Below are positions 1 to 64,000 of a stretch of 64,000 nucleotides of DNA, piece after piece. Within the stretch, counting starts at the first letter, position 1, and each line of letters starts with the position of its first letter. Source of the DNA: Actinomadura soli (lineage in GTDB: Bacteria; Actinomycetota; Actinomycetes; Streptosporangiales; Streptosporangiaceae); NCBI RefSeq assembly GCF_005889715.1, contig NZ_VCKW01000002.1:1-64000 (forward strand), in the 5' to 3' direction. Made by a program: the position numbers and the translations under genes. The notes beneath the pieces are model-generated. The model was not told where the DNA came from. It made no database searches and was given only the letters and a program-made list of their open reading frames with translations.

Positions 1-50
1 GACCGAGCACCCGCCCGCCCGCAGCTCATGCCACCCCGCAGCTCGCGGCG

Positions 51-70
51 GCATAGCTCTGAAGCTATGC
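51..70. terminator. Small perfect hairpin downstream of acyl-CoA dehydrogenase
   Basis: An 8-bp perfect inverted repeat (GCATAGCT / AGCTATGC) with a 4-nt loop lies about 180 bp beyond the stop of the leftward acyl-CoA dehydrogenase gene. There is no clear T-tract. It could end that transcript, but it is short and somewhat distant. I see no convincing gene in bases 1-246. Confidence 0.25.
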
Positions 71-246
71 GGAATTAGCAGGCCCCATATGCCTCTGTAG
101 CTGCCACCCTTCAACCTGGACGCCATCCACCTCCCCGGCCGCCCGTGCGCTCTCCACTCCTCCCTGCGGGCGGCCGGGGCATCTTCCTCTCGCTCCGCGA
201 CCCGGTCCCCGGGCACCGGCCGCCCGCTGCGCTGACCCGGAGCCGG

Positions 247-1413
247 TCACGCGTCGAGGCCGCCCCGGGTGACGAGCTGGCCCGCGATGACGTTGCGCTG
301 GATCTCGTTCGTGCCCTCACCGACGATCATCAGCGGGGCGTCGCGGAAGTACCGCTCGACGTCGAACTCGGTCGAGTAGCCGTAGCCGCCGTGGATCCGG
401 ACGGCGTTCAGCGCGATCTGCATCGCGGCCTCGGAGGCGAACAGCTTGGCCATGCCCGCCTCCATGTCCACCCGCCGTCCCGCCTCGCCCTCCCGCGCGG
501 CGTACAGGGTGAGCTGGCGCGCCGCCGTCAGCGACGTGGCCATGTCGGCGAGGTAGTTGCCGATCGCCTGGTGCCGCCAGATCGGCTTGCCGAACGACTC
601 GCGCTCCTGTGCGTAGGCGAGCGAGTCCTCCAGCGCCGCCCGGCCCACGCCGAGCGCGCGGGCGGCGACCTGGAGCCTGCCCGTCTCCAGCCCCTTCATC
701 ATCTGGGCGAACCCCTTGCCCTCGGCCCCGCCGAGGACGGCGTCGATCGGCGCCCGATAGCCGTCGAAGGCGAGTTCGCAGCTCTCCACGCCCTTGTAAC
801 CGAGTTTGGGCAGGTCGCGGGAGATCGTGAGGCCCGGCCCGTGCTCGACGAGGAGGATCGAGATGCCCTTGTGCGCGGGCGTCGCGCCGGGGTCCGTCTT
901 GCACAGCAGCGCGATCAGCTGCGAGCGCCTGGAGTTGCTGATCCAGGTCTTCGCTCCGTTGACGACGTAGCCCTCGGCGGTCCTGCGGGCGGTGGTGCGC
1001 ATGGCCTGGAGGTCGGAGCCGCCGCCCGGTTCCGTCAGGGCCATGGTCGCCCGGACCTCGCCGGTCGCCATCCTCGGCAGGTAGCGGCGTTTCTGCTCAT
1101 CCGTCCCGAAGTCCAGCAGCAGCTTGGCGACCACGGTGTGGCCGCCCATCGCACCGGCCAGGCTCATCCAGCCGCGCGCGAGCTCCTCGGTGACCAGGAC
1201 GTAGCAGGGCAGGGAGACGGCGTTGCCGCCGTACTCCTCGGGAATCGCCAGGCCGTAGATCCCGAGCCGCTTCATCTGCTCGATCAGCGCCTCGGGATAG
1301 GCGTTGGCGTGCTCCAGCTCCCGGACGGCGGGCTTGACCTCGCCGTCCACGAAGTCGCGGACGGTCTCGACGACGAACCGCTCGTCGGCGGACAGGATGT
1401 CCAGGGTGCTCAC
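247..1413 (-). CDS. Acyl-CoA dehydrogenase
   Basis: FAD-dependent acyl-CoA dehydrogenase of 388 residues, the usual length for the family, which oxidises acyl-CoA thioesters to 2-enoyl-CoA and passes electrons to ETF. Visible family signatures are MALTEPGGGSDLQAM around residue 120-135 (FAD/substrate loop), the AKTWISNS segment, and the C-terminal GGYGYSTEFDVERYFRDAP and VGEGTNEIQRNVI motifs, which match the usual FAD-binding and C-terminal signatures. It lies 20 bp downstream of the class III CoA-transferase and is probably co-transcribed with it, so the pair may activate and then desaturate one carboxylic acid. The substrate cannot be read from the sequence. The family call is firm; the pathway is inference. 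Confidence 0.93.
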   Translation of the reverse strand: MSTLDILSADERFVVETVRDFVDGEVKPAVRELEHANAYPEALIEQMKRLGIYGLAIPEEYGGNAVSLPCYVLVTEELARGWMSLAGAMGGHTVVAKLLLDFGTDEQKRRYLPRMATGEVRATMALTEPGGGSDLQAMRTTARRTAEGYVVNGAKTWISNSRRSQLIALLCKTDPGATPAHKGISILLVEHGPGLTISRDLPKLGYKGVESCELAFDGYRAPIDAVLGGAEGKGFAQMMKGLETGRLQVAARALGVGRAALEDSLAYAQERESFGKPIWRHQAIGNYLADMATSLTAARQLTLYAAREGEAGRRVDMEAGMAKLFASEAAMQIALNAVRIHGGYGYSTEFDVERYFRDAPLMIVGEGTNEIQRNVIAGQLVTRGGLDA

Positions 1414-1433
1414 TGTGTGCCCTCCTCGCTCGG

Positions 1434-2618
1434 TCAGATCACGCCGTCCGCGCGCAGGGCGTCGATCTCCGCGGCGGTGCGTCCCAGTTCGGTCAGGATC
1501 CGTTCGGTGTGCTCCCCCGCCGCGGGCACCGGATCCATGCGCGGGCGGACCCCGGCCAGGTCCGCCGGGGGTCGGAGGGCCTGCATCACGGCGCCCGGAA
1601 GGTCAACGTCGTGCCAGCGGTCGCGGTCGGCGAGCACCGGGTGGGCGACGAATTCCTGGACGCCGTTCACCCCGGCGTTGGCGATTCCCACCTCGTCCAG
1701 CGCTTCCATGACCTCAGCGCCGCCGGACCGCCCGAACCGTTCGGCGATGATCGCGTCGAGCTCGTCCCGGTGGGCGACCCGCGCGGATCCGGTGGCGAAG
1801 CGCGGGTCGTCCACCAGGTCCGGACGCCCGAGGAACCGCTCGCACAGCGCGGCCCACTCCCGCTCGTTCTGGACGGAGAACAGCACCTGCCCGCCGTCGG
1901 CCGCCGTGTAGGCGCCGTACGGGGCGATGGTGGCGTGCCGCGTGCCGATCCGCGGCGGCGGCGTGCCCCCGTACCGCGTGTAGTAGGCGGGCTGGCTCAT
2001 CCATTCCCCCAGGGCCTCGAACAGCGAGACCTCCACGGCACGCGCCGTACCGGTGGTAGCCCGCGTGTAGAGCGCGGTGAGAATCCCGGAGTAGGCGTAC
2101 ATGCCCGCGGCGATGTCGGCGACCGACACCCCGACGCGCGCAGTGGCCTCGGCGGTGCCCGTGAGGGAGACCAGGCCGGTCTGGCACTGGACGAGCAGGT
2201 CGTACGCCTTCCGGTCCGCCCAGGGGCCGGACGTGCCGTACCCCGACACGGTGCACGGGATCAGCGACGGATACCGGGCGGTCAGGGACGCGGCGTCCAG
2301 CCCCAGCCGGGCGGCGGCGCCCGGAGCGAGGTTCTGCACGAACACGTCGGCTCCGGCGAGCAGCTCGTCCAGGACCTCGCGGCCGCGCGCGGACTTCACG
2401 TCCAGGGTCAGCGACTCCTTGGAGCGGTTGAGCCAGACGAAGTAGCTGGACTGGCCGTGCACCGTCGTGTCGTACCGGCGGGCGAAGTCCCCGCCCCCCG
2501 GCCGCTCCACCTTGATCACGCGGGCGCCGAGATCGGCGAGCTGCCGGGTGGCGAACGGCGCCGCCACGGCCTGCTCCAGGCTCACGACGGTGACGCCGGT
2601 CAGCGGACGTTCTGTCAT
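1434..2618 (-). CDS. Class III (CaiB/BaiF-type) CoA-transferase
   Basis: CoA-transferase family III protein of about 394 residues that moves CoA from a donor thioester to a carboxylic acid. The N-terminal LTGVTVVSLEQAVAAPFATR, LADLGARVIKVERPGGGDF and NRSKESLTLDVKS segments are standard for the family. In FRC and CaiB the catalytic aspartate sits in the segment that here reads YDLLVQCQTGLVSLTG. I chose the ATG at 2618 because the homologous family core begins at MTERPLTGV; in-frame ATGs at 2627 and 2630 add up to four residues. It is divergent from the LysR gene and likely controlled by it, with the acyl-CoA dehydrogenase as operon partner. Confidence 0.92.
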   Translation of the reverse strand: MTERPLTGVTVVSLEQAVAAPFATRQLADLGARVIKVERPGGGDFARRYDTTVHGQSSYFVWLNRSKESLTLDVKSARGREVLDELLAGADVFVQNLAPGAAARLGLDAASLTARYPSLIPCTVSGYGTSGPWADRKAYDLLVQCQTGLVSLTGTAEATARVGVSVADIAAGMYAYSGILTALYTRATTGTARAVEVSLFEALGEWMSQPAYYTRYGGTPPPRIGTRHATIAPYGAYTAADGGQVLFSVQNEREWAALCERFLGRPDLVDDPRFATGSARVAHRDELDAIIAERFGRSGGAEVMEALDEVGIANAGVNGVQEFVAHPVLADRDRWHDVDLPGAVMQALRPPADLAGVRPRMDPVPAAGEHTERILTELGRTAAEIDALRADGVI

Positions 2619-2624
2619 GGCATC

Positions 2625-2644
2625 CATCATCGATGCTCATGATG
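2625..2644. promoter_or_regulatory. Candidate LysR operator between divergent genes
   Basis: The 70-100 bp between the CoA-transferase and the LysR gene hold an inverted repeat CATCAT-N8-ATGATG. Divergent LysR regulators usually bind an imperfect dyad in such a gap, so this is a candidate activator site. The repeat is short, overlaps the alternative CoA-transferase starts, and is not proof. Confidence 0.3.
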
Positions 2645-2704
2645 CCTGGAGTAAAATGCTGATTCCTGATGTCTCCATGCTGAACGCGGATGGTGCGGGA
2701 ACCA

Positions 2705-3643
2705 ATGGACGTCAAGCAACTCAAAGCGCTCGTCACGGTGGCCGAAGTGGGGAGCGTGACCCGGGCCGCGGAGGTGCTGCACCTGGTCCAGCCTGCGGTC
2801 ACGCGGCAGATCCGCACATTGGAGCGTGACCTGGGCGTCGCGCTGTTCGAGCGGACCCGGCAGGGGATGCGTCCCACGGACGCCGGCGTGATCCTGCTCG
2901 AACGCGCCCGGCGCGCCCTGAACGAGCTGGAGCGGGCCCGCGCGGAGATCCAGCCCGCACCGGGCGCGGTCACCGGCATCGTGACCATCGGGTTGCTCGA
3001 CAGCGCCGGCGACCTGCTGGCCGAACCGCTCGTGTCCGCCATCGCCCGGGACCATCCGGGCATCGACCTGCGCGTGCTCACCGCGTACTCCGGGCACCTG
3101 CGGCAGTGGCTGGACGACGGCGACCTCGACCTGAGCCTCCTGTACGACCTGGACGGCACCCCGTCGCTGAACGTCCGGCCGCTGGTGCGCGAGAAACTGT
3201 GGGCGGTCGCGCCGCCCCCGGACGGGCTCCGGGCCGCCACTCCGGTCCCCTTCGAGCAGGTCGCGTCGCATCCCCTGGTGATGCCCGCGGCCGGGCACGG
3301 GCTGCGGGCGCTGATCGACGCGGCCGCCGCGCGGGCCGGGACGGCGATGAACGTCGTCGTCCAGACCAACTCCATGCACGTGCAGAAACAGCTCGTCCGG
3401 GCCGGTCACGGCTGGACGATCCTGCCCGGCGTCGGCATCGCCGGAGACGTCGCCACCGGTTCCCTGAGCGCGGCGCCGCTGTGCGAGCCCACGACGTGGC
3501 GCTCCATCGTGCTCGGCACACCCCGGGCAGGACGGACGGCACCCGCCACCGACGTCGTCGCCCAGGAACTGACCCGCCAGGTTCATGCGGCTCTGCGCCA
3601 AGGGCTGTGGCCTTCGGCGCAGCCGTCCGACAGCGCCCCGTGA
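2705..3643 (+). CDS. LysR-family transcriptional regulator
   Basis: LysR-type regulator of 312 residues. The N-terminal winged helix-turn-helix occupies about residues 1-60 (MDVKQLKALVTVAEVGSVT, then QPAVTRQIRTLERDLGVALF), followed by a linker helix and a periplasmic-binding-protein-like effector domain from about residue 90 to 300. I chose the ATG at 2705 because the HTH starts right there; an in-frame ATG at 2690 would add five residues. It is divergent from the CoA-transferase/acyl-CoA dehydrogenase pair, the classic layout for LysR control of the neighbouring operon by a pathway acid or CoA ester. Effector unknown. Confidence 0.93.
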   Translation: MDVKQLKALVTVAEVGSVTRAAEVLHLVQPAVTRQIRTLERDLGVALFERTRQGMRPTDAGVILLERARRALNELERARAEIQPAPGAVTGIVTIGLLDSAGDLLAEPLVSAIARDHPGIDLRVLTAYSGHLRQWLDDGDLDLSLLYDLDGTPSLNVRPLVREKLWAVAPPPDGLRAATPVPFEQVASHPLVMPAAGHGLRALIDAAAARAGTAMNVVVQTNSMHVQKQLVRAGHGWTILPGVGIAGDVATGSLSAAPLCEPTTWRSIVLGTPRAGRTAPATDVVAQELTRQVHAALRQGLWPSAQPSDSAP

Positions 3644-3655
3644 ATCCGCAAACCC

Positions 3656-4654
3656 TTAGATCCCGGCGAACGCCGTCCGCACCTGCTCGGTGCCGGCGCC
3701 GTTCCCGAGCAGGAGGCTGAGCAGGACGCGCGCCTTCGGACCGTCAAGGAACCCGGACGGGATGAGCCCGCGGGCGATGAGGTCGCGCTCGGACCCGGGA
3801 AAGCCGTACGTCGTCCGGAGCATGTCGCCGCCCCCGGTCCGCGAGGCGAGCACGACCGGCACGGCGGCGGCCAGCCGCTCCAACGCCGCGACGGTACGCG
3901 CCGGGACATGCCCGCCGCCGAACGCCTCGACGACGACCCCGGCGTAGCCGAGGGCGGCGACCTGCTCGATCAGACGTCCGTCGTCGCCGAAGCCCATGGT
4001 CAGCAGCGCCACCGGCGGTACAGGACCGGTGGGCGGAGGGACGGTGGCCAGCGGTGTGGTCCGCACCGCGATCCTGAGCCGTCCCTCGACGAGCCGGCCG
4101 ACCGGACCGGCCGCCACCGACCGGAAGGCCGCCGGGCTCGACGTATGGGTCTTGCTGACGAACCGCGCCGCGTGGACCTCGTCGTTGAGCACCACCAGGC
4201 AGCCGAGCCCTCGCGCCTCGGGCGAGGCGGCGACCTGGACGGCGGCGCGCAGGTTCGCCGGGCCGTCCGGGCTCGCCAGCGTCGGGTTGCGCATGGCCCC
4301 GGTCACGACGACGGGGTTCGGCGCGTCGATCAGCAGGTCGAGAACGAACGAGGTCTCCTCGATGGTGTCGGTCCCCTGGACGACCACGACCCCCGCCGCC
4401 CCGGCCTCGAAACGCGCGTTGATCTCCGCCGCCAGGGCGATGAGGTCCTCGAAGGTGAGGTCTCCGGACGGGCACTGCCGGAAGGCCACCGCCTCCAGCC
4501 CGCCCGAGCCGTCCAGCCCCGGGACGGCGCCGTCCAGCCCGGGGACGGCGTCCAGCAGTTCCTTCGCCCCGAGCCGGGGCGCGACCCCGCCCCCCTCGCC
4601 TCCCGGCGTGCCGGTGGACGCGATCGTCCCACCGAGCGAGAACACCGTGACCAT
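3656..4654 (-). CDS. Asparaginase-family amidohydrolase
   Basis: Bacterial-type asparaginase/glutaminase fold protein of 332 residues that would hydrolyse an amide side chain by a threonine nucleophile. The first active-site motif FSLGGTIAST is at the extreme N-terminus (Thr10), and the second, QGTDTIEET, is present in the VVVVQGTDTIEETSFVLDLL segment; GAMRNPTLASPDGPANL also fits. No signal peptide, so a cytoplasmic enzyme. I chose ATG 4654, which follows AGGG by six bases; ATGs at 4672 and 4693 are possible, the latter overlapping the GntR stop. As the last gene of the uptake operon it may release ammonia from the imported compound rather than act on asparagine. Confidence 0.85.
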   Translation of the reverse strand: MVTVFSLGGTIASTGTPGGEGGGVAPRLGAKELLDAVPGLDGAVPGLDGSGGLEAVAFRQCPSGDLTFEDLIALAAEINARFEAGAAGVVVVQGTDTIEETSFVLDLLIDAPNPVVVTGAMRNPTLASPDGPANLRAAVQVAASPEARGLGCLVVLNDEVHAARFVSKTHTSSPAAFRSVAAGPVGRLVEGRLRIAVRTTPLATVPPPTGPVPPVALLTMGFGDDGRLIEQVAALGYAGVVVEAFGGGHVPARTVAALERLAAAVPVVLASRTGGGDMLRTTYGFPGSERDLIARGLIPSGFLDGPKARVLLSLLLGNGAGTEQVRTAFAGI

Positions 4655-4682
4655 CCGACGCCCTGTCACCATTCCTGCGCGG

Positions 4683-5450
4683 TCACCATTCATGCGTGGC
4701 GGGCAGATCGCTGACGAACTGCTTGAGCGCGGCCTCCATCGTCCATTCCATTCCGCGTCGCAGGACCTCCTGCGCCGCGGTGGCGTCGCGCCGTTCCACG
4801 GCGGCGTGGACCTCCTCCATCGAGGCGGCGGCGCGGTGGATGCGATCGCCGTCGACGAGCATGAGCCGGCTGTACCTGGCCGATCGCACGTACATCGTGT
4901 CCAGGTTGCTCAGCATCTGCGGGCGGTCGGCGAGCGAATAGAGGTAGCGGCGGTAGTTCCAGCTGTGCCCGACGTACTCCGGCCATTCCGCCTTGCTGTG
5001 CGCGGCGTGCTGGATCTTCTCCAGGGCGCCGCGCAGGCGCTCGATGTCGTGGTCGCGCACCTGCTCGACCGCCCGGCGCGTGAGCCACCATTCCAGGCTG
5101 ACCCGGATCGTCCAGACCTCCTCGAATTCCTCCAGGCTCATCGGCGCCACCCGCATCCCGGAATGGGGACGGCTGACCACCAGACCCGCCGCGGCCAGCT
5201 CGATCAGCGCCACCCGCACCGGAGTGATGCTGACGCCGAAGTGCGCCGCGAGCTGACGCAATGGCAGATGCGCCCCGGGAGCGAGGTCGCCCTCGGCTAT
5301 CAGCCGGCGCAGTTCCTGCGCGATGCGCTGCTCCACCGTTTCGGTGACCTGCGGCTGGCTCCCGGCGTCGCTGGGCAGGTCCAGCTTGATGGCGCGAGAC
5401 GACCGATCGGATGGCGACGCCTTCGCCCGCGACGACGGCTCGCTGCTCAT
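4683..5450 (-). CDS. GntR-family regulator with FCD effector domain
   Basis: GntR regulator of 255 residues. A winged HTH occupies roughly residues 40-105 (VEQRIAQELRRLIAEGDLAPG, then LAAHFGVSITPVRVALIEL), followed by an all-helical FCD domain. FCD proteins bind organic acids, often through a metal. AGGAGCAGAG precedes ATG 5450. It lies inside the leftward operon between the hydrolase and the asparaginase, so it probably regulates this operon. The matching site is the GATGTTGT-N5-ACAACATC dyad upstream of the binding-protein gene, whose core resembles FCD-type GntR operators. Ligand unknown; family assignment is strong. Confidence 0.9.
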   Translation of the reverse strand: MSSEPSSRAKASPSDRSSRAIKLDLPSDAGSQPQVTETVEQRIAQELRRLIAEGDLAPGAHLPLRQLAAHFGVSITPVRVALIELAAAGLVVSRPHSGMRVAPMSLEEFEEVWTIRVSLEWWLTRRAVEQVRDHDIERLRGALEKIQHAAHSKAEWPEYVGHSWNYRRYLYSLADRPQMLSNLDTMYVRSARYSRLMLVDGDRIHRAAASMEEVHAAVERRDATAAQEVLRRGMEWTMEAALKQFVSDLPATHEW

Positions 5451-5499
5451 TCTCTGCTCCTCCTGGTGGGCGTGCCGATGGGGGTACGGCTGTCGCGGA

Positions 5500-6327
5500 T
5501 CATGACAGATGCGCCGGCCGTTGAGGATGGCGGACGAACCGTTCGATGATCTCGGCGGCGCGCTCCGGCCGCTCCAGTACCAGATAGTGACCGCAGCTCT
5601 CCAGAATGTGCAGCTCCGCGTCCGGGATGGCTTTCACGGCCGTGTCGAAGCCGACGCCGCTGGCCGCCGGGACGGGCGGTGTCATCTGGTCCTCGTCCCC
5701 GCCCAGCAGCAGGGTCCGCGGCAGCCGGGGCAGCAGGTCCGAGAGGTCCATCGCCTCCAGGCTCTCGGTGCCCGCGACGAACGACGCCGGGTCGTTGGAG
5801 CCCATTCCCGTCCTCAGCCGGTCGAGGATCTCCGCGGCGTCCGGGCGGTCGTAGAAGGCGCGGGAGAACCCCGCCGCGGCCGTCTGGTCGGCGGCCTGGA
5901 CCATGCCGCTGTCCAGCGCGCCGCGCTTCCAGGTGTGCCGCATGTGCCGGGCGGCGTTGTCGTAGCGGAAAAGGCAGCAGGACAGGATCAGGTCCTTCAC
6001 CACTTCGGGGTGGCGGGCCGCGAGGGTGGTGGCGACAAGGGCGCCCATCGACGTGCCGTGCACGTGGACGGGACCGCCGGCCAGCCGCTCGATGAATTCG
6101 GCGAGCTGACCGGCCCATTCGGCGACGCCCAGCGGACCGTTCGCGACGCTCTCGCCATAGCCGGGCAGGTCCAGGTCGATCACGTCGAAGGAGCCGACGA
6201 GATGCGGTGTCAGCATCGCGAAGTTCCGGTAGCCGAAACCGCTCCCGTGAATGTGCAGGATCGTCGGGCCGCTTCCCCGGCGCTCGTACCAGATCACGGA
6301 TCCGTCGCTCAATTCGAGCGTTCCCAC
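5500..6327 (-). CDS. Alpha/beta hydrolase
   Basis: Alpha/beta-fold hydrolase of 275 residues. The oxyanion-hole HIHGSGFGYRNF segment and the nucleophile elbow HVHGTSMGALVATTLA (Ser in GTSMG) are visible, with a C-terminal LESCGHYLVLERPERAAE that supplies the catalytic His. I chose the GTG at 6327 because GGAGG stands five bases before it; the longer reading begins at a TTG at 6354. No signal peptide. It is 48 bp downstream of the epimerase gene in the uptake operon and may cleave an ester or ring-fission product of the imported compound. Substrate not readable. Confidence 0.88.
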   Translation of the reverse strand: MGTLELSDGSVIWYERRGSGPTILHIHGSGFGYRNFAMLTPHLVGSFDVIDLDLPGYGESVANGPLGVAEWAGQLAEFIERLAGGPVHVHGTSMGALVATTLAARHPEVVKDLILSCCLFRYDNAARHMRHTWKRGALDSGMVQAADQTAAAGFSRAFYDRPDAAEILDRLRTGMGSNDPASFVAGTESLEAMDLSDLLPRLPRTLLLGGDEDQMTPPVPAASGVGFDTAVKAIPDAELHILESCGHYLVLERPERAAEIIERFVRHPQRPAHLS

Positions 6328-6375
6328 GCTCACCTCCCGTGCTCGTCGTGTCAATGGCCGCGAAACGGCGGAGAA

Positions 6376-7296
6376 TCAGCCCTGGCCGATCAGGTCCAGC
6401 GTCTCCGCGAATGCCTGGCGCAGGGGTGTCGGCCGATAGTCGCCCCCCGCGAGTTTCTCGAAGGCGCGCACGCTGAACCGGTGCGGGAATCCCAGCCGTC
6501 CCGGCTCGGTGCCGATGGAGACACCGGGACGCAGCTCCCGGACGAGGTCCACGGCGTCCTGCATGCTCGCCACCGTGCCGGGCAGGTTGTAAATGCCCTG
6601 ATCGGTCTCATCGAGGCCGTTGACGAGGATGAACGCCCTGGCGACGTCTCGGACGTACTGCCAGGAGAAGACGTCGTCCGAATACGGGACCACGGAGTCC
6701 TCGCCGCGCGCGGGCCGGTCGAAGAGGTGCTCGGTGAACAGGCCCTCGCCGCGTTCCTTGCCCTGCCCGTACACCAGGCCGATGCGCAGCCCGACGGTGT
6801 TGAGCCCGTACCGCTCGCGGTACGCGAGGGAGATGCCCTCGGCGTAGGACTTGGTGACGCCGTAGACGTTGTCGGGGCAGTGCCGGCTGGACTCGGTGAA
6901 CTCCTCGGCGCCGTCGTCCGCCCGCGTCTGGTGGCCGAACACCGCCATCGAACTCGCCCAGGTGAAATGGGTGACGCCGTGCGCCAGCGCGACCTCCATC
7001 AGGTTCTGCGTCCCGACGACGTTCACTTCGAGCGCGTGGAACGGGTCGTCCTGCGACGCCGGTGCCAGCAGCGAGGCCAGGTGGATGATCCGGCCGACCC
7101 GGTGCTCGTGGGCGATGCGCATCAGCCGCCTGAGGTCCCGGACATCGCCCTGGACGGCCGTCACCCGCGGGGACCTCGGCGGCGGCCCGGCGGCGGGGGC
7201 GTGGTCCAGCGCGACGACATCGGCTCCCGCCGACACCAGCTCGCGCACCACGTACCTGCCGACGAAACCGGACGCGCCCGTGACCAGGGTCGTCAT
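6376..7296 (-). CDS. NAD-dependent epimerase/dehydratase (extended SDR)
   Basis: Extended short-chain dehydrogenase of 306 residues. The Rossmann motif TLVTGASGFVGRYV opens the protein; the catalytic pair is in YGVTKSYAEG (YxxxK) with the upstream serine in WASSMAVFG. The start ATG at 7296 overlaps the stop of the upstream permease by four bases (ATGA), which shows tight coupling. Family members act on nucleotide sugars, but its place in an uptake and catabolic operon suggests a dehydrogenase or epimerase of the imported substrate. A longer upstream open frame is the shadow of the permease and was not used. Confidence 0.87.
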   Translation of the reverse strand: MTTLVTGASGFVGRYVVRELVSAGADVVALDHAPAAGPPPRSPRVTAVQGDVRDLRRLMRIAHEHRVGRIIHLASLLAPASQDDPFHALEVNVVGTQNLMEVALAHGVTHFTWASSMAVFGHQTRADDGAEEFTESSRHCPDNVYGVTKSYAEGISLAYRERYGLNTVGLRIGLVYGQGKERGEGLFTEHLFDRPARGEDSVVPYSDDVFSWQYVRDVARAFILVNGLDETDQGIYNLPGTVASMQDAVDLVRELRPGVSIGTEPGRLGFPHRFSVRAFEKLAGGDYRPTPLRQAFAETLDLIGQG

Positions 7297-8141
7297 CGGA
7301 TCGAACCTTCCTCTCGCGTAGCGGCCGAGAACCGCCCGCCGTACCTTCGCAGCAGGCGGACGAACGCGCGGTCGGCGCACAGCCCCAGCGCGCCCAGCGT
7401 GATCAGCGCGGCGAAGACGCCGCGGACATCGGTGTTGGCGGTGCCCTCGGTGATCAGGACGCCGAGCCCGGACTCGGCGCCGAGCATCTCGGCCGTGACC
7501 ACGGTCATGAAGGCGTTCCCGAGCGCGATGCGCACCCCGGAGAAGATGTAGGGGAGGCTCGCGGGCAACCGGACGGCGAAGAACAGCCGGACCGGGCTCG
7601 CGCCGTACGTGCGCGCCATCCGGATCATGTCGCGCGGGACGGCCTTCACCCCGGCGGCCGTGTTCACGGCGACGACGAACACCGAGGTGTAGACGATCAG
7701 CGCGACCTTGGACGTCTCCCCGGAGCCCAGCCACAGCAGCGCCGGGGCGAACCAGGCCAGCGGCGGGATGAACCGGAACACGTTGATGAACGGTTCGAGC
7801 AGCGCCTCCAGGACCCGGCTCGACCCCGACAGCAGCCCCAGCAGGACTCCGGCCAGAGACCCGGCGAGCAGGCCGGACAGGACACGCATGACGCTGGCGA
7901 CCGACGCGGTCGGGATGTTCCCGCTGGTCAGGCCGTCGAGCAGGGTGGAGCCCGTGTCCGCGGGCCCGGGGAACAGCATCGGTTTGCCGTAGGCGCGGGA
8001 GACGACCTCCCACCCGATGAGGATGACGCAGATCCCGGCGAGGGCCACGGGCGCCCCGCGCAGCCGTGCCCGCCGCGCGGCGGCGCGCCGCGTCCGGTTC
8101 GCCGCGCCGTCGCCGGTCCTGGCCCGTGTCGTCGCGCTCAC
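7293..8141 (-). CDS. ABC transporter permease (NitT/TauT/SsuC-type), second subunit
   Basis: Inner-membrane permease of 282 residues with about six hydrophobic segments. The SsuC/TauC-type coupling segment is the RMARTYGASPVRLFFAVRLPASLPYIFSG region, which carries the EAA-like loop contacting the ATPase. The GTG start at 8141 overlaps the stop of the other permease by four bases (GTGA). The operon has two different permeases, so the channel is probably a heterodimer; most NitT/TauT systems use one. Substrates of the family include nitrate, sulfonates, taurine, pyrimidines and aromatic acids. The choice here cannot be made from sequence. Confidence 0.88.
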   Translation of the reverse strand: MSATTRARTGDGAANRTRRAAARRARLRGAPVALAGICVILIGWEVVSRAYGKPMLFPGPADTGSTLLDGLTSGNIPTASVASVMRVLSGLLAGSLAGVLLGLLSGSSRVLEALLEPFINVFRFIPPLAWFAPALLWLGSGETSKVALIVYTSVFVVAVNTAAGVKAVPRDMIRMARTYGASPVRLFFAVRLPASLPYIFSGVRIALGNAFMTVVTAEMLGAESGLGVLITEGTANTDVRGVFAALITLGALGLCADRAFVRLLRRYGGRFSAATREEGSIR

Positions 8142-8932
8142 GTGTTCACCTGCCCGGCGTAGAAGCGGGCGAGGCCGCGATGGGTGACGACGCTGAACAC
8201 CCGGTCGGCCAGCAGCCCGGCGGCGCCGAGCAGCAGGATCCCGGCGAACATCGTCGCGGTGTCGAAGAAGATGCGCGAGTCGTAGATCAGGAAGCCGATG
8301 CCGTCCCTGCCCGCGACCATCTCCGCCGCGACGACGCTCATGAACGCGTAGCCCAGCGAAAGGCGCATGCCGGTGACGATGTACGGCACGGCGCTCGGCA
8401 GGACGATCGACGCGTGGATGCGCAGCCGGGAGGCCCCGAACGTGCGCGCCATCCGCACCTTGTTGACCGGCACCTGGGTCAGGCCCGTCAGGGTGTTGAT
8501 GGCCACCGGGAAGACCGTCGCGTAGACCACGATGAACCGCAGCGAGCCCTCGCCGACGCCCAGCCAGATGGTGGCGGGGACGATCCAGGCCACCGGTGTC
8601 ACCGACCGGAGGAAATGGACGACCGGTTCGAGCGTCAGCGCGACGCTCCGGACGCTGCCGATCAGGCCGCCGACCGCGACCCCGAGGGCGCTGCCCAGCG
8701 CGAACCCGACGACCACCCGCCGCAGCGTGATGAGCAGCTGGTCGCGCCGCTCCGGATCCGACAGCACGTCGCCCAGCGCCGACAGGCAGGTCAGCGGGGT
8801 GGGGAAGATCAGCAGGTTGTCCTTCCACAGCGCCGCGCCATGCCAGGCGAGCACCGCCAGCAGGATGGCGAGGACGTTGAGGGCGAGCCGCTGCCAGCGC
8901 CAATGTCCCGCCCCAGGCCCGGCCCGGTTCAC
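8138..8932 (-). CDS. ABC transporter permease (NitT/TauT/SsuC-type), first subunit
   Basis: Permease of 264 residues and clear paralogue of the neighbouring permease gene: both carry an EAA-like loop, here VRMARTFGASRLRIHASIVLPS followed by AVPYIVTGMRLSLGYAFM. The GTG at 8932 overlaps the ATPase stop by four bases, giving V-N-R-A-G-P as the first residues. Hydrophobic segments start at about residue 15 (LALNVLAILLAVLAW). Together with the second permease and the ATPase it would form a complete importer served by the lipoprotein at 10806-11780. Confidence 0.88.
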   Translation of the reverse strand: MNRAGPGAGHWRWQRLALNVLAILLAVLAWHGAALWKDNLLIFPTPLTCLSALGDVLSDPERRDQLLITLRRVVVGFALGSALGVAVGGLIGSVRSVALTLEPVVHFLRSVTPVAWIVPATIWLGVGEGSLRFIVVYATVFPVAINTLTGLTQVPVNKVRMARTFGASRLRIHASIVLPSAVPYIVTGMRLSLGYAFMSVVAAEMVAGRDGIGFLIYDSRIFFDTATMFAGILLLGAAGLLADRVFSVVTHRGLARFYAGQVNT

Positions 8933-9753
8933 CCGGGCTCCCCGGCGGCGGCCGGTGGACGGGACTTCGCGGCGGTGACCGCCTCCTCGACCTCCCGGTA
9001 CAGCTCCGCGAACTCCGCGGCGCCGCGTGCGCGCGGCCGGGGCAGCGGGTTGTCCATCACCGTCTGCAGCCGCGCGGCAGGTCCGGAGGTCATCACCCCG
9101 ATCCGGTCGCCGAGGATGAGCGCCTCGGAGATGTCGTGCGTGATGAACAGCACCGTCCGCTGGGACTGCTCCCACAGGCCCGCCAGGGCGTCCTGCAGGG
9201 TGGTGCGGGTCTGCGCGTCCAGGGCGCCGAACGGCTCGTCCATCAGCAGGACGGGCGCGTCCACCACCAGGGCGCGGGCGATCTGGACGCGCTGCTTCAT
9301 CCCGCCCGACAGCTCGTGCGGGAACTTGCCCTGCTGCCGGTCCAGCTCGACCGTTTCGAGCGCCTGCCGCACGCGCCGGGTCCGCTCGGCGGCAGGCGTG
9401 CGCAGCGCCCGCAGCCCGAACTCGACGTTGTCCCGGACGTTGAGCCAGCCCAGCAGGGAGTCGTCCCCCTGGAAGATGACCGCGCGGTCGGGTCCGGGGC
9501 CGGTGATCGGCTTGCCGTCCATGCTGATCGAGCCCGTGGTCGGACGCTCGAACCCGGCGACCTGGTTGAGGATCGTGGTCTTCCCGCATCCGCTGGGCCC
9601 GAGCAGGACGAAGAACTCCCCGCGCCGCAGCTCCAGGCTGACGTCCCGCAGGATCGGCTGCGGGCTGCCGGGATAGGCGAAGGAGACGTCGTCGATGACG
9701 ACGAACGCCTCGTCGGACGGACGCGGACGCGAATCCGTGATCGGTGGGGTCAT
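8929..9753 (-). CDS. ABC transporter ATP-binding protein (NitT/TauT type)
   Basis: ATPase subunit of 274 residues. Walker A is LLGPSGCGKTTILNQVAGF, the Q-loop follows in VIFQGDDSLLGW, the signature is ELSGGMKQRVQIARALV, Walker B with the catalytic Glu is VLLMDEPFGALDAQTR, and the switch His is in LFITHDISEALILGDRIG. The set is complete, so the importer should be active. It overlaps the first permease by four bases. The family pattern and the operon indicate energisation of uptake of a small organic molecule. Confidence 0.93.
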   Translation of the reverse strand: MTPPITDSRPRPSDEAFVVIDDVSFAYPGSPQPILRDVSLELRRGEFFVLLGPSGCGKTTILNQVAGFERPTTGSISMDGKPITGPGPDRAVIFQGDDSLLGWLNVRDNVEFGLRALRTPAAERTRRVRQALETVELDRQQGKFPHELSGGMKQRVQIARALVVDAPVLLMDEPFGALDAQTRTTLQDALAGLWEQSQRTVLFITHDISEALILGDRIGVMTSGPAARLQTVMDNPLPRPRARGAAEFAELYREVEEAVTAAKSRPPAAAGEPG

Positions 9754-9805
9754 GCGCTGCCTCTCCCGCCAGCTGTGGTGTCAGGGGTCATCGGGGTGTC
9801 CGTGC

Positions 9806-10747
9806 TCATGGGCCCAGCGCGGCGATCAGCCGCTCCCCCGCGAGGGCGATGTGCGACTCGGGGTCGGGCACGGTGCTGCTCAGCACGGCACCGGTGATCC
9901 CGGTCTCCCGCTGGAACGCCCGCAGCCGCTCGGCGACGCCGCCCGCGGTGCCCACCGCCGCGAAGCGCTCGAACAGGTACGCCTCTTCCTCCGGGTAGTC
10001 GTCCAGAAGCCGCCCGTTGGCCCCGGACGCCTTGGCGTGCGCGGCGAAGTCGTAGCGGGCGAACGCCTGTTCCAGGCCCGGACGCAGCCGGGCCGGGACG
10101 TCCCGGGCGGCCATCCCGGTGCCGATGGCGTGCCGGGCGACCGCGAGGACCGAGGCGCGCACGGCCTCGCGTGCCCGCGCGGCCTCGTCCTCGCGCTCCA
10201 CCAGGTGGCCGATCAGGAAGACCCGGGCGCTCGCCGCCGGGCCCGCCGCCCCGGTGAGCCGCCGCGTCCAGGACGCGGACAGCCCGCCTCCCAGCACCAG
10301 GCCGTCGATGCCGGCGGCCATCGCCGCGGCCGCCTTCGGCCCGCTCGCCGCGAGTTCCAGCGTCACGCCGTCCGGCGCCGCGCCGCGGATCGTCCGCAGC
10401 GCGGCGCCGACCTGCTCGGCCGGGGCCGGACGCAGCCCGACGCTGTGAACCGCCGAGTCGCCGGTGCCCATGACGAGCGCCAGCCGGTCCGGGGAGTACA
10501 GCGTCGCGAGCGCGGCGACGTCCGCCGCGTGCACCGACGGGTGACGGGTGACGGGATTGGTGACGAACGGGCCGACCTTGATCCGTGCCGTCCGGGACAG
10601 GATCAGCTGCACGGTGGGGTACATGGCGCCGAACAGGTGCGAGGAGTCGGCGACGCCGAAGCGTCCGATGCCGGTGCTCTCGGCGATCTGGGCCAGGCGC
10701 AGCGCTCGGGACGGCGACACCGGCAGGTGTGAGATCCCGATTTCCAC
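9806..10747 (-). CDS. LLM-class flavin-dependent oxidoreductase
   Basis: Luciferase-like monooxygenase-fold protein of 313 residues, using FMN or F420. The sequence begins VEIGISHLPVSPSRALRLAQ and has the TIM-barrel strand HLFGAMYP...RIKVGPFVTNPVTRHPSV typical of the family; the C-terminal part is all-helical with GVAERLRAFQRETGITGAVLS near the end. I chose GTG 10747 because GGAGG lies eight bases before it; the first possible GTG is 10762. In the operon it sits between binding protein and ATPase, so it probably oxygenates or reduces the imported compound. Actinomycetes use F420 in many such enzymes, but cofactor choice is inference. Confidence 0.85.
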   Translation of the reverse strand: MEIGISHLPVSPSRALRLAQIAESTGIGRFGVADSSHLFGAMYPTVQLILSRTARIKVGPFVTNPVTRHPSVHAADVAALATLYSPDRLALVMGTGDSAVHSVGLRPAPAEQVGAALRTIRGAAPDGVTLELAASGPKAAAAMAAGIDGLVLGGGLSASWTRRLTGAAGPAASARVFLIGHLVEREDEAARAREAVRASVLAVARHAIGTGMAARDVPARLRPGLEQAFARYDFAAHAKASGANGRLLDDYPEEEAYLFERFAAVGTAGGVAERLRAFQRETGITGAVLSSTVPDPESHIALAGERLIAALGP

Positions 10748-10805
10748 GAGTCGTACCTCCACTGGGCCGACGGATACCGGTCGGACGGGGGCCAGGGGCG
10801 GGCCG

Positions 10806-11780
10806 TTACCGGTCGGACTCCTGGACCCAGCCCGTCTCGACGAGGCTCTTGGCGTCCACGCGCGCCTTGATGTTCTTGCGCTGGAGCTGGTAGTCGGCGA
10901 TCGCCTGGATCTGCTCGATGCTCTTGGGGTCGAACGCGAGGCTGAAGTCGACCTGAGCGAGGATGTTCCGGACCGCCGCGTCGTCCGTCATCCCGGTCAG
11001 TTCCTTGGCGAACGTGACGACCTCCGCCTCGTTGGCCTTCATGTAGGCGGCCGTCTCGCGCAGCCCGCGCAGGACGCGCAGTGCCGTGTCCTTGTCCTCG
11101 TAGATCTTCGGACCCGCCGACACGTAGCCGTAGAACGGGAGCAGGCCGTCGTCGCCGCCCCACCAGGTCACCTTGGCGCCGCCGCGGCTGGCCACGGCCT
11201 TGGAGACGTTGGGCTCGAAGTGGATGACGGCGTTGGCCTTGCCCTGCGCGAACGACGGGACGAGCTGCGCGAACTTGGCGTCCAGCACCTTGATCTTGGA
11301 CCGATCCAGCCGGTGGTGCTCCACGAACCTGTCGAACCAGTAGTTGGCGGTGGAGTTCGACTGGAACCCGACCGTCTTGCCTTCGAGGTCGGACGGCTTG
11401 CTGATGCTGCCGTCGGTGACGAAGCCCCACCACTTGGCGGACGTCGCGTTGTGGCCGATGACCTTCACCCGCGCCTTCCGCGCCGCCAGGCTGACGACCG
11501 GGAACCCCGCCACCGTGGTGAAGTCCGCCTGGCCGGTCGCCACGGCCTCCGTGCCCTCCACGCCGGTCGGGTACTTCTGGAGCTTGGCGTCCAGCCCCTG
11601 CTTCTTCAGGAAGCCCTTCTGCACCGCGAAGTACAGCGGTATCCCGAAGAAGTCCGGCTGGGTCGCGACGGTGATCTTCTTCGCTCCGCCCTCGCCGTCC
11701 GAGCCGTCCCCGCCGCAACCGGCGAGGACGAGCGACGCGGCGACCAGCACCGAGCCGAGAACGCGTGCCCGAATCCTCAT
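10806..11780 (-). CDS. ABC transporter substrate-binding lipoprotein (NitT/TauT type)
   Basis: Extracytoplasmic solute-binding protein of 324 residues, anchored as a lipoprotein: MRIRARVLGSVLVAASLVLAGCGG ends in the lipobox LAGC. Mature segments ITVATQPDFFGIPLYFAVQKG and the GTEAVATGQADFTTVAGFP and YWFDRFVEHH regions fit the NMT1/OMP-arginine/TauA-like binding fold. I chose ATG 11780 because the signal peptide starts exactly there; a longer frame upstream has no signal logic. As the first gene of the operon it defines the promoter region where the GntR-type dyad lies. Ligand unknown. Confidence 0.9.
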   Translation of the reverse strand: MRIRARVLGSVLVAASLVLAGCGGDGSDGEGGAKKITVATQPDFFGIPLYFAVQKGFLKKQGLDAKLQKYPTGVEGTEAVATGQADFTTVAGFPVVSLAARKARVKVIGHNATSAKWWGFVTDGSISKPSDLEGKTVGFQSNSTANYWFDRFVEHHRLDRSKIKVLDAKFAQLVPSFAQGKANAVIHFEPNVSKAVASRGGAKVTWWGGDDGLLPFYGYVSAGPKIYEDKDTALRVLRGLRETAAYMKANEAEVVTFAKELTGMTDDAAVRNILAQVDFSLAFDPKSIEQIQAIADYQLQRKNIKARVDAKSLVETGWVQESDR

Positions 11781-11894
11781 GAATCCCTCGCTTTCCGCGG
11801 CGCGCCGCCGACCCGTGCCGGGCCAACGCAGGTTCGCTTCTCTGACCGCCACCGAATCCACGGTCGTGGGGAAGTGGCGCCGCTCACGTCCGCG

Positions 11895-11915
11895 GATGTT
11901 GTCACATACAACATC
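11895..11915. promoter_or_regulatory. GntR-type operator with overlapping promoter
   Basis: A perfect 8-bp inverted repeat GATGTTGT-N5-ACAACATC lies 115 bp before the binding-protein ATG, the start of the operon that ends in the FCD-GntR gene. On the minus strand the core reads TTGTATGTGACAA, like FCD-family sites. A TTGACG hexamer on the minus strand (11925-11920) with CAACAT 18 bases further on (about -10) would place the site in the promoter spacer, so binding would repress. The spacing and the hexamers are inferred by eye. Confidence 0.65.
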
Positions 11916-12049
11916 TTGCCGTCAATGGACGGCAACGGCGGATTAAAGCGGAGACCGGCGCGTCTGAGCTGCGGATCCACCGGCAGAGCGCACCAACCGA
12001 CCGTCAGGTGAAGGGGTTGCGGCCCGGGCGCGGGGCCCGGACGGAGCCG

Positions 12050-13057
12050 TCAGGCGAAGAGGGCGACGAACCGCCAGTCGAGGACGTCGGCGGGTGCCGC
12101 CCCAGCGCGGACCGACCGGACGAGCGAACGCAGATGCGCCAGCCCGCCCTGCGCGAGGGGCTCGGTCCGCTCGACCTCGATGGTGCTGGTCAGCGTGTCA
12201 CCCTCACGGACCGGGCCGGTGTGGTCGCAGCCGTGCCACCCGACGACGGTGACGAGGTCCGGCAGGGCCCGGACCGCCTGGTGCAGAGCGATGCCTATGG
12301 TGTGGCCGCCGTAGACCAGCCGTCCCTGCTCGCCGGCGGTGGCATCGTGGTGCACCTTGGCCACGTTCAGCGTGAGGCGGGCCAGCTCGGGCGCCGAGGA
12401 CACGACGTCCCCGCCGGTCACCTGGTAGACGTCCCCCTGCGCGAGCCCGGCGAAATGGCGGCCGGGCAGCGCGTCCCGGTAGGCGGCGAGGTCCCATCCG
12501 GACGCGACCGCGGCCAGGTCGTCCCGTCCGGGGGGAGCGCCGAGCGCGGACAGGTCGTCGGCGTGCCCGGTCTCGGCGGCCTGGTCCCGCAGCGGCAGCA
12601 TGGCGCAGCGCCAGAAGTCCAGGATCGGGAGGTCGTCCTGGTCGACCGTGCTGATCCGCAATGCGGCCAGCCCTGTGGCGGGCCGTCCGGGGCGGCGGGA
12701 GTTCTGCCGGAGGCCGACGACCTCGGTGGTGGTGCGCAGGGTGTCGCCCAGCCTGGGCGCCCGCCGGAAGACGACCCCACGGTAGAAGAGGTTCGCCACG
12801 ACCGTGTGCGTGGCCGTGGTCGACTGGCCGATGGCGACGTCCCAGACGAGGTTCGGGGCGGCCAGGACGCCGTCGCCGAGCACCCGCCGGGACAGCCCGT
12901 GATCCAGGACGAGCGGTGACCGGCACCCGACGACTGCCTGATGAGCGGCGGCAAGGCCCTCGGTGAGGGTCCGCGCGGGAGCGTCCTCGAACCGCAGGCC
13001 GTGGTGAAGGTCCTCGAAGTAGGGGCCGTCGACCGTTTCCACGCGCGGGCTCAGCAT
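12050..13057 (-). CDS. MaoC-family acyl dehydratase-like protein
   Basis: MaoC-like double-hotdog protein of 335 residues that would hydrate enoyl-CoA esters. Recognisable family segments are PYFEDLHHGLRFEDAPART at the N-terminus, the AIGQSTTATHTVVANLFYRGVVF strand, and the C-terminal hotdog with VYGGHTIGIALHQAVRALPDL. GGAGG stands six bases before the ATG at 13057. It reads leftward, 269 bp upstream of the importer operon, but as the next intergenic gap carries the operator it is probably a separate transcript, or the first gene of a unit that reads through. Substrate unknown. Confidence 0.83.
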   Translation of the reverse strand: MLSPRVETVDGPYFEDLHHGLRFEDAPARTLTEGLAAAHQAVVGCRSPLVLDHGLSRRVLGDGVLAAPNLVWDVAIGQSTTATHTVVANLFYRGVVFRRAPRLGDTLRTTTEVVGLRQNSRRPGRPATGLAALRISTVDQDDLPILDFWRCAMLPLRDQAAETGHADDLSALGAPPGRDDLAAVASGWDLAAYRDALPGRHFAGLAQGDVYQVTGGDVVSSAPELARLTLNVAKVHHDATAGEQGRLVYGGHTIGIALHQAVRALPDLVTVVGWHGCDHTGPVREGDTLTSTIEVERTEPLAQGGLAHLRSLVRSVRAGAAPADVLDWRFVALFA

Positions 13058-13165
13058 CGGTCACCTCCGGCTCGGGCCGGCGGGTTCCTCGGAAAGCCAG
13101 GCCAGCGAAGACACGAACCTAGCAAATCCGTTCGATACGACCGCACCAGGCTGCGGATATGCACC

Positions 13166-13192
13166 GGCGGCAGCGGTGGCGCCGCTGCCGCC
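13166..13192. terminator. Strong hairpin downstream of alpha/beta hydrolase
   Basis: A perfect 11-bp GC stem (GGCGGCAGCGG / CCGCTGCCGCC) with a 5-nt loop sits about 20 bp beyond the stop of the leftward hydrolase at 13213. No T-tract follows, which is common for actinomycete terminators. It separates that gene from the MaoC-like gene downstream. Confidence 0.55.
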
Positions 13193-13212
13193 CGCAATCG
13201 GGTGGGCGGTCG

Positions 13213-14082
13213 TCAGCCGGCGTCGTCGAGGACCTCGTGCAGCTTGCGCGCGAAGTCCTCCGGCTGCCCGGTCTGGCCGAACTCGCCGCCCAGGAAGCCG
13301 GCGTGGTGGCTCGGGAACACCGTCGCCCGCTGACCGAGCAGTTCGGCCATCGCCACCGACGTGCGCCCGGTGAAGGTGTTCGCGGACTCCTCCCCCACCG
13401 CGATCACGATCCGCGTCGGTGCCCCGGTCAGCGCCTCGACGTCGGGCCGGTAACCGCTGACCGCCCACGAGCGGTCGGACAGGAGCGGATCGTCACGGGA
13501 GCCGTCGTCCTCGGCGGGTATCCCGAAGGCGGCGGGGTCGGGCACGGGCTGGGCGAAGTAGTCGCCGGTGAACTCGCCATCCCACATCGTCATCGCGATG
13601 AAGGCCGCCATGCCGGCGCCCCAGCCCTTGGCCTCGTAGACGTCCCGGATGCCGGCCCGGGCGCGCTCCACGGCCGGGGCGTCGGGAAGCACCGAGATGA
13701 GCGGCGGCTCGTGCGCCACCAGGGTGCTCACGTCGCCGGGGTGGGCCGCCACGAGGGCGAGCGCGGTCACCGCGCCGCCGCTGCTGGCGAACATCTCGAC
13801 CGGGCCCGCGCCGAGCGCCCCGATGAGGGCGTGCAGGTCGCCGGCCTGGGTCTCGGCCGAGTGGTCGACCCGGCCGTCCTTGCGGGTGCTGCGGCCGAGG
13901 CCGCGCGGATCGTAGGTGATCACGGTCCGCTCCGGGAAGTGGGACGCGAGCGTGCCGAAGCCGCGGGCGTCCATGGGCTGGCCGATCAGGACCAGCGGCG
14001 GGCGCCCGTCCGCGGTCGGCAGCGGGCCGTGGATGTCGTAGACGAGGTCGACGCCGGGAATCTGAAGTGTCTGTGTGCTCAT
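13213..14082 (-). CDS. Alpha/beta hydrolase
   Basis: Alpha/beta hydrolase of 289 residues. Visible are the oxyanion region GQPMDARGFGTLASHF, the ITYDPRGLGRSTRKDG strand, the nucleophile elbow EMFASSGGAVTALAL (Ser in ASSGG, a variant of the usual GxSxG), an internal cap, and FPSHHAGFLGGEFGQ near the C-terminus that supplies the catalytic His. I chose the ATG at 14082; the longer frame to 14199 begins in a low-quality arginine-rich run. No signal peptide. It is single-gene and convergent with nothing, followed by a hairpin. Substrate unknown. Confidence 0.83.
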   Translation of the reverse strand: MSTQTLQIPGVDLVYDIHGPLPTADGRPPLVLIGQPMDARGFGTLASHFPERTVITYDPRGLGRSTRKDGRVDHSAETQAGDLHALIGALGAGPVEMFASSGGAVTALALVAAHPGDVSTLVAHEPPLISVLPDAPAVERARAGIRDVYEAKGWGAGMAAFIAMTMWDGEFTGDYFAQPVPDPAAFGIPAEDDGSRDDPLLSDRSWAVSGYRPDVEALTGAPTRIVIAVGEESANTFTGRTSVAMAELLGQRATVFPSHHAGFLGGEFGQTGQPEDFARKLHEVLDDAG

Positions 14083-14258
14083 GCCCTGTTGACTGCCCCC
14101 ACGTCCGGAACTCATCGAGCCCCCGGCTTCAAAACGCCCGCGACGGCGACGAGGGCGTAGACTCACCGTGACTAGGGTTTTCCCGACGCGGGCGGCCAAG
14201 CACGCGCCCCCTGGTTTCTGGATACTCGGCCCTTCGCGGGCCAGACAGGTCCGGCGTT

Positions 14259-14651
14259 ATGACGCCGCAACACCATCCCGGCCGGACGGCCGGGGCCGGC
14301 CTCACCCATGAACGGTTCGCCGACCACACCGTCGTCGCCATCAGCGGCGAACTCGACATGTCCTCCACCCCCTCGCTGCGGGAGCGCCTGTACGTCGCGC
14401 TGCGGGACCCGGGCATGTACGTGATCATCGATCTGTCGGGCGTGACGTTCTGCGACGCGTCCGGGCTGGCGATGCTCGTCGGCGCGCGCCGCCGGGTGGA
14501 GGGGACCAGCACGACCCTGATCCTCGCCCGCCCGCGCCCGCAGACGGCCAAGCTGCTGCGGGTCACCGGGCTGCTCCACGCCTTCACCATCCATCACTCC
14601 GCCGGCTGGGCGCAGACCGCCGGCTCGGACCCGCGATCGGCCGCGGCCTGA
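14259..14651 (+). CDS. STAS-domain anti-sigma factor antagonist
   Basis: STAS-domain protein of 130 residues. The core has the strand VVAISGELDMSS, the loop VIIDLSGVTFCDASGLAMLVGA (Ser in DASGLA is the regulatory phosphorylation site in SpoIIAA/BldG-type proteins), and the end ITVTGLLHAF-like region. It would sequester an anti-sigma factor when unphosphorylated. Typical partners are kinase and sigma factor genes, but none lies beside it; the next gene is a GAF protein that may be a sensor. Stand-alone antagonists are common in actinomycetes. Start ATG at 14259; the regulon is unknown. Confidence 0.87.
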   Translation: MTPQHHPGRTAGAGLTHERFADHTVVAISGELDMSSTPSLRERLYVALRDPGMYVIIDLSGVTFCDASGLAMLVGARRRVEGTSTTLILARPRPQTAKLLRVTGLLHAFTIHHSAGWAQTAGSDPRSAAA

Positions 14652-14780
14652 CCGCGGACGAGCGGGTGCGCGCGCTCCCGGTGCACCGGGCACAGTCCCG
14701 CCGGGCGCCGGGCCAAGGTGTGGTCTGCGCGGGTCCGGGCGGGGCCGGCCTCCGGACGGAGGAGGAAGCGTGATGACGAC

Positions 14781-15425
14781 ATGACCGTCGACGATCTGCC
14801 CGCGCCGAGCTGGGGGGCGCCCGAGGTGTCCCGCGGCGCGGACAACAGCCCGCGCGTGGCCGCGTCCTTCGACCTGATGGCGGCCGTCCTGGACGGGATC
14901 GAGCTGCCCGACCTGCTGACCCGCGTGGCCGAGCGGGCCCGCGCCATGGCGGGCGTTCCGCTGGCGTTCATCGCGCTGCCCGCCGAAGACGCCGTCACCC
15001 TGCGGATCGACATCGCGGTCGGCGCCGACAGCGATCGCGTACGCGGGCTGACGGTCCGGCGCGGCCGGTCGATGCTCGGCCGGGCGTTCAGCTCCCGGCG
15101 GGCGCTGTCGGCGCGGATCGTGGCCGACCAGACGCTCAGCACCCTGCCCGCCGGGCCCATCCTGATCCTGCCGCTGGACACCGGGGAGGCGACGCGCGGG
15201 GTCCTCGCCGTCCTCGGACGGCCGGGCGCGGAGCCGTTCTCCCCGTCCGCCGCCCACCAGCTGCTGCTGTTCGCCGACACGTGCGCCCGCTTCGTCCAGC
15301 TCGCCGAAGACCGGCGCGCGGCCGTCCGGCCGGGCCCCGGGGGGCGCGGCGATCGTCACGCTCCGCCCGCCGTCGCCCCTGCGGACGTGACGGATCATTT
15401 CGTCCGCGACTGGCCCCGTGGATGA
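14781..15425 (+). CDS. GAF-domain sensor protein
   Basis: Cytoplasmic protein of 214 residues with one GAF-like domain at about residues 25-180: LLTRVAERARAMAGVPLAFIAL, TLRIDIAVGADSDRVRGLTV, then RGRSMLGRAFSSRRALSARIVAD and ILPLDTGEATRGVLAVLG. This is the classic GAF pattern, seen as the sensory half of PP2C phosphatases or kinases in SpoIIE-type systems; here there is no kinase or phosphatase domain attached. ATG at 14781 follows GGAGGA by 15 bases, a loose spacing. Its place next to the STAS gene suggests a shared signalling path. Confidence 0.77.
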   Translation: MTVDDLPAPSWGAPEVSRGADNSPRVAASFDLMAAVLDGIELPDLLTRVAERARAMAGVPLAFIALPAEDAVTLRIDIAVGADSDRVRGLTVRRGRSMLGRAFSSRRALSARIVADQTLSTLPAGPILILPLDTGEATRGVLAVLGRPGAEPFSPSAAHQLLLFADTCARFVQLAEDRRAAVRPGPGGRGDRHAPPAVAPADVTDHFVRDWPRG

Positions 15426-15468
15426 GCAGAACCTGGGTGTGGTCCGCCAGGCGCGGGCCTGCCCCGGT

Positions 15469-17172
15469 TCAGGTGTGCCAGTGGCCGACCAGTTCCGCGT
15501 ACAGGGGGCTTCGGCGCAGCAGCGCGCCGTGGGTGCCGAGGACGTGGGCGGTGCCGTCGAGGAGCAGGATCAGGTCGGCGCGCTCGGCGGAGCTGATCCG
15601 GTGGGCGATGACGATCAGGGTGCCGCCCCGGTCCGCGAGCGCCTGTTCGGCACGGGCCTCGGCCGCCGGGTGCAGGTGGCTGGTCGCCTCGTCCAGGACG
15701 ATGACCGGCGCCGGGGACAGGTACGCCCGCGCCAGCGTGACGAGCTGGCGTTCGCCCTGCGAGAGCGTGGCGCCTCCGGGCGGGATCGCGGCGTCGTATC
15801 CGCCGAGGCGGTCGACGGTCTCGGCCAGCCCGACCGCATGGACGGCGTCGTCCAGCCGCGTTTCGGCGGGGTGGGGGCACAGGTAGGTCAGGTTCTCGCG
15901 CAAGGTCCCGGCGAAGACGTAGCTCTCCTGCGGGATGAGGGTGATGGCCGTCCTCGTCCACGCGGGGTCCAGGGGCGCTCCGCCGAGCGTGATGCGGCCG
16001 CGCTGCGGTGCCGATAGCCCTGTGAGCAGGTCGGCGAGGGTCGACTTGCCCGCCCCGCTGGGGCCGACCACGGCCAGGTGCGTGCCCTCCGGGACGTGGA
16101 GCGACAGGTCGTCGATCACGGGCGCCGCCCGCGGGGAGTAGGCGAACGTCACCCGCCGGGCTTCGAGGTCGAAGGGCCTGGCGGCGGCCGGGACGGCGGT
16201 CGCGGCCGGAACGGCCTCCGGGGCGGTGGCGCAGATCTCGGCGAGCCTGCCGAGGACCACCGCGAGGCTGAGCAGCAGGGTCCCTCCCGCGTCGACGAGG
16301 ACGGTGATGCCCGGCTGCAGCCCGGTGACGAGGTAGGCGGCGGCCCCCGCGATCTCCCCCGTCGTGAACCCCTGGTGCGCGGTCAGGTAGGGGGACAGCA
16401 AGAGCAGCGCGAGCAGCGGGAGGTGCACCCCGAACGCCAGCACGGGCACGCGGACCAGGCGCGTCCGGGCGTAGGCGCGCAGGGCCCGTGCCTGGGCGTC
16501 GACGACCCGTCCGACCGTGGCGGACGCGCGGTCCTCCGCGGCGCAGGCGACGACGTCCCGGACGCCGTGGACGATCACGGCCGCGGCCTCGCCGATCTCC
16601 TCGGCCCGCAGCACGACGGCGCGGTAGCGGCGGACCTGGACCCCGGCGAACGCGCCGAAGATCCCCAGCCCGATCGCCACCGAGAGGGCGGCCACCAGCG
16701 CCAGCCGCGGGGACAGCAGGGCCAGCCCGACGAGCGCGGCGACACCGGCCGACAGGAGCTGCCGGACGTTGCGCAGCGCCGATCCGAGCAGCGCCCGGAC
16801 GGCCTCGGCCTGCTCGGTGACCTGGGAGACCCCGGCGCCCGCCGCTCCCCGCGTCCCCCCGCGCAGGACGGCGGTCACGACCTCGTCCACCAGGGAGTCG
16901 CGGAGCGGCTCGACGGTCGCGGCGAGCCACGGGTAGATCCGGCCCGTCGCCACGGCGCCGAGGGCGTACAGGGCGGCGAGGGCGGCCAGCCAGGCCAGGC
17001 CCGCCATCGGACGTCCGGCGAGGAAGCCGTGGTCGATGGCCCGGGCCAGCAGGAGGCCGGAGGCGAACGCCGGGAGCGCCTCGACCGCCGACCACGCGCC
17101 GAGCCGCCGCATCGCCGGCCACTGCCCGCGGACGTGCCGGTGCAGGAGGCGGGCGGCGGGCGCCGCCGTCAC
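15469..17172 (-). CDS. ABC exporter half-transporter (lanthipeptide export, partner 2)
   Basis: Fused membrane and ATPase protein of 567 residues with the six-helix core in the first 300 residues and the NBD after. NBD motifs: Walker A VVGPSGAGKSTLADLLTG, signature TLSQGERQLVTLARAYL, Walker B with intact Glu VIVLDEATSHLHPAA, and switch His in LIVIAHRISSAERADLI. The signature SQGER differs from the canonical SGGQ. The GTG start overlaps the previous exporter gene stop by four bases, so both chains are made together as a heterodimer. By position it exports the modified lanthipeptide; no peptidase C39 domain is present, so leader removal needs a separate protease. Confidence 0.88.
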   Translation of the reverse strand: MTAAPAARLLHRHVRGQWPAMRRLGAWSAVEALPAFASGLLLARAIDHGFLAGRPMAGLAWLAALAALYALGAVATGRIYPWLAATVEPLRDSLVDEVVTAVLRGGTRGAAGAGVSQVTEQAEAVRALLGSALRNVRQLLSAGVAALVGLALLSPRLALVAALSVAIGLGIFGAFAGVQVRRYRAVVLRAEEIGEAAAVIVHGVRDVVACAAEDRASATVGRVVDAQARALRAYARTRLVRVPVLAFGVHLPLLALLLLSPYLTAHQGFTTGEIAGAAAYLVTGLQPGITVLVDAGGTLLLSLAVVLGRLAEICATAPEAVPAATAVPAAARPFDLEARRVTFAYSPRAAPVIDDLSLHVPEGTHLAVVGPSGAGKSTLADLLTGLSAPQRGRITLGGAPLDPAWTRTAITLIPQESYVFAGTLRENLTYLCPHPAETRLDDAVHAVGLAETVDRLGGYDAAIPPGGATLSQGERQLVTLARAYLSPAPVIVLDEATSHLHPAAEARAEQALADRGGTLIVIAHRISSAERADLILLLDGTAHVLGTHGALLRRSPLYAELVGHWHT

Positions 17173-18968
17173 GTGCCCGCGGCTTCCGGTGCGGCGGCCG
17201 GACGCGTCGCGAACACGGCGCGGTAGCCGGGGTCCGGCCAGAGTTCGGCATGGGGCGCGAGCACGCGTATCCGGCCCGCGTCGAGCCAGGCGACGAGGTC
17301 GGCGCGGGCGGCCGTGGCCGGACGGCGGGCCACCACGAGACTGGTCCGGCCGGCCAGGACGCGCTGCAGTGCCTGGGTCACCCTCAGCTCCGTGGCGGTG
17401 TCGAGGCTGCTGGTGGCGTCGTCGAGGACGACGATCCTGGCGCCGGTGAGAGCGGCCCTGGCCAGGCCGAGCCGCTGCAGCTCGCCGCCGGAGAAGGGGG
17501 CGCGGGCGAGCGGGGTGTCGTACCCGTCCGGAAGCGCCCGGACGAAGCCGTCGGCCGCCGCCGCCCGGGCGGCGCGGCGGACCTCGGCGCGCGTCGCATC
17601 CGGACGGGCATAGGCGATCGTGTCGTGCACGGTGGCGCCGAGCAGCGCGGGGCGCTCGAAGGCATAGGTGACGGCGTGCCGCAACCGTGGGAGCGGAAGG
17701 TCGGTCACGGGCACGCCGTCGAGCTCGACGACCCCGCCGTCCGGGTCGAGGAGCCGGCCTATGGTCGACACCAGCAGGCTCTTCCCCGTCCCGGAGGCAC
17801 CGACGACGGCGACGGTGGTTCCGGGCGGGACGTCCAGGTCGAGGCGGTCGAGGACGGCACGGTCACCGATCCGGACGGTGACCTGCCGCAGCCGGAGCCG
17901 TCCGGGGCCATCCGGAAAGGGCACCGGACGTGCCGGCGGCCGCACCGCTGGGACGGCCGCCAGCACCTCGTTGATCCGGCCCGCGCCGACCTGGCAGTTG
18001 AGCAGCGCGACGAAGGTGTCGAACAGGGAGGCCGAGGCGACGGCCATGGCGGCGTAGGACGCGCTCGCCACGAGCTGGCCGGGGGTGACGTCGCCGGTGG
18101 CCAGGCGCATTCCGGCGACGCCGACCACCAGGACCTGGGTGAGGGGCGCGAGGAGCGCGAGACGGCGCCCGGCCCGGCCCTGCACCGCCCAGGTCTCCTC
18201 GCCCGCCCGGCGCAGTTCGGGGAGCGGTGCGAGGATCCGCCGGGTCTCGGCGGCGGCGGTGCCGCTCGCGTGGATCGTCCGGATGCCCTGCCGGGCGTCC
18301 AGCAGCCGGGTCGCGATCGCCGCCTGGCAGACCTGGTAGCGCGCGAACGGGTCGGTGGCCCGCGTGACGAACAGGCGCAGCGCCACGGCCAGCGGCGGCA
18401 CCCCGGCCGCGAACGCCGCCGCGAGCCACCAGTCGATCATGGCGAGCGCGGTCACGGCCCCCGCCGTGGTCGCCAGCGCGGCCGCGGCCGTCACCACGAG
18501 GACGGGGAACGCCGAAGGCCCGGACGCGCTCTCGGTGAGCCGGGAGAGCACGTCGCCGGTGGGGAAGCGCCGCCGGCCGTGCGGTCCGAGCGCCAGCACC
18601 CGTGCGAGCAGCCGGTGCCGGAGCCAGACGGTGATGTGGCTGCCGCAGTAGGCGCCGAGGACGTCCTCCCCCGCGTCGGCCAGGAGCGCGACGCTCAGGG
18701 TGATGGCCAGATGCGCCGTGGCGGCGCCGAGATTCTCCTGGGTGTGGGCGGCGTCGACCGCCCTGGCCAGCATCAGCGGCGTGATCAGCATCGCCGTGAC
18801 ACGGATCGTCGTGAGCACCGACAGCAGGGCCATGCGCACCCGGAAGCGGCGCACGGCCTCGCGCAGCAGCCGCCGCCCACCCGCCCGGAGGGCGGCGGAC
18901 GCCCCCGGTCCGCCGGGCAGCGGGACGGACCCGCCGGCGCCGGCGGAGACTGTCGGTTTCCGGGTCAC
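17169..18968 (-). CDS. ABC exporter half-transporter (lanthipeptide export, partner 1)
   Basis: Fused membrane and ATPase protein of 599 residues, six hydrophobic segments in residues 45-330. NBD motifs: Walker A VVGASGTGKSLLVSTIGRLL, signature PFSGGELQRLGLARAALT, Walker B IVVLDDATSSLDTATELR in which the usual catalytic Glu is Asp, and ARRPATAARADL where the switch His would be (Arg instead). So this NBD looks catalytically weakened and works with the intact partner next door, as in known heterodimeric exporters. Starts at GTG 18968. The gene lies 147 bp downstream of the precursor, behind the hairpin at 19022-19057. Confidence 0.88.
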   Translation of the reverse strand: MTRKPTVSAGAGGSVPLPGGPGASAALRAGGRRLLREAVRRFRVRMALLSVLTTIRVTAMLITPLMLARAVDAAHTQENLGAATAHLAITLSVALLADAGEDVLGAYCGSHITVWLRHRLLARVLALGPHGRRRFPTGDVLSRLTESASGPSAFPVLVVTAAAALATTAGAVTALAMIDWWLAAAFAAGVPPLAVALRLFVTRATDPFARYQVCQAAIATRLLDARQGIRTIHASGTAAAETRRILAPLPELRRAGEETWAVQGRAGRRLALLAPLTQVLVVGVAGMRLATGDVTPGQLVASASYAAMAVASASLFDTFVALLNCQVGAGRINEVLAAVPAVRPPARPVPFPDGPGRLRLRQVTVRIGDRAVLDRLDLDVPPGTTVAVVGASGTGKSLLVSTIGRLLDPDGGVVELDGVPVTDLPLPRLRHAVTYAFERPALLGATVHDTIAYARPDATRAEVRRAARAAAADGFVRALPDGYDTPLARAPFSGGELQRLGLARAALTGARIVVLDDATSSLDTATELRVTQALQRVLAGRTSLVVARRPATAARADLVAWLDAGRIRVLAPHAELWPDPGYRAVFATRPAAAPEAAGT

Positions 18969-19021
18969 GCTCGTCGGCCCCGTTTCCGTTCGCGCGGAAG
19001 TTTCCTAGACTCGTAGTGGGT

Positions 19022-19057
19022 CCGGTCACGGACCGGCATCAGCCGGTCCGTGACCGG
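19022..19057 (-). terminator. 15-bp perfect hairpin between precursor and exporter genes
   Basis: A perfect 15-bp stem (left arm 19022-19036, right arm 19043-19057, six-base loop) lies 58 bp past the precursor stop and 54 bp before the first exporter GTG. No T-tract is seen. In lanthipeptide operons such a hairpin often acts as an attenuator that lets the precursor message accumulate above that of the transporters and protects its 3' end. That role is inferred from position. Confidence 0.6.
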
Positions 19058-19114
19058 GGTTCTGCGGGCCGGAATCCTCTCAGGGGTCCCGGGTTCCGCA
19101 TGGGGCGCGCGGTA

Positions 19115-19270
19115 CTACGCGCAAGAGACGCCAACGCATACCGTGTTCAGCAGCGTCAGCAGGCCGGCGCACACGCACGTGCCTCCGAGCTGGATCCCCT
19201 CGAGCTCGATGGGGTCCGACTCGGGCAGCTCCTGCAGAGCGGCCACGAGGTCACCGTCGAACGTGTCCAT
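19115..19270 (-). CDS. lanA: Class IV lanthipeptide precursor, venezuelin-like
   Basis: Precursor peptide of 51 residues. Leader residues 1-30 (MDTFDGDLVAALQELPESDP, then IELEGIQLGG) are acidic and helical, ending in Gly-Gly; the core 31-51 begins TCVCAGLLTLLN and ends VCVGVSCA. The core has exactly four Cys (core positions 2, 4, 15, 20) and four Thr/Ser (1, 9, 13, 19), enough for four thioether rings. From memory the core closely resembles venezuelin of Streptomyces venezuelae, the founding class IV product (TC-x-C near the start, GLLTLLN, and VC-x-G-x-SCA at the end). LanL and exporter genes flank it. Product expected to be a small globular peptide; activity unknown. Confidence 0.93.
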   Translation of the reverse strand: MDTFDGDLVAALQELPESDPIELEGIQLGGTCVCAGLLTLLNTVCVGVSCA

Positions 19271-19274
19271 GTCT

Positions 19275-19285
19275 TCACCTCCTTT
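19275..19285 (-). promoter_or_regulatory. Perfect Shine-Dalgarno containing the protease stop codon
   Basis: On the minus strand the precursor ATG (19270) is preceded by AAAGGAGGTGA, an 11-base match to the 16S rRNA 3' end, four bases before the ATG. The last three bases of this site are the TGA stop of the protease gene. So ribosomes ending the protease are placed on the precursor start, and the site is also strong in its own right. It supports both the start choice and high precursor output. Confidence 0.85.
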
Positions 19286-21221
19286 CCTGGTCGGTGGCGT
19301 AGGTTCGCTCCGCGGTGAGGCAGAAGCGGACCACCGCTGCACGCAGGACCGCTTGCCAGGCCTGGACGACGCCCTGGTGGCCGTCGTCGACCTCCAGGTA
19401 GTCGAAGTCGACCCCTTCGGTCCTGCCGAGTTCGAGGAGGCGCCGCCGCAGCGCCCGGGACTGCCCGACCGGGACGATCTCGTCCCGGGCGCCGTGGGCG
19501 ATCAGCAGCGGCGCGGTGATCGACGTGCACGCCCGCAGCACGTCACGTCCGGCTCCCGGTCCGCCGCCCGGGCCCGCGCCCGCGCCTGCCGCGCGCCGGC
19601 TCAGCCGTGCGACGCGCTCCCTGACCGCGCCGCGGGCGGCGGCACGCAGACCGTCCGCCGAGGTGAAGGGCGCGAGCGCCGCGCAGCCCGACCACAGCTC
19701 CGGCGACCGGCAGGCCGCGAGCAGGGCGAGGAAGGCGCCGTAGCTTCCGCCGAGCACGACCGGGCGGGGCAGTCCCGCGGCGTCCCGGTCACGGGCGATC
19801 GCGCTCGCCAGGTGGACGACGTCGTCCAGGTCGGGGCCGCCCCAGTCGCCGATGACCGGCCGCAGGTGCCGCTCGCCATAGCCCGTGCTGCCCCGGTAGT
19901 TGGGCGCGACCACGCCCGCGCCCGCGGCCGCGAGGTGCTGGAAGAGCGGCTCGAACTCGAACCGCCAAGCCGCCAGCGGGCCGCCGTGCAGGGCCATCAC
20001 GAGGCGCGGGCGATTCAGGCCGCCGTAGACGATCGCCTCGATCGGCCCCGCCGGGCCGGGCAGCTCCATCAGCTCGGCGCGCTGCCAGCCGCCGGTGCCG
20101 GTGCCGGTGGCGTCCGGGGCCAGTGACCAGCCGGACGGTGCCGGGTCGTCACCGGCCCCGGACGGTGACCCGCCGGGCCGCGCCGGACCGGGCACCGTCG
20201 CCAGGGTGGGCGGACGGTGCGGTGCGGAGAAGCGCACGTGGATCCGGCCGTCGTCCGCCCACCGGGCGGGCGCCCACACCATCCCGCGCGGGCCGGGGAT
20301 CGCGGTGATCCGGTCCGCCGCCGGGGTGTACACCGCGAGCCGCGCCGCCGCGCCGCGGATCTCCCTGACGAGCAGGCGCTCGCCCGCGGCGTCGAAGGTC
20401 AGCGGCGTCCGGAGGCCGGACGACCGGTTGAGCGTCTCGGGGAACCGGATGGGGCCGCCGCCCGGGAACCGCAGCCCGGTCCGCTCGGCGCCCGGCTGCT
20501 GGGCGCCCGGCGACGTGGTGGTGACGGCCAGGGCGCCCGAGCGGAGGCTGTAGGCCGCGATGCGGTCGGTTGTCGTGTCGGCCACCGACCAGACCCGGCG
20601 CCAGGTGCGTTCGCGCAGGTCGACCAGGATGCCGTCGGTGCGGTGCCCCGGTGCGGTGTGGTCGAGGGCGAGGGTGCGGCCGTCGTCCACCCAGACGCCG
20701 CCCGCGAGCGTCCCGGGGATGCGCAGGACCGGTTCGAGGCCGGACGCGGTGAGCCGCCAGATCCGCGAGTTCCGCCCGTCCTCGACGGTGACGAGCAGCG
20801 CCGTCCGCGCCGGTCCTGGCCCGGCGAGCAGGAACCCGCCGAGCATAGCCGGGACCGGCCAGGACCGGGTGACCTGGAGCCCGGACCCGGCCGGTCCCAC
20901 CGCGAGCACGGTCCCGTGCCCGGCGGGTCTTCCGTGATCGTCGGTCGCCGGCCGCACGAGCAGGACGCGGCCGTCGTCCAGCGGCAGCGCTCCGCAGTGC
21001 CGGTCGATCACCGGACCGTCGATCATCAGCCTGCCGACGCCGGCGCGGTCGAGCGCGCGGCGGGACGGCGCGGGACACGCGAGGTCCCATCGTTCGAGCG
21101 TGACGTCGTCCTGCACGGTGCTCAGGCAGGCGGCCCACCGGCCGCCCGCGGAGAACGCGAACCCGAACCGGCTCGGCACGAGCCGCGCCTCCGGGAGGGC
21201 GAGGCCCGGCGCGACCCTCAC
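19275..21221 (-). CDS. Prolyl-oligopeptidase-type serine peptidase (S9), probable leader protease
   Basis: Cytoplasmic S9 peptidase of 648 residues with no signal peptide. Residues 1 to about 370 form a propeller-like domain; the alpha/beta-hydrolase domain follows with VMALHGGPLAAWRFEFEP, the VVAPNYRGSTGYGERH strand, nucleophile Ser493 in VVLGGSYGAFLALLA, Asp580 in IAHGARDEIVPVG and His615 in VDDGHQGVV. The triad is complete. The GTG at 21221 overlaps the LanL stop by four bases. In class III lanthipeptide clusters, prolyl oligopeptidases such as FlaP cleave the leader after Pro; the precursor here has Pro16 and Pro20, so leader trimming is the best hypothesis. A dedicated protease in a class IV cluster is unusual. 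Confidence 0.87.
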   Translation of the reverse strand: MRVAPGLALPEARLVPSRFGFAFSAGGRWAACLSTVQDDVTLERWDLACPAPSRRALDRAGVGRLMIDGPVIDRHCGALPLDDGRVLLVRPATDDHGRPAGHGTVLAVGPAGSGLQVTRSWPVPAMLGGFLLAGPGPARTALLVTVEDGRNSRIWRLTASGLEPVLRIPGTLAGGVWVDDGRTLALDHTAPGHRTDGILVDLRERTWRRVWSVADTTTDRIAAYSLRSGALAVTTTSPGAQQPGAERTGLRFPGGGPIRFPETLNRSSGLRTPLTFDAAGERLLVREIRGAAARLAVYTPAADRITAIPGPRGMVWAPARWADDGRIHVRFSAPHRPPTLATVPGPARPGGSPSGAGDDPAPSGWSLAPDATGTGTGGWQRAELMELPGPAGPIEAIVYGGLNRPRLVMALHGGPLAAWRFEFEPLFQHLAAAGAGVVAPNYRGSTGYGERHLRPVIGDWGGPDLDDVVHLASAIARDRDAAGLPRPVVLGGSYGAFLALLAACRSPELWSGCAALAPFTSADGLRAAARGAVRERVARLSRRAAGAGAGPGGGPGAGRDVLRACTSITAPLLIAHGARDEIVPVGQSRALRRRLLELGRTEGVDFDYLEVDDGHQGVVQAWQAVLRAAVVRFCLTAERTYATDQERR

Positions 21222-24064
21222 GACGCCCGCCCCGAACCGATCGCGGCGGCGTCGGCCGTCCACAGGCGGGGGGCGCCGTGCAGCAGCCGCAGCAGGAAGG
21301 CCAGGACGCCGCTCATGCCGTCCCCCCACGTCACCGAGACCTGGCCGAACTCGTCGGGGAACACGCTGTGCCCGTCGCGGTGCGCCCGGTTGGCGACGAT
21401 GATCTCGGCGAGGCGCCAGGCGCCGTCGCGGTGGCGGTCCTCGCCGGTGAGCGCCGCGAGGTCGAGGAGGAAGTCGCCGTTTCCGGCCAGCCCGTGGCAC
21501 TGCCCGAGCGGGGCGCGCCAGCGGTCGTCCATGACCGCCTGCGCTGAGCGCCCGGCGTACTGGACGAACCGCTCGTCGCCGGTCGCGGTGCCCAGCCGCG
21601 CCAGGAACGCGCCGATCCCCGCCGCGCCGTGGCACCAGTACGGCGCCGTCGGTGCGTCCCCGGGACCGGCGCCCCACTGCGCCGACCGCTCGGTGACGGC
21701 CGCCGCGGCGAGCAGGTGCTCCCCGACGTCGGCGGCCAGGCTCCGGTAGTCGCCGCGGCCGGTCGCCTCGGCGCAGGCGATCAGGAAGGACCCGACCCCG
21801 GCGATGCCGTGCGCGAACCCGTAGTACCGCTGCCCGGCGAGCTTGGACTCGTGCTGGGCGGGGGTGCTCCAGCCGAGCCCGTCCGGCCCCCGCTCGACGC
21901 CCGCGACCAGCGCGTCGGCGGCGGCCACGGCACGGTCGGCGTAGCGCTCGCGTCCCGTGCGGGCCCACAGGTGGAGCGCGGTCAGGCCGATGCCCGCGGT
22001 CCCGTGCGTGACGTCGGGGCCGGGCACGGCGGTCGGCAGGCGGTCGGCCACGGCCAGCGCGGCGTCGACCAGAGCGCCGTCGTCCAGCGCCAGCCCGGCG
22101 TCCAGGACGGCCCATGCGGCGCCCGCGGTGCCGAAGTAGAGCCCGGCGGGACGCGCCGTGCCGTCGTCCAGTCGCGTGAGGATCCACCGGCTCGCGTCCG
22201 CTATCGCCTCCGGAAGGCCGGGGGCGGGGACGGCGGCGAGCTCGTGGCAGCGGACCAGCGCGCCCAGGACCCCGGCGGCGCCGTGCTGGACGCTGCACGG
22301 GTCAGGTGCTCCGTGAACGCAGGACGCGGGCCATAAGGTGACGCCCTCCCCGCGGGTCATCGAGGTGAGCAGATGCCCGACGATGCCGGAGGCCGCTCGC
22401 TCGCACTGCTCCCGCAGCCACTCCGGGCCGTCGCCGTCCGGGCGTGCGGTCACCCCGTCGCCGGGGGTCGGGACAGCAGCCGGGGCCATCGCCGCTCTAG
22501 CGGACGGGACGTCCGGCCGGCCCGCGGTCAGGGCCGCGAGCGTCTCGCGGGCCTGCGCCGGAGACCAGCGGTGGCCGGGGTCGTCGGCCATCAACCCGAG
22601 GAGCAGGGCGGTCACGGCCGCGGGCGGTTCCAGGTCGCGGGTGCGGGCCCGCAGCCACTCGGCGAGCCGTCCGGTCAAGGACCTCGGGGCGGGACGCTCG
22701 TCCAGGAGGAAGGGCGGGCCGCCGGTGATCACATGGCAGAGGGTCGCGCCGAGGCCGAAGTGGTCGGCGGTGGGGTGGGGGTCCGCCCCGTCCATCTGCT
22801 CGGGTGCCGCGTAGCCGGGGGTGCCCGCGCGCAGCGGCGCCTGTTCGGAGTCTCCGGCGGTCACCGCCAGTTCCAGGTCGATGAGGACGGGCGTGCCGTC
22901 CGGACGGACCATGATGTTGTTCGGGTTGAAGTCGCGCAGGACGAGCCCCGCGCCGTGCGCCTCGATCATCAGCCCGGCCAGCCGGTGCGCCATCTCCAGC
23001 GCGGGGGGCAGGTGCGGCCCCCAGCCGCGGTCGGCGATCAGGTCCGCCGTCCACTGCCGCAGCGAGGTTCCCGGGATCAGCTGCTCCGCCAGGAACAGGT
23101 GCCCGCTCTGGGTGAACAGCTCGACCGGACGCGGCGCGAGCCCCAGGGGCTCGATGGCGGTGAGCGTCCGTGCCTCCGTCCGGAGGCGGTCGCGGATGTC
23201 GGCCCCGCTCTCGTCGGCGGCCACGTGCGGGCGCGCCTCCTTGATCACCACGGGGTCGCCGGTGCGGGTGTCGACCGCGCGGTACACGCCGCCCTTGTTG
23301 GTGTGGCGGATCGCCTCGCGGACCGCGAACCGCGTTCCGATGAGGATCTCGCTCCGGCCGCCGGCCGCACCGCCATCGGCGTTCCCGCCGTTTCCGCCAT
23401 TGGCCCCGGCGGTCGCGGGCTGACCGCTCGGCCGGTGATCCGGGAAGGGACATTCCACCCAGGAGGGAGGCAGGTATCTGCCGGTGCGCCGGTCCTCCAC
23501 GGCATTGCCGTCGGGGTCGAGGATCATCCAGGCGTAGAACCCGTCGTTGGTGATCCGGCGATCTTCGATGAAGGCGCCGTAACGGTAATGGACGAGGCTG
23601 CCCGGAGCGTAGGGCCGATCGGACAGAATGCGCGGCCCGGGCAGGCCCTCCGTCGCCCGGTGCAATTCCAGCGCCAGCCGGACGGCCTCGCCGTCGCTCC
23701 GCGGATAGACGGTGATGAACTTGCCCGAATGGCCGCGGGAAGTGTTGCGCGCGTTCAGCGCCGCGACGTGGTCGTGGCCGGCGGCGAACTTGAAGGAGGA
23801 GCCTCCGGCGAGGAGCACCGCGAGCGAGCGCGAGAGCACCTCGACGGCCGAGGCCGGCGTGGCGGAGACGTGCAGCTTCCATCCCTGTGCTGGGCAGATC
23901 CCGTCCTCTGGCTCGACGTGGCACCACAGGGCGCCGCGGCGCACCGTCCACCGGGACGTGCCGGACGGCGCGGCGAGCGCCCGGTCCAGCACCTCGATCA
24001 GACGGCCGTCCCCGGCGCCGGGAGACGCCGCGCCGGAGAAGACGCTGAAACTGAATTCCGCCAT
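21218..24064 (-). CDS. lanL: Class IV lanthionine synthetase LanL
   Basis: Three-domain synthetase of 948 residues. Residues 1-205 are the N-terminal phospho-Ser/Thr lyase domain (SFKFAAGHDHVAALNARN and GHSGKFITVYPRSDGEAV motifs, SLVHYRYGAF). Residues 240-520 are a protein kinase: Lys275 in VVIKEARPH, the catalytic loop LVLRDFNPNNIMV (Asp378, Asn383), and DLE at 396 in place of DFG. Residues 560-930 are a LanC-like cyclase with repeated HG-x-AG motifs; Zn ligands are Cys811 (WCHGAAG), Cys856 and His857 (QCHGLAG), the pattern that separates class IV from class III. It phosphorylates core Thr/Ser, eliminates phosphate and closes thioether rings. Confidence 0.95.
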   Translation of the reverse strand: MAEFSFSVFSGAASPGAGDGRLIEVLDRALAAPSGTSRWTVRRGALWCHVEPEDGICPAQGWKLHVSATPASAVEVLSRSLAVLLAGGSSFKFAAGHDHVAALNARNTSRGHSGKFITVYPRSDGEAVRLALELHRATEGLPGPRILSDRPYAPGSLVHYRYGAFIEDRRITNDGFYAWMILDPDGNAVEDRRTGRYLPPSWVECPFPDHRPSGQPATAGANGGNGGNADGGAAGGRSEILIGTRFAVREAIRHTNKGGVYRAVDTRTGDPVVIKEARPHVAADESGADIRDRLRTEARTLTAIEPLGLAPRPVELFTQSGHLFLAEQLIPGTSLRQWTADLIADRGWGPHLPPALEMAHRLAGLMIEAHGAGLVLRDFNPNNIMVRPDGTPVLIDLELAVTAGDSEQAPLRAGTPGYAAPEQMDGADPHPTADHFGLGATLCHVITGGPPFLLDERPAPRSLTGRLAEWLRARTRDLEPPAAVTALLLGLMADDPGHRWSPAQARETLAALTAGRPDVPSARAAMAPAAVPTPGDGVTARPDGDGPEWLREQCERAASGIVGHLLTSMTRGEGVTLWPASCVHGAPDPCSVQHGAAGVLGALVRCHELAAVPAPGLPEAIADASRWILTRLDDGTARPAGLYFGTAGAAWAVLDAGLALDDGALVDAALAVADRLPTAVPGPDVTHGTAGIGLTALHLWARTGRERYADRAVAAADALVAGVERGPDGLGWSTPAQHESKLAGQRYYGFAHGIAGVGSFLIACAEATGRGDYRSLAADVGEHLLAAAAVTERSAQWGAGPGDAPTAPYWCHGAAGIGAFLARLGTATGDERFVQYAGRSAQAVMDDRWRAPLGQCHGLAGNGDFLLDLAALTGEDRHRDGAWRLAEIIVANRAHRDGHSVFPDEFGQVSVTWGDGMSGVLAFLLRLLHGAPRLWTADAAAIGSGRAS

Positions 24065-24462
24065 GGTGGATTGCCGCCCTCTTTGCGCTTCGTCCCGGTT
24101 TCCTGGTCCGTTTCGCGGTGTGATCTCGCCGTCTTTCCGATCTATCGCCTTAGCTCATTTAATGGAGGTATCCGGCGAACGAGAACACGGTAGCCACGGA
24201 ACCCCGGAGGCACCAGAGGAGGCCCGTCGAGGGCTTTTACCAAAGCGATACAAGAGCCTTACCGGCACCTGAAGATCGTGGGACGAATGTGGCGGGCAGA
24301 GATGATCCAAATACTAGCGGCGCCCTGAAATGCGAATAATGTCCGCCTCGAATGTCTAAGGAATCGGTCTGGATTTTACCAATTCGGCGGCGAATCAGTT
24401 TCGGCACCGGTCATGGCCGGTCACCGCCACATCCGCCGCTGGCGGATCGCCGACGCGGTGTG
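24065..24462. other. Intergenic region, lanL promoter side; low-GC stretch
   Basis: About 400 bp between the leftward epoxide hydrolase end and the LanL start. Bases 24140-24400 are notably richer in A and T than the surroundings, as expected for promoter DNA of a biosynthetic operon. I could not pin a promoter with confidence. A 36-codon rightward frame at 24162-24272 has no ribosome binding site and is rejected. The only clear structure is the hairpin at 24431-24447. Confidence 0.5.
24431..24447 (-). terminator. Hairpin ending epoxide hydrolase gene
   Basis: A perfect 7-bp stem ATCCGCC / GGCGGAT with a 3-nt loop lies 16 bp beyond the epoxide hydrolase stop (minus strand). Short but well placed to end that message before the lanL promoter region. 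Confidence 0.45.
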
Positions 24463-25647
24463 CTACGTGCCGGTCGCCGCCGTCCGGTAGGGGCGGAAGA
24501 AGGCGCGGAGTTCCTCGGCGTAGAGCTCGGGTTCCTCGAACGGCGCGAAGTGCCCGCCGCGCGGAGGCTCGGTCACGTGCACGGCGTTGGTGGTGCGCTC
24601 AAGCCACGCCCGCGGGGGCCGGACGATGTCGCCGCGGAAGAGCGAGAACCCGGACGGCACCTCGACCCGGCGGGCGTGCTGGGCGGCCGGGATCGCGGCG
24701 TTCGCGTGGTACATGCGCATCGACGAGCCGATCGTCCCCGTGAGCCAGTACAGGGTGACGTTCGTGAGGATCTCGTCCTTGGTGAAGCGCCGCTCGACGT
24801 CCCCGCCGCAGTCGCTCCACGCCCGGAGCTTCTCGACGATCCACGCGGCGAGCCCGGCCGGCGAGTCGGTGAGCCCGAACGCGGCGGTCTGCGGTTTCGT
24901 GCGGTGGACGGCCCCGTACGCGCCCTCGGCGGCGCCCCACTCCGCGACGGTCTGGAACCAGGCGCGCTCTTCGGGGGTGAGATCGGCCGGGTCGCCGGTG
25001 AACACGGGCAGGCCCCCGTCCATCCGGTGGACGGCCACGACGCGGCCGGGATGGTCGAGCCCGAGGTAGCGGCTCACGTGGCTGCCGAGGTCCCCGCCCG
25101 CCGCGCCGAACCGCTCGTAGCCGAGGACGCGCATGAGCTCGGCCCACAGCCCGGCGACGGCGATGGAGTCGAGCGGCCGACCGGGACGATCGGAGTAGCC
25201 GAAGCCGGGAATGTCGGGTACGACCACGTCGAACGCGTCGGCGGGGTCGGCGCCGTGCGCGCCCGGGTCGGTGAGAAGCGGGATGACCTTCGCGTAGCGC
25301 CAGAACGAGTCCGGCCAGCCGTGGCTGAGGACCAGCGGCAGGACGGGCCCGGCCGGTGCGGCCGCCCGGGCGTGCACGAAGTGGATCCCGAGCCCGCCGA
25401 GCCGGACGCGGAAGCGGGGGAGCCGGGAGAGCCACGCCTCCTGCGCCGGCCAGTCGAACCCGTCCGCCCAGTAGGCGACGAGTTCGCGGAGGTAGGCGAC
25501 GTCGGTCCCGAGCGACCACCCGGCGTCCTCGGGAGCGTCCGGCCAGCGCGTCGCGCGCAGCCGCGCACGGAGATCCTCAAGCGCCGCGGGCTCGGTCTCA
25601 GCCGTGAATGCCTCGGGAAGATGCGCCGTGTCCGCCATGATCCACAC
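24463..25647 (-). CDS. Epoxide hydrolase family protein (alpha/beta hydrolase with EHN domain)
   Basis: Epoxide-hydrolase-type alpha/beta hydrolase of 394 residues with the N-terminal EHN motif (LEDLRARLRATRWPDAPED) and the start of the barrel at YLRELVAYWADGFDW. The oxyanion site is VLSHGWPDSFWRYAKV (HGWP) and the nucleophile region is GGDLGSHVSRYLGLDHPG (Asp in GGDLG). The catalytic His lies in EPPRGGHFAPFEEPELYAEEL near the C-terminus. Family members open epoxides or act as esterases on juvenile-hormone-like substrates. The gene is divergent from the subtilase and lies upstream of, but not coupled to, the lanthipeptide operon; I do not count it in that cluster. Confidence 0.9.
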   Translation of the reverse strand: MWIMADTAHLPEAFTAETEPAALEDLRARLRATRWPDAPEDAGWSLGTDVAYLRELVAYWADGFDWPAQEAWLSRLPRFRVRLGGLGIHFVHARAAAPAGPVLPLVLSHGWPDSFWRYAKVIPLLTDPGAHGADPADAFDVVVPDIPGFGYSDRPGRPLDSIAVAGLWAELMRVLGYERFGAAGGDLGSHVSRYLGLDHPGRVVAVHRMDGGLPVFTGDPADLTPEERAWFQTVAEWGAAEGAYGAVHRTKPQTAAFGLTDSPAGLAAWIVEKLRAWSDCGGDVERRFTKDEILTNVTLYWLTGTIGSSMRMYHANAAIPAAQHARRVEVPSGFSLFRGDIVRPPRAWLERTTNAVHVTEPPRGGHFAPFEEPELYAEELRAFFRPYRTAATGT

Positions 25648-25873
25648 CCTACGCGCGCCGCCGCATCGCAGCCTTTAGGAGTTCACCGGTGATGATCACC
25701 GTCGATGGCCCCGGGAATGGCGCCTGAGCACCGGAGGCGAGGAGAAACTGCCGGAAGAAGCTCCCCTTTTGGTCAGTTTTGTTGGATTGTTCCGCTTTAT
25801 CCCAAAGCCTAGTGTTATGCCCCGGCGGCCCAGCTCCCGGCCGCCCGCGCCACGGGTACGGAGGCGAACGAGG

Positions 25874-27145
25874 ATGGAAACGGTCAGGAAGATCCGGAAA
25901 GGGCCGAGGGCCCGGCGCACGATCGTGATCGCGGTCACCGCGCTGCTGAGCGTCGGCGGCGCCGGCGGTCTCGGCGGTGCCGGCGCCACGGCGAACGCCG
26001 CCGGGGGCCACGTGATCAACGCGGACGCGCCCGGCACGGTCGACGGCCAGTACATCGTCGCCCTGAAGGGCGCGACGTCCCTCGCGCCCGGAGCCGACGC
26101 CCCCGTGGCCGCCGAGGCGAACGATCTGGCGCGCCGTTACGGCGGCTCCGTCCAAGGCGTCTTCAGCGCCGTGCTGCGCGGCTTCGCCGCCGACATGAGC
26201 GCCGCACAGGCCCGGCGCCTCGCCGCGGATCCGGCGGTGCGGTACGTGCAGAAGTCGGTGATGGTCCGCACGGCCGGGGGCGGCACGCAGCCCAACCCCC
26301 CGAGCTGGGGCACGGACCGCGTCGACGGAAAGCAGGACCGCGTGTACACCTACCCGGGCGCCGGAACCGGCGTGAGCGTCTACGTCCTGGACACCGGAGT
26401 CCGGATCAGCCACCGGACGTTCGAGGGCAGGGCGGTCGACGGCTACGACTTCGTCGACAGGGACACCACCGCGCAGGACTGCCACGGCCACGGCACGCAC
26501 GTCGCGGGCACCGTGGGCGGCAAGGAGTACGGGGTGGCCAAGGACGCCAAGATCGTCGCGGTGCGGGTCCTGGACTGCGACGGCTACTCCCCCGACCGGC
26601 TCGCCATCCAGGGCCTGGAGTGGGTGGCGAAGAACGCCCAGAAGCCCGCCGTGGGCAACATGAGCATCGCCTCCGACCCGCCCGCCCCCGAGCCGGAGGC
26701 GTTCCGCGAGGCGACCAGGGGCGCCATCCGCGCGGGCATCCAGTTCGCGATCGCCGCCGGCAACGACTCCAGGAACGGCTGCGACGCGCCAGGCGACGTG
26801 CCCGAGGCCGTCACGCTCGGGTCGACGGACGAGGGCGACTGGGTGAGCTTCTTCTCCAACTACGGCCGCTGCCTCGACCTGTTCGCGCCGGGCGGCGACA
26901 TCGTCTCGGCGGACAACGGGTCCGACACCGGTTCGACGGTGCTGGGCGGCACGTCGATGGCGACGCCGCACGCGGCCGGGGCGCTCGCGATCTATCTGGA
27001 GAAGCACCCGAACGCGACACCGCTGGAGGCGCGGAACGCGGTGGTCAACGCGGCGCAGCGCGGCGTCATCTCCAACCCGGGCACCGGTTCCCCCAACCTC
27101 CTGCTGAACGTCACCGCGCTCGGGACGCCGGGCGGACGCCGCTAG
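25874..27145 (+). CDS. Secreted subtilisin-like serine protease (S8)
   Basis: Secreted preproprotease of 423 residues. Signal peptide about residues 1-43 (KIRKGPRARRTIVIAVTALL, then NAAGG), I9-type propeptide at about 55-128 (YIVALKGA, VQGVFSAVLRGFAADMSAAQ), then the catalytic domain with Asp173 (VYVLDTGVRI), His206 (CHGHGTHVAGTVGG) and Ser361 (LGGTSMATPHAAG); oxyanion Asn297 in AIAAGNDS. Cys pairs suggest disulfides, as in proteinase K. I chose ATG 25874 because the signal peptide begins there; upstream ATGs (25817, 25769) add a basic run. It is next to the lanthipeptide cluster but exports itself and looks like a general extracellular protease; a role in leader trimming is possible but not favoured over the S9 enzyme. 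Confidence 0.92.
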   Translation: METVRKIRKGPRARRTIVIAVTALLSVGGAGGLGGAGATANAAGGHVINADAPGTVDGQYIVALKGATSLAPGADAPVAAEANDLARRYGGSVQGVFSAVLRGFAADMSAAQARRLAADPAVRYVQKSVMVRTAGGGTQPNPPSWGTDRVDGKQDRVYTYPGAGTGVSVYVLDTGVRISHRTFEGRAVDGYDFVDRDTTAQDCHGHGTHVAGTVGGKEYGVAKDAKIVAVRVLDCDGYSPDRLAIQGLEWVAKNAQKPAVGNMSIASDPPAPEPEAFREATRGAIRAGIQFAIAAGNDSRNGCDAPGDVPEAVTLGSTDEGDWVSFFSNYGRCLDLFAPGGDIVSADNGSDTGSTVLGGTSMATPHAAGALAIYLEKHPNATPLEARNAVVNAAQRGVISNPGTGSPNLLLNVTALGTPGGRR

Positions 27146-27260
27146 CACCGGACCTGTCGCATTCCGGCCATGAAGGGGTCTCCGCTCGCGCGGCGCGGCC
27201 AGTTCAGATGGAATGGGACGAGTGACAAAGGGGGATGGGCCTTCGGCCCATGGCAGGGGA

Positions 27261-28292
27261 ATGCGGGCGGCGGCGCTGCTCGTCGCCATGTCCGCGGCCA
27301 CCTCGTGCTCGATGTCCGGTGACGCGGGTCCGGAGGATCAGGTGAACCGCCCGTCGGCGCAGGCAGTGCGGCAGTACGGGATCGCGCTGCCGTCCTGGGA
27401 CTCCGATGACTACGCCGGGCCGCAGGCGGGCGCCTATGTCGCGTCGATCGCCGCGGCGGGCGCGACCTGGATACAGCTCAACCCCACCTGGTACCAGCGG
27501 GCGCCGCAGGACGGCGAGATGCACCCCACGAAGCAGACGGCCAGCGACGCGAGCGTGCGGCACATCGTCCGTCTGGCGCGGCGGGCCGGGCTGCGGGTCC
27601 TGCTGAAACCCCATGTGGATCTGCCCGGCGACCAGGACCGGGCCGACATCAGGCCACGGGACGCGCCCCGCTGGTACGCCGCCTACGCGCGCTTCATCGG
27701 GCACTACGCCGACCTGGCACGGGAGACCGGCGTGGACGAGTTCGCCGTCGGCACCGAGCTCGCCGGGCTGTCGGGCGACCGGCGCCCCTGGCTCGCCATC
27801 GTCCAGGCGGTGCGCGCGAAGTTCGATGGGACGCTCGTCTACGCCGCCAACTACGACGAGTACGAACGGGTGGCGTTCTGGGACGTCCTCGACCTGATCG
27901 GGATCGACGCTTACTGGCCGCTGGCGGACCGTCCCACCACCGACGTCGCGGCGCTGCGGCGCGCGTGGAACCCGATCCTGCGGCGTGTCGGACGCTTCTC
28001 CGCGAGCCGGGGACGCCGGGTCCTGTTCACCGAGGCCGGGTATGTGAGCCAGCGAGGGTCCACGACCGAGCCGTGGGCCTGGGACATCAGCAAGGTGGAC
28101 GGCGCCGCGGAGCAGGCCGCCGCCTATGAGGCCCTTCTGGCGAGCTGCACCGGGCAGTCGTGGTGGGCGGGCGTCCACTGGTGGATGTGGGACGACTGGC
28201 CCGGCGCGGCCGAGACCCCCAGGAGCCTCTCGTACTCGCCGCACGGCAAGCCCGCGGAGCGGATCCTCCGGCGCTGGTGGCGCCCCGGGTAA
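27261..28292 (+). CDS. Glycoside hydrolase TIM-barrel lipoprotein (GTA/GH113-like)
   Basis: Probable lipoprotein of 343 residues: MRAAALLVAMSAATSCSMSG has a lipobox-like S-A-A-T-S-C end. The rest is a TIM barrel with WIQLNPTWYQRAP, LLKPHVDLPGD, TGVDEFAVGTELAGL (Glu in GTEL, likely acid/base), DLIGIDAYWPLAD and LFTEAGYVS (Glu in TEAGY, likely nucleophile) and WWAGVHWWMWDDW near the end. This layout matches GTA/GH113-type mannanases and related hydrolases. ATG 27261 follows AGGGGA. It is just before the deacetylase and polysaccharide synthesis genes (reading opposite to the deacetylase) and would trim a surface glycan. Confidence 0.8.
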   Translation: MRAAALLVAMSAATSCSMSGDAGPEDQVNRPSAQAVRQYGIALPSWDSDDYAGPQAGAYVASIAAAGATWIQLNPTWYQRAPQDGEMHPTKQTASDASVRHIVRLARRAGLRVLLKPHVDLPGDQDRADIRPRDAPRWYAAYARFIGHYADLARETGVDEFAVGTELAGLSGDRRPWLAIVQAVRAKFDGTLVYAANYDEYERVAFWDVLDLIGIDAYWPLADRPTTDVAALRRAWNPILRRVGRFSASRGRRVLFTEAGYVSQRGSTTEPWAWDISKVDGAAEQAAAYEALLASCTGQSWWAGVHWWMWDDWPGAAETPRSLSYSPHGKPAERILRRWWRPG

Positions 28293-28376
28293 CATCCCAG
28301 CGCGCCCCGGGTGACGCCCGGACGCTGGCTGCGCGCGCCGGAGGATCCGCCGTTCCTTACGGAATCAGGCTCATCC

Positions 28377-30218
28377 TCACTGGATCAGGCTCGCCGGGTC
28401 GACGAAGGTGTAGCCGAGGTCCCGGATGCCGGTCACGATGTCGGTGAGCGGGCCCGTCCCGAAGTACGGGTGGTAGAAGGTGCTCGCGAAGCCGTCGCGC
28501 ACCACGAGGTTGTACCGGGCCGCCCGGATGATGTCGGCGGGAAGCCGCGCCGCGTGGTTGTTCGCCGGTTCGGGCTCGTAGTTGCCGAGGTTCTCCGGCA
28601 GGACGGTCGCGCCGCCGATGTCACGGACCGGGTAGGGGAAGTACTGGCCGATGTACCGCTGCCCGTCGATGGGGCCCCCCGAGAGCTGACCGGCGAAGTA
28701 CAGGCTGCGCTCCAGCCGGGCGGCGTAGGACTGCTTGACGGCCTCGTAGGCGAGGGCGGAGCCCGCGTAGTGCGGGGTCGTCCAGATGGCGGGTATGGGC
28801 AGCCCGGCCGGGGCGTAGGCGGCCTTGCCCGTGGTGATCCGCTGGGACGCCCAGGCCAGGGAGTCCTCGGGGACGGGGCCGTCGAGGATGACGGAGTTGT
28901 TCGCGTCGATGTGGGAGCGGAAGAACTCGAAGTCGTCGCCCGTCACCCCGGTGTAGGGGTTCTGGACGTCCTGGTACTGGTGGGTGTAGCCGTGCGCCAC
29001 GATCCGTCCGCCGTTGGCGACCATGTACTTGAGGGCGTCGACGACCTGCGGCCGCTGGGCCAGCGTGATGGTCTCCGGGACGCCGTCGTTGTACACGCCC
29101 TTGGGGTCGGTGTAGACGGGGATCACCTGGAACGCGTAGGGGATGTTCTGCGAGGCCAGGTACTGGGCGACGGCCATCAGGTCGGCGGGGTCGCTCGCCG
29201 GGCTGATGTCCTCCAGCCGCAGCACGGCGCGGTGCCGGGTGGGCGTGTCGGGCGCGAGGACGTCGAACAGCAGGTCGTGCCAGGCGATGAGCCGGTCGGT
29301 CTCGTTGGTGTAGGCGTACGGGATCTCGCCGAGGTAGGTCAGGTTGGCCGACTTGATCGCCCAGGGGAAGGCCGTCGTCGGCGTCGTGCTCGTGTCCTGG
29401 GCGGTCGCGAGGGTGGTCACCACGGCCGGGTCGGTGACGAGGGGGCGCAGGATGCCGCCGTCGGCCCCTGCCGGGAAGGTGCGGGTCAGCTGCTCGTTCT
29501 TGTAGTCGACCCGGGTCACGTTCCCGACGGGCTCGAAGGACGACCGGGTCGGGTCCCACCCGTACTTGCGGGTGAAGGCGGGGACGCCGACCTTGCCGGC
29601 GAGCGTCCAGATGTTGTCGTTCATCCACACGACGGGTTTGGCCGTGGTGGCCACGTCGGCGTAGAAGGCGTTCGGGATCTCGTCGGGGACGGTGCCGCCG
29701 TAGTAGGTCGAGCCGACGTAGATGGTGGCCGTGTGCTGCTCGACCTCCCCGGCGGCGTACTGCGCGACGGGCTTGGCCGTGACCGTGCCGAAGTGGCCGG
29801 CCAGGTTCGCGGTGGCCATGCCGTACAGCTCGCCGAGGAACCCGTAGGGGCCGGCCGTGTCGTAGAGCACCAGCGCCGAGGCGTCGGCGTCTCGCCGCGG
29901 CCCCGGCTTGGGCGGCGTGAGCCTTAACCCCGGGAGCGGACGGATCGCCCGCGGCTGCGCTCGCCGGAGCCGGTCGGCCGCCCTCTGTGCAGTGGCCCAC
30001 TCCTTCAGCTTCAGCGCGGGCGCCGGGCGCCCGAGGGAGAGCGGCCCGGCGTGCCGCGCGTCCGGCCCGGCGTGGCCCGGTGCGGCCGGGGCGGTCCGGG
30101 CCGCCTGGCCGGTGTGCGCGGTCCCGGCGGCATGGGCGGCCGCCGGTCCGGGCAGGGCCAGCGCGGTCACCGCCGCCAGCAGTACAGCCCCTTTTCGGCT
30201 GCGCCATTTCATGGTCAT
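28377..30218 (-). CDS. Secreted DUF2334-type polysaccharide deacetylase-like protein
   Basis: Secreted protein of 613 residues. Signal peptide MTMKWRSRKGAVLLAAVTAL then PGPAAAHAAG; a proline/alanine-rich region to about residue 80; then a beta-rich domain (SALVLYDTAGPYGFLGELY, VWMNDNIWTLAGKVGVPAF). From about residue 310 the DUF2334 deacetylase-like fold appears, with AVLRLEDISPASDP (metal site LEDI), AFQVIPVYTD and GGRIVAHGYTHQYQDVQNPY (the H-x3-H-like metal site GYTHQY). It may remove acetyl groups from a cell-surface polysaccharide. GGAGG stands eight bases before ATG 30218. It is divergent from the synthase genes, like PgaB beside PgaC in poly-GlcNAc systems. Confidence 0.83.
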   Translation of the reverse strand: MTMKWRSRKGAVLLAAVTALALPGPAAAHAAGTAHTGQAARTAPAAPGHAGPDARHAGPLSLGRPAPALKLKEWATAQRAADRLRRAQPRAIRPLPGLRLTPPKPGPRRDADASALVLYDTAGPYGFLGELYGMATANLAGHFGTVTAKPVAQYAAGEVEQHTATIYVGSTYYGGTVPDEIPNAFYADVATTAKPVVWMNDNIWTLAGKVGVPAFTRKYGWDPTRSSFEPVGNVTRVDYKNEQLTRTFPAGADGGILRPLVTDPAVVTTLATAQDTSTTPTTAFPWAIKSANLTYLGEIPYAYTNETDRLIAWHDLLFDVLAPDTPTRHRAVLRLEDISPASDPADLMAVAQYLASQNIPYAFQVIPVYTDPKGVYNDGVPETITLAQRPQVVDALKYMVANGGRIVAHGYTHQYQDVQNPYTGVTGDDFEFFRSHIDANNSVILDGPVPEDSLAWASQRITTGKAAYAPAGLPIPAIWTTPHYAGSALAYEAVKQSYAARLERSLYFAGQLSGGPIDGQRYIGQYFPYPVRDIGGATVLPENLGNYEPEPANNHAARLPADIIRAARYNLVVRDGFASTFYHPYFGTGPLTDIVTGIRDLGYTFVDPASLIQ

Positions 30219-30498
30219 GGAACTGCCTCCACGTACCTCAACGAAGAGTGAAAACGCCGCACACTGGGCGAAAAGTCGTGCCGTAGCCACGGTAAACGTT
30301 GCGACGTTGGCGCGATCCGGCCGATCCGCGGCTTTTCCATCTTCTCGACTTTGACAGGACTTTACTTCGAGGTACCGTTCCCCAGGAACACTTGACGAGT
30401 CCCGAGTGGAACAGCACGGAGAGATCCCGCATCCGTCGAAGGGGAGCTACGGAGAACGGGGTCCTTCCGCTCGCAGGCATGCGCGGAAACGGGGGTAT
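30219..30498. promoter_or_regulatory. Divergent promoter region of the glycan locus
   Basis: About 280 bp between the leftward deacetylase and the rightward synthase operon, relatively AT-rich at 30230-30400. A rightward promoter candidate is TTGACA at 30351-30356, then TACCGT at 30373-30378 after 16 bases. Nothing else gene-like is seen. The elements are inferred by eye. Confidence 0.45.
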
Positions 30499-30723
30499 AT
30501 GGCGGTGTACATAAAGTCTTCCATCGGTGTCCTTCTCGCCTTCACGGGCATCGTGGCCACACCGGATCAGACGCCTGTCATGCAGGTGGCACGAACCTTT
30601 CTGCAGATAACTGGAATCGGCTTCGGGTTATACTGCGTGGCCGCTTTCGGCCTTTTCCTCGCCGGTGCGCGGATTCGCGCCGCGGCCGGGGTAAGGGCGC
30701 GGCGCGGCCGGGAGTGGCCGTGA
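30499..30723 (+). CDS. Small two-helix membrane protein of glycan operon
   Basis: Small protein of 74 residues with two hydrophobic stretches (SIGVLLAFTGIVA and LQITGIGFGLYCVAAFGLFLAGA) joined by a short loop and ending in a basic tail. GGGGG stands just before ATG 30499. The stop overlaps the glycosyltransferase start, so it is translated with it. Small membrane partners, such as PgaD for PgaC, are known to support processive GT2 synthases; no sequence relation can be claimed, but position and topology fit such a role. Confidence 0.7.
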   Translation: MAVYIKSSIGVLLAFTGIVATPDQTPVMQVARTFLQITGIGFGLYCVAAFGLFLAGARIRAAAGVRARRGREWP

Positions 30724-31967
30724 TCGGCCAGTTCGCGGTGGCCGGAAGCCTGGCGATCATCGTGCTGGCCGTCTCGTACAACAGCGGAATGTTCGTACTG
30801 TCCCGGCGCCGGACACCACAACCGCGCGAGACGGGAAGGGATCGAACCTATGTCTTCATGCTCGCGTGCCTGAACGAGGAAAAAGTGATCGGCGAAAGCC
30901 TGGCGCGCCTCGCCGGTCTCCCGCTGGAGGACTTTATGGTCCTCGTAGTGGACGATGCGTCCGATGACGGAACGCCTCAGCTCGTCACCGCCGCCGCGGC
31001 CGCCGCGGAGGGCCGAATCCACCTCTACCGGCGCGTATTTCCGGACGCCCGCAAAGGAAAAGGCGCGGCGCTCAACGCCGGACTCGAATGGCTGTCCGAA
31101 ACGAACGTCCTGGATGGGAAAGATCCACGCGACGTCATCATTTGCGTGGTGGACGCGGACGGCCGCCTCGACCATCACGCCGCCGAACAGGTGGACCCAT
31201 TCTTCAACGATCCCGACGTCGGTGCCGTCCAGGTGGGCGTCCGCATGTACAACCGCAACAACCGTCTTCTCGCCCGGCTGCAGGACATGGAATTCGTCGT
31301 CTACGGCGAGATCTTCCAGAACGCCCGGCGCCACCTCGGCAGCGTCGGGATGGGCGGGAACGGCCAGTTCATGCGGCTCGCCGCGCTGCGCTCGCTGCCC
31401 GGCAGGCCCTGGAGCGACTGCCTCACCGAGGACCTCGACCTCGGCGTCCGGCTGATCGCGGCCGGGTGGACCAACTCCTACTGCGGCACGGCCGCCGTCC
31501 ACCAGCAGGCCGTCCTCACCCTCGGGCGGCTGCTCCGGCAGCGGTCCCGCTGGTTCCAGGGGCACATCCAGGCGTCCCGCCTGGCACCGCTGATCCTGCA
31601 CAAGATCGCGCCGCGGCCGGCGGCGGACCTGCTCTACCACCTGTCGAGCCCGGCGCTGCTGCTGCTCACGTCGCTGCTGCCGATCTCGTTCGCGCTGATG
31701 CTCGGCGACACGGCCGTCACCTCGATCCGGACCGGGCACAGCGCCCTGTCCCTGTGGTGGCTGCCCTGGTTCTACGTCATGACCTTCGGCCTCGCGGCCG
31801 CCTACGCGTTCGTCTACCGCAAGCGCGAGCCGGTGAGCAGGCCGTACTCACTGCTGCTCGGCCACATCTACGTGATCTACGGCTACATCTGGTTCGTCTC
31901 CGGCTGGTGGGCCCTCGGCCGCGTCCTCACGGGCAGGCACACCTGGTTCAAGACCGCACGGACCTAG
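30714..31967 (+). CDS. Processive GT2 glycosyltransferase (polysaccharide synthase)
   Basis: Membrane glycosyltransferase family 2 enzyme of 417 residues. One N-terminal membrane segment (VAGSLAIIVLAVSYNSGMFV), then the catalytic domain with VLVVDDASDDGTPQL (DD at 80-81), VVDADGRLDHH (DxD at 147-149), TEDLDLGVRL (TED at 238-240) and QRSRWFQGH (QxxRW at 276-280), then C-terminal membrane segments from about residue 305 on. This is the architecture of hyaluronan, cellulose and poly-GlcNAc synthases. Start is GTG 30714, with GTG 30720 the alternative; both overlap the small membrane protein gene. Sugar donor likely a UDP-HexNAc, as the 2-epimerase follows. Confidence 0.9.
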   Translation: MAVIGQFAVAGSLAIIVLAVSYNSGMFVLSRRRTPQPRETGRDRTYVFMLACLNEEKVIGESLARLAGLPLEDFMVLVVDDASDDGTPQLVTAAAAAAEGRIHLYRRVFPDARKGKGAALNAGLEWLSETNVLDGKDPRDVIICVVDADGRLDHHAAEQVDPFFNDPDVGAVQVGVRMYNRNNRLLARLQDMEFVVYGEIFQNARRHLGSVGMGGNGQFMRLAALRSLPGRPWSDCLTEDLDLGVRLIAAGWTNSYCGTAAVHQQAVLTLGRLLRQRSRWFQGHIQASRLAPLILHKIAPRPAADLLYHLSSPALLLLTSLLPISFALMLGDTAVTSIRTGHSALSLWWLPWFYVMTFGLAAAYAFVYRKREPVSRPYSLLLGHIYVIYGYIWFVSGWWALGRVLTGRHTWFKTART

Positions 31968-32070
31968 GCGCGACCGCCACCCGACCCCCACCCCGGACCT
32001 TCCGCCGCGCGGCGGCCTTCTCACCCGTCGGCCGTCGCGCTTTCCGAACATGCCTGCGAGGAGCAGAAAC

Positions 32071-33258
32071 ATGGCCGTCCTCCCTCAGCGTGACCCCGCA
32101 CGGAACCGGCCGCGGAACGTCGTGACCGAACCTCCGGTCCGGGCCGTGATCGTCCTCGGCACCCGGCCCGAGGCGATCAAGCTGGCCCCCGTCGTCCGGG
32201 CGATGGACGCCTCCCCGCTCTGGGAGCCGTTCGTGGTGAGCAGCGGCCAGCACCGGGAGATGCTCGCGCCGATGCTGGCCGCCCTCGACGTCAAGGCGCA
32301 CACCGACCTCGCCGTGATGCGCGACCGCCAGCGGCTGTCCTCGCTCACCGGACGCCTGGTCACCGCCCTCGACGTCACCCTCCGCGCCGAACGTCCCGAC
32401 GTGGTGGTCGTCCAGGGCGACACCACCACCGCGCTGTGCGGCGCCCTGGCCGCGTCCTACGAGCAGATCCCCGTCGCCCACGTCGAGGCGGGGCTGCGGA
32501 CCGGCAACCTGTACAACCCGTTCCCCGAGGAGCTGAACCGCAGGCTGATCGCCCGCATCGCCCGCTGGCACTTCGCGCCGACCGAAAGCGCCGCGGCGCA
32601 CCTGCGCGCCGAGGGGATCGCGGGCCCGGACGTCCGGACGACAGGGAACACCGTCATCGACAACCTGCACTGGATGCTGCGCCAGGGCAGGGGCGAGGCG
32701 GCGTTCCGCACCGCCGGCAAGCGGGTCCTCGTGACCCTGCACCGCCGCGAGAACCAGGGCAGCGGGATGCGCGGGCTCGCCGGGGCCGTCCGCCGCCTGG
32801 CCGACCGGGGCGACTGCGAGGTGCTGTTACCGCTCCACAAGAGCCCGGCGGTGCGCGAGGCCCTGCTCCCCGGCCTGTCCGGGCATCCCGGCGTCACGAT
32901 CTGCGAGCCGCTCGGCTACCCCGACTTCACCGCGACCCTCGCCGCCTGCGACCTGGTCCTCACCGACTCCGGCGGCGTCCAGGAGGAGGCTCCCAGCCTG
33001 GGCAAGCCCGTGCTGGTCCTGCGCACCACCACCGAACGTCCCGAGGCGATCGACGCCGGTGTCGCCCGGCTCGTCGGGACCGACCCCGGCGAGGTCTACG
33101 CCGCGGCGTCCCGGCTCCTGGACGACCCCGCGGAACGCGACCGGATGGCCCGCGCCGTCAACCCCTTCGGAGACGGCCGGGCGGCCGAGCGGATCCTCGC
33201 CGCGCTGGTCCGCGGCTGCCTCCGGCCGGACGCCGCGCGCTTCCCGGCACGGGACTGA
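32071..33258 (+). CDS. wecB: Non-hydrolysing UDP-N-acetylglucosamine 2-epimerase
   Basis: Enzyme of 395 residues that interconverts UDP-GlcNAc and UDP-ManNAc. GT-B-like fold with N-terminal VIVLGTRPEAIKLAPVVRAM, VVQGDTTTALCGALAA, VAHVEAGLRTGNLYNPFPEE (Glu/His region), NTVIDNLHWML, VTLHRRENQG, and the C-terminal UDP site LTDSGGVQEEAPSLGKPVLV. All family blocks are present. ATG 32071 follows GAGGAG by eight bases; an ATG at 32050 is the alternative. Beside a processive GT2 synthase it implies that ManNAc units enter the polymer, or that UDP-ManNAc is made for another surface polymer. Confidence 0.93.
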   Translation: MAVLPQRDPARNRPRNVVTEPPVRAVIVLGTRPEAIKLAPVVRAMDASPLWEPFVVSSGQHREMLAPMLAALDVKAHTDLAVMRDRQRLSSLTGRLVTALDVTLRAERPDVVVVQGDTTTALCGALAASYEQIPVAHVEAGLRTGNLYNPFPEELNRRLIARIARWHFAPTESAAAHLRAEGIAGPDVRTTGNTVIDNLHWMLRQGRGEAAFRTAGKRVLVTLHRRENQGSGMRGLAGAVRRLADRGDCEVLLPLHKSPAVREALLPGLSGHPGVTICEPLGYPDFTATLAACDLVLTDSGGVQEEAPSLGKPVLVLRTTTERPEAIDAGVARLVGTDPGEVYAAASRLLDDPAERDRMARAVNPFGDGRAAERILAALVRGCLRPDAARFPARD

Positions 33259-33268
33259 GCCCTGCCGC

Positions 33269-33952
33269 ATGATGGCAACCATGTCGCCCTCCGCCATGCC
33301 CCGCGCCTTCCGGTGGTCACCGGCGTTCGCCCTGGCCACCCTGCTCACCATCGCCGCCGTGACCACCGTGGTCGACCGCGGCGGGGACCGGTTCGTCCGG
33401 TGGCGGGACGGCACCGTCCACGGCTCCTGGCGGGCGGTGTTCGACGGCCACGGCGTCAACGGCGCCCGCGGCGGGGTCATCTCGCTGCGTCCGAAACCGG
33501 CCACCGACCCGGCGGAGACGCACGCGGGCCTGGTCGTCTCCCAGACCCCTTACGCGGACATGACGTTTCGCCTGCGCGCCCGCACCGTCTCCCAGTTGCG
33601 CGAGCAGGCCCCCAATCCCTGGGAGGCCGCGTGGGTCGTCTGGGCCTACTCCGACGAACACCACTTCTACTACTTCATCCTGAAGCCCACGGGCTGGGAG
33701 CTGGGCAAGCGCGACCCCTCCTACCGGGGAGGCCAGCGGTTCCTCGCCACCGGCGATCGCGCGTTCACCCTCGGCAAGTGGTATCAGGTCAGCGTCGTCC
33801 ACAGCGGCGCCACCATGACCGTCCGGGTGGGCGGACGGCCGGTGACCGAGTTCACCGACGCGGAACGCCCCTACACGGGAGGCTCCGTCGGCCTCTACAC
33901 CGAGGACGCCGAGGTCGAATTCCGCGACATCTCCGTCCAGCCCGGTACCTAG
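33269..33952 (+). CDS. Membrane-anchored lectin-like (3-keto-disaccharide hydrolase-type) protein
   Basis: Protein of 227 residues with one membrane segment (SPAFALATLLTIAAVTTVVD) and an extracytoplasmic beta-sandwich. The fold is suggested by VISLRPKPATDPAETHAG, then LVVSQTPYADMTFRLRAR, AAWVVWAYSDEHHFYYFILK, LGKWYQVSVVHSGATMTVRVGG and SVGLYTEDAEVEFRDISV, the pattern of concanavalin/DUF1080 sugar-binding modules. Start chosen at ATG 33269; 33272 and 33281 are alternatives and no clear SD decides. It starts 10 bp after the 2-epimerase and likely binds or shapes the polymer outside the membrane. Confidence 0.72.
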   Translation: MMATMSPSAMPRAFRWSPAFALATLLTIAAVTTVVDRGGDRFVRWRDGTVHGSWRAVFDGHGVNGARGGVISLRPKPATDPAETHAGLVVSQTPYADMTFRLRARTVSQLREQAPNPWEAAWVVWAYSDEHHFYYFILKPTGWELGKRDPSYRGGQRFLATGDRAFTLGKWYQVSVVHSGATMTVRVGGRPVTEFTDAERPYTGGSVGLYTEDAEVEFRDISVQPGT

Positions 33953-35058
33953 GCGTTGCCGCGGAGGGTGCGCAAAGCGCCGGTCTCCGCGGCGGAGTCA
34001 CGGAACTCGGGAGGGCCCTCGGTCAGCGGGCGGAGCACGGCGCGGGCCGCGGCCTGCGGTTCCGGCCACAGCGCGGCGTTCAGCGCACTGGTGAACCAGC
34101 CCAGCAGGAGGCCGGCGCGCCGCTCGTCGTCGCCCAGCTTGGCGCGGGCGAACGGGTCGTTGAGCGATCGGCCCGCCTGACGCGAGCGCGTCAGCCAGGA
34201 GCGGACGTGCGCGCCGAGCTCGGAACCGGGGGGGACGGTGACGGGCTCGCCGCGCCCGGCAGTGGCGACCGCCTCCGCCAGGCCGGGAGTGCCGTCCAGG
34301 CCGAGAACGGAGGCCAGGCGCATCGTCTCGCGCGCGGCGACCGCACGGAGCGCGTCCGGCCGCGCGGACTGGAGGGCCGCGACCATGGTGGGGTCGGTGG
34401 GGCCGTGGGACAGCGAGGGCGAGGCGGCGCTGAACCAGGGTTCGATCTCGGCGGACGGCAGCTCCCCGGCCAGGGCGTCCGGGTGCGGGACGGCGCCGGT
34501 GATCAGACCCGCGAGCAGCAGCGCCGGGACGTAGGCGCTCGGCACGTAGGCGTCTTCGTCGTCTTCTTCGTCTTCGTCGTCGATGTCAAGGTCCAGGTGG
34601 AGGCCGACGGCGCGCATCTGGCCGAGAAGCCGGTCGGGCTCGCTCCCCCAGCGGTGGTCGGGCCAGGTGGGCTCGAATCCGGTGACCAGCGTGCCGTCGA
34701 CGGCGTACCGGAAGGCGTGGTCGGCGTAGTCGTGCCGCTGGACCGCCACCGCCTCGGTGCCCCGGGACAGCGCCGCCAGCGGCTCGATGAGCGACCCCTG
34801 AAAGCCGTCGGGCTCGATGAGCACCGTCCAGTCGCCCAGGTTCAGCGCGAACGCGAACTCCGCGTAGCCCGCCTCGTAGGACAGGTACGCCTCGCCCGCC
34901 TCCTCCAGGGTGCGGGGACGCAGCGTGTCCGGCAGGCCGCCCAGGCGCGACAGCGCCTCGGTCTCATCGACCCCCTTGAGGAAGGTGAGGCAGAAGATCT
35001 CGCCGAGCGGTCCGCCATCGTCGATCCACTCGACGCCGTCGTGCGTGACCTTGAGCAT
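33949..35058 (-). CDS. DUF6461 family protein
   Basis: Protein of 369 residues with the N-terminal DUF6461 pattern: IFCLTFLKGVDETEALSRLGG, then GDWTVLIEPDGFQGSLIEPL and the SRGTEAVAVQRHDYADHAFRYAVDG segment. A short acidic run (DIDDEDEEDDEDAY) lies near residue 170, and the helical tail is of unknown role. DUF6461 proteins are frequent in actinomycetes and often sit in immunity-like or stress contexts, but none has a known function that I am sure of. Its stop overlaps the end of the rightward gene by four bases (convergent). It reads leftward alone. Confidence 0.72.
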   Translation of the reverse strand: MLKVTHDGVEWIDDGGPLGEIFCLTFLKGVDETEALSRLGGLPDTLRPRTLEEAGEAYLSYEAGYAEFAFALNLGDWTVLIEPDGFQGSLIEPLAALSRGTEAVAVQRHDYADHAFRYAVDGTLVTGFEPTWPDHRWGSEPDRLLGQMRAVGLHLDLDIDDEDEEDDEDAYVPSAYVPALLLAGLITGAVPHPDALAGELPSAEIEPWFSAASPSLSHGPTDPTMVAALQSARPDALRAVAARETMRLASVLGLDGTPGLAEAVATAGRGEPVTVPPGSELGAHVRSWLTRSRQAGRSLNDPFARAKLGDDERRAGLLLGWFTSALNAALWPEPQAAARAVLRPLTEGPPEFRDSAAETGALRTLRGNA

Positions 35059-35216
35059 GGCTTTCTCCGGAGGGTCGTCGGGGGCCTGGCCCCGTAGAGC
35101 ATGCCAGCGTCCTGTGACAAAGGACGGCGAATCCGTTGGACACGGCAGGTGCCCGGACGGGAGCGGGCAGGCTTACCGTGTACGGGTAGCGCGTTCGCCG
35201 GGAGGTAGATCCATCC

Positions 35217-35984
35217 ATGACCCCACGGACCGGCGCCGACGAGGTGACCGAGCAGCCGCGGATTCCGCTGAGCCGCAGGCGGGTGCTGCGCGCGGCCGTG
35301 GCGCTCGCCGACCGTGACGGCCTCGGCTCGCTCACCATGCGCAGGCTCGCGCAGGAGGTCGGGGTCGAGGCGATGTCGCTGTATCACCACGTCGCCAACA
35401 AGGAGGCCGTGTTCGACGGCATCGTCGAGGTGATCCTCGGGGAGATCATGGCGGCGGTGGAGCACGCCGAGGCTCCCCCTCCGGAACGGGACTGGCAGGC
35501 CGCGCTTCGCGCGCAGATCCTCGCCGCCCGGGACGTCTTCCTGCGCCACCGCTGGGCCCCGCAGGTCCTCGAAAGCCGCAGCACCACGAGCCCGCTCGTC
35601 ATCGCGTACTACGACCACGTCGTCGCCGTGCTCCGGGCGGGCGGGTTCTCCTACGATCTGGCCCACCGGGCGCTGCACGTCCTGGGCAGCCGTGCCCTGG
35701 GCTTCACGCAGGAGCTGTTCACTCCCGACAGCGCCCAGCCCGGCGAGGCGGGAGCCGGTAATGGAGCGGCCGACGCCGGGGGCCACACCGCGGCCGACGC
35801 CGGGGCCGCGGAGCTCATGGAGCAGATGGCCGATCAGTTCCCCAACCTCGCCGGGATGCTGGCGGAGGCCGTCCACAACGATCCGGACGGCACCCTGGGC
35901 TTCTGCGACGACCAGTTCGAGTTCGAGTTCGCGCTCGACCTGATCCTCGAAGGGCTGGAGCGGCGCCGCACCGCCGGCCACTGA
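35217..35984 (+). CDS. TetR-family transcriptional regulator
   Basis: TetR regulator of 255 residues. HTH at about residues 20-65: LSRRRVLRAAVALADRDGLG, then LTMRRLAQEVGVEAMSLYHHVANKEAVFDGI. The C-terminal helical ligand domain resembles TetR_C_1-type proteins that repress resistance genes. A low-complexity Gly/Ala stretch (GAGNGAADAGGHTAADAGAAEL) lies near residue 185-200. It is followed on the same strand by the quinone-oxidoreductase gene, with three tandem 14-bp repeats right between them, so it likely binds there. Confidence 0.9.
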   Translation: MTPRTGADEVTEQPRIPLSRRRVLRAAVALADRDGLGSLTMRRLAQEVGVEAMSLYHHVANKEAVFDGIVEVILGEIMAAVEHAEAPPPERDWQAALRAQILAARDVFLRHRWAPQVLESRSTTSPLVIAYYDHVVAVLRAGGFSYDLAHRALHVLGSRALGFTQELFTPDSAQPGEAGAGNGAADAGGHTAADAGAAELMEQMADQFPNLAGMLAEAVHNDPDGTLGFCDDQFEFEFALDLILEGLERRRTAGH

Positions 35985-36013
35985 TCCCCTCTTCCGCACC
36001 GCCCCTTGACTCC

Positions 36014-36063
36014 CTTACGCCGTACGATAGCCTTACGGCGTATGACAACCTTACGCCGTACGA
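36014..36063. promoter_or_regulatory. Three tandem palindromic repeats (operator array)
   Basis: CTTACGCCGTACGA at 36014, CTTACGGCGTATGA at 36032 and CTTACGCCGTACGA at 36050: three copies of a 14-bp unit with a near-perfect palindrome TACG-S-CGTA, spaced exactly 18 bp, in front of the ATG at 36095. A TTGACT hexamer at 36006 lies on the left side and TAGCCT (36028) follows 16 bases later, so repeats 1 and 2 would cover the promoter. The obvious binder is the TetR protein encoded just upstream. Confidence 0.75.
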
Positions 36064-36094
36064 CGGCCGGACGCCCCGCCGGAAGGAAGAGCCG

Positions 36095-37075
36095 ATGAAA
36101 GCCTGGAGCTGGGATCGCTACGGCCCGCCCGACGTGCTGGCGCTCAAGGACGTCGGCGAACCCGCCATCGCCCGGGACGAGGTGCTCGTCCGGGTGCGGG
36201 CGGCGTCCGTCAATCCCTACGACTGGCGCCATGTGGGGGCCGACCCGAAGCTGGTCCGGCTCAGCGTCGGCCTGCGGCGGCCGAAGCCGGGCCTGGTCCC
36301 CGGCGCCGACCTCGCCGGGGTGGTCGAGCGGGTGGGCGACGAGGTGACCGGGCTGCGGGCCGGGGACGAGGTCTTCGGGGAGGTCCGGCTGGGCTCGTTC
36401 GCCGAGATGGTCGCCGTCCCGCAGAACCGGCTCGCCGTCAAGCCCGCCCGGCTCACCTTCGAGCAGGCGGCGTCGGTGTCGATGGCCGCGCACACCGCGC
36501 TTCAGGCGCTCCGGGACGTGGGGAGGATCGCCGCCGGGCAGCGGGTCCTCGTCAACGGCGCCTCCGGCGGCATCGGCACGTTCGCCGTCCAGCTCGCCAG
36601 GACGTTCGGGGCCGAGGTCACCGGTGTGTGCAGCACCCGCAACGTCGAGCTGGTCCGCTCCCTCGGGGCGGACGACGTCGTCGACTACACCCGCGCGGAC
36701 TTCACCGCGCGGAAGGGAGGGTACGACCTGCTCATCGACATCGTCGGCGACCGGTCACTGGCGCGGCTGCGGCGCCCCCTGACCTCCCGCGGGACACTCG
36801 TGATCGTGGGCGGCATCGCCTCGGGCCGGGGCAGGCTGCTCGGCCCGGCGGCGCAGGTGTTCCGCGGGGCGCTGGCCTCGCCCTTCGTCCGGCAGCGCAT
36901 CGGCACCGTCCACTGGAAGCCCAATTCCGCCGACCTGCGCCTCCTGGCCGGCCTCATGGAGGACGGCCGGCTCACACCCGTCATCGACCGGACGTATCCG
37001 TTCGACCAGATCCCCGAGGCACTGCGCTACATCGAGCGCGGACACGCACGGGGCAAGGTCGCCATCACCTTCTGA
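36095..37075 (+). CDS. NAD(P)-dependent quinone oxidoreductase / zinc-type alcohol dehydrogenase
   Basis: Medium-chain dehydrogenase of 326 residues. N-terminal catalytic domain begins MKAWSWDRYGPPDVLALKDV, with VLVRVRAASVNPYDWRHV and PGADLAGVVERVGDEV; the Rossmann motif is VLVNGASGGIGTFAVQLAR. There is no zinc-ligand cysteine at the usual place, so it is of the quinone-oxidoreductase type and uses NADPH to reduce a carbonyl or quinone. GGAAGGAAGAG precedes the ATG. Probably induced by release of the upstream TetR protein. It reads into the terminator at 37093-37138. Confidence 0.9.
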   Translation: MKAWSWDRYGPPDVLALKDVGEPAIARDEVLVRVRAASVNPYDWRHVGADPKLVRLSVGLRRPKPGLVPGADLAGVVERVGDEVTGLRAGDEVFGEVRLGSFAEMVAVPQNRLAVKPARLTFEQAASVSMAAHTALQALRDVGRIAAGQRVLVNGASGGIGTFAVQLARTFGAEVTGVCSTRNVELVRSLGADDVVDYTRADFTARKGGYDLLIDIVGDRSLARLRRPLTSRGTLVIVGGIASGRGRLLGPAAQVFRGALASPFVRQRIGTVHWKPNSADLRLLAGLMEDGRLTPVIDRTYPFDQIPEALRYIERGHARGKVAITF

Positions 37076-37092
37076 CCGGCCGCCCGGCCGGG

Positions 37093-37138
37093 CAACGCTG
37101 AAGGCGCCCCCGCGTCGGCGAATGGGCGCCTTGCGTTG
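37093..37138. terminator. Bidirectional terminator between convergent genes
   Basis: Stem of CAACGC-(2-nt bulge)-AAGGCGCCC with GGGCGCCTT-GCGTTG, loop of 14 bases, sitting between the rightward oxidoreductase stop (37075) and the leftward permease stop (37149). With 15 paired bases this is a convincing shared terminator. Confidence 0.75.
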
Positions 37139-37148
37139 TGCTCGCCGG

Positions 37149-37952
37149 TCAGGCGCTGACCGCCTGCTTGTAGAGGCGGGTCGCCAGCGGGACGAACACG
37201 ACCAGGATGACGACGATCCAGAGCAGCGACGCCGGGACGGCGTGCTGGATGGGCCAGGCGTCCGAGGTCGTCATCGCGGTGCTGGTGTTGCCGAACAGTT
37301 CCCGCGCCGCCTGGGTGAAGGCGGAGACGGGGTTCCAGTCGGCGACGACGCGGAGCGGCGTGGGCAGGTTGGAGCTGTCGAGGAACGCGTTGGAGACGAA
37401 CATCAGCGGAAACGAGACCATCGTGGCGATGTTGTTGAAGTTCTCGGGAGTGCGCAGGGCCAGCGCGACCGTCGCGGTGAACCAGGAGAACGCGTAGGCG
37501 AAGGCCAGCAGCAGCGCGAACCCGAGGGCGGCCTCGTACGGCGAGGTGTGCACCCGCCAGCCGACGACCAGCCCCATCCCCGCCATGACGACCAGGCTGG
37601 CGAGGTTCATCAGCAGGTCGCTCACGGTCTGCCCGATCAGCACCGCGGACGGTGCCATCGGCAGCGAGCGGAACCGGTCGAAGATGCCCTTCTGCAGGTC
37701 GAGGGTCAGCGTGTAGCCGGTGGTCTGCGCGCCGATGATCACGGCCTGGACGAAGATCCCGGGCAGCAGGAACTCCTTGTACGACATTCCCGGGACGTCG
37801 ATGACGCTGCCGAAGACATAGGCGAACAGCAGGATGAGCACGATCGGGAGCATGAGGGCGCCGCTGAGCAGGTCCGGCTGCCGCCTGATCTTCAGGGTGT
37901 TGCGCTTGGCGATCGTCCAGCCGTCGGCGATGGGCAGGGTGATGGCGTTCAT
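37149..37952 (-). CDS. ABC-2 type transporter permease (DrrB-like)
   Basis: Membrane protein of 267 residues with six hydrophobic stretches, including LLSGALMLPIVLILLFAYVFG, then LASLVVMAGMGLVVGWRV, YAFSWFTATVALALR, and SLLWIVVILVVFVPLATRLY. The GIFDRFRSLPMAPSAVLIGQ loop matches the coupling region of DrrB-type exporters. The ATG at 37952 overlaps the ATPase stop by four bases. With the upstream ATPase it makes a drug or lipid exporter; substrate unknown. Confidence 0.9.
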   Translation of the reverse strand: MNAITLPIADGWTIAKRNTLKIRRQPDLLSGALMLPIVLILLFAYVFGSVIDVPGMSYKEFLLPGIFVQAVIIGAQTTGYTLTLDLQKGIFDRFRSLPMAPSAVLIGQTVSDLLMNLASLVVMAGMGLVVGWRVHTSPYEAALGFALLLAFAYAFSWFTATVALALRTPENFNNIATMVSFPLMFVSNAFLDSSNLPTPLRVVADWNPVSAFTQAARELFGNTSTAMTTSDAWPIQHAVPASLLWIVVILVVFVPLATRLYKQAVSA

Positions 37953-39007
37953 CGGTTGGCCTCCTGGGCCCGCGGGTCGGTGCCGCTCTCGGGGTCGGTG
38001 CCGGGCTCGGGGTCGGTGCCGGGCTCGGGGTCGGTGCCGGGCTCGGGGTCGGAGTCGGTGCCGGAACCGGGCGCCCGGTGCCCGGTCAGGGTGAGGTAGA
38101 CGTCGTCGAGGGTGGGCCGCCGCAGACCGGCGTCCCGCACCCGGACCCCGGCGTCGGCGAGCCGGCCGAGGACCTGGCGGAGCGCCTCGGCGCCGTCGGT
38201 GACCGGGACGGTGAGCCGCAGCGACTCCGGCACGGTCCGCATGGCGCCGACGGCGACCCAGGCGAGCGTCTCCCGGGCGGTGTCCAGCTCGGCGGCGTCG
38301 GTCACGGTCAGCTCGATGCGGTTGCCGCCGACCTGGTCCTTGAGCTCGTCGGCGGTGCCGCGGGCGATGGCGCGGCCGTGGTCGACCACCAGGATCTGGT
38401 CGGCGAGGTGGTCGGCCTCCTCCATGTACTGGGTGGTCAGCAGCAGGGTGCTGCCGCCCGAGACGAGTTCGGAGATGGTGTCCCACAGCGCGGTGCGGGC
38501 CCGGGGGTCCAGGCCGGTGGTGGGCTCGTCCAGGAACAGCACCGGCGGGTCGGCGACCAGCGCGCCGGCGAGGTCGATGCGCCGGCGCATGCCGCCGGAG
38601 TAGCCCTTCACCGGACGGTCGGCGGCGCCGGTGAGGTCGAAGCGTTCGAGCAGCTCGCGGGCGCGGGCCCTGCTGCGCCTCGCGCCGAGGTGGTAGAGGC
38701 GCCCGACCATCTCCAGGTTCTCGGCTCCGGTGAGGTGCTCGTCGACGGCGGCGTACTGGCCGGACAGCCCGATCTTCGCGCGCAGCCGGCGGGCGTCGCC
38801 GACGACGTCATGCCCGGCGACGATGCCGCGGCCGGCGTCGGGGCGCAGCAATGTGGTCAGAACTCTTACCGTGGTGGTCTTCCCGGCGCCGTTCGGGCCG
38901 AGCAGGGCGAGCACCGTCCCCTGCGGGACGGAGAAGCTCAGCTCGTCCAGGGCGGTCACCTCGCCATACCTCTTGACCAGCCCTTCGGCGATGATCGCGT
39001 CGCTCAT
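37949..39007 (-). CDS. Daunorubicin-resistance-type ABC ATPase (DrrA-like)
   Basis: ATPase of 352 residues. Walker A is LLGPNGAGKTTTVRVLTTLL, signature YSGGMRRRIDLAGALV, Walker B with Glu VLFLDEPTTGLDPRART, switch His replaced region LLLTTQYMEEADHLADQILV as in DrrA. The C-terminal regulatory region continues to residue 310. An extra 40-residue tail then consists of TDPEPG-type repeats (DNA repeat at 37976-38050), not part of the normal family. Otherwise family length is about 310-330. Coupled to its permease by ATGA overlap. Confidence 0.92.
   Translation of the reverse strand: MSDAIIAEGLVKRYGEVTALDELSFSVPQGTVLALLGPNGAGKTTTVRVLTTLLRPDAGRGIVAGHDVVGDARRLRAKIGLSGQYAAVDEHLTGAENLEMVGRLYHLGARRSRARARELLERFDLTGAADRPVKGYSGGMRRRIDLAGALVADPPVLFLDEPTTGLDPRARTALWDTISELVSGGSTLLLTTQYMEEADHLADQILVVDHGRAIARGTADELKDQVGGNRIELTVTDAAELDTARETLAWVAVGAMRTVPESLRLTVPVTDGAEALRQVLGRLADAGVRVRDAGLRRPTLDDVYLTLTGHRAPGSGTDSDPEPGTDPEPGTDPEPGTDPESGTDPRAQEANR
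37976..38050 (-). repeat. 18-bp tandem repeat in DrrA-like tail
   Basis: About four copies of an 18-bp unit (GGTGCCGGGCTCGGGGTC on the plus strand) encode successive six-residue TDPEPG-type units in the C-terminal tail of the ATPase. Copies are near identical, so it could expand or shrink by slippage without breaking the frame. Confidence 0.8.
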
Positions 39008-39037
39008 GAGGGGTCTCCTTACGTTCTGTTCAGGGGG

Positions 39038-39895
39038 TCAGGACCGGTGGACGTCGATGTCGCCCCAGTTGGTGTGGGCGTGCACCTCGACGACGTTGTC
39101 CGTGGTCTCGGGTCCGTCGGCGGAGGTCAGGGTGTTGCGCACCACGCCGTTCTTGGAGCTCAGGTCCAGCAGGGCGGCCGTGCCCTCGGGGATGCCGATG
39201 CCGACCTTCCCGTGGCCGCCCTCCACCTGGACGTTGCCGCGCGCCGCGGCGCCGACCCGGATCCGGCCGTGCGCGGACGTGAGGACCAGGCCCGCCAGCG
39301 AGCGGTCGACGGTGATGTCACCGGTGCCGGTCTTCAGCCGCAGGTCGCCGGTCACCTCGCCGAGCGTGATGGAGCCCGTGGAGTTCTTCACCAGGCCGGA
39401 CCCGTCGACGGTCCCGATCCGGATCGCCGCGACGGAGCCGGTGACCTCGACGGGCCCGGTGACCCGGTCCACGGAGACCTCGCCGATGGACGTCCTGATC
39501 TCCAGCGGCCCGGTCTCCTCCAGGCGCAGGTCGCCGTTCGAGCTGTGCAGGACGGTCCGTCCGAGCGAGCCGGTGGCGACGAAGCCGGCCATGCCCCCCG
39601 CGGCGACCCCGGCCTCGACGCCGGACCCGGTCGGCATCTCGACGGTCACCTCGATGGACCCGCGCCAGGACCGCAGGTACCCGAGGCCCTTAGGCCTGGG
39701 TCCCCTGATGCGCAGCCGTCCGTTGGAGAACTCGACGACCGTCCGCTCGGCGGCGTGCACGCTCGCCTCCATGGACGGGTCGCTGGGACGTACCTCGACC
39801 ACGGTGTCGGCACGGTCGCCGGCGTGAATGTGGACCTGGCCGGCGAAGACGTCGATGTCGGCGATGATCGGTTGGGGCGTGTCGAAAGCAGGCAT
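39038..39895 (-). CDS. DUF4097-type beta-strand repeat protein
   Basis: Protein of 285 residues built of short beta repeats: VQVEGGHGKVGIG, GDLRLKTGTGDITVDRSLAG, LVLTSAHGRIRVGAAARG, LRLEETGPLEIRTSIGEVSV, VDRVTGPVEVTGSVAAIRIG. This is the putative adhesin-like DUF4097 beta-helix type of unknown function. No signal peptide or membrane segment is seen, so it appears cytoplasmic. GGAGGG stands before ATG 39895. It is 78 bp downstream of the ribbon-helix-helix gene on the same strand and 31 bp upstream of the DrrAB genes, so these may share an operon. Confidence 0.75.
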   Translation of the reverse strand: MPAFDTPQPIIADIDVFAGQVHIHAGDRADTVVEVRPSDPSMEASVHAAERTVVEFSNGRLRIRGPRPKGLGYLRSWRGSIEVTVEMPTGSGVEAGVAAGGMAGFVATGSLGRTVLHSSNGDLRLEETGPLEIRTSIGEVSVDRVTGPVEVTGSVAAIRIGTVDGSGLVKNSTGSITLGEVTGDLRLKTGTGDITVDRSLAGLVLTSAHGRIRVGAAARGNVQVEGGHGKVGIGIPEGTAALLDLSSKNGVVRNTLTSADGPETTDNVVEVHAHTNWGDIDVHRS

Positions 39896-39972
39896 GGCGG
39901 AGCCCTCCAAATGGGTCTGGTGGAATTTCCCGGCCTCGGGGCCGGGCGATGAGTGATGCGGCGGGCTGCGGG

Positions 39973-40536
39973 CTAGCGCACCCAGCCGGTGTAACTGCGC
40001 CCGGACTGGGGCTGCTGCGGCCGGGCGGCGGGACGGCCTCCGGCACCGGTCTCGAACGCGGCGGAGACGGCGCGGACCAGCCAGGCGTTGACCGAGATCC
40101 CCTGCGCGCCGGCCGCCTCCTCCACGCGCACCTTGAGGTGCTCGGGCAGCCGCAGGGTCATCCGCGCGGTGCCGCCCTCCTCACCCACCGGAGGCCCGGC
40201 CGGGGGCGGCCCGGCCGCAGGAGGCCCGGCCATCGGCGGCCCGGTCTCCCACGCGGCCTCCGCTCCGGCGTCGGCCGCGCTTCCCGGGTGCGGTTGCGGC
40301 GGCGTCACCACGAACGCCGGTTCGCCGCCGCGCAGCCGCACGTCGACCGACCCCGGCGCGAGCTCACCGGTGATCTCGTCCGCCGCCGCCGACAGCGCCT
40401 CCAGCAGGGCGAGCCGCGTGGCCGACTCCAGGACACCGGTGAGGCGCTCGGCCAGCGCGCGCGCGTCCGGCCCGCCCGCCTCGGCGGCGACGACGAGTTC
40501 GCGGCGGAGGTTCTCCACGTACGGCATCAGATCCAT
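39973..40536 (-). CDS. Ribbon-helix-helix (HicB/toxin-antitoxin type) regulator
   Basis: Protein of 187 residues. N-terminal helical part (PYVENLRRELVVAAEAGG, then DARALAERLTGVLESATRLA, LLEALSAAADEITGELAPG), a proline-rich linker of PPAGPP units at about 95-117, and a C-terminal ribbon-helix-helix at about 124-162 (ARMTLRLPEHLKVRVEEAAG, then ISVNAWLVRAVSAAFE). Such proteins are annotated as HicB-like antitoxins in actinomycetes. No HicA or other toxin partner is next to it. GACGTC dyads stand right before its start, so it likely represses itself and, through the shared transcript, the DUF4097 gene. Confidence 0.8.
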   Translation of the reverse strand: MDLMPYVENLRRELVVAAEAGGPDARALAERLTGVLESATRLALLEALSAAADEITGELAPGSVDVRLRGGEPAFVVTPPQPHPGSAADAGAEAAWETGPPMAGPPAAGPPPAGPPVGEEGGTARMTLRLPEHLKVRVEEAAGAQGISVNAWLVRAVSAAFETGAGGRPAARPQQPQSGRSYTGWVR

Positions 40537-40544
40537 GCCCCCAT

Positions 40545-40609
40545 CATGACGTCAGATCGACGTCATGTCAAGCGCCAAACTGACGTCACTCTGACGCGCA
40601 CGCGACGTC
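40545..40609. promoter_or_regulatory. Cluster of GACGTC palindromes, likely autoregulatory operator
   Basis: Immediately upstream of the RHH start (40536) there are GACGTC cores at 40548, 40559, 40582 and 40604. The first pair forms an inverted repeat CATGACGTC-N5-GACGTCATG (40545-40567). Ribbon-helix-helix dimers bind such short palindromes in arrays, so this is the likely site for self-repression. Assignment inferred from position and symmetry. Confidence 0.7.
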
Positions 40610-40746
40610 ACATCCGCGCACCCCATCCAAAAGGCCACCACTCCGTCACGATTGGGGACGCGAGCATGCCTCTAAGTAGTCGGTCGACGATGCACAGTGG
40701 CCACGTATTGTCGCCAGCGTTAACACCCATCACGGGGAGTGACGAA

Positions 40747-43521
40747 ATGGCGGAGAGCAGGGCCGCTACCGACGGCCGTGAAGTGATCGAGAATCCCGGC
40801 GCGGCAGGGCGGCCCGAGAGCACGCCCCCTCCCCCGCCGTCGCCGCTGATCGAGAGCGCGACCAGGGAGCTGCACAAGGCGACCCTGGTGCCGCTGCGCG
40901 TCCCGTCAGGGTCGGCAGGGCAGGCGATGGCCAAGCTGGGCTTTCTCCACCGGCTCGGGCTGCGCCCGGCAGAGGTCGAGAACGCGGTGCGGCGGCTCCG
41001 CGAGGCGGACGCGGGCACCGGGGCGGAAGCCGCGACGGCCCCCGTGCCGGACGAACCCGTGCCGGACGAACCCGTGCTGGAACTGCTGGCCTCGTTCGAG
41101 GAACCCGGCGTCCCGCCGCTGCTGCCGGCCGCGCAGGTGCTCGCCGGCGTTCCGGTCGAGGTGCTCCAGAGGTTCGGCCGGGCCGTAGTGGAGCTGCGTC
41201 GCGCCGACCTGGAGCGGTGCACCGCCGAGAGGGCCGGCGCGGACACGGCGACCGGCGCGGACACGGCGGCCGGCGCGGCGCGCAACGACCTGCACCGCGC
41301 CCTGCTCGCGGTCAAGGGGCTGGAGCTCGGCAGCGAGACGTCCCTGGTGGGCGCGCTGAACCTGGAGCGGCTGGAGATGACGCCCGCCGGGATCGAGCGC
41401 GGCGAGCTGGTCGGGACCGTCCCGCTGGCGCCGCTGGAGCAGACCGCGGTGACGCAGAAGGAGTGGTCCGTCCAGAAGAAGGAGTTCACCTCGATCGTCA
41501 CCGACTCGCTGGAGACGCTGAGCGAGACGGGGGTGACCGACAACACCGAGCTGTCCCAGTCGACGAACTCCCAGCAGGAGCACTCGAACCAGTTCAACAT
41601 CACCGGCACGGTCTCCGGTGGGATCCCGTTGATCTCCGGGTCGGTGACGTCGTCCTTCACCGGGCAGGGCAAGGAGTCGCAGTCGGCGGGCGAGAGCCGC
41701 AAGCACGCGACGGGCCTGACGCAGAAGGCGTCCTCCCGCGCCAAGCAGGAGCACAAGGTCACCATCGCGACGACCACGGTGACCGGGACGTCGCAGACCA
41801 CCACGCGGACGCTGCGCAATCCGCACGACACCAACCCGATCCGGGTCGACTACTACAGCATGATGCGCAAGTGGCGGGTGCGCCTGTACCGGCACGGGCT
41901 GCGCTCGACGTACGACATCGTCCTGCCGGAGCCCGCCGCGTCGATCCGGCGGTCCTACGTCGAGCTGGCCGCGCTGAAGGCCCGGCTGGGGCCGTTCGTG
42001 TTCAACCTCCCGCACAGCGACATCACGGCCGACATCCGCGCGGACGATCCGAAGCCGCCGGTGACGGACCCGCCCACCCCCGACCAGCCGCACTACCTGG
42101 TGCTCGCCGACCGGTACCACGCACCGGCGCCGCCTCCGCCGCCCGCGCCGACGAAGACCCTCACGCTGTCCGTGGACGGGCTGGACCTGGGGGAGGGCCG
42201 CCACAGCGGAAAGGTCACGGCGACCGTGCCGCCGGGCTACCAGGTCGCCTTGGTGGTGATGAACGCCAGTCTGGAGCACGCCGAGCATGCCGGACGGTTC
42301 ACCGTCATGGGCACCAACATCAGCTTCGAACCGTGGGGGCACCACAAGGACTACGCCGACGAGCACCTCTTCGCCCACGACGGCACCCCCTTCCTGGCAG
42401 GTGCCACGGAGACCCAGCCCATCCGGCTGCTGTTCGAGGACGTCGGCACGGCCACCATCGTGTTCACCGTCCGGTGCGTCCCCACCAAGGAGTCCATGGA
42501 GCAGTGGCGCGCGGACGTGTGGAACGTCCTGTACAACGCGGCGCAGACGCAGTACTTCGCCGAGCAGCAGGACATCGCGGGCAGGATCGCGGCGCTGGAG
42601 GAGCGGCTGACCGACGTCGACACCCTCACGCTGCGGCGCGAGGAGAACGACGAGGTGATGAAGGGCGTGCTGCGGTACCTGCTCGGCAACCGCTTCCCCA
42701 CGGTGCCGGGCGATGTCCTCACGGTGCTCGAGGAGGCCGGGGTGGACGTCGCGCACGGCACGGGCTTCGAGTCGGGCGCCATCAACCCCGACTCCATCGA
42801 GTGGACGCTGGTGCGGCAGTACGAGGAGATCGTCCGGTTCGTCAACCAGGCGATCGAGTGGGAGAACGTGGTGACGTTCCTCTACTCCTACTTCTGGGAC
42901 GTGCCCGCCAGCTGGGACTTCATCAGGCAGCTCGAACACCCCGACGCCACGCGGCAGGCGTTCCTGCGCGCGGGCAGCGCCCGGGTCGTGCTGACCGTCC
43001 GGCGGGGCTGGGAGACGCGGTGGGCGAACTTCGTCGACCGCGGCCTGCTCGACGACCCGCACGCGCCTGACCCGGAGTCGCCGTACTGGACCATCGCCCA
43101 GGAGATCGCCGCCTACGACGACCGCAACTATCCCGGGATCCCGGCCGCCAATCCCGGCAAGACGGCCACCCGGCTGCAGGACGCGGTGATCACCACGTCC
43201 CCGGTCAGCGTCGGCCCGAGCCCGGGCCCGGTCTCGATCCAGGTGGCGAGCAGCGCGGGCTTCCTGGCCGGGGCGCAGGTGGTGATCGACTCCGTCCGGG
43301 GGCTCGACCACGACCAGGAGGCCCAGACGATCGTCGACATCCCGGACGCGACCCACATCAGGGTGGGCCGGCTCCTCAAGGCGCACACGGGCACGGCGGC
43401 GTCCCCGTTCCAGGTCACCCAGCCCGGGGAGAAGGGCGAGCTGATCGCCGAGTGGAACGAGTACACGCCCACGTCCGGCATCGACATCACCGTCACCTAC
43501 AACCCGGCGGAGGGCGGCTGA
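40747..43521 (+). CDS. Large protein of unknown function, first gene of PLD set
   Basis: Protein of 924 residues that I do not recognise. From the N-terminus: a proline-rich stretch (PPPPPSP), a helical region with two internal repeats (VPDEP x2 and GADTA x2), a Ser/Thr/Gln-rich region at about 240-330 (LETLSETGVTDNTELSQSTN, FNITGTVSGGIPLISGSVTS), a conserved-looking NPHDTNPIRVDYYSMMRKWR segment, a proline linker, a beta-rich domain, then helical segments (IAGRIAALEERLTDVDTLTL, IVRFVNQAIEWENVVTFLYS), and a C-terminal beta domain. No signal peptide. GGGGAG stands before ATG 40747. The stop is 1 bp before the PLD start, so the two are one functional unit. Pore or structural role is possible but unproven. 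Confidence 0.75.
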   Translation: MAESRAATDGREVIENPGAAGRPESTPPPPPSPLIESATRELHKATLVPLRVPSGSAGQAMAKLGFLHRLGLRPAEVENAVRRLREADAGTGAEAATAPVPDEPVPDEPVLELLASFEEPGVPPLLPAAQVLAGVPVEVLQRFGRAVVELRRADLERCTAERAGADTATGADTAAGAARNDLHRALLAVKGLELGSETSLVGALNLERLEMTPAGIERGELVGTVPLAPLEQTAVTQKEWSVQKKEFTSIVTDSLETLSETGVTDNTELSQSTNSQQEHSNQFNITGTVSGGIPLISGSVTSSFTGQGKESQSAGESRKHATGLTQKASSRAKQEHKVTIATTTVTGTSQTTTRTLRNPHDTNPIRVDYYSMMRKWRVRLYRHGLRSTYDIVLPEPAASIRRSYVELAALKARLGPFVFNLPHSDITADIRADDPKPPVTDPPTPDQPHYLVLADRYHAPAPPPPPAPTKTLTLSVDGLDLGEGRHSGKVTATVPPGYQVALVVMNASLEHAEHAGRFTVMGTNISFEPWGHHKDYADEHLFAHDGTPFLAGATETQPIRLLFEDVGTATIVFTVRCVPTKESMEQWRADVWNVLYNAAQTQYFAEQQDIAGRIAALEERLTDVDTLTLRREENDEVMKGVLRYLLGNRFPTVPGDVLTVLEEAGVDVAHGTGFESGAINPDSIEWTLVRQYEEIVRFVNQAIEWENVVTFLYSYFWDVPASWDFIRQLEHPDATRQAFLRAGSARVVLTVRRGWETRWANFVDRGLLDDPHAPDPESPYWTIAQEIAAYDDRNYPGIPAANPGKTATRLQDAVITTSPVSVGPSPGPVSIQVASSAGFLAGAQVVIDSVRGLDHDQEAQTIVDIPDATHIRVGRLLKAHTGTAASPFQVTQPGEKGELIAEWNEYTPTSGIDITVTYNPAEGG

Positions 43522-43522
43522 C

Positions 43523-45289
43523 ATGCCGCCCAAACCACCTGGAGCATCGAAACCGTTCACCACCTGCCAGGAGGACGCGGCCGAAGTCGCCAAGCTGCCT
43601 CACAAGCCCTCCCCCGACGCGTCGGATCCGCGGGGCGCCGGAAAACCTGACCAGGTGCTGGCGAAGCTGCGCGGCTGGTACCCCGATGCGGCGCTGCCGA
43701 CGATGGGCAACGCCGTCGTCCCGTATATCTACGGCAGGTGCGCGTTCCACGACATGGGCACCGCGATCGCCACCGCGACGTCCGCCGACCACCGGATCTA
43801 CCTCCTCGGCTGGGGCGTCGACCCGGTGACGGTCATGCTGGAGGCGGCGGGCGGCTCCCCGGCGGTCAGGCTGCGCGACCTGCTGCAAAAGACAAAGGCC
43901 CAGATCCGGGGCGTGTTCTGGGACAACCCGGATGTCGCGAACGATCCGAAAATGAATCCGGCCGGCGGCAACAACGTCCCCATCACCGACTTCATCAACG
44001 GCCTGCCCAACGGCTTGGCGATCCTGGACCGGAAGCTCCCGTTCCTGCGGTACGGCGGCATTCCCGTCCTGCCGGCGGGCAGTGCTCATCACCAGAAGCT
44101 GCTCGTCGTGTACGGCGCGCTCGGCCTGATCGCGTTCACCGGCGGCATGGACGTCAACGGCAGCCGCGTCGGCGACGACCCGTACCACGACGTCCATTTC
44201 CGCGTCACCGGCCCGGCCGCGGCAGTGCTGCTGCGGGTCTTCCGGGAAAGGTGGCTCGACCATTCGGACACCCACCGGCTGGACGCCGCCAAGTTCGCGA
44301 TGCCGCGGGCGCGGGTGGAGGCCGACTTCGCGCTGGTCGCCACCGGACAGGCGCCCGCGCCCGTCCCGTCCGTCACTCTCGGACGCGGGTCGCGGGCACC
44401 CGGATCGTATGCGGTCGCCATCGGCCGCACCTACGCCGACCTGGGCAGGATGAACAGGTCGCAGGAGAGGTACGGGTTCGCGCCGAAAGGGGAGCGGACC
44501 GCCTGGGAACTGGTCAAGAAGGCGGTCGGCCAGGCGCGCCACTACATCTACATCGAGGACCAGTACCTGGTGAGCCGGCGGCTCAAGGCGCTGCTGGTGG
44601 ACCGCCTCCGCGATCCCCAGTTCAAGTTCCTGCTCATCCTCATGGAGAAATCGACCACCTTCGAGCACTACAAGGAGCTGCTCAAGAGGGAGAAGAAGAA
44701 GGACAAGGACGGCAATGTCATGAAGGACGAATACGGGAGGGACATAGAGGAGGTCTCCTTCCCGAACGAGTTTCCCTATCTCGTCGGAGCGCGCAACGAG
44801 TGGCGTACCGACTTCGCCGCGGCCGATCCCAGCGGGCGCAAATGGCGGATGTTCTCGCTGAAAGCGAGCCCGGACGATGAGCGCAAGAAATGGTGCGGGC
44901 CCTACGTCCACGCCAAGACGTGCCTCGTCGACGACGAGTTCGCCGTCATCGGCACCGTCAACGTCAACGACCGCGGCTACACCTTCGACAGCGAGATCGC
45001 CGCGGGCATCACCGACGACCTGATGGGCAGGATGGGCGGCCATCGTTTCGCCCGGGACCTGCGCGTGAACCTGTGGCACAAGCACCTGGCCGTCCCGCGC
45101 GCCCGGCTCGAATCCTGGGAGGAGGGCCTGAAGGTCTGGCGGAAGCCGCCCCCCGAGGCGATGGTCGTCGACGCCAGCGCGCTGGAGTACAGCGAGCTCC
45201 TCGGATCCAAGGGCCTGGTACGGGACGACCCCGGCGCGAACCGGCTGTGGACGGAGTCGATCGACCCCGACGCCGACCTGCTCCCCTGA
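43523..45289 (+). CDS. Phospholipase D-like enzyme with one altered HKD motif
   Basis: PLD-superfamily protein of 588 residues without signal peptide. First catalytic site: SAHHQKLLVVYGALGLIAFT then GGMDVNGSR; H190 and K192 are present but the Asp expected six positions further is Tyr197. Second site: YVHAKTCLVDDEFAVIGTVN with H463, K465 and D470 complete. Between them a charged insertion at about 385-410 (LKREKKKDKDGNVMKDEYG). Family members cleave phosphodiesters of lipids or nucleic acids through a histidine intermediate; the altered site may still act because the two His are kept. It begins 1 bp after the 924-residue protein. Confidence 0.85.
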   Translation: MPPKPPGASKPFTTCQEDAAEVAKLPHKPSPDASDPRGAGKPDQVLAKLRGWYPDAALPTMGNAVVPYIYGRCAFHDMGTAIATATSADHRIYLLGWGVDPVTVMLEAAGGSPAVRLRDLLQKTKAQIRGVFWDNPDVANDPKMNPAGGNNVPITDFINGLPNGLAILDRKLPFLRYGGIPVLPAGSAHHQKLLVVYGALGLIAFTGGMDVNGSRVGDDPYHDVHFRVTGPAAAVLLRVFRERWLDHSDTHRLDAAKFAMPRARVEADFALVATGQAPAPVPSVTLGRGSRAPGSYAVAIGRTYADLGRMNRSQERYGFAPKGERTAWELVKKAVGQARHYIYIEDQYLVSRRLKALLVDRLRDPQFKFLLILMEKSTTFEHYKELLKREKKKDKDGNVMKDEYGRDIEEVSFPNEFPYLVGARNEWRTDFAAADPSGRKWRMFSLKASPDDERKKWCGPYVHAKTCLVDDEFAVIGTVNVNDRGYTFDSEIAAGITDDLMGRMGGHRFARDLRVNLWHKHLAVPRARLESWEEGLKVWRKPPPEAMVVDASALEYSELLGSKGLVRDDPGANRLWTESIDPDADLLP

Positions 45290-45374
45290 CGCGGGCGTGG
45301 ACATTGGCCGCCAGATCTGATTACTATCCGTGATTACTTGATCATGATGAGTGACCCATGAGGGGGACGTGGCA

Positions 45375-45797
45375 ATGAGGTCTTTTGTGAACCGGGGTGT
45401 GCTCGCCGTGCCCGTCCTCGCGCTGGTTCTGGCCGGCGGCGCGCCTGCCGCGGCCACCGCGCAGGAGACCAGGACGAAGGCCGAGGTGAACCTGCTCAGG
45501 CTCACCTGTTACGAGACCGAGGACACCTCGGGCGGCGACGAGATCTATCTCCAGATCAACGGCAGGACCGTCTGGTCGACGGCGGACTCCATCAACTGCG
45601 ACCACGACCACCCGAACCACCGGCCGATCAACCGGAGGGCCAAGACCGGGGACCAGATCACGCTGTACGACAAGGACGGCGACCTGCCGGGCGACTCCGA
45701 CGACCACCTCGGCTCCGACGTGATCGAGGGCGACCGGGGAAGCCTGGTCTTCAACCTGGACGACGCGCTCTACACCGTGGACTACGGCCCGGCGTAG
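45375..45797 (+). CDS. Small secreted protein with C2-like calcium-loop pattern
   Basis: Secreted protein of 140 residues. Signal peptide MRSFVNRGVLAVPVLALVLA with AAATAQ as cleavage region, then a single small domain with TKAEVNLLRLTCYETEDTSG, DEIYLQINGRTVW, and the acidic loop YDKDGDLPGDSDDHLGSDVI. This D-x-D-x-D and DDxLG pattern resembles calcium loops of C2 domains. Cys pair (TCYETE and INCDHD) may form a disulfide. ATG 45375 follows AGGGGG. It comes after the PLD gene and may share its transcript. I cannot name it further. Confidence 0.65.
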   Translation: MRSFVNRGVLAVPVLALVLAGGAPAAATAQETRTKAEVNLLRLTCYETEDTSGGDEIYLQINGRTVWSTADSINCDHDHPNHRPINRRAKTGDQITLYDKDGDLPGDSDDHLGSDVIEGDRGSLVFNLDDALYTVDYGPA

Positions 45798-45813
45798 CGC
45801 GTCCGGCGGGCGG

Positions 45814-45843
45814 CAGGCCGGGCGACGCGGATCGCCCGGCCTG
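45814..45843. terminator. Bidirectional terminator between convergent operons
   Basis: A perfect 12-bp stem (CAGGCCGGGCGA / TCGCCCGGCCTG) with a 6-nt loop lies between the rightward secreted protein stop (45797) and the leftward FMN reductase stop (45846). It ends both units. Confidence 0.8.
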
Positions 45844-45845
45844 GG

Positions 45846-46361
45846 TCACCGGCGGACGACGTCCGGCCGCGGGCGCAGCTGGGGTTCGACCCGCGTCGCC
45901 CATGCGGTGGTGATCTCCTCGATCCGGGGGATGTCGCCCTCCTCGACCGCCAGGCCCGGGGTGACGACGGTGGCGCCGAGTTCGACCAGCAGGGGACGCA
46001 GGTGCACCTCCACCGCCAGGGAGTGGGCCGGAGAGCCCACGACCAGCAGGGGAAGGGCGACGGTTCCCGCCAAGGCGCCGGTGTCGATCTGGTCGAGGAA
46101 GACCTTCAGCAGGCCCGTGTAGGTCGCCTTGTACGTCGGGCTCGCCACGATCAGTAGGTCGGCCTCGTTGACCTGGCGCACCGCCGCGGCGACGAACGGG
46201 TCCTTCCGGTTGAAGAGCCGGGGGGCCAGGCCGGCCAGTTCGATGACGTGCGGTTCGGCCTCGTCCCCGACGAGATGGGACACGGCGCGGGCGGCGCTGA
46301 CCGCCGCCAGCGCGGTGCGGGACGCGGGGCGCGGGTTGCCGACCAGGACGGTGATGGACAT
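45846..46361 (-). CDS. NADPH-dependent FMN reductase
   Basis: Flavodoxin-fold reductase of 171 residues: MSITVLVGNPRPASRTALAA (phosphate loop), LLIVASPTYKATYTGLLKVF (flavin-binding P-T-Y-x loop) and PLLVVGSPAHSLAVEVHLRP. This matches MsuE/SsuE-type NADPH:FMN reductases that supply reduced flavin to LLM monooxygenases of sulfonate metabolism. ATG 46361 is 20 bp after the flavin reductase stop, and the LLM monooxygenase is the first gene of the operon. Terminator follows. The pairing supports an organosulfur or related role. Confidence 0.88.
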   Translation of the reverse strand: MSITVLVGNPRPASRTALAAVSAARAVSHLVGDEAEPHVIELAGLAPRLFNRKDPFVAAAVRQVNEADLLIVASPTYKATYTGLLKVFLDQIDTGALAGTVALPLLVVGSPAHSLAVEVHLRPLLVELGATVVTPGLAVEEGDIPRIEEITTAWATRVEPQLRPRPDVVRR

Positions 46362-46381
46362 GTCGTTCCTCCGGAACCGGG

Positions 46382-46906
46382 TTAGGGGAGCCGGGCGAAG
46401 CCGCCGAAAGCGCCCTTGTGGTAGAGCAGCGGTGATCTCTGGCGGTTCAGCAGCGCTCGCCTGACGTGCCCGACGACGAGCCAGTGATCGCCGATGGCAT
46501 GGGTCTCGTGCCGGTCGCAGATGACGTGGGCGACGGCGCCGTCGATCAGCGGGACGTTCTCCTCGCTCGGCCGCCACGCCGTGGGCGGGGCGAACCGGTC
46601 GGCTCCCCTGGCGGCGAAGCGGGCGGCCAGGTCCGCCTGCTCGGCCGCGAGGAGATGGACGCCGAAGAGCCGGGCCCGGCGGAGTTCGGGCCAGGTGGTG
46701 GACGAGTCGGCGATGTAGAAGGAGATCAGCGGCGGGGCGAGGCTGACGCTGGTGAACGACGTGGCGGTCAGCCCGACCGGGGTGCCGCCGACGATGGCGG
46801 TGATGGCGACGACGCCGGAGGCGTGACGTCCCAGCGCCTCCCTGAACAGGTCTGGTCCGACGCCGTCGAGGGGGTGCCGCGGCGCGGCGGGATGCGGGGC
46901 GGTCAT
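46382..46906 (-). CDS. Flavin reductase domain protein
   Basis: Flavin reductase of 174 residues of the HpaC/FRD type, which reduces FMN or FAD with NAD(P)H. Visible segments: FREALGRHASGVVAITAIVG, GLTATSFTSVSLAPPLISFY (flavin-binding SFTSVSL), ARLFGVHLLAAEQADLAARF, and the C-terminal GDHWLVVGHVRRALLN then PLLYHKGAFGGF. ATG 46906 overlaps the stop of a 33-codon small frame (ATGA) that follows the LLM gene. Two separate reductases in one operon is more than the monooxygenase strictly needs. Confidence 0.88.
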   Translation of the reverse strand: MTAPHPAAPRHPLDGVGPDLFREALGRHASGVVAITAIVGGTPVGLTATSFTSVSLAPPLISFYIADSSTTWPELRRARLFGVHLLAAEQADLAARFAARGADRFAPPTAWRPSEENVPLIDGAVAHVICDRHETHAIGDHWLVVGHVRRALLNRQRSPLLYHKGAFGGFARLP

Positions 46907-47004
46907 GACGGTCGTCCTTCCGTGCCCGGTTCCGCGTACCCGCTGGGCGGACCACCGGCCGGGTGGACGACCAGGTTCAGGCGCAGCTGCCGGTCGAGGC
47001 TCAT
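46903..47004 (-). CDS. 33-residue small protein, translational coupler
   Basis: A small frame of 33 codons lies between the LLM monooxygenase and the flavin reductase. It begins MSLDRQLRLNLVV and overlaps the monooxygenase stop by ATGA at the start and the flavin reductase start by ATGA at the end. GGAAGG stands seven bases before its ATG, and it carries a GAAGGA for the next gene. The start resembles the N-terminus of LLM proteins (LHLNAFLMSNG in the neighbour), so it may be a remnant of a duplicated monooxygenase kept as a coupling element. Expression is not shown. Confidence 0.5.
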   Translation of the reverse strand: MSLDRQLRLNLVVHPAGGPPSGYAEPGTEGRPS

Positions 47005-48380
47005 CGACCCGCCTTCCCGCCGGTCAGGGCGGTCACGGGGCGGACGGGCCCGGCGAGGGGCGGCGTCCGGCCGTCCGGTGGACGGGGAAGCCCGTAGTGC
47101 TCGCGGAGCGTGGTGCCGGTGTACTCGGTGCGGAACAGGCCCCTCGCCTGCAGCAATGGGACGACGTGGTCCACGAACGCCTCCAGCCCGGAGGGCAGCA
47201 CGGCCGGCATGACGTTGAAGCCGTCGGCGGCGCCGGCGGTGAACCAGTGCTCGATGGTGGCGGCGATCTGTTCCGGGGTGCCGGCGAACGTGCGGTGCCC
47301 GCGTCCGCCGCCGAGCCTGCCGATGAGCTGGCGCACGGTGAGGTTCTCGTCCCGGGCCAGCTTGACGATCAGCGTGTACCGGCTCTTGGCGCCCTCGATC
47401 TCGTCCTCGGCGGGCAGGTCGGCCGGGAGCGGCGCGTCCAGGGGCAGCCGCTCGGGGTCCAGCCGCAGCGTCCCGGCGAGCTGCGCCCGCGCGTGCTCGG
47501 GGAGGATGAGCCGGTCGAGCTCCTCGTCGAGCGCCCGCGCCTCCCGTTCGGTGCTCCCGATCACCGGGACGATCCCCGGCAGCACCTTGATCTGCTCCGG
47601 GTCACGTCCCGCCGCCGCGCCGCGGCGCTTGACGTCAGCGTAGAACGCCTGCGCGTCGGCCAGGGTCTGCTGCGCCGTGAAGATCGCCTCGGCGTGGCGG
47701 GCGGCGAAGTCCCGGCCGTGCTCCGACGAGCCCGCCTGGACGAGCAGCGGATGCCCCTGGGGTGGGCGCGCGGTGTTCAGCGGCCCGTGCACCCGGTAGT
47801 AGGGCCCGGAGTGCTCGATCGCGCGCACCCGTTCCGGGACCGCCCATGTGCCGCCGGACTTGTCGCCGATGGCGGCGTCGTCCCGCCAGCTGTCCCAGAG
47901 CCTGCGCGCGACGTCGACGAACTCGGCCGCGCGTTCGTAGCGGTCCCGGTGCGCGGGCAGCTCGTCGAGGCCGAAGTTGCGCGCGGCGTCCAGGGTCGCG
48001 GTGGTCACGATGTTCCAGCCGGCCCGGCCGCCGCTGATGTGGTCCAGCGAGGCGAACCTGCGGGCCAGGTTGTACGGATCGTTGTAGGTGGTGGACGCCG
48101 TCGCGATGAGCCCGACGTGCGTGGTCGCGGTCGCCATCGCGGCCAGCAGGACGGTCGGCTCCAGGACGCTCGTCGGACGCTGTGCCACCTCTCCCATGAT
48201 CGAGGGGCTGTCCGCGAAGAACACCGAGTCCAGCAGGCCGCGCTCGGCGGTCCGCGCGAGCCGCGTGAAGTACGCCGCGTCGTGGTTGACGAAGGGGTCG
48301 GCGCCCGGGAGCCGCCAGGCCGCCTCGTGGTGTCCGTTGCTCATCAAGAAGGCGTTGAGGTGCAGCCGTCGCGCGGTCAT
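47001..48380 (-). CDS. LLM flavin-dependent monooxygenase (NtaA/SnaA/DszA family)
   Basis: Two-component flavin monooxygenase of 459 residues, family of nitrilotriacetate (NtaA) and desulfurisation (DszA) enzymes. Signatures: LHLNAFLMSNGHHEAAWR, then DSVFFADSPSIMG, TTHVGLIATASTTYNDPYNL, DHISGGRAGWNIVTTATLDA and QAGSSEHGRDFAARHAEAIF. It needs reduced FMN, which the two reductases downstream provide. ATG 48380 follows AGGAG. A clear promoter is at 48415-48443. Together with the alkylsulfatase/SulP remnant next to it, desulfurisation of an organosulfur compound is the favoured reading; other substrates of the family cannot be excluded. Confidence 0.9.
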   Translation of the reverse strand: MTARRLHLNAFLMSNGHHEAAWRLPGADPFVNHDAAYFTRLARTAERGLLDSVFFADSPSIMGEVAQRPTSVLEPTVLLAAMATATTHVGLIATASTTYNDPYNLARRFASLDHISGGRAGWNIVTTATLDAARNFGLDELPAHRDRYERAAEFVDVARRLWDSWRDDAAIGDKSGGTWAVPERVRAIEHSGPYYRVHGPLNTARPPQGHPLLVQAGSSEHGRDFAARHAEAIFTAQQTLADAQAFYADVKRRGAAAGRDPEQIKVLPGIVPVIGSTEREARALDEELDRLILPEHARAQLAGTLRLDPERLPLDAPLPADLPAEDEIEGAKSRYTLIVKLARDENLTVRQLIGRLGGGRGHRTFAGTPEQIAATIEHWFTAGAADGFNVMPAVLPSGLEAFVDHVVPLLQARGLFRTEYTGTTLREHYGLPRPPDGRTPPLAGPVRPVTALTGGKAGR

Positions 48381-48414
48381 CGTCCGCCCGCTCCTTCCAG
48401 TCAATTTCATGCAA

Positions 48415-48443
48415 ATCCTACCTTTTAAGTAGGAATACCTCAA
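48415..48443 (-). promoter_or_regulatory. Sigma70-type promoter with inverted repeat
   Basis: On the minus strand TTGAGG (48443-48438), a 17-base spacer and TAGGAT (48420-48415) form a good promoter 35 bp ahead of the monooxygenase ATG. An inverted repeat TCCTAC-N7-GTAGGA (48416-48434) overlaps the spacer and -10, so a repressor may bind there. The regulator is not in the window. Confidence 0.65.
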
Positions 48444-48494
48444 GACGGACTACGGCGAGACGGGCAGGCCGACCGCGTACCGCGAACGCCTCGA

Positions 48495-49584
48495 TCATCG
48501 GTGGGCCCCGTCCTGCCGGTAGGCGTCGAGCGCCGCCTCGTTGGAGTCGTAGTGGGTGAGGTCGCCGAGGCCGTAGTGGGCCAGCAGGTCGCGCAGGGAC
48601 CGGGGCGCGCGGGCGACGGCGAAGATGACGCCGCGGCCGGCGAGCTTGCGGGCGATCTCCGCCAGGGTCTGCGCGCCGGTGGTGTCGATGTCGGTGATCG
48701 CCTCGGCGTCCAGGACGAACCAGCGCACGTCCCCCGCCGCCGTGAGGTCGTCGACCTCGGCGGCGAACTCGGCGGCGTTGGCGAAGAACAGCTCGTTCCC
48801 GAACCGGTAGAGCACCAGGCCGGCGGCGGCCTCCTGCGGGCGGGCCGCCGCGGTGAAGCGGCCGTCCGGGCCGGGCCGCAGCGTCGTGCCGCCGGGACGC
48901 GCGGCGCGCCGCACCACCTCCACCGCCGACAGCAGGAACGCGATCACCACGGCGGCCGGCGAGCCGAGCACCGGGACGCCGAGCATGCAGACGGCCGCGA
49001 TCCAGAACCTGACCTCGTCCTTGAGGTCGGTGAAGTTCCAGTCGACGGTCAGCCGCTGCTCCCAGGCGCGCGGACCGTTGACGCGGATGGCGATGGAGTC
49101 GAAGACCTGCTCGACGCTGAGGGCCTTGAGGACGTCCGGGGACGCGCTGTCGAGGGCGGCGGCGGGTTTGTTTCCGCGCAGTTCGGTGGCACCTTGCAGG
49201 TAGTAGCTCCGCCAGGTGCCGTTCTCGCTGCCCTGCCCGAGCGCGTCGTAGACCCGGGCGAGAAGCTCGCGGGCCTCGGAATTGCCCGGGTCGGCGAAGA
49301 CGACGTAGTTGAGGACCTGGGCGGCCCACCGCGTCTCCCCGCCCTCGAACGCGGCCCTCGCCCTGGTCAGGACGTTCTCAGCACCGCCCATGAATTCGAC
49401 GTGCTTCCTCGCCGACTCCTCAGGCGGCAGTTCCCATAAATGCGCGGGGTTGCCGTCGGAAGGCGTAGGCGTCGAGGTCTCAGACGACCCGGCCGGACGC
49501 GTCCTTGATCTTCGCCTGCGACGCCGACCCGACGAACCCTTTGTCGGCGTTCTCGAAATCGGCCCGGTCGTCCATCGACGGCAT
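48495..49584 (-). pseudogene. Decayed alkylsulfatase joined to SulP transporter STAS tail
   Basis: A broken chimera. At 49584-49483 the start of an alkylsulfatase (MPSMDDRADFENADKGFVGS, then SQAKIKDASGRVV) is followed by a TGA where the family has Trp, then DLDAYAF. The whole metallo-beta-lactamase part (about 300 residues) is missing. From about 49460 another frame carries the C-terminal alkylsulfatase part (DGNPAHLWELPPEESARKHV, FMGGAENVL, LGQGSENGTWRSYYLQGATE) ending VDWNFTDLKDEV. At about 49010 it changes to the tail of a SulP sulfate transporter: RFWIAAVCMLGVPVLG, then a STAS domain (LVLYRFGNELFFANAAEF to YDSNEAALDAYRQ). No active site survives. The open frame from 49841 is long by chance; a chimeric protein could be made from an internal start but is unlikely to have either original activity. 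Confidence 0.85.
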
Positions 49585-49839
49585 AGCGCCCACGACTTCT
49601 CCTCGAAGTGAATTTCGCCAGTATCCGAGAACTTCCCGGCCTGACGGGAACCCACGACCAGCGCAGGACAAAAGATCGAGAACTCTCCGGCGGCCCCTCC
49701 GCGCCCCTTTGCCAATTCATCGCCCGGCACAACGGAATCTTGACGAACGCGCCGGAGGACCTGGCGATTACAGAGGTAGGAAAGACATACGTATATTTCC
49801 TGCCCCATCGGCAGGGAACAGACCAACCGGGGGAAACGC

Positions 49840-50343
49840 ATGAGCGACCTGATCTCCGTCGCCTACGACGACCTGGCCACCGCCGAACAGGCCCGCGACA
49901 AGCTCGTCCGGCTCCAGAAGGAACACGTCATCGAGCTGGCGGACGTCGTCGTCGTCGAACGCAAGCAGAACGGCAAGATCAAGCTTCACCAGGCCCGCAA
50001 CCTCACGGCCGGCGGAGCGCTGGGCGGTGCGGCCTGGGGCGGTCTCATCGGGTTGATCTTCTTCATGCCGCTGCTCGGCATGGCGGTCGGCGGGGCCACC
50101 GGCGCCGCCATGGGCGCCGCGTCCGACGCCGGCATCGACGACGACTTCATGCACAACCTCGGCGAGCACCTGACGCCCGGCGGCGCGGCCGTGTTCGTCC
50201 TGGTCGACAAGCGCAACCCGGACAAGGTCATCCCGGAGATGGCGCCGCTGGGCGGCACGATCATCCAGACGTCGCTGTCCGCCGACGAGGAGGAGCACCT
50301 GCGCGAGGCGGTCAAGGCCGCCCGCGCACCGCAACCCGCCTGA
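49840..50343 (+). CDS. DUF1269-type small membrane protein
   Basis: Protein of 167 residues starting MSDLISVAYDDLATAEQARD, with a central glycine-rich hydrophobic hairpin (GGALGGAAWGGLIGLIFFMP, LLGMAVGGATGAAMGAASDA) that is likely membrane-inserted, and a C-terminal beta domain (PGGAAVFVLVDKRNPDKVIP, EMAPLGGTIIQTSLSADEEE). This is the DUF1269 pattern found in many bacteria, with no known function. Start ATG 49840 follows GGGGGAAACGC. It ends at the strong hairpin at 50355-50388. Confidence 0.82.
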   Translation: MSDLISVAYDDLATAEQARDKLVRLQKEHVIELADVVVVERKQNGKIKLHQARNLTAGGALGGAAWGGLIGLIFFMPLLGMAVGGATGAAMGAASDAGIDDDFMHNLGEHLTPGGAAVFVLVDKRNPDKVIPEMAPLGGTIIQTSLSADEEEHLREAVKAARAPQPA

Positions 50344-50354
50344 CCCGCGTCTCC

Positions 50355-50388
50355 GCGCCCGGCGGCTCCCCTTGGAGCCGCCGGGCGC
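50355..50388 (+). terminator. 15-bp perfect terminator hairpin
   Basis: GCGCCCGGCGGCTCC / GGAGCCGCCGGGCGC with a 4-nt loop, 12 bp after the DUF1269-type stop. No T-tract. It should end the small membrane protein message. Confidence 0.8.
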
Positions 50389-50405
50389 TCTGCGAGGATG
50401 GGCCG

Positions 50406-50636
50406 ATGGACCCCCGACGCGTCCAGCTCAACCGGCGGCACAGCATGGAGATGGGCCGCCTGTTCGCGGAATTCCTCGACGCCCATCCGGACGTCGAATC
50501 CGAGGTCGACGGCGCCCAGATGACCGCGGACCAGGAAGCCGCCTGGGCTGACTTCAGCGCCGCACTCCTCGCCCGGCACCAGGCCGAACGAGCGACCCTC
50601 GCAACCGAACTCGAAGCCGAACACCACCACATCTGA
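50406..50636 (+). CDS. Small helical hypothetical protein
   Basis: Protein of 76 residues, MDPRRVQLNRRHSMEMGRLF, then helices rich in Ala, Glu and Gln ending ELEAEHHHI. GAGGA stands about nine bases before ATG 50406. I recognise no family. It may be a small DNA-binding or coiled-coil protein. Codon use matches the neighbours. Confidence 0.5.
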   Translation: MDPRRVQLNRRHSMEMGRLFAEFLDAHPDVESEVDGAQMTADQEAAWADFSAALLARHQAERATLATELEAEHHHI

Positions 50637-50654
50637 CGGCCTAGCGTGGTCGTC

Positions 50655-51734
50655 ATGAAGCCATGGCGGGTGACGGCGGTCGGGCTACCTGACGGCGATC
50701 CGGTGGAGGGCGGGGTCGACCGGCACGGGCGCTGGACCGATGTTCCGCCCCCGGAAGCCGAGCCGCTCCCCGGCCGGTTCGTACTGGCCGGACTCGTCGA
50801 CGCGCACTGCCATCTGAGCATCGCCGACGACGGCGCTGGTCCGCGCCCACTGCCTCTCCCCCAGGCCCAGCGGAACCTGCGCACCGCGCTACAGGCGGGG
50901 ATCACGCTGGTACGCGACATGGGCAGCCCCGGCCCCGTCACCCTGCGAATGCCCGCCGCCGACGAGGGCGCCGGGCTACTGGCGGCCGGACGGTTCCTGG
51001 CCCCGCCCGGCGGATACTTCCCTGCCCTCTACGAACCGGTGACCGCCGACGACCTCGTCCAAGCCGCCCGCGCCCAGATCGCCGCGGGAGCACGATGGGT
51101 GAAGCTGATCGCCGACTTCCCCGCCATCGAGCAGGGCGTGACACGTCCGGATCTGGCGGTGCCGACCTACCCGATCGAGGACGTCCGGCGGCTGGTGGAG
51201 GCCGTCCATGCCGAGGGCGCCCGCGTCGCCGCGCACACCACCACGGCCTGGGCCGCCGACCTGGTCGCGGCCGGCGTGGACTCCATCGAGCACGGCGACG
51301 CTCTCACCGGCGACGCCCTGCGCGCCCTGGCCGCCCGGGGCGGCGCCTGGACGCCCACCCTCTGCGCGGTCCTGGCGCCCGCACCGGCCGACGACCCCGG
51401 GCGCGGACGGCGCCTGGCCCAGCGCCGCGAACGGCTCGCCCACCTGCTGGACGAGGCCGTCCGGCACCGCGTCGCCGTCCTGGCGGGCACCGACGCCGTC
51501 GGCAACCTGCCCCGGGAGGTCCGCCTCTTGACCGAACTGGGCCTCCCCCCGCGGAGCGCGCTCGCCGCCGCCAGCAGCGACGCACGCCGCTACCTGCTCA
51601 TCGACGACACGACCGGCGACTTCGCGCCGGGTCGTCCGGCCAATCTGGTCACCTACGACGACGACCCCCGCGACGACCCCGAGGTGCTCCGGCGGCCGGC
51701 CGCGACGTTCGCCGCAGGGCGTCGACTCCGCTGA
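50655..51734 (+). CDS. Amidohydrolase family protein
   Basis: TIM-barrel metal hydrolase of 359 residues. Metal motif VDAHCHLSIADD (H-x-H), carboxylated-Lys region ARWVKLIADFPAIEQ, VAAHTTTAWAADLVAAGVDS then IEHGDALTG (second and third His), and metal Asp in VLAGTDAVGNLPREV. Complete set, so likely active. Start at ATG 50655; GTG 50646 is the alternative. The family hydrolyses C-N bonds, from imidazolonepropionase-type rings to dipeptides. It is convergent to the TetR gene and is separate from the Tat-exported amidohydrolase. Confidence 0.88.
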   Translation: MKPWRVTAVGLPDGDPVEGGVDRHGRWTDVPPPEAEPLPGRFVLAGLVDAHCHLSIADDGAGPRPLPLPQAQRNLRTALQAGITLVRDMGSPGPVTLRMPAADEGAGLLAAGRFLAPPGGYFPALYEPVTADDLVQAARAQIAAGARWVKLIADFPAIEQGVTRPDLAVPTYPIEDVRRLVEAVHAEGARVAAHTTTAWAADLVAAGVDSIEHGDALTGDALRALAARGGAWTPTLCAVLAPAPADDPGRGRRLAQRRERLAHLLDEAVRHRVAVLAGTDAVGNLPREVRLLTELGLPPRSALAAASSDARRYLLIDDTTGDFAPGRPANLVTYDDDPRDDPEVLRRPAATFAAGRRLR

Positions 51735-51745
51735 GGACCCGCGGT

Positions 51746-52330
51746 TTAGTGCTCGGTCAGTGCGGTCGTGGCCAGGAGGCGGAACGCGTCGGTGAGCTCG
51801 CCGCTTGTCAGGGAGTGTTCCGGGTCGATCAGCCATTGCATCATCAGGCCCGTGAGCAGGGTCTGGCACAGCGATCCGATCAGCCGGGCGCTGCCGGGAT
51901 CGGCGGGGGCGGCGATGTCGCCGAAGATCTCCGCCAGGCCGGAGCGTCCCTCGGCCATGCTCGCGGTGAGCGACTCGCGCAGTTCGGGGACGTGCTGCGC
52001 CTGCACCAGCATCTCCGACAGCACGGCCCACAGCGCGCGGTCGTCCTCGAACGACGCGACGATCTGCGCCCACACCCGCTCGAAGCGCCGGACGGGGGAC
52101 GATGACCGGTCGCCGGCGTCCCCGATCGTCCGCTCCAGGCGGTCGCCCCACTCCTCCATCGCCTGGTGAAGCGCGGTGTTGAGCATCGCCTCCGTCGAGC
52201 CGAAGTGGTAGCCGATGGCGGCCAGGCTGGTCCCCGCCGCCTCGGTGACGTCACGGGCGGTCGTGCGCGTGTAGCCCTTCCGCTCCAGGCACTCCCGGGC
52301 GGCGATCAGCAGTTTCTCTCGGTTTCCCAC
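51746..52330 (-). CDS. TetR-family transcriptional regulator
   Basis: TetR regulator of 194 residues with an N-terminal HTH at about residues 5-50 (REKLLIAARECLERKGYTRT, then TARDVTEAAGTSLAAIGYHFGST) and a helical ligand domain. It is divergent from the Tat amidohydrolase with a perfect 14-bp inverted repeat in the gap, so it likely represses that gene and itself. The ligand is unknown. Confidence 0.92.
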   Translation of the reverse strand: MGNREKLLIAARECLERKGYTRTTARDVTEAAGTSLAAIGYHFGSTEAMLNTALHQAMEEWGDRLERTIGDAGDRSSSPVRRFERVWAQIVASFEDDRALWAVLSEMLVQAQHVPELRESLTASMAEGRSGLAEIFGDIAAPADPGSARLIGSLCQTLLTGLMMQWLIDPEHSLTSGELTDAFRLLATTALTEH

Positions 52331-52344
52331 CCCGGAATGATATC

Positions 52345-52384
52345 AGCGTCTTAGACAAACGTCTTGAAACTTGTCTAAGACGCT
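52345..52384. promoter_or_regulatory. Perfect 14-bp inverted repeat, TetR operator
   Basis: AGCGTCTTAGACAA (52345-52358) and TTGTCTAAGACGCT (52371-52384) with a 12-bp spacer, in the 110 bp between TetR and the divergent amidohydrolase. Dimeric TetR proteins bind such dyads. The spacer also contains ACGTCTTGAAAC, which can pair with arms as overlapping half-sites, so two dimers could bind. Confidence 0.8.
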
Positions 52385-52441
52385 GTGTACGTTCGGTCGT
52401 GCCGCAACCGGGCGGCGTGGCATGCGGAGCAGGGGGTTCAG

Positions 52442-53971
52442 GTGTCACAGCTGATCTCACGACGGGGCGTCCTCATCGGCGGCGCCGCACTGGCGGTGGG
52501 CGCGCGGCCGCCGGCGGCCGAGGCCGGACGGCGGCCGCGCTTGGCGCTGCGGGGTGTGACGGTGATCGACGCGACCCGTCCGCGGCCCCGGCCCGGCTCC
52601 ACGGTGCTGATCGAGGACGGCCGCGTCGTCGCGGTCGGACGGCGTGACGAGGTGCCCGTCCACCATGGCGTCACGGTCGTCGACCTGCCGGGCAGGTACG
52701 TGATCCCGGGCCTGTGCGAGATGCACGCGCACAGCATCGGAACGCACGAGATCTCCCCGCCGCTCTACCTCGCCAACGGGGTCACGACGGTGCGCGAGAT
52801 GGCCGGGTCGGCGGTGGTCCGCCGGTGGCGCGAGGACATCGAGCGCGGCGTCCTGGCGGGCCCGCGGTGGACGATCGCGAGCGAGATCATCGACGGCTCC
52901 CCGTCCCTCCTCGCCGGACCGGACGATCCGGACGGCGCCCTCCTGGTCACCAGCGAGGCCGAGGCCCGCGGGGCGGTGCGGCGGGTCAAGGCCGAGGGCG
53001 CCGACTTCGTCAAGATCTACTCCCGGCTGTCCCCCGGGGCCTTCGCGGCGATCGCGGACGAGGCGCGGCGGCAACGCCTTCCGCTGGCCGGGCACTGCCC
53101 CGACAAAGTCGCCCCCGACCAGGCCAGTCGTCTCCGGCAGCGCAGCATCGAGCACGTCCACACGCTGTGGTGCGCCGCGTCCGGCCGCGATCGGCAGGTC
53201 CGCGAGACGCTGGACGCCATCGCGATCGAACCGGGCGACTACGCGGGCTGGTTCCGCCAGTTCCACAAAGCGGAATGGCTGGCGGCCAGCCACTACAGCC
53301 CGCGGCGTGCCGAGCGGCTCTTCGAGACGCTGAACGCGGGCGGCACCTGGGTCACGCCCACGCTGAGCATGCACCTGATCGTGGACCGCCCCGAAGACCT
53401 CGTCCGGGACGACCAGCGGCTCAAGTACATCCCGGCCGAGGACCGGGAGTGGTGGCAGTGGGCCGTGGACAACATCTACCTTCCCGGACGCGCGCCCGCC
53501 GAGATCGAGCAGCAGCGCGAGCTGTTCGACCGCAGGCTGCGCTTCGTCGGCGCCATGCGGCGCGCCGGGGTCCGCCTGCTGAACGGCAGCGAGGCGGGAT
53601 TCATCTTCGCCTATCCCGGTTTCAGCCTGCACGAGGAACTGGCGCTGCTGGTACGCGCCGGGCTGACACCGCTGGAGGCGATCGGCACCGCCACCCTCGA
53701 ACCGGCCAGGTACCTCGGCATGGAGCGGGATCTGGGGTCGATCCGTCCCGGCAAGCGCGCCGATCTGGTCGTGCTGGACGCCGATCCGCTCGCCGACATC
53801 ACCAACACGACGAGGATCCACGCGGTGGTCGCGGACGGCCGGCTGATCACGTCCGCCCGGCGGAGGCGGATGCTGGCGGACGTCGAGAAGGCCGCCGCCC
53901 GCACCCCGGACGCGACCACGCGCGCCGCCCCCATCGGCTGCGGCTGCCACACCCCGCGCAGACCCCGCTGA
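52442..53971 (+). CDS. Exported amidohydrolase with Tat-like signal
   Basis: Metal-dependent amidohydrolase of 509 residues. The start VSQLISRRGVLIGGAALAVG has twin arginines and a hydrophobic stretch, so Tat export is likely. The beta-sandwich with VLIEDGRVVAVGRRDEV is followed by the barrel: GLCEMHAHSIGTH (H-x-H), DFVKIYSRLSPGAFAAIADE, GHCPDKVAPDQ, RSIEHVHTLW, LLNGSEAGFIFAYPGF, and IRPGKRADLVVLDADPL. In the last metal site Ser-Glu replaces the usual Thr-Asp (GTDAG). GTG 52442 follows AGGGGG. An exported hydrolase under TetR control may inactivate an outside compound. Confidence 0.87.
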   Translation: MSQLISRRGVLIGGAALAVGARPPAAEAGRRPRLALRGVTVIDATRPRPRPGSTVLIEDGRVVAVGRRDEVPVHHGVTVVDLPGRYVIPGLCEMHAHSIGTHEISPPLYLANGVTTVREMAGSAVVRRWREDIERGVLAGPRWTIASEIIDGSPSLLAGPDDPDGALLVTSEAEARGAVRRVKAEGADFVKIYSRLSPGAFAAIADEARRQRLPLAGHCPDKVAPDQASRLRQRSIEHVHTLWCAASGRDRQVRETLDAIAIEPGDYAGWFRQFHKAEWLAASHYSPRRAERLFETLNAGGTWVTPTLSMHLIVDRPEDLVRDDQRLKYIPAEDREWWQWAVDNIYLPGRAPAEIEQQRELFDRRLRFVGAMRRAGVRLLNGSEAGFIFAYPGFSLHEELALLVRAGLTPLEAIGTATLEPARYLGMERDLGSIRPGKRADLVVLDADPLADITNTTRIHAVVADGRLITSARRRRMLADVEKAAARTPDATTRAAPIGCGCHTPRRPR

Positions 53972-54023
53972 GGCGATGGCCGCCCCGGCCGCGCGCGGGA
54001 CGCGGCCGGGACGGCCGTCGCGG

Positions 54024-54143
54024 TCACCGGTCCCGGGCGTTCTTCGCCCTGAAGTGCGGGATGCCTTCGGCATCGCGCACCACGAACGCGGTGTCCTGTA
54101 GACCGGACAGTTCCACGCGCGTGGCGATGCATGGTCGACGCAT
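54024..54143 (-). CDS. Small 39-residue hypothetical protein
   Basis: Short protein MRRPCIATRVELSGLQDTAF, then VRDAEGIPHFRAKNARDR-type end. The start has a strong Shine-Dalgarno, GAGGAGGGCTCG before ATG 54143, which is the main support. No family recognised. It is isolated between the amidohydrolase and the secreted protein and could be a small regulatory or quorum-like peptide; no processing or modifying genes are next to it. Confidence 0.5.
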   Translation of the reverse strand: MRRPCIATRVELSGLQDTAFVVRDAEGIPHFRAKNARDR

Positions 54144-54284
54144 CGAGCCCTCCTCGCTCTCGAAGACCTGCCGCCGAGCGGACCTGCCGGTCTCGGTCGA
54201 GGGGTGTTCGTTCAAGAGCGCCGGTTGGATGAGATGAGGGGCTCCGGATCCGGCCGGGCGGCGTGTTCCGCGCGCGATCGGCCG

Positions 54285-54317
54285 CGCCCCGCCCGTCATG
54301 ACACGACGGGCGGGGCG
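54285..54317 (-). terminator. Terminator hairpin of secreted protein gene
   Basis: A perfect 13-bp stem CGCCCCGCCCGTC / GACGGGCGGGGCG with a 7-nt loop lies 17 bp beyond the stop of the leftward secreted protein gene. It separates that gene from the 39-residue frame. Confidence 0.75.
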
Positions 54318-54334
54318 GTTGGTTCAGCAGGCCG

Positions 54335-54784
54335 TCAGCAGGCCGGAGGAGTGATCACGTCGGCCCAGTCGCCGGTTCCGACGGTGGTGGTGGCCTGGCC
54401 GCGCTCCTGGGCGTTCAGGCCGCACGGCCAGAAGCTCGGCGGGCCGAAGTAGCGGGTCGAGGAGCCCGCCTCGAGCGTCCGCGAGCCGTTGGAGTCGGTG
54501 GCCCAGCCGCTCGCCGCGGGGTCCCAGTGCTGGAGCGTCAGGCTCAGATCGACCGATGAGATGCCGCGGTTCCGCGCCTCCATGAACGGCTGGGTGCCGT
54601 AGGACGTTTCCCCCACGTGGACGACGTCGCTGCACATCTGGTAAACGAGGGAGCCGAGCTCGACCTCTGTTCCGCAGACGGTTTCCGTTGACTCGGCGGC
54701 GGCGCCGACCGTTCCGCTCATTGCGGTGACGAGAACGGCCGCCCCCGTGACGACCGCCAGGCGATGAGATGCCCGTAATTTCAT
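54335..54784 (-). CDS. Small secreted Cys-containing protein
   Basis: Secreted protein of 149 residues. Signal peptide MKLRASHRLAVVTGAAVLVT ends near AAAESTE; mature part has four or more Cys (TVCGTEV, QMCSDVV, WPCGLN, PPAC at the end) that likely pair, and the segment SLVYQMCSDVVHVGETSYGT then LTLQHWDPAASGWATDSNGS. A family cannot be named. It is downstream of a perfect 16-bp palindrome and of a TetR-like gene on the same strand. Confidence 0.72.
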   Translation of the reverse strand: MKLRASHRLAVVTGAAVLVTAMSGTVGAAAESTETVCGTEVELGSLVYQMCSDVVHVGETSYGTQPFMEARNRGISSVDLSLTLQHWDPAASGWATDSNGSRTLEAGSSTRYFGPPSFWPCGLNAQERGQATTTVGTGDWADVITPPAC

Positions 54785-54820
54785 GTGTTCTCCCAGGATG
54801 AATTGACACTGTGTTCGACA

Positions 54821-54836
54821 TCGATAGATCTATCGA
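54821..54836. promoter_or_regulatory. Perfect 16-bp palindrome upstream of secreted protein
   Basis: TCGATAGATCTATCGA, a perfect palindrome 37 bp before the ATG at 54784. It is the only site of its kind in the window. The palindrome is a good operator candidate for control of the secreted protein gene, perhaps by a regulator elsewhere, since the nearby TetR-like protein shows no HTH. Confidence 0.6.
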
Positions 54837-54899
54837 ACGTTCCAGCGACATTTCAAGCCGATGACCTTGTCCGCAGTCGGCCACCGGGGAGGGCGTCCA

Positions 54900-55469
54900 T
54901 CAGGGAGACAGGTGCAGGCCATGGACTAGACCGGTGGCGTACTCGTGGCGCGGCGGCAGCGCGTCGTCTCCGAGCAGCAGGACGGTGAAGGCGCAATTGA
55001 GGCAGGCGCCTATCAGCAGCCGGGCGGCGCCCAGCGGCTCCACCCGCGCGGCCACCCGTCCCAGCTCCTGCTCCTTCTGCAGGTAGGCGGCGACGGAGTT
55101 CTCGGCCTGGTGGGGCCCGAGCTGGCGAGGCTCCATCACCTGCCGCAGCCGGACGAGCTGCACCGGGTTGGCCAGGACCGCGACCTTGGCGGCCAGGACC
55201 TCGTTGTAGAAACCGATGGTCGCCTCCGCGACCATCACGAGGTTCTTGTGCACGCTGGCCTGTCCGACATGGGAGAGAAGGTCGGCGACGGTGCCCACGT
55301 AGACCGGTAGCCGGTCCTGCAGGAGCGACAGGTAGAGGTGCAGCTCACCGTGTTCCCTGTGCTGCACCGAGCGCATGGAGTCGCTGACCGCCTCGACCAC
55401 GCGGCGCCGCACCCGGTCGGCGGGATTTTCGGGCACGGAGCTGGAAGCAGGTCCCCGGTCGGGCCGCAT
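54900..55469 (-). CDS. TetR C-terminal-domain-like protein without visible HTH
   Basis: Protein of 189 residues made of helices (HGELHLYLSLLQDRLPVYVG, TVADLLSHVGQASVHKNLVM, VAEATIGFYNEVLAAKVAVL, GAARLLIGACLNCAFTVLLL). The pattern resembles the ligand-binding half of TetR regulators, but the usual N-terminal HTH of 45 residues is absent; upstream the frame meets a TAG at 55484. So it may be a truncated TetR protein or an unrelated helical protein. ATG 55469 is the first in-frame start. Neighbour of the palindrome and secreted protein gene. Confidence 0.6.
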   Translation of the reverse strand: MRPDRGPASSSVPENPADRVRRRVVEAVSDSMRSVQHREHGELHLYLSLLQDRLPVYVGTVADLLSHVGQASVHKNLVMVAEATIGFYNEVLAAKVAVLANPVQLVRLRQVMEPRQLGPHQAENSVAAYLQKEQELGRVAARVEPLGAARLLIGACLNCAFTVLLLGDDALPPRHEYATGLVHGLHLSP

Positions 55470-56081
55470 GATCTCCCCAGGCTATTTCGGCGTCTCGCGT
55501 GCATAAAGCCCACCCACCCAATGGGCCGCCATCAAGCAGTCGGCCTTACCGGCGGCCGGCATCGCGTGACGGCGAATCCCAGATTATGGGTTTCGCCTTT
55601 TGCAGGCAACGAAAACGAAATCTTGGTGGGAAAGATCTTCCGGCGGGGAGGCGGGCCGGAACGGGCGCGAACGCGTCCGGCCCGTCCGTATGGCTCCCTG
55701 ACCAGTGGGACCGTGCCATCCGCTCGGGCAAAGCCGGGCGCCGGCGATCGTACGAAGCGGCCGCGGACGCCCGGCGGTCGCGACCGAGTCCGCCGCCCAT
55801 CGAGGGCGCGGGCCCCGGTTTCGGCGCGGCGGGTCCCGCCGGAGGGCCGCATCCGGCCAGCGGGCCGTGTCCGCCGGTTCCATGCCGAGGGGCGGCGAGT
55901 CCGCGCCGATCCGGCCGTGCGAGGGCGCCGGTCGCGCCGTCCCGAAGGCCGGCGGCCCGGGTGCCGGGCGGCGCGCGTCCAACCGGGGCGGGCGTTTATC
56001 GACGAGCCTTTTACCCGTTAGAACATTGTGTTCTCATATTCGGTAGTGGACGGGTCTGGATCCGGGCTGGGGGGCGCGGCG
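55470..56081. other. Intergenic region with no supported gene
   Basis: 612 bp between the leftward TetR-like gene and the rightward EEP gene. Several frames are open on both strands, but all are arginine/proline-rich with no Shine-Dalgarno and look like antisense noise of GC-rich DNA. The 55500-55700 part is less GC-rich. The one structured element is the AGAACA-TTG-TGTTCT repeat at 56020-56034. No gene is called. Confidence 0.5.
56020..56034. promoter_or_regulatory. Inverted repeat upstream of EEP gene block
   Basis: AGAACA-TTG-TGTTCT, 47 bp before the ATG at 56082. Spacing differs from the actinobacterial LexA site (GAAC-N4-GTTC), so I do not call it an SOS box. It overlaps a possible -35/-10 area (TTACCC ... 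CATATT) and may be an operator for the 56-64 kb block. Confidence 0.35.
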
Positions 56082-57059
56082 ATGGCGACTTATCATGCGG
56101 CTTGGTGGAATCTGGAGAATCTCTTCGACGAGGAGAACTCGCCGCGCCGCACCGAGAAGGTGGCGCGGGTGATCAAGAACAGCATCGCCGGGTGGACGCC
56201 CCGGCTCCGGGACCGGAAGGTCGCCCAGCTGGCGTCGGTCATCGCGCAGATGAACGACGGCGCCGGGCCGGACCTGCTCGGGGTGTGCGAGGTGGAGAAC
56301 CGGTTCGTGCTGGATCTGCTCGCCGGCGCCGTCCACGAGCGGCTTCCGCGGCGGCGGTATTCGATCGTCCACGCCGACACCAGCGATGCCCGCGGTATCG
56401 ACGTCGCGTTCCTCTACGACCCGGAGCTGCTGGAGGCCCCAGCGGACCAGGTGTTCTTCCATGTGGTGATGCGGCGCAACGCCACGCGGGAAATCGTTCA
56501 GGTCAACTTCCGCACCCGGCACGGCCGCACATGGGCGGTGTTCGGCAACCATTGGCCGTCCCGCAGCGGCGGCGCGTTCGAGTCCGCGGGCTACCGGCAC
56601 ATCGCCGCCGAAACGCTCGCGTTCTTCCATGAGCGGGTGCTGGAGGAGCACGGCGCCGACACGCCGGTGCTGGCGATGGGCGACTTCAACGACGAACCGT
56701 CCGACACCTCCCTCGTCACCCACGCCCTCAGCACCCGCCAGCGGCGGCGCGTGCTGGAGGCCGACACCCCGCGCCTGTGGAACCTGATGTGGCCGGCCAT
56801 CGGCGCCCCGGACGGCAGCTTCTATTTCAACAACGAACCGAATCTCCTCGACCAATTCCTGGTCAACGCCGGGATGGCCCGGCAGGAGGCGGCGATCCGC
56901 GCGGACGCCGGCACCGTCCGGATCCTGCGGTTCCCCGGTACGGCGGCCACCGGCCCCTATCCCCGTCCGATCCCTTTCGGCGGTATGGGCAAGAAAGTCA
57001 ACGAGGACGGATTCTCCGACCACTTCCCCATCGCCATGACCGTCACCGAATCAGCCTAA
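56082..57059 (+). CDS. Endonuclease/exonuclease/phosphatase (EEP) family protein
   Basis: EEP-fold protein of 325 residues, the fold of DNase I, exonuclease III and phosphodiesterases. Motifs: ATYHAAWWNLENLFDEEN (Asn), LLGVCEVENRFVLDLLAG (Glu), DARGIDVAFLYDP, AVFGNHWPSRSGG (His-Asn region), LAMGDFNDEPSDTSL (Asp, Asn) and FSDHFPIAMTVTE (Asp-His). The metal-ion and catalytic set is complete. No signal peptide or membrane segment. ATG 56082 follows GGGGGG by about six bases. It leads the block that ends at the window edge; substrate not known. Confidence 0.9.
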   Translation: MATYHAAWWNLENLFDEENSPRRTEKVARVIKNSIAGWTPRLRDRKVAQLASVIAQMNDGAGPDLLGVCEVENRFVLDLLAGAVHERLPRRRYSIVHADTSDARGIDVAFLYDPELLEAPADQVFFHVVMRRNATREIVQVNFRTRHGRTWAVFGNHWPSRSGGAFESAGYRHIAAETLAFFHERVLEEHGADTPVLAMGDFNDEPSDTSLVTHALSTRQRRRVLEADTPRLWNLMWPAIGAPDGSFYFNNEPNLLDQFLVNAGMARQEAAIRADAGTVRILRFPGTAATGPYPRPIPFGGMGKKVNEDGFSDHFPIAMTVTESA

Positions 57060-57157
57060 GAAGCGCCAAAGAAGGCTTAATAAGCCAGGCATTGCCGGGG
57101 TGACGTAATTCATACTGGCGGTTGGCGGTGACCCGCCGGTCGAGAGTGAGGGGGACC

Positions 57158-58423
57158 ATGTCCTCGACCGCCAGAATCGACGGTGCCCTCAGGACGCCGC
57201 TTCTGGGACCCGACGTCACGACGGTCTTCTCGGGCGGCTGGTCGGCGGCCTACGACTGGGTGGCCGACCGGGTCGTGGCCGCGGGCGCTCCCCGCCGCAT
57301 CCCGTTCCCGGCCCCGTTCGATCGCGACCTCGCCGGCGCGCTGCCGGGGCAGGGCGATTTCTCCGCCTTCCACTACGTCTTCAAGGACGACAAGTATCTG
57401 CGGCTTCGCGCGTCCGACGGCCTCCCGGACGCGGCGCCCGCCGACACCGCCCCGAACTGGGATCTGCCGCCGGGCTGGACGTCGGTGGACGCGGTGTTCG
57501 CCGGAGGAGGGGCCAAGAGCAGGTTCGCGTATTTCTTCCGCCGCGACGAGTACAGCCGGTTCGACTGGACGACGAACGCGAGGTCGCCGAACTACCCGAA
57601 GCTGTTCACCCCGAACTGGCACGCGACCGGCCCGTTCACGGCCGGCATCGACGGCGAGATTCCGGGCCTGCGCTCGTTCGGCACGAAGGCGTACCTGTTC
57701 CGCATCGCCAGGACGGTGGTCGACGACGACGGGCATCCGATCGCGGCGGGCCTGGGGAGGACCGTGTCCGCGCCGATCTACGCGCGCTACGACTACGACT
57801 CCGAGACGTTCGAGTTCACCATCACGGACCCGTTCGAGGTGGTGGCCCAATGGCCGGGGCTCCTGCCGATCCTCGACGCGGGGGCCGCCACCGACGTCGC
57901 CCTTGACTGGGTCGACCGGACGCTGGCGGCGCTGGGAGGCCCGGTGACGCCCGCCATCGCCACCGCCTGCCGGCACCATTTCGCGATGACGGGGACGATC
58001 GACACCACCGTGATCAGGGCCCGGCTGGGCGAGATCCGGACGCGGCTGAACGACATCCCGAACGCCTTCCGGTGGACGCCGGGCCTGCGGTTCGCGGCGC
58101 AGACGAGCCAGGGCTCCTTCACCGAGGTCGGTGACATCTTCTCGACGTTCCACGGCCCGAGCGGCAGGGCCGCCGCGCTGATCCACGAGGCCGTCCATTT
58201 CACGTTCGGTGCCGGGCCCGACGTCCCCGAGTGGTCCGGCGCCACGATCGCGGGTGTCTCGCACGGCATCGCGACCGATCCCGGCACCGGCGCGTCGCTG
58301 GGCGCCTACGCCGATCTGACCACCGCCGCCGCGCTGACCAATCCGAGCTCGTACGCCGCCTTCGCGCAGGAGGTCGCGAACGGCGAGGACACGCGGTTCG
58401 GGGCGGGACGCCCGCAGGAGTGA
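57158..58423 (+). CDS. Hemopexin-like repeats fused to M35/Lys-specific metallopeptidase
   Basis: Protein of 421 residues. Residues 20-195 carry hemopexin-like units: FHYVFKDDKYLRLRASDGLP, then VDAVFAGGGAKSRFAYFFRR, DEYSRFDW, and FGTKAYLFRIARTVVDDDG. The C-terminal domain is a zinc peptidase of the M35/asp-zincin kind with HEAVH at 343-347 in AALIHEAVHFTFGAG, and later GIATDPGTG and LTNPSSYAAFAQEV, the last a hallmark of the Lys-specific endopeptidase domain. No signal peptide. GAGGGGG precedes ATG 57158. It sits between the EEP and the DUF6603 genes. The combination is unusual in bacteria. Confidence 0.8.
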   Translation: MSSTARIDGALRTPLLGPDVTTVFSGGWSAAYDWVADRVVAAGAPRRIPFPAPFDRDLAGALPGQGDFSAFHYVFKDDKYLRLRASDGLPDAAPADTAPNWDLPPGWTSVDAVFAGGGAKSRFAYFFRRDEYSRFDWTTNARSPNYPKLFTPNWHATGPFTAGIDGEIPGLRSFGTKAYLFRIARTVVDDDGHPIAAGLGRTVSAPIYARYDYDSETFEFTITDPFEVVAQWPGLLPILDAGAATDVALDWVDRTLAALGGPVTPAIATACRHHFAMTGTIDTTVIRARLGEIRTRLNDIPNAFRWTPGLRFAAQTSQGSFTEVGDIFSTFHGPSGRAAALIHEAVHFTFGAGPDVPEWSGATIAGVSHGIATDPGTGASLGAYADLTTAAALTNPSSYAAFAQEVANGEDTRFGAGRPQE

Positions 58424-58459
58424 CCGCACGCCGCACCGGCGCCGGAGGAGGGCGCGATC

Positions 58460-61222
58460 ATGAATCCCAGGGAACTGCTCGATGCGGTGGCGGCGCTGCT
58501 GTGGCCGCTGGCGGAGAGTGCGGTCACCGACGCGGCCGGCCCGCTGGGGCTGTCGGACCTGGGGGTCGATCTCACCGCGCCGCCCGAACTGCAGGGGCGG
58601 CTGCTGCAGCCGGTGGACGCCGTCCCGGGCGAACGCGGCGGGCTCATGGCGTTCCTGCGGTCGCTGGTCGGCGACCTGCGGCCGGGTAAGCAGGTGCGGC
58701 TGCACGGGTGGAAGCGCTCGGACGGGCAGCGCGGCCTGGCCCTGGTCGCCAGGGACGGGGACGTGTGCGCCGCAGTCGCCGTCGTCCCCGGCGGCCCTCA
58801 ACTGGACGTCGTGGTCACGGGACGCCTCCGCGTGGCGCACGAGGACGGCCCGTGGGGGCTCGAGGTCCGGGCGAGCGCCTTCTCCGGCGTCTGGGATCTG
58901 ACCGTCGTGCCGGGCGCGCCTCCCGTGGTGCGCACCCCGGACGTGTCGGGTTCGGTGCGGGTCCTCCTGTTCCGTTCCGTACCCGTCCGGCTGGGCCCGC
59001 CCGGCCTGGCCGTCGACAAGATCGTCGCGCAGGTGGACGTCGACGTCGCCACGGCCGCGCCCCAGCTGAGCGTCGAGCTGGGCGGGTTCAGCGTGGCGGT
59101 AGTCCCCGACGACCTGGCCGGCCTGCTCGGCCCGCTCGTGACCGCTCCGGCCAGGCTGCAGATCGTCGCCGACCGTCCCGGCGGCCTGCGCTTCGCCGAT
59201 ACGGGCGCCACGGGAATCCAGCTCAGGTCCGGTGTCCGGCTCAGGCACGCGCCCGGCGGCGGCAGGGCGGCGGCCGGAGCGCTGCCGGGCGTGGACGTCC
59301 TCCAGCAGGGCATCGAGCTCCGCGTCGCGGGACAGGATTTGGTGCTCGGCGCGCGCGTCTCCGTCGCCGTCCGGCCGACGGGGCTGCCGCTGCGGGCGGG
59401 CGTGACGCGGATCGGGCTCGACCTGCCGATCGCGCTGTCCGGGGACCGGGTCGGCCCGCTCCCGGACCGGTGCTCGCTCGCCGGCCCGGACGGCCTGCAC
59501 GTCGACCTGGACGTGGGCCCGGTGAGCGGCGGCGGCGCCCTCCAGCGGACCGGGCCCGGCGCGTACGGCGGCGTCCTCGACCTGGACCTCGCGGCCATGT
59601 CGGTGAAGGCGGTCGGGCGGCTCCGCCCCCCGTCCGGGAACGCTCCAATGTCGTTCCTCCTGCTGCTGAACGCCACGTTCCCGCCACCGGGCATCCAGAT
59701 CGGCCTCGGTTTCGCCGTGGACGCGGTCGGCGGCATCGTCGGGATCGGCCACCGCGCGGACGCCGACGCGCTGCGCCGCATGGTCGCGGACGGGCACGCC
59801 GACCGGGTCCTGTTCCCCGACGATCCCGCCCGCCGGGCGGCGGAGATCATCGACGCGCTGGGCGCCGCGTTCCCGGAGGCGCGCGGCCGGTTCGTGGTCG
59901 GCCCGATGCTGCGGATCACGTGGAGCGGCGGGATCGTGTCGCTCGCCGCCGCGGTGATCCTCGACCTTCCGGCGCCGCCGCAGTTCCTGCTGCTGGGCCG
60001 GATGCTCGCCGTGCTGCCGCACGCGGAGGCGCCGATCGTCCATCTGCAGGCGGAGCTGTACGGGCGGGTCGACCCGTCGGCGCCGTCGGTGGAGCTGCTG
60101 GTGTCGCTGACCGGTTCCTGGATCGCCGGCGTGCCGGTCTCCGGCGATATCTACCTGCTGGTCCGGGGCGCGGGCGGAAGCGGCGGGGGCGAGTTCGTGC
60201 TGTCGGCGGGCGGGTTCCATCCGCGCTACGTCCGGCCGCCCGGGGTGCCGGAGCTGCGCCGGCTGAGCCTGGGGCTGGGCGGCGGGCTCGGGCTGCGCGC
60301 CGAGGCGTACTTCGCCGTCACGTCCAACGCGGTGATGTTCGGCGGGCAGGTGCGCCTGGACGCCACGATCGCGGGCTGCGGCGTCGAGGGCTGGCTGGGG
60401 CTCGACACGCTGTTCATCTTCGACCCGGTGTTCTCGTTCTCGGCCCGCGTGTTCGCCGGGGTCGCGGTGAAGGTGCTCGGGCAGCGGCTGGCCGGGATCG
60501 CCCTCGACTTCACCCTCGAAGGCCCCGCACCGTGGCACGCGTTCGGCACCGGCAGCATTTCGGTGCTGTTCGAGGACATCTCGCTCGACTTCGACGTGTC
60601 CTGGGGCTCCAAGGCGGCGGTGGAGCCGCCGGTCGATCCCGACCTGCCCGCGCGCAGGCTCGGCGAGGCGTTCGCCAAGCGCGAGGCGTGGTCGGCGCGG
60701 GCGCCCGTCCATGACCGGACGGGCCTGTGGCTGACCGCCGGGGCCAAGGCCAAGGTGGCGGACGGCGAACTGATCCACCCCGACTCGGTGCTGTGCGCCC
60801 GGCAGCCGGTGCTGCCGCTGAACGTCACCTTCGACCGGTTCCAGCGCATGCCGATCCCGCCGCAGCGGTGGCGGCCGTTCTTCGCGAGCCTCGGCGGCAC
60901 GCCGGTCGGGAACCCGAACCCGGTCACGGACCGGTTCGTCCCGGCGGAGTTCTTCACCATGACCGAGGACGAGCGGCTCGGCGGCGAGGCGTTCCGGGAG
61001 TTCGTCAGCGGGCTGGAGTTCTCCGCCGACCCGTCCGCCGCCGTGCTGGCCGAGCCGCGGCGGGCCGCCGACGGGTACGAGACCGGCTACCGTCCGCAAC
61101 GGCCGCCGCATCTGAGCCTCCAGCAGGCCGAGCTGATGGCCGAGGCGTTCGCGCGGCGGTGGGACGCCGCCGAGCGGGTGGAGCGGTGGCGGCGCGCCGA
61201 GACCCTGGTGAGGCTCGTATGA
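58460..61222 (+). CDS. DUF6603-type giant protein
   Basis: Protein of 920 residues that matches the DUF6603 pattern: the helical N-terminus (NPRELLDAVAALLWPLAESA), beta-rich arrays (VRLHGWKRSDGQRGLALVAR, VAVVPGGPQLDVVVTGRLRV), a large central part with MSFLLLLNATFPPPGIQIGL then GFAVDAVGGIVGIGHRADAD, ILDLPAPPQFLLLGRMLAVL, and the glycine-rich LSLGLGGGLGLRAEAYFAVT, FGTGSISVLFEDISLDFDVS. It could be a scaffold or fibre. No signal peptide. It overlaps the start of the next gene by ATGA, so both are made together. No function is known for the family that I can state. Confidence 0.75.
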   Translation: MNPRELLDAVAALLWPLAESAVTDAAGPLGLSDLGVDLTAPPELQGRLLQPVDAVPGERGGLMAFLRSLVGDLRPGKQVRLHGWKRSDGQRGLALVARDGDVCAAVAVVPGGPQLDVVVTGRLRVAHEDGPWGLEVRASAFSGVWDLTVVPGAPPVVRTPDVSGSVRVLLFRSVPVRLGPPGLAVDKIVAQVDVDVATAAPQLSVELGGFSVAVVPDDLAGLLGPLVTAPARLQIVADRPGGLRFADTGATGIQLRSGVRLRHAPGGGRAAAGALPGVDVLQQGIELRVAGQDLVLGARVSVAVRPTGLPLRAGVTRIGLDLPIALSGDRVGPLPDRCSLAGPDGLHVDLDVGPVSGGGALQRTGPGAYGGVLDLDLAAMSVKAVGRLRPPSGNAPMSFLLLLNATFPPPGIQIGLGFAVDAVGGIVGIGHRADADALRRMVADGHADRVLFPDDPARRAAEIIDALGAAFPEARGRFVVGPMLRITWSGGIVSLAAAVILDLPAPPQFLLLGRMLAVLPHAEAPIVHLQAELYGRVDPSAPSVELLVSLTGSWIAGVPVSGDIYLLVRGAGGSGGGEFVLSAGGFHPRYVRPPGVPELRRLSLGLGGGLGLRAEAYFAVTSNAVMFGGQVRLDATIAGCGVEGWLGLDTLFIFDPVFSFSARVFAGVAVKVLGQRLAGIALDFTLEGPAPWHAFGTGSISVLFEDISLDFDVSWGSKAAVEPPVDPDLPARRLGEAFAKREAWSARAPVHDRTGLWLTAGAKAKVADGELIHPDSVLCARQPVLPLNVTFDRFQRMPIPPQRWRPFFASLGGTPVGNPNPVTDRFVPAEFFTMTEDERLGGEAFREFVSGLEFSADPSAAVLAEPRRAADGYETGYRPQRPPHLSLQQAELMAEAFARRWDAAERVERWRRAETLVRLV

Positions 61223-64000
61223 CCGACCGCTGGTTCGCGTCGTCGGTCCGGGTCGGCGCGATCGCTTCCGCCGCCCCCGGACCGGATGGACGCGCGCAGG
61301 TGCGTCCGTCCATCACGCTGACCCGCACCACCCCCGAAGGCGGCGGCCGCGGCGAAGAGATCACCTTCCCGGCCCCCGAAGCCGCGCTCACCCTGCCATT
61401 GATCGGCCCGGGTGACGTGGTCGGGTTCGACCGGGGCCTGGTGTCGCGGCGGGAACCGCCGGACGGCTGCGTGAACGCGGCCACCAGCGAACTCGCGTGC
61501 GTGGAGTTCGCGCACGCCGACCTGCCGTGGCAGCTGTCGCCGCAGGGCGCGCCGCCATGGCTGGCCCTCGTCGTGCTGCGCGAGAGCGAGGGCGTGCCCA
61601 CCGACCGCAGCCCGCTGCCGGTGGTGACGATCCCGCCGCAGGCCCAGCCCGACCTGGCGAGCGCGGCGATGTGGGCGCACGTGGAGGCGCGCCTGACGGA
61701 CGACGACGGCCTGGAGGGGCGGATCCTCGCGGGCGTGCGGCGCAGGTCCGACGCCGTCATCGCCCGGCTGGTCTGCCCGCGTCGGCTGGAGGAGGACACC
61801 GCGTACGTCGCCTGCGTGGTCCCCGCGACGGCGGCGGGCCGCGAGGCAGGGCTGACCGGACGGCCGGCCGATCCGCGCCGGGCGGCGGAGCCCGCGTGGA
61901 CGGCGGGCGCCGCCCCGGTCGAGGTGCCCGTGTACCACTGGTGGCGGTTCCGCACCGGATCCGACGGGTCGTTCGAGATGCTCGCGCGGCGGCTGGTCGG
62001 CGTGGACCCGTCGTCCATCGAGGGTTTCGGCGTCCGGGCGGTCAACGTGCGGCGGCCGTGGCCGCACCGCGATCCGCCCGAGGGGACGCCGCCGTCCGTC
62101 ACTGCGCGGATCCAGGGCGCGCTGCGGATTCCGGGCTCCGAGGTGGCCGACGAGGTGTGGGATCCCGTCTCGCCCGCCCAGGAGACGTTCGTGGACGAGC
62201 TGCTCGGCGAGCTGAACGCTCCGGGACGCAGGTTCGACCCGGACCGTCCGCCCCCGGAGGGGGTCGGCGCGGTGACGCCGCCGCTGTACGGCAGCCGTTT
62301 CACCGGGCTGCGCCGCGCGGACGCCGCCGGCTGGCAGACGGCGTTGAACCTGCAGGTCAGGTACCGGGTCGCGGCGTCGCTCGGCGCCCGGTACGTCCAG
62401 CTGGAGCAGGAGTTCCTCATGGCGCGGGCCTGGGAGCAGGCCGGGCCGATCCGCGAGGCGGCGCGCCTGGTGGCGGTCGCGGAGCTGGCGGCCGAGAGCG
62501 GGCAGCGCGCCCAGGACAAGCATCTGGCGACGATGGACCAGGTCGCCTTCGCGTCGCTGTCCGCCCCGCTCGGCGAGAGCCTGCGGATCGAGCTCGGCTT
62601 CGAGCGGACGGGCGAGCCCCAGCCGCTCGGCGACGTCGTGGCCGAGACCGCGGTCCCAGGCGGCGCGTTCACCACGGCGTTCGCCCGGCTGACCCGTCCC
62701 GGCGGCGGGCTCGCCCGGCGCAGCGCGCGGGCGGCGCAGCAGCCCCCGCAGGAGGAGGCGGCGCTGGCGGCGGGCCTGGGCGGGATCCGGCTGCTCGGCC
62801 CGCCCGCCTCCTGCACCGAGGCCACCGGCGACGCGGGCGCGCTCGGCACCCGGCAGACCGACTCCGCGGGCGCCTCGGCCGCCGGGCGGCTGGCCATGCT
62901 CATGGACGGCGAGCTGTCCCAGTGCGAGGTCCGCAGCGACTACGCCGGGCACGCCGACTTCGCCGGCTTCGGCGGCGCGGTCAGCGCGCCGGACACCCCG
63001 AAGCTGAGCGAGCTGGCCCAGGCGGTCGCCGGCGAGACGGGCACGTCCGAGCGGACGGTCGTCTCCAGCGGCTGGCTGCGCGGGCTGCGCCGGACGGCCG
63101 ACTTCGTGTCCCTGGACACCCCGCAGGACATGGGCGGCGCCCTCGGCATGGGCGCCGCGACGCTCACCGACGCCATCCGCACGGGGATCGAGCCGGTGCC
63201 GCTGCAGCTCATGCGCGTCCAGGACACCGTCTCGGCGCCCGGGGTCCAGGACGCCACCGTCGCCGATCTCCGCCCGCTGCGGCCGATCATGGCGCATCCG
63301 TCGTTCGACGTCCCGATGGCGGTGGAGCTGTTCCGCCGCTGGCCGGAGTGGGGCCTTCCCGGCCTCGGCGGCCTGCCCGAGGACTCGGTCGTGCTGCTGG
63401 AGACCAACCCCGGCTTCGTGGAGGCGTTCCTGGTCGGGCTGAACGACGAGTTCAACCGGGAGCTGCGCTGGCGGGAGTACCCGACCGACGAGCGCGGGAC
63501 GGCCTTCGCCCGCTTCTGGTCGTCCCCGGAGCGGGGCATGCCGCCCGACATCGACGAGATCGCGCGCTGGCCGCTCGGGATCCCGCTCGGCGGGCACGAC
63601 CGGATGGGCGGCCGGTCGCTGCTGACGCTGCTCATCCGGGGCGAGGTGCTGCGCCGCTTCCCCGGGACGGTCATCTACGCCGTGCTCGCCACCGAGGACG
63701 GGACCGTCCCGCCGGAGGGCACGGGCTCCTGGTTCCCGCCCGCGTTCACGGTCCCGGCGGACGACTCGACGAACCTCTACGCGTTCGAGACGCCGACGCG
63801 CGAGCAGGTCGCCTCCGGTGGATGGCTGTTCGTCATCCGCGAGCCGATGCGCGGGACCAGGTTCGGCTTCGACGACGTCCCGCCGTTCGCCTCCCCGCCG
63901 CCGCTCGTCCACTGGTCCGATCTGACCTGGGCGGACGTGCCCGTCGACGGCCGCGGCTTCGTCGTGCCGCGAAGCGTCGCGGGCAGGCCGCCGACCCCCA
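61219..64000 (+). CDS. Giant protein of unknown function, partial at window end
   Basis: Open frame from ATG 61219 (ATGA overlap with DUF6603 stop) with no stop up to the window end, at least 927 codons. Segments include TDRWFASSVRVGAIASAAPG, then ITFPAPEAALTLPLIGPGDV, LPWQLSPQGAPPWLALVVLR, FTGLRRADAAGWQTALNLQV, YVQLEQEFLMARAWEQAGPI, VVLLETNPGFVEAFLVGLND, and REYPTDERGTAFARFWSS. The NPGFVEAFLVGLN ... REYPTDERG motif seems to recur in large bacterial proteins of unknown function. No membrane segment or signal. The protein continues beyond base 64000 and its C-terminus is unseen. Confidence 0.85.
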   Translation, partial: MTDRWFASSVRVGAIASAAPGPDGRAQVRPSITLTRTTPEGGGRGEEITFPAPEAALTLPLIGPGDVVGFDRGLVSRREPPDGCVNAATSELACVEFAHADLPWQLSPQGAPPWLALVVLRESEGVPTDRSPLPVVTIPPQAQPDLASAAMWAHVEARLTDDDGLEGRILAGVRRRSDAVIARLVCPRRLEEDTAYVACVVPATAAGREAGLTGRPADPRRAAEPAWTAGAAPVEVPVYHWWRFRTGSDGSFEMLARRLVGVDPSSIEGFGVRAVNVRRPWPHRDPPEGTPPSVTARIQGALRIPGSEVADEVWDPVSPAQETFVDELLGELNAPGRRFDPDRPPPEGVGAVTPPLYGSRFTGLRRADAAGWQTALNLQVRYRVAASLGARYVQLEQEFLMARAWEQAGPIREAARLVAVAELAAESGQRAQDKHLATMDQVAFASLSAPLGESLRIELGFERTGEPQPLGDVVAETAVPGGAFTTAFARLTRPGGGLARRSARAAQQPPQEEAALAAGLGGIRLLGPPASCTEATGDAGALGTRQTDSAGASAAGRLAMLMDGELSQCEVRSDYAGHADFAGFGGAVSAPDTPKLSELAQAVAGETGTSERTVVSSGWLRGLRRTADFVSLDTPQDMGGALGMGAATLTDAIRTGIEPVPLQLMRVQDTVSAPGVQDATVADLRPLRPIMAHPSFDVPMAVELFRRWPEWGLPGLGGLPEDSVVLLETNPGFVEAFLVGLNDEFNRELRWREYPTDERGTAFARFWSSPERGMPPDIDEIARWPLGIPLGGHDRMGGRSLLTLLIRGEVLRRFPGTVIYAVLATEDGTVPPEGTGSWFPPAFTVPADDSTNLYAFETPTREQVASGGWLFVIREPMRGTRFGFDDVPPFASPPPLVHWSDLTWADVPVDGRGFVVPRSVAGRPPTP

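What the first reader, a model, noticed from the sequence alone, without database searches (positions are those of the whole stretch)
56082..64000. Undescribed rightward block: EEP enzyme, hemopexin-metallopeptidase, DUF6603 and another giant protein
Two giant proteins of unknown function, coupled by ATGA, follow a nuclease-like enzyme and a hemopexin/asp-zincin fusion. None has a signal peptide. The size and beta-rich nature suggest a large cytoplasmic assembly or an injected or released particle that carries two hydrolytic enzymes. The block is not complete in the window.
Basis: partly seen in the sequence, partly recalled or inferred. Interest (0 to 1): 0.68.

Follow-up and report, generated by a model that had tools for sequence, protein, structure and literature searches.

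The report
Giant-protein scaffold with swappable enzymes
Three very large proteins of unknown function are encoded together, in the same order, in many bacteria and some archaea, with a different enzyme gene slotted in just before them, which looks like an undescribed carrier or scaffold with exchangeable cargo.

Summary
The block is real and continues past the window: EEP enzyme, hemopexin/zincin protein, DUF6603, NPG (966 aa), GIANT (1947 aa, to contig position 69934), perhaps an M43 peptidase. The conserved unit is DUF6603-NPG-GIANT: of 80 loci fetched with NPG, 74 hold all three in that order, from actinobacteria to Bacteroidetes, plus haloarchaeal plasmids. In a sample not chosen by NPG, 8 of 13 DUF6603 loci carry NPG (6 of 11 without this genome).

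The gene before DUF6603 varies: subtilisin-like, trypsin-like, M64 or hemopexin-zincin peptidases, phospholipases, PhoD-like proteins, tyrosinase, WD40 propellers. Its class changes at least 26 times on an NPG tree. Core proteins score as lacking signal peptides (0 of 290 at one start; control 42 of 200). DUF6603 is modelled as an amphipathic beta-sheet; NPG has no convincing fold match. No paper naming DUF6603 was found.

Best reading: a cytoplasmically made scaffold that assembles with an interchangeable enzyme; whether it attacks other cells or acts inside is undecided. EEP and hemopexin-zincin are local cargo, not core.

The parts
56082..57059 (+). EEP-superfamily enzyme (Exo_endo_phos_3), local cargo candidate
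   Evidence: PF19580 E=1e-46; among the upstream genes compared shared only with L035 (Actinomadura sp. KC06)
57158..58423 (+). Hemopexin-propeller + HEAVH zincin-like protein, local cargo in the variable slot (ORF opens at 57122)
   Evidence: phmmer to vitronectin and MMP-12; 3 of 65 genomes of the genus, all with the trio
58460..61222 (+). Core 1: DUF6603 protein, amphipathic antiparallel beta-sheet in the model
   Evidence: PF20248 E=5e-94; AF2 model mean pLDDT 75.7, over 85 for most of residues 340-710; strand alternation above all of 2000 shuffles
61219..64000 (+). Core 2: NPG protein, 966 aa (ends at contig position 64119, outside the window)
   Evidence: ATGA overlap with DUF6603; DUF6603 followed by NPG in 76 of 80 loci; model mean pLDDT 81.8, best Z 5.2

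Best explanation
A modular, exchangeable cassette. Three closely coupled core genes (DUF6603, NPG, GIANT, the last with a C-terminal part that is a gene of its own in many loci) make a scaffold in the cytoplasm. An enzyme or beta-propeller protein encoded immediately upstream joins it as interchangeable cargo; in one subset a shared ~130-aa C-terminal domain may be the docking tag. DUF6603 would give the assembly a large hydrophobic-faced beta-sheet for contact with lipid or membrane. Because many cargoes are hydrolases or oxidases of kinds that elsewhere act outside the producer or on membranes (established knowledge), and score as lacking Sec-type signals here, the most likely use is delivery to, or contact attack on, other cells after release of the preassembled complex. 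Shown by computation: gene order, cargo variability and exchange, lack of signal peptides by heuristic, amphipathic strands, the shared domain in 12 loci. Inferred: assembly, docking, membrane contact, release, target. In the window the cargo would be the hemopexin-zincin, with EEP (and perhaps M43) as further passengers.
For: Ordered trio in 74 of 80 loci, DUF6603-NPG gap median 3 bp (n=76), NPG-GIANT 5 bp (n=74), from crude gene calls with wide scatter. Same core order in all 7 plasmid loci opened, of 13 plasmid records with a match. Sample not chosen by NPG: DUF6603 in 12 of 396 genomes of the phylum, 13 loci; NPG beside it in 8 of 13, or 6 of 11 without this genome's two. Variable slot by Pfam on representatives, above cut-off: S8, M64, PLD, patatin, tyrosinase, galactose-oxidase-like, WD40, one trypsin-like; other trypsin-like and the PhoD-like ones were below cut-off or unmatched and were assigned by similarity. 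A same-strand gene ends within 300 bp upstream of DUF6603 in 70 of 77 loci, some of them housekeeping genes. Class changes at least 26 times among labelled rows of a 79-row NPG tree. Signal peptides, one start each: 0 of 78, 79, 78, 55 core, 3 of 82 upstream, 42 of 200 control; any Met in 60 residues: 3, 0, 1, 0 core, 3 upstream, 58 control. Shared C-terminal domain in 17 proteins of 12 loci, on trypsin-like proteins, one clear subtilase (L065) and stand-alone genes. Hemopexin-zincin only in trio genomes of the genus, 3 of 3, p=0.0065.
Against: Apart from the cargo classes, no neighbour family recurs widely in the clustering of 150 upstream and 45 downstream genes, so no constant immunity or release gene was seen; such families were not searched for by name. 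No structural match to a delivery machine. The shared C-terminal domain was not found in WD40, PhoD-like, M64, PLD, EEP or hemopexin cargoes. 7 of 80 loci have a long N-terminal extension of DUF6603 and no enzyme assigned, and 17 of 80 have no assigned cargo. Five of 13 DUF6603 loci lack a close NPG. A 51%-identical hemopexin-zincin in another family of the class (G655) sits by two other giants, not this trio. In L080 a protein with a type IX secretion tail lies between DUF6603 and NPG, so not everything in the operon is cytoplasmic. 48 of 78 DUF6603 proteins have a 19-residue stretch hydrophobic enough for a membrane helix, which I read as strands. Nothing shows secretion.
Confidence: 0.4

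Rival explanations
1. Intracellular conflict or programmed-death complex: the scaffold holds a peptidase, nuclease or phospholipase inactive in the cytoplasm and unleashes it on the producer after phage attack or stress.
For: No signal peptides by heuristic; hydrolases that could act in the cytoplasm; a small domain shared across peptidase folds recalls the effector-associated domains and the trypsin/subtilisin/nuclease operons of Kaur et al. (PMC7159879, passages seen); L051 has a BTAD/NB-ARC regulator just downstream; hosts include multicellular actinobacteria.
Against: No NTPase or sensor family recurs in the clustering of neighbours, although most neighbours were not annotated one by one. 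Tyrosinase, M64, galactose-oxidase-like and WD40 cargoes are unusual for abortive infection (established knowledge).
Confidence: 0.25
2. Intracellular or envelope lipid/enzyme platform: DUF6603 is a lipid-binding beta-sheet or groove protein and the trio localises enzymes at membranes for an ordinary cell function.
For: Amphipathic long strands; Foldseek hits led by ApoB100, with ushers and LptD; ~64/128-aa repeats in the four Algoriphagus versions.
Against: Patchy distribution (13 of 65 genomes in the genus with a strong NPG match) and repeated cargo exchange do not look like housekeeping; fold matches are weak (query TM under 0.2; porins Z up to 14.1 at 10.4 A rmsd, 6.9-14.0 A over the 50 rows shown).
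Confidence: 0.15
3. Cargo or part of a contractile injection system, phage or tailocin.
For: 5 of 13 trio genomes of the genus, this one included, also have a phage-type sheath gene.
Against: 8 of 13 have none, and 5 is no significant excess (p=0.10); in this genome the sheath is on another contig. No PHROGs match; no relative found in viral contigs with NPG or in phage records with DUF6603.
Confidence: 0.07
4. Tolerated neighbours: an old gene cluster whose members act separately.
For: Cargo differs among relatives; no interaction was measured.
Against: Three core genes stay adjacent and ordered across bacteria and archaea.
Confidence: 0.08

Closest known systems
Streptomyces umbrella (Umb) toxin particles (PMC11062931, passages seen)
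   Same: Large multi-protein complexes of actinobacteria with trypsin-fold and beta-propeller components and variable toxic parts.
   Different: Umb proteins carry Sec/TAT signals and the large one ALF repeats; here the core scores without signals and the window trio has no Pfam match except DUF6603. Here the variable part is a separate upstream gene.
Tc toxins (PMC7861908, passages seen)
   Same: Three subunit types of a large complex; exchangeable toxic part.
   Different: The toxic part is the C-terminus of TcC, nearly always under 40 kDa; here separate genes, mostly about 300-1100 aa. No Pfam match at all in window NPG or GIANT.
Extracellular contractile injection systems
   Same: Cargo without Sec signal encoded beside a conserved particle operon (recalled).
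   Different: No sheath in 8 of 13 trio genomes of the genus; no PHROGs match.
NTP-dependent conflict systems of multicellular prokaryotes (PMC7159879, passages seen)
   Same: Exchangeable peptidases and nucleases linked by small shared domains.
   Different: Those in the passages seen centre largely on NTPases; the core here is three giant proteins without an NTPase match.
Bridge-like / repeating beta-groove and TAM proteins (PMC7613979, PMC11014939: search listing with abstract starts only)
   Same: Long beta-sheet with a hydrophobic face, repeat modules in some members.
   Different: Not among the 50 rows shown or; membership not established.

Membership tests
Extracellular contractile injection system | Sheath gene encoded with the core genes | tested here: not met
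   The genome's one PF04984 hit is on contig C371, not C222; 8 of 13 trio genomes of the genus have no hit
Extracellular contractile injection system | Phage-tail-like families in the core genes | tested here: not met
   No PHROGs match for window DUF6603, NPG, GIANT or the L069 C-part
Tc toxin | TcA/TcB/TcC-type domains in the large proteins | tested here: not met
   No Pfam match in window NPG or GIANT up to E=1; that Pfam holds Tc models is recalled
Umbrella toxin particle | Sec/TAT signals on the components | tested here: not met
   0 of 78, 79, 78, 55 core proteins at the chosen start; 3, 0, 1, 0 if any Met in 60 residues is allowed (heuristic)
Umbrella toxin particle | ALF repeats in the large protein | tested here: inconclusive
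   No Pfam match in window NPG or GIANT; degenerate repeats could be missed
DUF6603 (PF20248) | Score above Pfam's cut-off | tested here: met
   316 bits against 27
EEP superfamily | Profile match above cut-off | tested here: met
   PF19580 159.9 bits against 27
Hemopexin | Profile match above cut-off in the window protein | tested here: inconclusive
   15 bits against 21.3, but 29.1 in a 49% homologue and phmmer hits to hemopexin domains
Asp-zincin (M35-like) | Profile match and third ligand | tested here: inconclusive
   HEAVH motif only; no peptidase family up to E=1
Outer-membrane beta-barrel (porin-like) | Signal peptide; outer membrane in the host | tested here: not met
   No signal by heuristic; present in actinobacteria and haloarchaea
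Bridge-like lipid transfer (RBG/AsmA) | Groove fold with known relatives | tested here: inconclusive
   Amphipathic strands; no family match, weak fold hits
Known anti-phage defence system (PADLOC) | Profile match | not tested

The most novel reading that the evidence does not exclude
A previously undescribed protein-delivery particle, made without signal peptides and shared by bacteria and archaea: a DUF6603-NPG-GIANT shell or bridge that contacts lipid through DUF6603 and carries any of about ten kinds of interchangeable enzyme into or onto other cells.
Probability: 0.28. Interest if true: 0.92.

Novelty: categorically new. Interest (0 to 1): 0.66.

Why it matters
If the trio assembles with its neighbour, it is a widespread modular enzyme-carrying machine outside the secretion, injection and toxin-particle families compared here, present in soil actinobacteria, Bacteroidetes, myxobacteria, Chloroflexi and haloarchaea. 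It would give a function to DUF6603 and two unnamed giant families, explain why enzymes such as M64 peptidases or tyrosinases occur without signal peptides in these operons, and offer a natural cargo-swapping carrier to study.

Tried and rejected
Viral origin: NPG alignment in viral contigs (134 pattern matches, none confirmed), DUF6603 in phage records (none), PHROGs (none): not supported. Foldseek of DUF6603 in the viral library gave 3 hits at E<=0.001, TM up to 0.12, one named a putative tail fibre: taken as shared beta content.

Contractile-injection cargo: not required. Porin membership: high Z but 6.9-14.0 A rmsd and no signal peptide; rejected as membership, kept as a shape hint. NPG fold search: no Foldseek hit at E<=0.001; best Z 5.2 to CopC-like domains over 87-89 residues, below what the tool calls trustworthy. 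Solved-structure profile searches gave no usable relative: DUF6603 matched helical designs at its N-terminus (best E 5e-4); NPG, the C part and GIANT gave only chance-level hits or none.

M43 peptidase as a core part: not seen beside the trio in Actinomadura litoris (L148), so kept only as possible cargo. One docking domain for all cargoes: tested and not found. Repeats: the window's DUF6603 is not above shuffles (105 of 300 reach it); of 7 long DUF6603 proteins, L060, L076, L079, L097 and L083 had 0 of 300, L100 2, L086 163; L075 had 141 and G261 245. Literature: DUF6603, PF20248/IPR046538 and hemopexin with Actinomadura gave no paper; photopexin (listing, passages) is the bacterial hemopexin precedent seen. 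A find in PMC12419801 gave passages, none on these genes in the 12 shown.

Limits: gene calls come from my own ORF chooser, which missed or mis-started genes (NPG in L035 and L114, hemopexin gene in L036/L148), so gap figures are approximate. Upstream classes come from clusters plus Pfam of representatives, not of every protein; L099 was called trypsin-like from the shared domain alone, the L077 M64 gene is second upstream, and L036 was called hemopexin. NPG rows under 800 aa, L070, L078, G288, G326 and G344 are not in the tree, which is FastTree with long branches flagged. One search lists 15 genomes at E<=0.001; I dropped two weak ones (G403, G418) to get 13. In one search the control was scored more permissively than the core; one search repeats it both ways.
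Full report
Observation. The window is bases 1-64000 of an 82,918-bp contig. In the finding's span I confirm an EEP enzyme, a hemopexin/zincin protein, a DUF6603 protein and a 966-aa protein called here NPG after its NPGFVEAF motif. NPG overlaps DUF6603 by ATGA. The block runs on: a 1947-aa protein (GIANT) follows, ending at contig position 69934, then an M43 peptidase at 70096-71226. NPG and GIANT match no Pfam family up to E=1 and no PHROGs family; the window part of NPG matches no NCBIfam family (GIANT was not given to that library).

The conserved unit. A Pfam search of 396 genomes of the phylum found DUF6603 in 12 genomes, 13 loci, two of them in this genome. By profile, NPG lies next to it in 8 of the 13 (C222, C535, G193, G051, G288, G108, G326, G344; 6 of 11 without this genome), and GIANT in 6; in G326 and G344 the contig ends first. 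Of the other five, three (G204, G246, G261) have a second partner set that is only remotely related, and G206 and G362 have no close NPG. An NPG-profile scan of the genome collection found 204 relatives among 246 pattern matches; the best 80 were kept with flanks of up to 10 kb. Of these 80 loci 67 show DUF6603, NPG, GIANT and its C-terminal part, 7 the first three, 2 DUF6603 and NPG, and 4 other subsets; the order seen was the same throughout. In Streptomyces and the window the C-terminal part is fused to GIANT; in many others it is a separate gene. NPG relatives were found in 13 plasmid records. I opened seven, three haloarchaeal, three from Streptomyces and one from Rhizobium: all seven show DUF6603, NPG and GIANT relatives in that order, L163 and L167 in fragments.

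The variable slot. In 70 of 77 loci a same-strand gene ends within 300 bp upstream of DUF6603. Pfam on representatives names, above cut-off, M64 peptidases, S8 subtilases, PLD and patatin phospholipases, tyrosinase, a galactose-oxidase-like kelch protein, WD40 propellers and one trypsin-like protein (L102). Further trypsin-like proteins and the PhoD-like ones were below cut-off or unmatched and were assigned by similarity. Some -1 genes are plain neighbours, such as a porin and an acyltransferase. Assigned per locus of 80: PhoD-like 11, WD40 10, trypsin-like 10, M64 7, S8 6, unknown types 5, PLD 2, hemopexin-zincin 2, galactose-oxidase-like, patatin and tyrosinase 1 each; 7 have a long N-terminal extension of DUF6603 and 17 were unassigned. 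On a 79-row NPG tree the class changes at least 26 times among labelled rows; 34 with unlabelled rows counted as a class, against a shuffled mean of 56.4 (0 of 200 as low) and a floor of 13. So cargo is inherited locally and exchanged often. In the window's genus NPG is strong in 13 of 65 genomes, with hemopexin-zincin, subtilisin-like, M64-like, PhoD-like or PLD-like neighbours. The hemopexin-zincin occurs in 3 of 65, all among those 13 (p=0.0065). In a wider sample of 394 genomes of the class it had one further strong match (G655), beside other giants. In A. litoris the gene called further upstream is an alcohol dehydrogenase and EEP was not seen there, so EEP looks like a loose passenger.

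A possible tag. Seventeen proteins of 12 loci share a ~130-aa domain, mostly C-terminal: on trypsin-like proteins, on one clear subtilase (L065), and as stand-alone 138-aa genes in two loci. It was not found in the other cargo classes. I read it as a candidate docking domain of one subset.

Location. With one start per protein a hydropathy heuristic found no signal peptide in 78 DUF6603, 79 NPG, 78 GIANT and 55 C-part proteins (pieces of split genes counted apart), and in 3 of 82 upstream genes, two of them porin neighbours, against 42 of 200 other genes of 200 aa or more from the same loci. Allowing any Met in the first 60 residues gives 3, 0, 1 and 0, 3 of 82, and 58 of 200. 48 of 78 DUF6603 proteins have a strongly hydrophobic 19-residue stretch. 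In L080 a protein with a type IX sorting tail sits between DUF6603 and NPG.

Structure. DUF6603 was modelled at mean pLDDT 75.7, residues about 340-710 mostly over 85, as long antiparallel strands. Strands alternate hydrophobic and polar faces more than any of 2000 shuffles. Foldseek ranks ApoB100, ushers and porin-like assemblies at E 2e-4 to 8e-4, query TM under 0.2; the second aligner gives porins Z up to 14.1 at 10.4 A rmsd. I take this as a large amphipathic beta-sheet, not as porin membership, since hosts include actinobacteria and haloarchaea. The four Algoriphagus proteins add ~64/128-aa repeats N-terminally (0 of 300 shuffles each). NPG was modelled at 81.8, strands at both ends and helices between; best Z 5.2.

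Mechanism. Best supported: a three-protein scaffold with an exchangeable upstream partner. Shown: synteny, exchange, no signals by heuristic, amphipathic sheet. Inferred: physical assembly, docking, lipid contact, release and targets. I put 0.4 on the scaffold acting on other cells, 0.25 on an intracellular conflict or death complex, 0.15 on a membrane enzyme platform.

Known systems. Umbrella particles also combine trypsin folds and propellers, but with Sec/TAT signals and ALF repeats (PMC11062931, passages). Tc toxins swap a TcC C-terminus, nearly always under 40 kDa (PMC7861908, passages). Conflict systems of multicellular prokaryotes link trypsin, subtilisin and nuclease effectors through small domains (PMC7159879, passages). 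None fits on the features tested. I found no paper with DUF6603, PF20248 or IPR046538, in an open-licence library that lacks most subscription papers; the other two core families have no name to search for.

Noticed in passing
window 39949-45797: A 1190-aa protein (Ntox22-like C-terminus only at E=0.046, below cut-off), a PLD-family protein and a 148-aa protein in a row; PLD proteins also fill the DUF6603 upstream slot in L055 and L057, and a PLD-like one in L160.
   Followed up: partly
L022/L023/L034 (own genome contig C535): A second, divergent copy of the trio in the same genome, with a subtilase and a kelch-like protein, and an RHS-repeat-like ORF (by eye) on the other strand running off the contig.
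   Followed up: partly
L019, L021, L032: Second type of operon: DUF6603 with a remote NPG relative and a different large partner protein.
   Followed up: partly
L028:7164-11066: A LodA-like oxidase gene divergent from a DUF6603 gene without a close NPG.
   Followed up: no
L171:127-9929: A 49-51% homologue of the window's hemopexin-zincin beside two giants (1763 and 1042 aa) with no family match; the first looks DUF6603-like by eye but is not significant.
   Followed up: partly
L060, L076, L079, L097 (DUF6603 gene, N-terminal part): About 64/128-aa internal repeats ahead of the DUF6603 domain in Algoriphagus.
   Followed up: partly
L080:7802-8911: Lamin-tail-domain protein with a type IX secretion tail encoded between DUF6603 and NPG.
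   Followed up: no
G000:C371:1973-2464: A phage-sheath (PF04984) gene elsewhere in the window's genome.
   Followed up: no
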